A DNA stretch of 10,114 nucleotides from the NCBI GenBank assembly GCA_905480305.1, contig CAJQPV010000271.1, forward strand, positions 1 through 10,114. The letters are read 5' to 3'. The notes beneath the pieces are model-generated. The model had not been told where the DNA came from. It saw only the letters and a program-made list of their open reading frames with translations, and ran no database searches. Within the stretch, counting starts at the first letter, position 1. Every line of letters begins with the position of its first letter. Shown here piece after piece: positions 1 to 10,114 of this stretch. The position numbers were made by a program, and so were the translations under genes. Source of the DNA: an uncultured Gammaproteobacteria bacterium. Lineage in GTDB: Bacteria > Pseudomonadota > Gammaproteobacteria > UBA9214.

Positions 1-5
1 ACCTC

Positions 6-49
6 GCCCTGATACGGCCGCCAGCACAGGTTGCCGGCCGTGTCAGGGC
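6..49. repeat. Strong 15-bp inverted repeat (hairpin)
   Basis: Arms 6-20 (GCCCTGATACGGCCG) and 35-49 (CGGCCGTGTCAGGGC) are reverse complements at 14 of 15 positions, and the one exception would form a G-U pair in RNA. The loop is 14 bases. No T-run follows on either side, so it is not a standard intrinsic terminator. It could be the 3' end structure of an upstream gene or a palindromic repeat element. It lies at the window edge, so its context is unknown. Confidence 0.7.
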
Positions 50-206
50 ACCCCTCTAGCTCCGGGAAAACACCCCGCATTTCACCTTCACCGAACCGCC
101 ATCTGGGCGCCTGGTACCCCTGATCCAGACACACTCAAGCCTCCCCCGTTTCACTATTTGCCTTCGAATAAATTTGGGCGCCTTGACCTGAAAAATTATA
201 ACTTAT

Positions 207-221
207 TGATAATGATATTAA
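207..221 (+). promoter_or_regulatory. Candidate Fur box
   Basis: TGATAATGATATTAA matches the 7-1-7 Fur consensus TGATAATnATTATCA at 11 of 14 fixed positions. The left half-site is perfect and the right half matches 4 of 7. It lies in a very AT-rich stretch, where chance matches are common, and about 100 bp upstream of the best YceI promoter, so its effect on that promoter is uncertain. A TTGACC at 183-188 could be the -35 of a second promoter overlapped by this box, but no good -10 stands at the right distance. Confidence 0.3.
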
Positions 222-270
222 AAAAATAAGGCCTTAGTGTAAGAAAAATCAACATTAAATGGAACTGATG

Positions 271-289
271 GTGTGACGATATGTCTCAC
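271..289. promoter_or_regulatory. Operator-like inverted repeat upstream of YceI gene
   Basis: GTGTGAC, five bases (gatat), then GTCTCAC form a dyad with 6 of 7 paired positions. Its centre (280) lies about 44 bp upstream of the start point predicted from the extended -10 at 309-317. That is a typical position for an activator touching RNA polymerase, and the promoter has no good -35. The spacing does not fit CRP (which needs six bases between TGTGA and TCACA). The cognate regulator is not recognised. Confidence 0.35.
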
Positions 290-308
290 TATAAGCATTT
301 AATAATAT

Positions 309-317
309 TGTTATACT
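309..317 (+). promoter_or_regulatory. Extended -10 promoter for the YceI gene
   Basis: TGTTATACT is an extended -10 (TGn followed by TATACT, five of six to TATAAT). The predicted start point is near 324. No clear -35 is present at 16-18 bp, as is common for extended -10 promoters or activator-dependent ones. A start near 324 would leave the upstream ATG at 318 outside the message, and gives a ~24-base leader carrying GGAGA at 336-340. Confidence 0.5.
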
Positions 318-335
318 ATGATGCGTAACATGCGT

Positions 336-340
336 GGAGA
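336..340 (+). promoter_or_regulatory. Ribosome binding site that sets the YceI start
   Basis: GGAGA lies 7-10 bases before the ATGs at 348 and 351. Methionine codons at 318, 321, 330 and 342 are upstream of, overlap or crowd this site and have no comparable site of their own. The start at 348 also gives a clean signal peptide. Confidence 0.6.
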
Positions 341-347
341 TATGGAC

Positions 348-1013
348 ATGATGAAACATTTAAAACAGATTGCACAGACTGTAGCCCTGCTTACGATCAC
401 TGCGTTCGCTTTTGCAGAAGACGCGGAATTGTGCTCGCCCTTCATAGATGGCAAGGTCGACTCAGCATTGCTGGAGACCATGCTGTCAGCAGCGCAGCAG
501 GGCCACCTCTACCGCATTCAGAAATCCAGCTCACAGGTCGGTTTCTGTGTGGACAGTAAACTGTCGCGAATCGAAGGCAGCTTCACTGACTTCCAGGGCG
601 GTATGTCGCTGGATCATGGTGGGAAGGGTGACGGCCAGACCATGGTGCTGATCAAAACCAGCAGCCTGCAAACCGATAGTAAGCTTGTGAACAGCATGGT
701 CAAGGGCGAGCATTTTTTTGATGTCGAGCATCACCCGGAAGTGCTGTTTGTCAGCAATGGCTTCAAATGGACCGGGCCGGATACGGCCGTACTGACAGGC
801 AAGCTCACCCTGCGGGGAATCACAAAACCTGTCATCTTCAATGTTAAAGTGACGACAGTGGACGATGAACCGATAGACCAGGCCAAAAGGGTACTCGTCA
901 AGGCCACCACGTCAATCAACCGGGCCGACTTCGGCATGGACGAATTGACCACCGTAGTAGAAGGTAATGTACAGTTGTGTATGAGTGTCGAGGCGCTCAA
1001 GTACGAAGCCTGA
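348..1013 (+). CDS. YceI family periplasmic protein
   Basis: This is an exported YceI-domain protein of 221 residues from the chosen start. YceI proteins fold as a lipocalin-like barrel that binds isoprenoid-type lipids; the ligand here is unknown. The amino end (MMKHLKQ, then a hydrophobic stretch ending AFAFA before EDAELC) is a signal peptide with a likely cut after AFA, so the protein acts in the periplasm. Family features include the opening strand HLYRIQKSSSQVGF, the VKGEHFFDVEHHPEVLF block, LTLRGITKPVIFNV, and the closing INRADFGM. Three cysteines remain in the mature part. The start at 348 is preferred over 318 because of the GGAGA at 336-340 and the extended -10 at 309-317. The gene stands alone and converges with the SLC13 gene. 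The family call is secure; the physiological role is not known. Confidence 0.92.
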   Translation: MMKHLKQIAQTVALLTITAFAFAEDAELCSPFIDGKVDSALLETMLSAAQQGHLYRIQKSSSQVGFCVDSKLSRIEGSFTDFQGGMSLDHGGKGDGQTMVLIKTSSLQTDSKLVNSMVKGEHFFDVEHHPEVLFVSNGFKWTGPDTAVLTGKLTLRGITKPVIFNVKVTTVDDEPIDQAKRVLVKATTSINRADFGMDELTTVVEGNVQLCMSVEALKYEA

Positions 1014-1030
1014 AACATTGGCGTGAGGCC

Positions 1031-1070
1031 GCGGCAAGGCAGATCGAATTTTTTCTGACCGCCTTGCCGC
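1031..1070. terminator. Hairpin between convergent genes
   Basis: GCGGCAAGGC (1031-1040) and GCCTTGCCGC (1061-1070) are a perfect 10-bp inverted repeat with a 20-base loop that includes a run of six T. It sits between the stop of the YceI gene (1013) and that of the SLC13 gene (1086), where a bidirectional terminator is expected. The stem is not followed by a T-tract on either strand, so termination may be Rho-assisted, or the element may protect 3' ends instead. Confidence 0.5.
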
Positions 1071-1085
1071 CAGCCTGCCCTCCCG

Positions 1086-2867
1086 CTACATCGGCCAAAC
1101 CCATACAATCATCGGTATTGATACCACGATAACCAGCACTTCCAGCGGTAATCCCATGCGCCAGTAATCACCAAAGCGGTAACCGCCAGGCCCCATGACG
1201 AGGGTGTTGTTCTTGTGGCCGATGGGTGTCAGAAAAGCACAGGAGGCGGCAACCGCGACAGCCATCAGAAAGGGGTCCGCGCTTACCTGCAAATGGTTGG
1301 CAATATCCATGGCCACCGGCGCGGCAATCACTGCGGTAGCCGTATTGTTCATGACATCGGACAGCGTCATCGTCACGATCATTAACAGCGTCAGCACCAC
1401 TACCGGGGAATATCCGTCAGCCAGACCGGTTATGCCAGCAGCCAACAGGCCGGTACCGCCGCTGGTCTCAAGCGCTACCCCGAGCGGAATCATTGACCCC
1501 AGTAACACAATCACAGGCCACTCGATTGATTCATACACCTGGCGTGCCGGCAGGATATTCAGCAGTACAAAAGCGGCCACCACGATGGACAACGCAACCG
1601 GCAAATACAGCACACCAACGCTGGCCAGTATGATAGCCGCAGCAAACAGGCCTGCAGCCAACCAGGCCTTGTGACGCTTCGTCGGTGTAAGTTTGTCGGC
1701 ACCGGCCAGCGGCAAGGTACCCAGCCAGCTGCTGACTTCAGCGAGCAACTCGCCAGGACCAAACAGCAACAGTACATCACCCGCCCTGATTTCCAGCGTC
1801 CGCACCTGCTCTCGAAACTGCCTGCCCTGGCGCGACACACCCAGCAAGGTGACATCAAAACGGTTCTGTAATCTTAAAGTATAAGCGGCACGCCCCTCGA
1901 TACGCGCACCTCCCGGTACCACGACCTCCAGCAATGTCATGTCTTCATTGCTGAGAGGACCGGTATCTTGTCCCCTCGCCTGGTAATCCAGCTTCAGCAC
2001 ACCAACAATCTTGTCGATCGCTTCAGGCACCGCTTCCACCACCAGGATGTCACCGACGCGCACCTCGGACAACCGCGCCTGGCCAGGCAAGCGTTTACCT
2101 CGACGTATCAGACCAATGACAGCCACATCCTCTTCTTCAGCCAGCGCATCAAGATCACGCACACGTTGACCAATAGCCGGGGAGTCCTCCGGCACGTGCA
2201 GTTCTGCAACATAGCCACTGACATCAAACAGTTTCTGCGCCGTCTGTTGTTCCTTGTATCTGGCCGGCAACAGTCGCCAGCCGATGGTCGCAACAAACAG
2301 CACGCCAACCACTGCGCAGGCAAGTCCGACCGGCGCAAAATCGAACATGGAAAAACTTGTCCCCGTGGCCTGCTGGCGAAATTCGGCAATAATAATATTG
2401 GGCGGCGTACCGATCATGGTGATCATGCCACCGAGAATAGTGGCGAAAGAAAGCGGCATCAGTGTCAATGCCGGACTGCGCTTTGCCTTGCTTGCCGCCT
2501 GCATATCCACCGGCATCAGCAAGGCCAGCGCCGCAACATTGTTCATTACGGCAGACAGGGCAGCCGCAATACCGGACATGCCGGCAATATGTGTTTGCAG
2601 GGAGTGAGAGAAGCGGCTGACCTGCCTGGCCAGCTGTTCAACAACACCGGAGTTGGACAAGCCCTTGCTGACGATCAATACCAGCGCAATGATAACGGTG
2701 GCCGGGTGACCAAACCCGGAAAATGCCTGCTCTTTTGGCACCACACCGAGCACCAGCGCCGCGATCAGCGCCATGAAGGCAACCAGGTCATAACGCAAGC
2801 GCCCCCAGATCAGCAGCGCGAATACAACAAACAACAGCGAGAATAATATGGTTTGATCTGTCGTCAT
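1086..2867 (-). CDS. SLC13-family anion permease with two TrkA-C domains
   Basis: This 593-residue inner-membrane transporter belongs to the divalent-anion/Na+ symporter (SLC13/ArsB-like) group. Hydrophobic segments fill residues 5-200 and 400-590, each half holding one inverted repeat. The paired signature motifs are SAVMNN (105-110) with GTPPN (153-157), and SDVMNNTAT (503-511) with GHKNN (550-554); in this family such loops form the ion and substrate site. Between the halves lie two cytosolic TrkA-C (RCK-C) domains, about residues 213-292 and 308-385, which usually bind a small ligand and gate transport. Members of this architecture are often annotated as sulfate or dicarboxylate carriers, but the substrate cannot be read here. 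AGGGGAG (minus strand of 2873-2879) stands five bases before the ATG. It lies 85 bp downstream of the SulP gene on the same strand and may be co-transcribed or use its own promoter. Confidence 0.92.
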   Translation of the reverse strand: MTTDQTILFSLLFVVFALLIWGRLRYDLVAFMALIAALVLGVVPKEQAFSGFGHPATVIIALVLIVSKGLSNSGVVEQLARQVSRFSHSLQTHIAGMSGIAAALSAVMNNVAALALLMPVDMQAASKAKRSPALTLMPLSFATILGGMITMIGTPPNIIIAEFRQQATGTSFSMFDFAPVGLACAVVGVLFVATIGWRLLPARYKEQQTAQKLFDVSGYVAELHVPEDSPAIGQRVRDLDALAEEEDVAVIGLIRRGKRLPGQARLSEVRVGDILVVEAVPEAIDKIVGVLKLDYQARGQDTGPLSNEDMTLLEVVVPGGARIEGRAAYTLRLQNRFDVTLLGVSRQGRQFREQVRTLEIRAGDVLLLFGPGELLAEVSSWLGTLPLAGADKLTPTKRHKAWLAAGLFAAAIILASVGVLYLPVALSIVVAAFVLLNILPARQVYESIEWPVIVLLGSMIPLGVALETSGGTGLLAAGITGLADGYSPVVVLTLLMIVTMTLSDVMNNTATAVIAAPVAMDIANHLQVSADPFLMAVAVAASCAFLTPIGHKNNTLVMGPGGYRFGDYWRMGLPLEVLVIVVSIPMIVWVWPM

Positions 2868-2891
2868 TCCGGCTCCCCTGGTTACCGGAAA

Positions 2892-2900
2892 ACTATAACA
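2892..2900 (-). promoter_or_regulatory. Possible extended -10 for the SLC13 gene
   Basis: On the minus strand this reads TGTTATAGT, a TGn extended -10 with five of six matches to TATAAT. The predicted start point is near 2885, leaving an ~18-base leader that just holds the ribosome binding site at 2873-2879. No -35 is seen at the right distance (a TTGACG at 2925-2930 is 27 bp away). It would allow expression independent of the SulP gene. Confidence 0.35.
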
Positions 2901-2952
2901 CCCGCAAGCAGCATCAGACTAGAGCGTCAACATCCCTAACCAGTAAACGCGA

Positions 2953-4482
2953 TCAGGCAATCTGGTCATCCGCAACGTGATAGCGCGGATCTTCCATTAC
3001 ATTCACCTCAACCAGGCTGCCGGCCTTTTTTAATAACTGGCGGCATTCTTCGCTCAGATGTCTCAAGTGCAGGGTTTTTCCTGCCTTGATATATCTTTCT
3101 GCAAGATTATCAATCGCCTCAATCGCCGAGTGATCAGCAACCCGGGAATTCTGGAATTCGATAATGACATCATCCGGCTCATCTTCCGGATTAAACAGCT
3201 CCAGAAAGTTTTTTACCGAACCGAAAAACAACGGGCCATTCAACTCGTGAACACGCGATCCATGTTCATCGTCGTAGGTATTGATATTGATATGCTTGGC
3301 ATGCTCCCAGGCAAACACCAGCGCCGAAATAATCACACCCACCACCACCGCGACGGCCAGGTCGGTAAGCACCGTCACAGCCGATACCGTAATCAGCACA
3401 AAGGCATCAGTTGCCGGAATTTTTCCCATGATGCGCAGGCTTGACCATTCGAACGTAGCCAGCACCACCACGAACATGACCCCTACCAGCGCGGCCATTG
3501 GAATGCGTTCAATCAGGGGGGAGGCAAACAGGATAAACATCAACAGGAACAGTGCCGCGGAAACACCGGAGAGGCGCTGGCGTCCGCCCGAGTTCACATT
3601 GATCATGCTCTGCCCGATCATGGCACAGCCACCCATACCGCCGAACAGGCCGGTCACCGTGTTGGCGATACCCTGCCCCACACACTCACGGTTGCCACGT
3701 CCGCGGGTATTGGTGACCTCATCAATCAGGCTCAGTGTCAGCAGTGACTCAATCAGACCAACGGCGGCGAGAATGAACGCATACGGCAGGATGATAAGCA
3801 GTGTTTCAAAAGTAAACGGAACCGCAGGAATATGAAAGGACGGCAGACCACCCTTGATGCTGGCAAGGTCACCGACCGTAATGGTATCGAGGTTGAACCC
3901 TGTCACCAGCAGAGTCACGGTAATAATCGCTGCCAGTGCCGCCGGGAAACTGCTAGTCACTTTCGGCAGGAAGTAAACAACAAACAGGGTAAGCACAACC
4001 AGGCCGGAAAAAATCAGCAGCGCATCACCACTCAACCACTCCTTTACACCTTCCGGCGTGGTCACCTGGAAGTGTTGCAGTTGTGCGAGAAAGATAACGA
4101 TCGCCAGGCCATTCACAAAACCCAGCATGACCGGATACGGCACAATGCGAATAAACTTGCCGAGTCGCAACGCACCGGCACCCATCTGGAACAAGCCGGT
4201 CAGCACCACCGCAGCGAACAGGTACTCGACGCCATGCTCGGCAACCAGCGCCACCATCACCACCGCCATGGCACCGGTAGCACCTGATATCATGCCGGGA
4301 CGCCCACCGAATATGGCTGCCAGCAGACCGACCATGAAGGCGGCATACAAACCTACCAGCGGATCGACCCCGGCCACAAATGCGAACGCCACGGCTTCCG
4401 GCACCAGCGCCAGTGCCACGGTAAGACCTGACAAAACCTCATTTTGTACGCATGCACGGCAAGTGCAACCAAGCTTGAACAT
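2953..4482 (-). CDS. SulP family inorganic anion transporter with STAS domain
   Basis: This 509-residue SulP/SLC26 permease would carry an inorganic anion such as sulfate or bicarbonate across the inner membrane; the substrate cannot be decided from sequence. The membrane core spans residues 14-395, with family blocks [20 protein letters not shown] (22-41), GLYAAF (44-49), [17 protein letters not shown] (59-75) and the conserved stretch from ESLLTL (245) through [11 protein letters not shown] (281-291) to [10 protein letters not shown] (297-306). A cytosolic STAS domain occupies about 410-500, with [12 protein letters not shown] (446-457) at the usual regulatory loop. The length is typical of the shorter bacterial SulP group. 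Odd point: the amino end reads [14 protein letters not shown], placing three cysteines (6, 8, 11) just before the first helix. The start has a weak AGG six bases upstream, and no alternative start is evident. It is the first gene of a possible two-transporter unit. Confidence 0.93.
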
Positions 4483-4523
4483 TAATGACCTATCGGGGGA
4501 GGGTATGCTTTAAAAGACGGCGT

Positions 4524-4532
4524 ACTATATCA
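4524..4532 (-). promoter_or_regulatory. Extended -10 promoter for the SulP gene
   Basis: The minus strand reads TGATATAGT: TGn plus TATAGT, five of six to TATAAT, with an AT-rich stretch upstream. The predicted start point near 4517 gives a leader of about 35 bases. The best -35 candidate at 17 bp is weak (TTTATT). It lies immediately downstream of the amidohydrolase terminator, as expected for a separate transcription unit. Confidence 0.5.
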
Positions 4533-4550
4533 GAACATCCTAATATAATA

Positions 4551-4579
4551 AAGACAAAGCTGCGCCTGATCGCGGCAGC
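4551..4579 (-). terminator. Intrinsic terminator after the amidohydrolase gene
   Basis: On the minus strand, GCTGC (4579-4575) and GCAGC (4563-4559) pair, with an inner GC/GC pair, a bulged C and a six-base loop, followed at once by TTTGTCTTTATT. The stem is short but the T-rich tail is good. It lies 16 bases past the amidohydrolase stop and just before the SulP promoter. Confidence 0.55.
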
Positions 4580-4594
4580 GGAGGTGCGCCGGCC

Positions 4595-5500
4595 TCAATC
4601 ACATGACAGCGAGCTTGATGGTGCAAACAGCACAACTGCATTTTCACAACCGATTTTGCGTGCCACCGCAGGCGGCAATTGCGCCAACCAGCGACGGTGG
4701 AATGACCAGAAACGTCCCAGCTCCTGCCAGCCGCTGTCCGCCTCATCCCAGCGATCCAGCTGGTCGACCGGCCACACCGGATCGGAACCCGTCATAAAAC
4801 GCCCCGGATACTTCAGCAGCAACGCCTTCCACGCCGGCAGCAACATACCCGCTTCATCCGTCAACGGATTATTCACAAAGCGCCAGGGATCACGCGCACC
4901 GAGTCCACCGCTAACATTACCACAGCGCGAAAGCACCGAATCAACATCTGCCGGCTCCAGCAAGGCACCGCTATGCGCCCACACGATACGCGTATCGGGA
5001 AACGCTTCACAGACAGACAGCATAAAGTCCGGGCGTGAAAATTCCGTATGAATCATCACCGGCACATCAAACTCGTTGCCCAGGGCCAGCAGTTGCTTTA
5101 AAACGATCGCCTTGTCGAATGCCGGTGCAAAACCGCCAATGACATGTAACTCGCCGATGCCTCGATACTGACCAGATGAGAGGGCTGCACGCGCACGCGT
5201 TACCGTAGCGTCTTCATAGGCCCAGCGGTACCAGTCACCGCCTTCCCGATACGGGCTGAATATCGGCACAATCCTGGCAGGCGCCAGCGCCTGCAACTGC
5301 AGCGCCAGCTGCGCCGGCGTGCCGATAACCACGCCCATGACAATATTATGCTGATCGAGCAGCGCAATGGCTTCGGCAGGTGAGGTGACGTCCTGCTGGG
5401 TCCACTTGTAGTGCAGATGCATGTCGGCGACAGGAGCTTGTGCGTGCAGGCTGAATGACACGCACAGCAGGCAGACGGCTATCCCGCAGCGTTTCAGCAT
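4595..5500 (-). CDS. Secreted amidohydrolase (amidohydrolase_2 family)
   Basis: This is a metal-dependent hydrolase or decarboxylase-type TIM-barrel protein of the amidohydrolase_2 group; the substrate is unknown. From the chosen start it has 301 residues and opens with a signal peptide (MLKRCGIAVCLLCVSFSLHA, then QAPVADMHLHY), so it should be periplasmic. The expected metal ligands are all present: HxH in DMHLHY, the His of PVMIHTEFS, the His of WAHSG and the Asp of MTGSDPVWP, plus Glu in GIGELH. The end (RKIGCENAVVLF) matches the family's usual close. An in-frame ATG at 5524 would add eight residues (MVCIDTIS). Neither start has a clear ribosome binding site, and 5500 is preferred for the compact signal peptide. 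It lies downstream of the fusion gene on the same strand with REP-like elements between, and ends in its own terminator. Confidence 0.88.
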   Translation of the reverse strand: MLKRCGIAVCLLCVSFSLHAQAPVADMHLHYKWTQQDVTSPAEAIALLDQHNIVMGVVIGTPAQLALQLQALAPARIVPIFSPYREGGDWYRWAYEDATVTRARAALSSGQYRGIGELHVIGGFAPAFDKAIVLKQLLALGNEFDVPVMIHTEFSRPDFMLSVCEAFPDTRIVWAHSGALLEPADVDSVLSRCGNVSGGLGARDPWRFVNNPLTDEAGMLLPAWKALLLKYPGRFMTGSDPVWPVDQLDRWDEADSGWQELGRFWSFHRRWLAQLPPAVARKIGCENAVVLFAPSSSLSCD

Positions 5501-5554
5501 AGAAATTGTGTCAATGCATACCATTTCAGATCGTCGTTCTCTTTGGCGACGCTA

Positions 5555-5578
5555 TCGCGGACAGGGTCCGCTCCTACA
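5555..5578 (-). repeat. REP-like palindromic unit 1 (inverted)
   Basis: Read on the minus strand this 24-base unit begins TGTAGGAGCGGA and ends GTCCGCGA. It matches unit 2 at 21 of 24 positions, with differences only in the small loop. Together with unit 2 it forms a large inverted repeat with a 14-base spacer, the arrangement of a two-REP mosaic element (BIME). The GTAGGAGCGG head is typical of REP families with a GTAG tetranucleotide. Confidence 0.8.
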
Positions 5579-5592
5579 GGTGTATCTATTGG

Positions 5593-5616
5593 TGTAGGAG
5601 CGGATCTCGTCCGCGA
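5593..5616 (+). repeat. REP-like palindromic unit 2
   Basis: The unit starts TGTAGGAGCGGA and ends TCCGCGA. Inside it, GCGGA (5600-5604) and TCCGC (5610-5614) form a hairpin with loop TCTCG. It is the mirror partner of unit 1, and unit 3 is a near-identical direct copy about 100 bp on. Confidence 0.82.
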
Positions 5617-5696
5617 CAGGGTTTTTACCCCCCCAGGCCATCCAGAGACAAGGAGATACGCCAGTTAAATTGTCAATTTCAATGCGCATCTGCATC

Positions 5697-5720
5697 TGCA
5701 GGAGCGGATCTCGTCCGCGA
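5697..5720 (+). repeat. REP-like palindromic unit 3
   Basis: A direct copy of unit 2 with a single difference (TGCAGG instead of TGTAGG at the head), so 23 of 24 identical. It begins 26 bases beyond the stop codon of the fusion gene on that gene's downstream side. Such units are mobilised by RAYT-type transposases elsewhere in the genome; no such gene is in this window. Confidence 0.8.
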
Positions 5721-5746
5721 TGTTGTCTGCCTGATAACGCAAACCA

Positions 5747-7546
5747 TCAAAACTCGAACTCCATACTCTGAAACACCTGCCCGGCATTACGCCTGGCGAG
5801 AAACTCCGCCGTAGGCAAATGCATATACGGTGACTGGTCTATCTCGTAGGCTTCCTGCAAGGCACCACCATTCTCGATAACCTCACCGATCTTGTCACGC
5901 AGATACAGCAGGTAATCGCGGGTATAAGTCGTCACGGTCGCCATATCGGTCGGTTCACCGTGACCGGGAATCACCACTTCCGCACCCAGCGCTTCGAAAC
6001 TGTCCCAGGTTTCAATCCAGGCGGCCGTATCCGTGTGCTCGAACAGCGGCAACATACGCTGGTGAAATGCCATGTCACCGGATATCACCAGCTTCTTTTG
6101 CGGCAACCACACGATAATGTCACCCGGGCTGTGTGCCGGTCCCAGGTTCAGCAATTCAATGCGCTCGCCACCCAGCTCAATAACCTTCTTGTCTTCGAAG
6201 GTAATATCCGGCATCACCACCTCGGTAGCCGCCGCCTTTTCCTTTACCCGGCCCTGCATCACTTCCAGCAGTGCGAATGACTGTGCCTCGATTTCGTGCA
6301 CCGCATCCACGTGTGCGATTACCGGCACACCCTGCTCCCGCCAGTAACCGGAACCCAGCATGGCATGGCCCTGGCCATTCTCCAGCACCACGTATTTCAC
6401 CGGCTTGTCGGTGATCTTTTTAATCTCGTCATGCAGCGCCTTTGCCAACAGGTAATTGTCGCCGGCATTCACCACCAGCACACCCTCGCTGGTGATCACA
6501 AAGGAAAGATTATTGTTATGCCCGGAATTTGCGTAGGTTCCCGGTGCCGTGGCGCCAATGGCCGACCACACCCCCGGCACAACCTCCCGGGGCAGATCAT
6601 AGAGCATCGAACCCGGCGCCTTGTCACTGTTATACAGCGCCTCACCGGTCAGGGGCGCGGCAGCAGGCGCCTCGCTCGCTGGCGCTTGCAGGTGTATGCG
6701 CATGAAACGCGCCGCTCGTTGCACCGCATCTTTCGAGGCAAGATCGTCAGCAAAGGTACGCACTGTTTCGGGACGAAAATCAAAACCGCGTCCCACGCCG
6801 GGATAGATAACCAGTTGCGCATCCTGGCCATTGTCCTGCATCACCTGCACACTGGTCTCAATCACCCGGCGTCGCTGGTATTGCTCTTCAGCGCCGATAA
6901 ACACCAGCATCGGCAATGTCAGCAGGTCGATTTCCGGTGCATAGCCATAGACCTGCTGCGGCTCGGGCGCATTCGGGTCCTGCAAATGCGGGTAATAGGA
7001 TACGTAGCAGGCAATTTCCCGCTGCTGTCGTTTGAATGTCGTTGCCACTTTAAGGGTGTAATAGCCGCCACGCGTATGCGAATACAGGCACGCCCTGTCA
7101 CTGCTGATATCAGCACGCGCCAGCAACACATCCACCGCCGCATTGACATCTTTCTCCAGTGCATAATCATGCTCAATCGGATGGGTGCCGATAAAATGCG
7201 CAGCATAGATATCCGGCGCCAGCACTACAAATCCGCGTGCGGCAACCCGCCGCACATGGCGTTGTATCCCGTCATCCAGCCCGCGGCGTCCATGCTGAAA
7301 CAATACTGCAGGGTATTTTCCGGCGCCTGCAGGACGGGCAACCAGTGCCGGCACCTCAACGCCACCACTCTGGTAACTGGTCCATGACGTTTCCACCGGG
7401 TAGTTATCCGGCACCTCGATCTGGCCGTCGGTCCACCAGGCGTCGTTCCACCACCAGTCATTGTCCTTCACATCCGTTGCAGCAACCGCATTGCCACCAA
7501 CAAACAGCACCGCGACCAGCAGGCAGTCTCTCAGCTTATTGTTCAT
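5747..7546 (-). CDS. Secreted DLH-like / metallo-beta-lactamase-fold fusion, degenerate active sites
   Basis: This 599-residue protein has a signal peptide (MNNKLRD, hydrophobic core, cut near AVA at 20-22), a tryptophan-rich patch (WWWNDAWW, 31-38), an alpha/beta-hydrolase domain of dienelactone hydrolase type (about 50-288), an alanine/proline linker (288-298) and an MBL-fold domain (about 320-555). The DLH nucleophile elbow reads SHTRGG (156-161) where GxCxGG or GHSRGG is usual, putting Thr158 at the nucleophile. The histidine motif reads YPGVGRGF with Arg253 for His, and GAEE (218-221) stands where the acid is expected. In the MBL half, HxHxDH is replaced by NGQGHA (390-395), while the later ligands His472 (GPAHSPGD), Asp491 (SGDMAF) and His529 (PGHG) remain. 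The frame is intact, so it appears maintained. AAGGGA seven bases upstream supports the start. Activity is doubtful; binding or a changed chemistry is possible. Confidence 0.85.
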   Translation of the reverse strand: MNNKLRDCLLVAVLFVGGNAVAATDVKDNDWWWNDAWWTDGQIEVPDNYPVETSWTSYQSGGVEVPALVARPAGAGKYPAVLFQHGRRGLDDGIQRHVRRVAARGFVVLAPDIYAAHFIGTHPIEHDYALEKDVNAAVDVLLARADISSDRACLYSHTRGGYYTLKVATTFKRQQREIACYVSYYPHLQDPNAPEPQQVYGYAPEIDLLTLPMLVFIGAEEQYQRRRVIETSVQVMQDNGQDAQLVIYPGVGRGFDFRPETVRTFADDLASKDAVQRAARFMRIHLQAPASEAPAAAPLTGEALYNSDKAPGSMLYDLPREVVPGVWSAIGATAPGTYANSGHNNNLSFVITSEGVLVVNAGDNYLLAKALHDEIKKITDKPVKYVVLENGQGHAMLGSGYWREQGVPVIAHVDAVHEIEAQSFALLEVMQGRVKEKAAATEVVMPDITFEDKKVIELGGERIELLNLGPAHSPGDIIVWLPQKKLVISGDMAFHQRMLPLFEHTDTAAWIETWDSFEALGAEVVIPGHGEPTDMATVTTYTRDYLLYLRDKIGEVIENGGALQEAYEIDQSPYMHLPTAEFLARRNAGQVFQSMEFEF

Positions 7547-7553
7547 GCATTAG

Positions 7554-7559
7554 TCCCTT
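7554..7559 (-). promoter_or_regulatory. Ribosome binding site of the fusion gene
   Basis: AAGGGA on the minus strand, seven bases before the ATG at 7544-7546. It decides between this start and an out-of-frame ATG six bases upstream. Confidence 0.65.
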
Positions 7560-7577
7560 CATTGATTCTTCAACCCC

Positions 7578-7583
7578 AGTATA
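7578..7583 (-). promoter_or_regulatory. Possible -10 of the fusion gene
   Basis: TATACT on the minus strand, five of six to consensus, with a predicted start near 7571. No -35 is recognisable. The FNR-type box centre at 7621.5 would fall near -50 for this promoter, not an optimal class II position, so its influence in this direction is uncertain. Confidence 0.3.
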
Positions 7584-7614
7584 GGCATTACTGTAACAAT
7601 CCTTCTACCCGTGT

Positions 7615-7628
7615 TTGATTTATATCAG
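7615..7628. promoter_or_regulatory. FNR/Anr-type binding site in divergent promoter region
   Basis: TTGATTTATATCAG matches TTGATnnnnATCAA at 9 of 10 fixed positions. It lies in the 151-bp gap between the fusion gene (minus) and the small gene (plus). Its centre is about 40.5-41.5 bp upstream of the start point predicted from TATATT at 7650-7655, the standard place for class II activation by FNR-family regulators. FNR, Anr and Dnr/NnrR-type proteins share this site, so the actual signal (low oxygen or nitric oxide) cannot be told apart. Confidence 0.6.
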
Positions 7629-7649
7629 CTTATTACGTAAAACAGCAGG

Positions 7650-7655
7650 TATATT
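7650..7655 (+). promoter_or_regulatory. -10 element for the small gene
   Basis: TATATT, five of six to TATAAT, with a predicted start near 7662 and a leader of about 36 bases. There is no good -35, as expected for a promoter activated from the FNR-type box at 7615-7628. Confidence 0.5.
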
Positions 7656-7687
7656 ACAAGCAACCCGATTCATACAGCATTACAAAT

Positions 7688-7691
7688 GGAG
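7688..7691 (+). promoter_or_regulatory. Ribosome binding site that sets the small gene's start
   Basis: GGAG stands six bases before the ATG at 7698. The in-frame ATG at 7686 overlaps this site and has none of its own, so 7698 is preferred. Confidence 0.65.
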
Positions 7692-7697
7692 AACACC

Positions 7698-7922
7698 ATG
7701 AGCACACCGTTAATGATCCTGCCAGCCGGCGACAGCAATTCCATCCGCCTGGTCAGACTGCCCGAGGATTTTGAAGAGCACGAGGCCTACCGTCATGTCA
7801 CCGCCCTGATCGCCTCTATTGAAGAACAGCAGCCGGATTGCAGTAGCGACGACATTCTCGCTGCCCTTGAAGACCACGGTTTTGAGCCCGTCGATTTCAT
7901 CCTTGGACCGGCACTCCCCTGA
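7698..7922 (+). CDS. Small acidic protein of unknown function
   Basis: I do not recognise this 74-residue protein. It has no signal peptide, membrane segment or cysteine motif (one cysteine). It is acidic, with clusters PEDFEEHEAY and SSDDILAALEDHGFEP. The middle (about 22-60) is likely helical, and the closing part (FEPVDFILGPALP) is hydrophobic. A good GGAG and a promoter with an FNR-type box stand upstream, which argue that it is a real gene rather than chance. It is followed after 43 bases by the ClsB-like gene on the same strand, so the two may be co-transcribed. A role in oxygen-responsive physiology is inferred only from the promoter. Confidence 0.72.
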   Translation: MSTPLMILPAGDSNSIRLVRLPEDFEEHEAYRHVTALIASIEEQQPDCSSDDILAALEDHGFEPVDFILGPALP

Positions 7923-7952
7923 CTGACGCTGTCATGACCTGTTCTATATAAA
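7923..7952 (+). promoter_or_regulatory. Possible internal promoter before the phospholipase D-family gene
   Basis: CTGACG (7923-7928, four of six to TTGACA) is 16 bp from TATATA (7945-7950) or 18 bp from TATAAA (7947-7952). The predicted start near 7957-7959 leaves only about eight bases before the ATG at 7966. That would explain why no ribosome binding site is visible there. Read-through from the small gene is the simpler alternative. Confidence 0.3.
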
Positions 7953-7965
7953 AGCACGCTGACAA

Positions 7966-9150
7966 ATGACCATTGTCCAGGGTTATAAATTTCCATGGCA
8001 ACCCGGCAATCACTTTAGCGTCCTTGTCGATAGTACGGAATTTCTGCCGCGTATGCTCGGTGCCATTGATGCAGCCCGGTACTACCTGCTCCTGGAAATG
8101 TACCTGGTGGAATCCGGCATAGTCGCAGACCGGTTCATTGATACCCTGGTGCAGGCCGCAGAACGCGGCGTCCAGGTTTACCTGCTGTTTGACGATTATG
8201 GTGCCCGTCAGCTAAACCGGGGTGACCGCGAACGCCTGGATCAGGATAATATTCGCAGCCTCTATTACAACCCGCTGCAATCACACAGCATCCTGCCCAA
8301 TCTCTACAGAATTTTCTGGCAGCGCATCCACCTGGGTCTGCATAGAAACCATCGCAAGTTATTGCTTGTCGATGGCCGGGTTGCTTTTGCCGGCGGTGCC
8401 GGCATTATCGACGAGATGGATTCGCCACAGGCTCCCGAACTGCGCTGGCGTGAAAACATGATCGAAATCCACGGGCCGGTAATCGAAGACTGGCAATCCC
8501 TTTTTACTGACAGCTGGAATCGCCTTGCAACACAGCCACTGACAGTTACCAGCGTAACAGCTGAATATTTTGAAAAGGGTCAATCCGGCCGGGTAACAGT
8601 TAACGAGGCCCGTCACAGGACCGGCATACAGCGATCCTTACTGAAACAACTGAAAAGCGCACGCCAGCGCATCTGGATCACCACCGCCTATTTCATACCA
8701 TCCTGGAGTATTCGCAGAAAACTTAAACGCGCTGCCAGAAGCGGTATCGACGTGCGCCTGTTGCTGCCCGGCCCGGTTACCGACAACCCCGGGGTACGTT
8801 ATGCCGGTCGTCGTTACTATGAGCGACTGCTAAAAAGCGGTATCCGCATCTACGAGTACACACCACGGTTCCTGCATGCAAAAACAGTACTCTGTGATGA
8901 CTGGGTGTCGGTCGGTTCCTGCAATTACGACCGCTGGAACCTGCAATGGAACCTGGAGGCCAACCAGGAAATCAACAGCCATGAACTGGCCGGCACAGTC
9001 GCCACTATATTCGAGAACGATATCCTCGATGCCATTGAATACAGCCGGGATGAATGGCAACAACGCAGCCATTATATGCGGCTGTTTGAATGGTTCTGGC
9101 GGCGCGTGGAATTACTGTCAATGAAAATCAGACATCGCAGGCACAAATAA
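7966..9150 (+). CDS. Phospholipase D-family cardiolipin synthase, ClsB-like
   Basis: This 394-residue protein has two HKD motifs: HRKLLLVD (His129, Lys131, Asp136) and HAKTVLCD (His304, Lys306, Asp311). Both are complete, so it should be an active phosphatidyl-transferase or phospholipase. The lack of amino-terminal membrane helices and the length are close to E. coli ClsB (about 413 residues) rather than ClsA. ClsB-type enzymes condense phosphatidyl groups to make cardiolipin at the inner membrane. The basic end (MKIRHRRHK), together with the helix LFEWFWRRVELL, could aid membrane binding. No ribosome binding site is seen before the ATG, but later methionines would cut into the first PLD domain (LLLEMYLVESG, 41-51). 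It follows the small gene by 43 bases and converges with the BrkB gene with only six bases between stops. Related PLD-family functions other than cardiolipin synthesis are possible. Confidence 0.88.
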   Translation: MTIVQGYKFPWQPGNHFSVLVDSTEFLPRMLGAIDAARYYLLLEMYLVESGIVADRFIDTLVQAAERGVQVYLLFDDYGARQLNRGDRERLDQDNIRSLYYNPLQSHSILPNLYRIFWQRIHLGLHRNHRKLLLVDGRVAFAGGAGIIDEMDSPQAPELRWRENMIEIHGPVIEDWQSLFTDSWNRLATQPLTVTSVTAEYFEKGQSGRVTVNEARHRTGIQRSLLKQLKSARQRIWITTAYFIPSWSIRRKLKRAARSGIDVRLLLPGPVTDNPGVRYAGRRYYERLLKSGIRIYEYTPRFLHAKTVLCDDWVSVGSCNYDRWNLQWNLEANQEINSHELAGTVATIFENDILDAIEYSRDEWQQRSHYMRLFEWFWRRVELLSMKIRHRRHK

Positions 9151-9156
9151 CCATTC

Positions 9157-10053
9157 TCAGGCCGCTGTCCTCGGCGTCACACCACCGTGATCGATACGCT
9201 CGTATTCGGCAATCACCTGTGCACCCAGCAGCAGGATAATCGCCGCAAACTCAAAACTCAGCAGGATGATAACCGTGGTGGCAAGCGAGCCATAAATAAT
9301 ACTGACGAAAGAAAGGCTGGTGAAATACCAGATAAGCGCATGGCGTGTGATCTCCCACAGCAGGGTGGCCACAACACCGCCAACCAGCGCATGCGACCAG
9401 GCCAGTCGGCCGACCGGCATGACCAGGTAAATCGACGTCAGCAACAGCACTTCACCGAGCACTCCAAGCAGGTACAGTACTGTCGCTGTGGTGCTTGTCA
9501 TGTTGATATCAATACCAACCAGCGTCGGGGTGTCATTGCTGTGCTGGTTAAGCCAGCCGGCCATCAAACTTACCACCAGAAAACCTGCCGCCAGTAACAA
9601 AATATACACATACGGCAGCAATGCCGAGACCAGGAAGTGCCGGTGCTGGGCCTGTCGCCGATGCAGGAAGATCATCGACATGGCATTTTCCAGCACTGTA
9701 AACGCCAGCGAACTGAAAAACAGCAACATCAGGATGCCCATCGTGCCAATCACCTTCCAGTGCGACAGAAAGGCCTGCAGATGCTGTGACAGCACGTCTG
9801 CACTGATCGGTGCTGCCATTGTCAGCACTCTGGATACCGTTTTGAGCAGCAATTCCTGCTCGAGAAACTGAGACAACACAATCAGCACCAGCGCAAACAG
9901 CGGAATAATCGACAGCAGCGTGTAATAGGCCACCGCACCGGCCAGTAACAGGCCCTGGTTGTCGCGAAAGCCCCTTATAACAGTAAGCAGGAAGTGCCAC
10001 GGGTGGCTGAGAACATAATTCAGGGGTGAGAGAGATTCGCCCAAGGGAATCAT
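9157..10053 (-). CDS. YihY/BrkB family inner-membrane protein, start uncertain
   Basis: This is a polytopic membrane protein of the BrkB (YihY) family, 298 residues from the first ATG in the window, with about six hydrophobic segments. Family features: GFRDNQGLLLAGAVAYYTLLSIIPL near residues 28-52 (the hallmark AYYTLLSIIP), the LFFSSLAFTVLENAMSMIF region, and ALVGGVVATLLWEITRHALIWY toward the end. Such proteins were once called ribonuclease BN by mistake; their true function, perhaps transport, is unsettled. The frame stays open upstream of the ATG to the window edge (the residues just before it read GGDPFPGFRRD), and no ribosome binding site precedes the ATG, so the gene may start outside the window. 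It ends six bases from the stop of the convergent PLD-family gene, with no terminator hairpin seen between them. Confidence 0.88.
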   Translation of the reverse strand: MIPLGESLSPLNYVLSHPWHFLLTVIRGFRDNQGLLLAGAVAYYTLLSIIPLFALVLIVLSQFLEQELLLKTVSRVLTMAAPISADVLSQHLQAFLSHWKVIGTMGILMLLFFSSLAFTVLENAMSMIFLHRRQAQHRHFLVSALLPYVYILLLAAGFLVVSLMAGWLNQHSNDTPTLVGIDINMTSTTATVLYLLGVLGEVLLLTSIYLVMPVGRLAWSHALVGGVVATLLWEITRHALIWYFTSLSFVSIIYGSLATTVIILLSFEFAAIILLLGAQVIAEYERIDHGGVTPRTAA

Positions 10054-10114
10054 ATCGCGGCGGAAACCCGGAAACGGATCTCCACCGCGGATGACATCGT
10101 AATTACGCGACCTG

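Follow-up and report, generated by a model that had tools for sequence, protein, structure and literature searches.

Gene organisation and domain architecture

The window, i.e., the whole stretch of 10,114 nucleotides analysed here, carries a gene on its minus strand in which a dienelactone hydrolase (DLH)-like domain is followed by a metallo-beta-lactamase (MBL)-fold half (Table 1). A first-pass annotation, made from the sequence, had described an intact 599-residue frame coding for a secreted-looking two-domain fusion. This description is confirmed by the open reading frame and by Pfam, the signal stretch being judged by eye, and the Lactamase_B match covers residues 352-529 of the fusion (E 4.4e-12). 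The genome of the window contains a single full-length copy, the sole other match being weak (19.9 bits).

Beside the fusion gene lie a gene for a secreted-looking amidohydrolase (PF04909, 4595-5524) and a SulP gene (2953-4482). The stretch that separates the fusion from the amidohydrolase gene holds, at 5549-5721, a REP-like 24-nt repeat, TGTAGGAGCGGATCTCGTCCGCGA, which occurs twice (second copy 96%) and has matching inverted arms. The amidohydrolase and SulP genes adjoin the fusion in several relatives too. As they are not generally found next to the stand-alone halves, these neighbours look like synteny, and an operon with the fusion was rejected.

With regard to the catalytic positions, T158 (in SHTRGG), R253 (in YPGVGRGF), NGQGHA, H472, D491 and H529 are as the first-pass annotation had read them. 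Its statement that the DLH half has no clear acid does not hold, E221 being at the acid position (Glu in 48/50 rows and Asp in 2/50) according to a weak second segment of the alignment to the DLH structure 3f67 (7.8 bits), in which it pairs with the Asp of GAKD. At the elbow, T158 pairs with the Ser of GHSRGG in the alignment to 8fjd. Outside the signal-like N-terminus, C153 and C180 are the only cysteines in the translation. In the MBL half, the canonical HxHxDH motif is absent, with N390-G-Q392-G-H394-A395 instead, and H472, D491 and H529 occupy what we take to be the His196, Cys/Asp221 and His263 positions of MBLs.

Table 1 Features of the fusion gene, in coordinates of the window
Feature	Position	Strand	Basis or conservation
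Whole gene, DLH-like and SoxH fusion, 599 aa	5747..7546	minus	Open reading frame intact
Signal-peptide-like N-terminus, residues 1-22	7481..7546	minus	Translation judged by eye
DLH-like domain, residues 66-283	6698..7351	minus	Pfam PF01738, E 9.5e-15
S156-H-T158-R-G-G161, Thr at nucleophile elbow	7064..7081	minus	T158 in 121/121 fusion rows and 78/78 DLH rows
Cys153, invariant	7088..7090	minus	50/50 DLH-family rows
Cys180, invariant	7007..7009	minus	50/50 DLH-family rows
E221 (GAEE), catalytic-acid position	6884..6886	minus	Weak 3f67 alignment; E in 48, D in 2 of 50
Y248-PGVGR253GFDF-R258, Arg at catalytic-His position	6773..6805	minus	R253 78/78; weak 3f67 alignment
Linker, residues 287-320, with LTGEALYNSDKAPGS	6587..6688	minus	L(T/S)GEALY also in four stand-alone lipoprotein-like SoxH
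SoxH half, residues 321-599	5750..6586	minus	54-62% identity to Paracoccus/Ruegeria SoxH-position proteins
H343-N-N-N346, invariant	6509..6520	minus	73/73 SoxH-half rows
E389-N390-G-Q392-G-H394-A395, SoxH motif at HxHxDH position	6362..6382	minus	E389, N390, Q392, H394 and A395 73/73
H472	6131..6133	minus	73/73 rows; alignment to solved MBL
D491	6074..6076	minus	73/73 rows; alignment to solved MBL
H529	5960..5962	minus	73/73 rows; alignment to solved MBL

Conservation of the altered residues

A protein search with the fusion gave 1852 matches at E ≤ 0.001 among 8000 scored, and the 120 of these that were listed all have both domains, at 77-99% identity. The first-pass annotation had raised the question of whether T158, R253, N390, Q392 and H394 are conserved among full-length fusions. 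They are: in the query and the 120 listed homologs, these residues, together with E221, A395, H472, D491 and H529, are identical in 121/121 rows, far more than chance could produce. Canonical catalytic residues, which that annotation had named as evidence against its reading, are found in none of the 120 listed fusion homologs, and the alignments run placed them nowhere else in the protein.

The same residues are present in stand-alone halves (14 DLH and 12 MBL). In larger alignments, fusions included, T158 and R253 occur in 78/78 DLH rows, and N390, Q392, H394, A395, H472, D491 and H529 in 73/73 MBL rows. The invariant arginines of the DLH half are R87, R88, R159, R225, R227, R253 and R258 (each 50/50). 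The dN/dS ratio (NG86) is 0.05-0.16 for either half against four relatives, and the fusion gene is under strong constraint. Given the 121 identical rows, the agreement of the stand-alone halves and these dN/dS values, the fusion is not a product of decay. It offers a clear example of two hydrolase folds in which the catalytic residues were first replaced and have since been fixed.

Assignment of the C-terminal half to SoxH

In a search of plasmids, a stand-alone relative of the C-terminal half matched the second of two adjacent MBL genes in three sox clusters. In the sox cluster of Paracoccus ferrooxidans, the SoxH-position gene sits after the soxF-position gene; the names SoxG and SoxH are given here on the assumption that these clusters follow the Paracoccus gene order, and not from annotation. 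The C-terminal half is 57% identical to the SoxH-position protein of P. ferrooxidans, 62% to that of Ruegeria SCSIO 43209 and 54% to that of Paracoccus SMMA_5_TC, and 57% identical to a P. pantotrophus protein from a record without annotation. The Paracoccus and Ruegeria SoxH proteins have ENGQGH in common, the next residue being Ala, or Ser in SMMA_5_TC, and the half encoded in the window has ENGQGH, H472, D491 and H529. On the strength of these identities and motifs, the C-terminal half is assigned to SoxH, and its apparently altered MBL motif is taken as the normal SoxH motif. No model named SoxH is among the NCBIfam matches of the fusion.

As SoxH normally has the ENGQGH motif, what seemed surprising in the MBL half dissolves. 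The first-pass annotation had proposed a loss in both halves of one maintained protein. Both halves do lack the canonical residues and the gene is maintained, but the MBL site was not lost inside the fusion: since stand-alone SoxH orthologs share ENGQGH, the double loss amounts to the joining of two older families. Its label of a pseudoenzyme pair misses the Sox connection described below.

Among 20 more distant MBL loci (33-48% identity), His is found at position 394 in 19 and one is canonical, and the H472 and D491 positions are both changed in two of the 19 (L154 and L157). Four further SoxH proteins from the 24 genomes with a close SoxH half keep N390 and H394; one of them has Asp in place of Q392, and one has Ser in place of A395. 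Some stand-alone SoxH proteins (L008, L009, L039, L041 and L043) have lipobox-like N-termini, with Cys followed by Asp/Glu, and the fusion-like linker L(T/S)GEALY is present in all of these except L043. A 37% SoxH relative with NTGGQDHRWLG (L176:13920-14840) is encoded close to genes for arsenate reductase (azurin) and for arsenite transport. A SoxF-like gene (L110:13129-14406), 45% identical to Ruegeria SoxF, lies about 4 kb from a stand-alone SoxH gene.

The accessible text of PMC11237559 and PMC4891895 describes the function of SoxH as unknown, and that of PMC10045233 and PMC9122950 proposes that SoxH releases sulfate from SoxY. According to the accessible part of PMC11582611, a gene called soxH in Hyphomicrobium is assigned to a PQQ alcohol cluster, so use of the name is loose.

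Distribution of the two halves

In a class sample of 369 genomes, where low-completeness genomes, including that of the window, were kept in all counts, 81 have some match to the fusion at E ≤ 1e-30. As only three candidates per genome were scored in that first scan, up to six were used for the counts of the separate halves. The DLH half occurs in 33/369 genomes (fusions included; lowest score 320.8 bits), spanning 22 families, and is discrete in this sample, the interval from E 1e-30 to 8.8e-96 being empty. The N-terminal half forms a DLH-like family of its own. A close SoxH half occurs in 24/369 genomes at ≥ 290 bits (fusions included), a cut placed at a visible gap (298.2 to 237.3 bits) in data already seen. 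The SoxH of one genome (G285) was counted despite lying in two pieces: its gene is broken at a run of unknown bases at the start of the locus (L033), and the split therefore looks like a scaffolding effect.

The fusion is found in 4 genomes of the class sample, and the other bearers carry the halves as separate genes. Both halves are present in 11 genomes, namely the four with fusions and 7 of the other 365, compared with about 1.6 expected by chance (Fisher p 0.0004, uncorrected for ancestry). No close SoxH is found in 22/33 DLH genomes, which indicates that SoxH is not an obligatory partner. The DLH half occurs in 3/299 genomes of a phylum sample, including the window's genome and a 35% relative, and in 1/240 genomes of a sample of the class of G594; a plasmid search with it gave no match at E 1e-20. 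The 35% relative (L189, genome G569, of the same class as the window) has Ser at 158 and Arg at 253, both C153 and C180 are absent from it, and its genome has soxY and no soxC match. At another locus (L105:8001-10250), the DLH half is intact in a 299-aa ORF, with the SoxH motifs GDMAFH and PGHG occurring downstream solely in different frames; this seems to be a fusion that has lost its SoxH half. Among the bearers of the DLH gene is a cultured bacterium, Thiohalophilus thiocyanatoxydans (L139). A fusion in a MAG labelled as a Halobacteria archaeon (L079) groups within the gammaproteobacterial clade, and the MAG is probably a mislabelled bin.

Physical linkage of the DLH-like protein, SoxH and sox genes

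The DLH and SoxH halves are linked in at least three forms, being fused, adjoining or in a sox operon. The SoxH tree supports a single origin of the fusion (100/100), with one stand-alone row (L089) inside the fusion clade. In one sox operon (L127, JAHEJE010000103.1), the order is soxH, the DLH gene, a thioredoxin-like gene (by eye), soxX, soxY, soxZ, soxA and soxB; the start of the DLH gene overlaps the last base of the soxH stop, and SoxX, SoxY, SoxZ, SoxA and SoxB each score over the NCBIfam cut-off. At two other loci (L122 and L137), the DLH gene comes after a rhodanese-type soxH. The DLH protein of these loci falls inside the fusion clade (99/90) and the adjoining SoxH outside it, and the DLH-SoxH pairing was thus re-made: the DLH half apparently left a fusion and then paired again.

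An N-terminal rhodanese domain was detected by Pfam in 4/6 SoxH proteins from named genomes (L121, L122, L137 and L140) and was absent from the SoxH of L089 and L127; the bearers of this domain are long stand-alone SoxH proteins. Its loop is CGxxxRSP, with the loop Cys present, and this motif was used to call rhodanese-SoxH in G193, G056, G141, G190, G015 and G325. Depending on the lineage, SoxH is therefore coupled either to a sulfur-transfer domain or to the DLH half. A partner that is fused, adjoining and in a sox operon provides a direct handle on the role of SoxH.

No sox genes lie near the fusion within the window, and a sox-gene neighbourhood is present for the relatives L127 and L172-L174. 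Besides L127, a looser case is G594, whose DLH gene shares a contig with soxY at a distance of about 14 kb; among the loci scanned, which mostly extend no further than about 8 kb to each side, no other stand-alone DLH gene was close to sox genes. The Limimaricola SoxH ortholog (L175, 58% identity) is not part of a sox cluster within the 28.8 kb shown. Some stand-alone DLH genes are beside aroG or ygiQ in conserved order (eight loci each, some being the same contig twice), and these were rejected as partners, no functional link being seen. One neighbour of a DLH gene (L037:5529-6767) partially matches the antiphage protein EruA (NF058535), far below the cut-off. A literature search, largely without subscription journals, gave no paper on a DLH-SoxH link. 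As far as the available part of PMC6413534 goes, no tie to the DLH-like family could be established for the 'Dienelactone hydrolase' of its Thiodictyon proteome table.

Co-occurrence with sox and dsr genes

The 34 control genomes, none with a strong match, were hand-picked before the soxB search. Weak MBL matches are present in three of these controls (G026, G034 and G045), each of which belongs to the nine with soxB. For soxY and soxC, 32 controls were used, G170 and G200 being exchanged for G594 and G569. The counts share ancestry and are not independent. SoxB is over the cut-off in 32/33 DLH genomes, 12/13 SoxH-only genomes and 9/34 controls, the exceptions being the window's own genome and G058, a SoxH-only genome with two contig-end fragments. 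The contrast is weaker for soxY (27/33, 11/13 and 11/32, respectively). A dsrA match over the cut-off is found in 27/33 DLH genomes, 4/13 SoxH-only genomes and 7/34 controls; as a tighter partner of DLH, dsrA was rejected, being less consistent than soxB. The window's own genome, which is 77% complete, has dsrA and no soxB, soxY or soxC match; both soxB and soxY are present in the two genomes of its genus that the sample contains. The link of the fusion to Sox is well supported.

In this one sample, soxC is scarce among DLH genomes (2/33, G019 and G194), compared with 9/13 SoxH-only genomes and 6/32 controls. Among soxB-bearing genomes, it is found in 2/32 with DLH versus 10/21 without. When the 24 SoxH genomes are divided by partner, soxC is present in 2/16 with a DLH or rhodanese partner and in 8/8 with neither (Fisher p 6e-5), or, by family, in 2/12 versus 5/5 (p 0.003); this split was drawn up after seeing the data and includes incomplete genomes. 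If the pattern of SoxH with a DLH or rhodanese partner where soxC is missing, and of lone SoxH where soxC is present, holds in a fresh sample, it yields a proposal, open to testing, of how sulfur oxidisers without SoxCD unload sulfur from the SoxYZ carrier.

Proposed function and alternative explanations

Based on these observations, we lean towards the view that the fusion is an accessory protein, presumably periplasmic, of the Sox system for thiosulfate oxidation, whose halves would act jointly on SoxYZ-bound sulfur where SoxCD is missing. The N-terminal half would be a DLH-fold partner of SoxH in which the catalytic Ser/Cys-Asp-His set has been turned into Thr158-Glu221-Arg253, and its many arginines (R87, R88, R159, R225-R227, R253 and R258) could hold an anionic sulfur group or the loaded arm of SoxY. 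In the SoxH half, a single metal on H394, D491 and H529, with H472 nearby, might replace the usual two-zinc site. This half would then cleave or transfer an S-S bond, allowing the sulfane sulfur to leave the carrier. Purple sulfur bacteria without soxCD form sulfur globules, according to the available part of PMC10301885. As the DLH genomes have soxB and are mostly without soxC, release of sulfate fits less well than a role in taking sulfane sulfur off SoxYZ. Evidence on the other side comes from the window's own genome, with no soxB, soxY or soxC match, from the 22/33 DLH genomes without a close SoxH, from the scarcity of sox genes around stand-alone DLH genes in the loci scanned, from the Limimaricola SoxH ortholog and from the two distant relatives of the SoxH half with changed H472 and D491 positions.

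A more specific proposal, which we offer tentatively and with considerable reserve, is that the DLH-like protein belongs to the truncated (SoxCD-less) Sox system as a component so far overlooked. Together with SoxH, it would strip sulfane sulfur from SoxYZ by means of a Thr/Glu/Arg anion site and the invariant Cys153/Cys180 pair, coupled to a single-metal SoxH site, with the rhodanese domain filling this role in other SoxH proteins. To our knowledge, only SoxL-type rhodaneses have so far been put forward for the removal of sulfane sulfur from SoxYZ; if the proposal is true, the DLH-like protein supplies this step.

It is also conceivable, but unlikely, that both halves are catalytically dead and merely hold SoxYZ or other Sox proteins, or tether sulfur species. 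The canonical sets are missing from both halves in 121/121 fusion rows, and the variety of N-terminal partners (DLH and rhodanese) would suit an adaptor. However, ligand-type residues usually drift in pure scaffolds, whereas H394, H472, D491 and H529 are invariant in 73/73 rows and E221 is nearly so in 50. We give somewhat less credence to a SoxB-like hydrolase, in which SoxH releases sulfate from SoxY, as proposed for Campylobacterota, with the DLH half aiding docking. Published proposals in the accessible text of PMC10045233, PMC9122950 and PMC11237559 favour it, but those of PMC10045233 and PMC9122950, as far as that text goes, concern SoxCD clusters, while the DLH genomes are mostly without soxC. 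Moreover, nearly all fusion and SoxH genomes also have soxB, and the Campylobacterota SoxH proteins are candidate orthologs.

The association with sox might instead reflect shared ancestry, the protein working elsewhere in the envelope of sulfur oxidisers. The tested genomes are related and stand-alone DLH is seldom near sox genes in the loci scanned; still, the sox operon of L127, the SoxH identity and the spread of the 33 DLH genomes over 22 families make this explanation rather improbable. Even less probable is a DLH half that is a working hydrolase, with Thr158 as the nucleophile together with Glu221 and Arg253. Positions 158, 221 and 253 are all filled and conserved, and the 35% relative has Ser at 158 with Arg already at 253, but the base position offers no His, and a Thr nucleophile is uncommon in the DLH fold. 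A single decayed copy or pseudogene, for which no support was found, can be dismissed with near certainty, being refuted by the 121/121 conserved rows and the dN/dS of 0.05-0.16. What was surprising in the DLH half stands, in a sharper form: it is a DLH-like protein with exchanged residues, linked both to SoxH and to the SoxCD-less Sox system.

Comparison with known systems

The N-terminal half shares the fold family of dienelactone hydrolases (PF01738) by profile, the nearest solved chains being 4zv9, 5xb6, 8fjd and 3f67. Its elbow position can be mapped, as can its acid and base positions, these two on a weak alignment. It departs from the DLHs in its catalytic positions, which are taken by Thr, Glu and Arg, in its invariant Cys153 and Cys180 and in its Trp-rich N-terminal segment; of the canonical Cys/Ser-Asp-His set, the acid position alone is kept, as E221.

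The best NCBIfam matches of the fusion are the quinoprotein relay zinc metallohydrolases TIGR04558 and TIGR04559, at 131 and 143 bits; the curated cut-offs (300 and 280 bits, respectively) lie far higher. On these models, the SoxH-position protein of P. ferrooxidans reaches 117 and 137 bits, and that of Ruegeria scores alike. As the fusion is under the cut-offs and SoxH-position proteins score the same, a quinoprotein/PQQ role was rejected.

Among solved MBL-fold proteins, the one closest in sequence to the SoxH half is 8d2z (E 3.5e-32), which differs in having HYHAVR at the motif position. A subclass B2 metallo-beta-lactamase, presumably of the CphA type, aligns over the active-site region and has in common with the window the Asn at 116, in what we take to be MBL numbering; the window has Gln for His118, His for Asp120, Ala for Arg121 and Asp for Cys221. 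In this numbering, the SoxH half has N, Q, H, A, H, D and H at positions 116, 118, 120, 121, 196, 221 and 263, which makes a single-metal site conceivable. A rebuilt metal site, as suggested by the first-pass annotation, may exist, made of H394, D491, H529 and H472. In persulfide dioxygenases (ETHE1-like), the 2-His-1-Asp iron site uses the first His of HxHxDH, and this position is N390 in 73/73 rows of the SoxH half, in which other ligands could form an ETHE1-like iron site.

SoxG, encoded by the gene adjoining soxH in the same cluster, has an MBL fold like the SoxH half; it has a canonical HGHPDH and matches the window's half marginally (28% over 110 aa, E 0.03). SoxH of Paracoccus and Ruegeria has the ENGQGH, GPAHSPGD, GD(M/I)AF and PGHG motifs and a signal-like N-terminus in common with the window's half. 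Known SoxH is a stand-alone protein, whereas the SoxH of the window is fused, as the C-terminal half, to a DLH-like domain.
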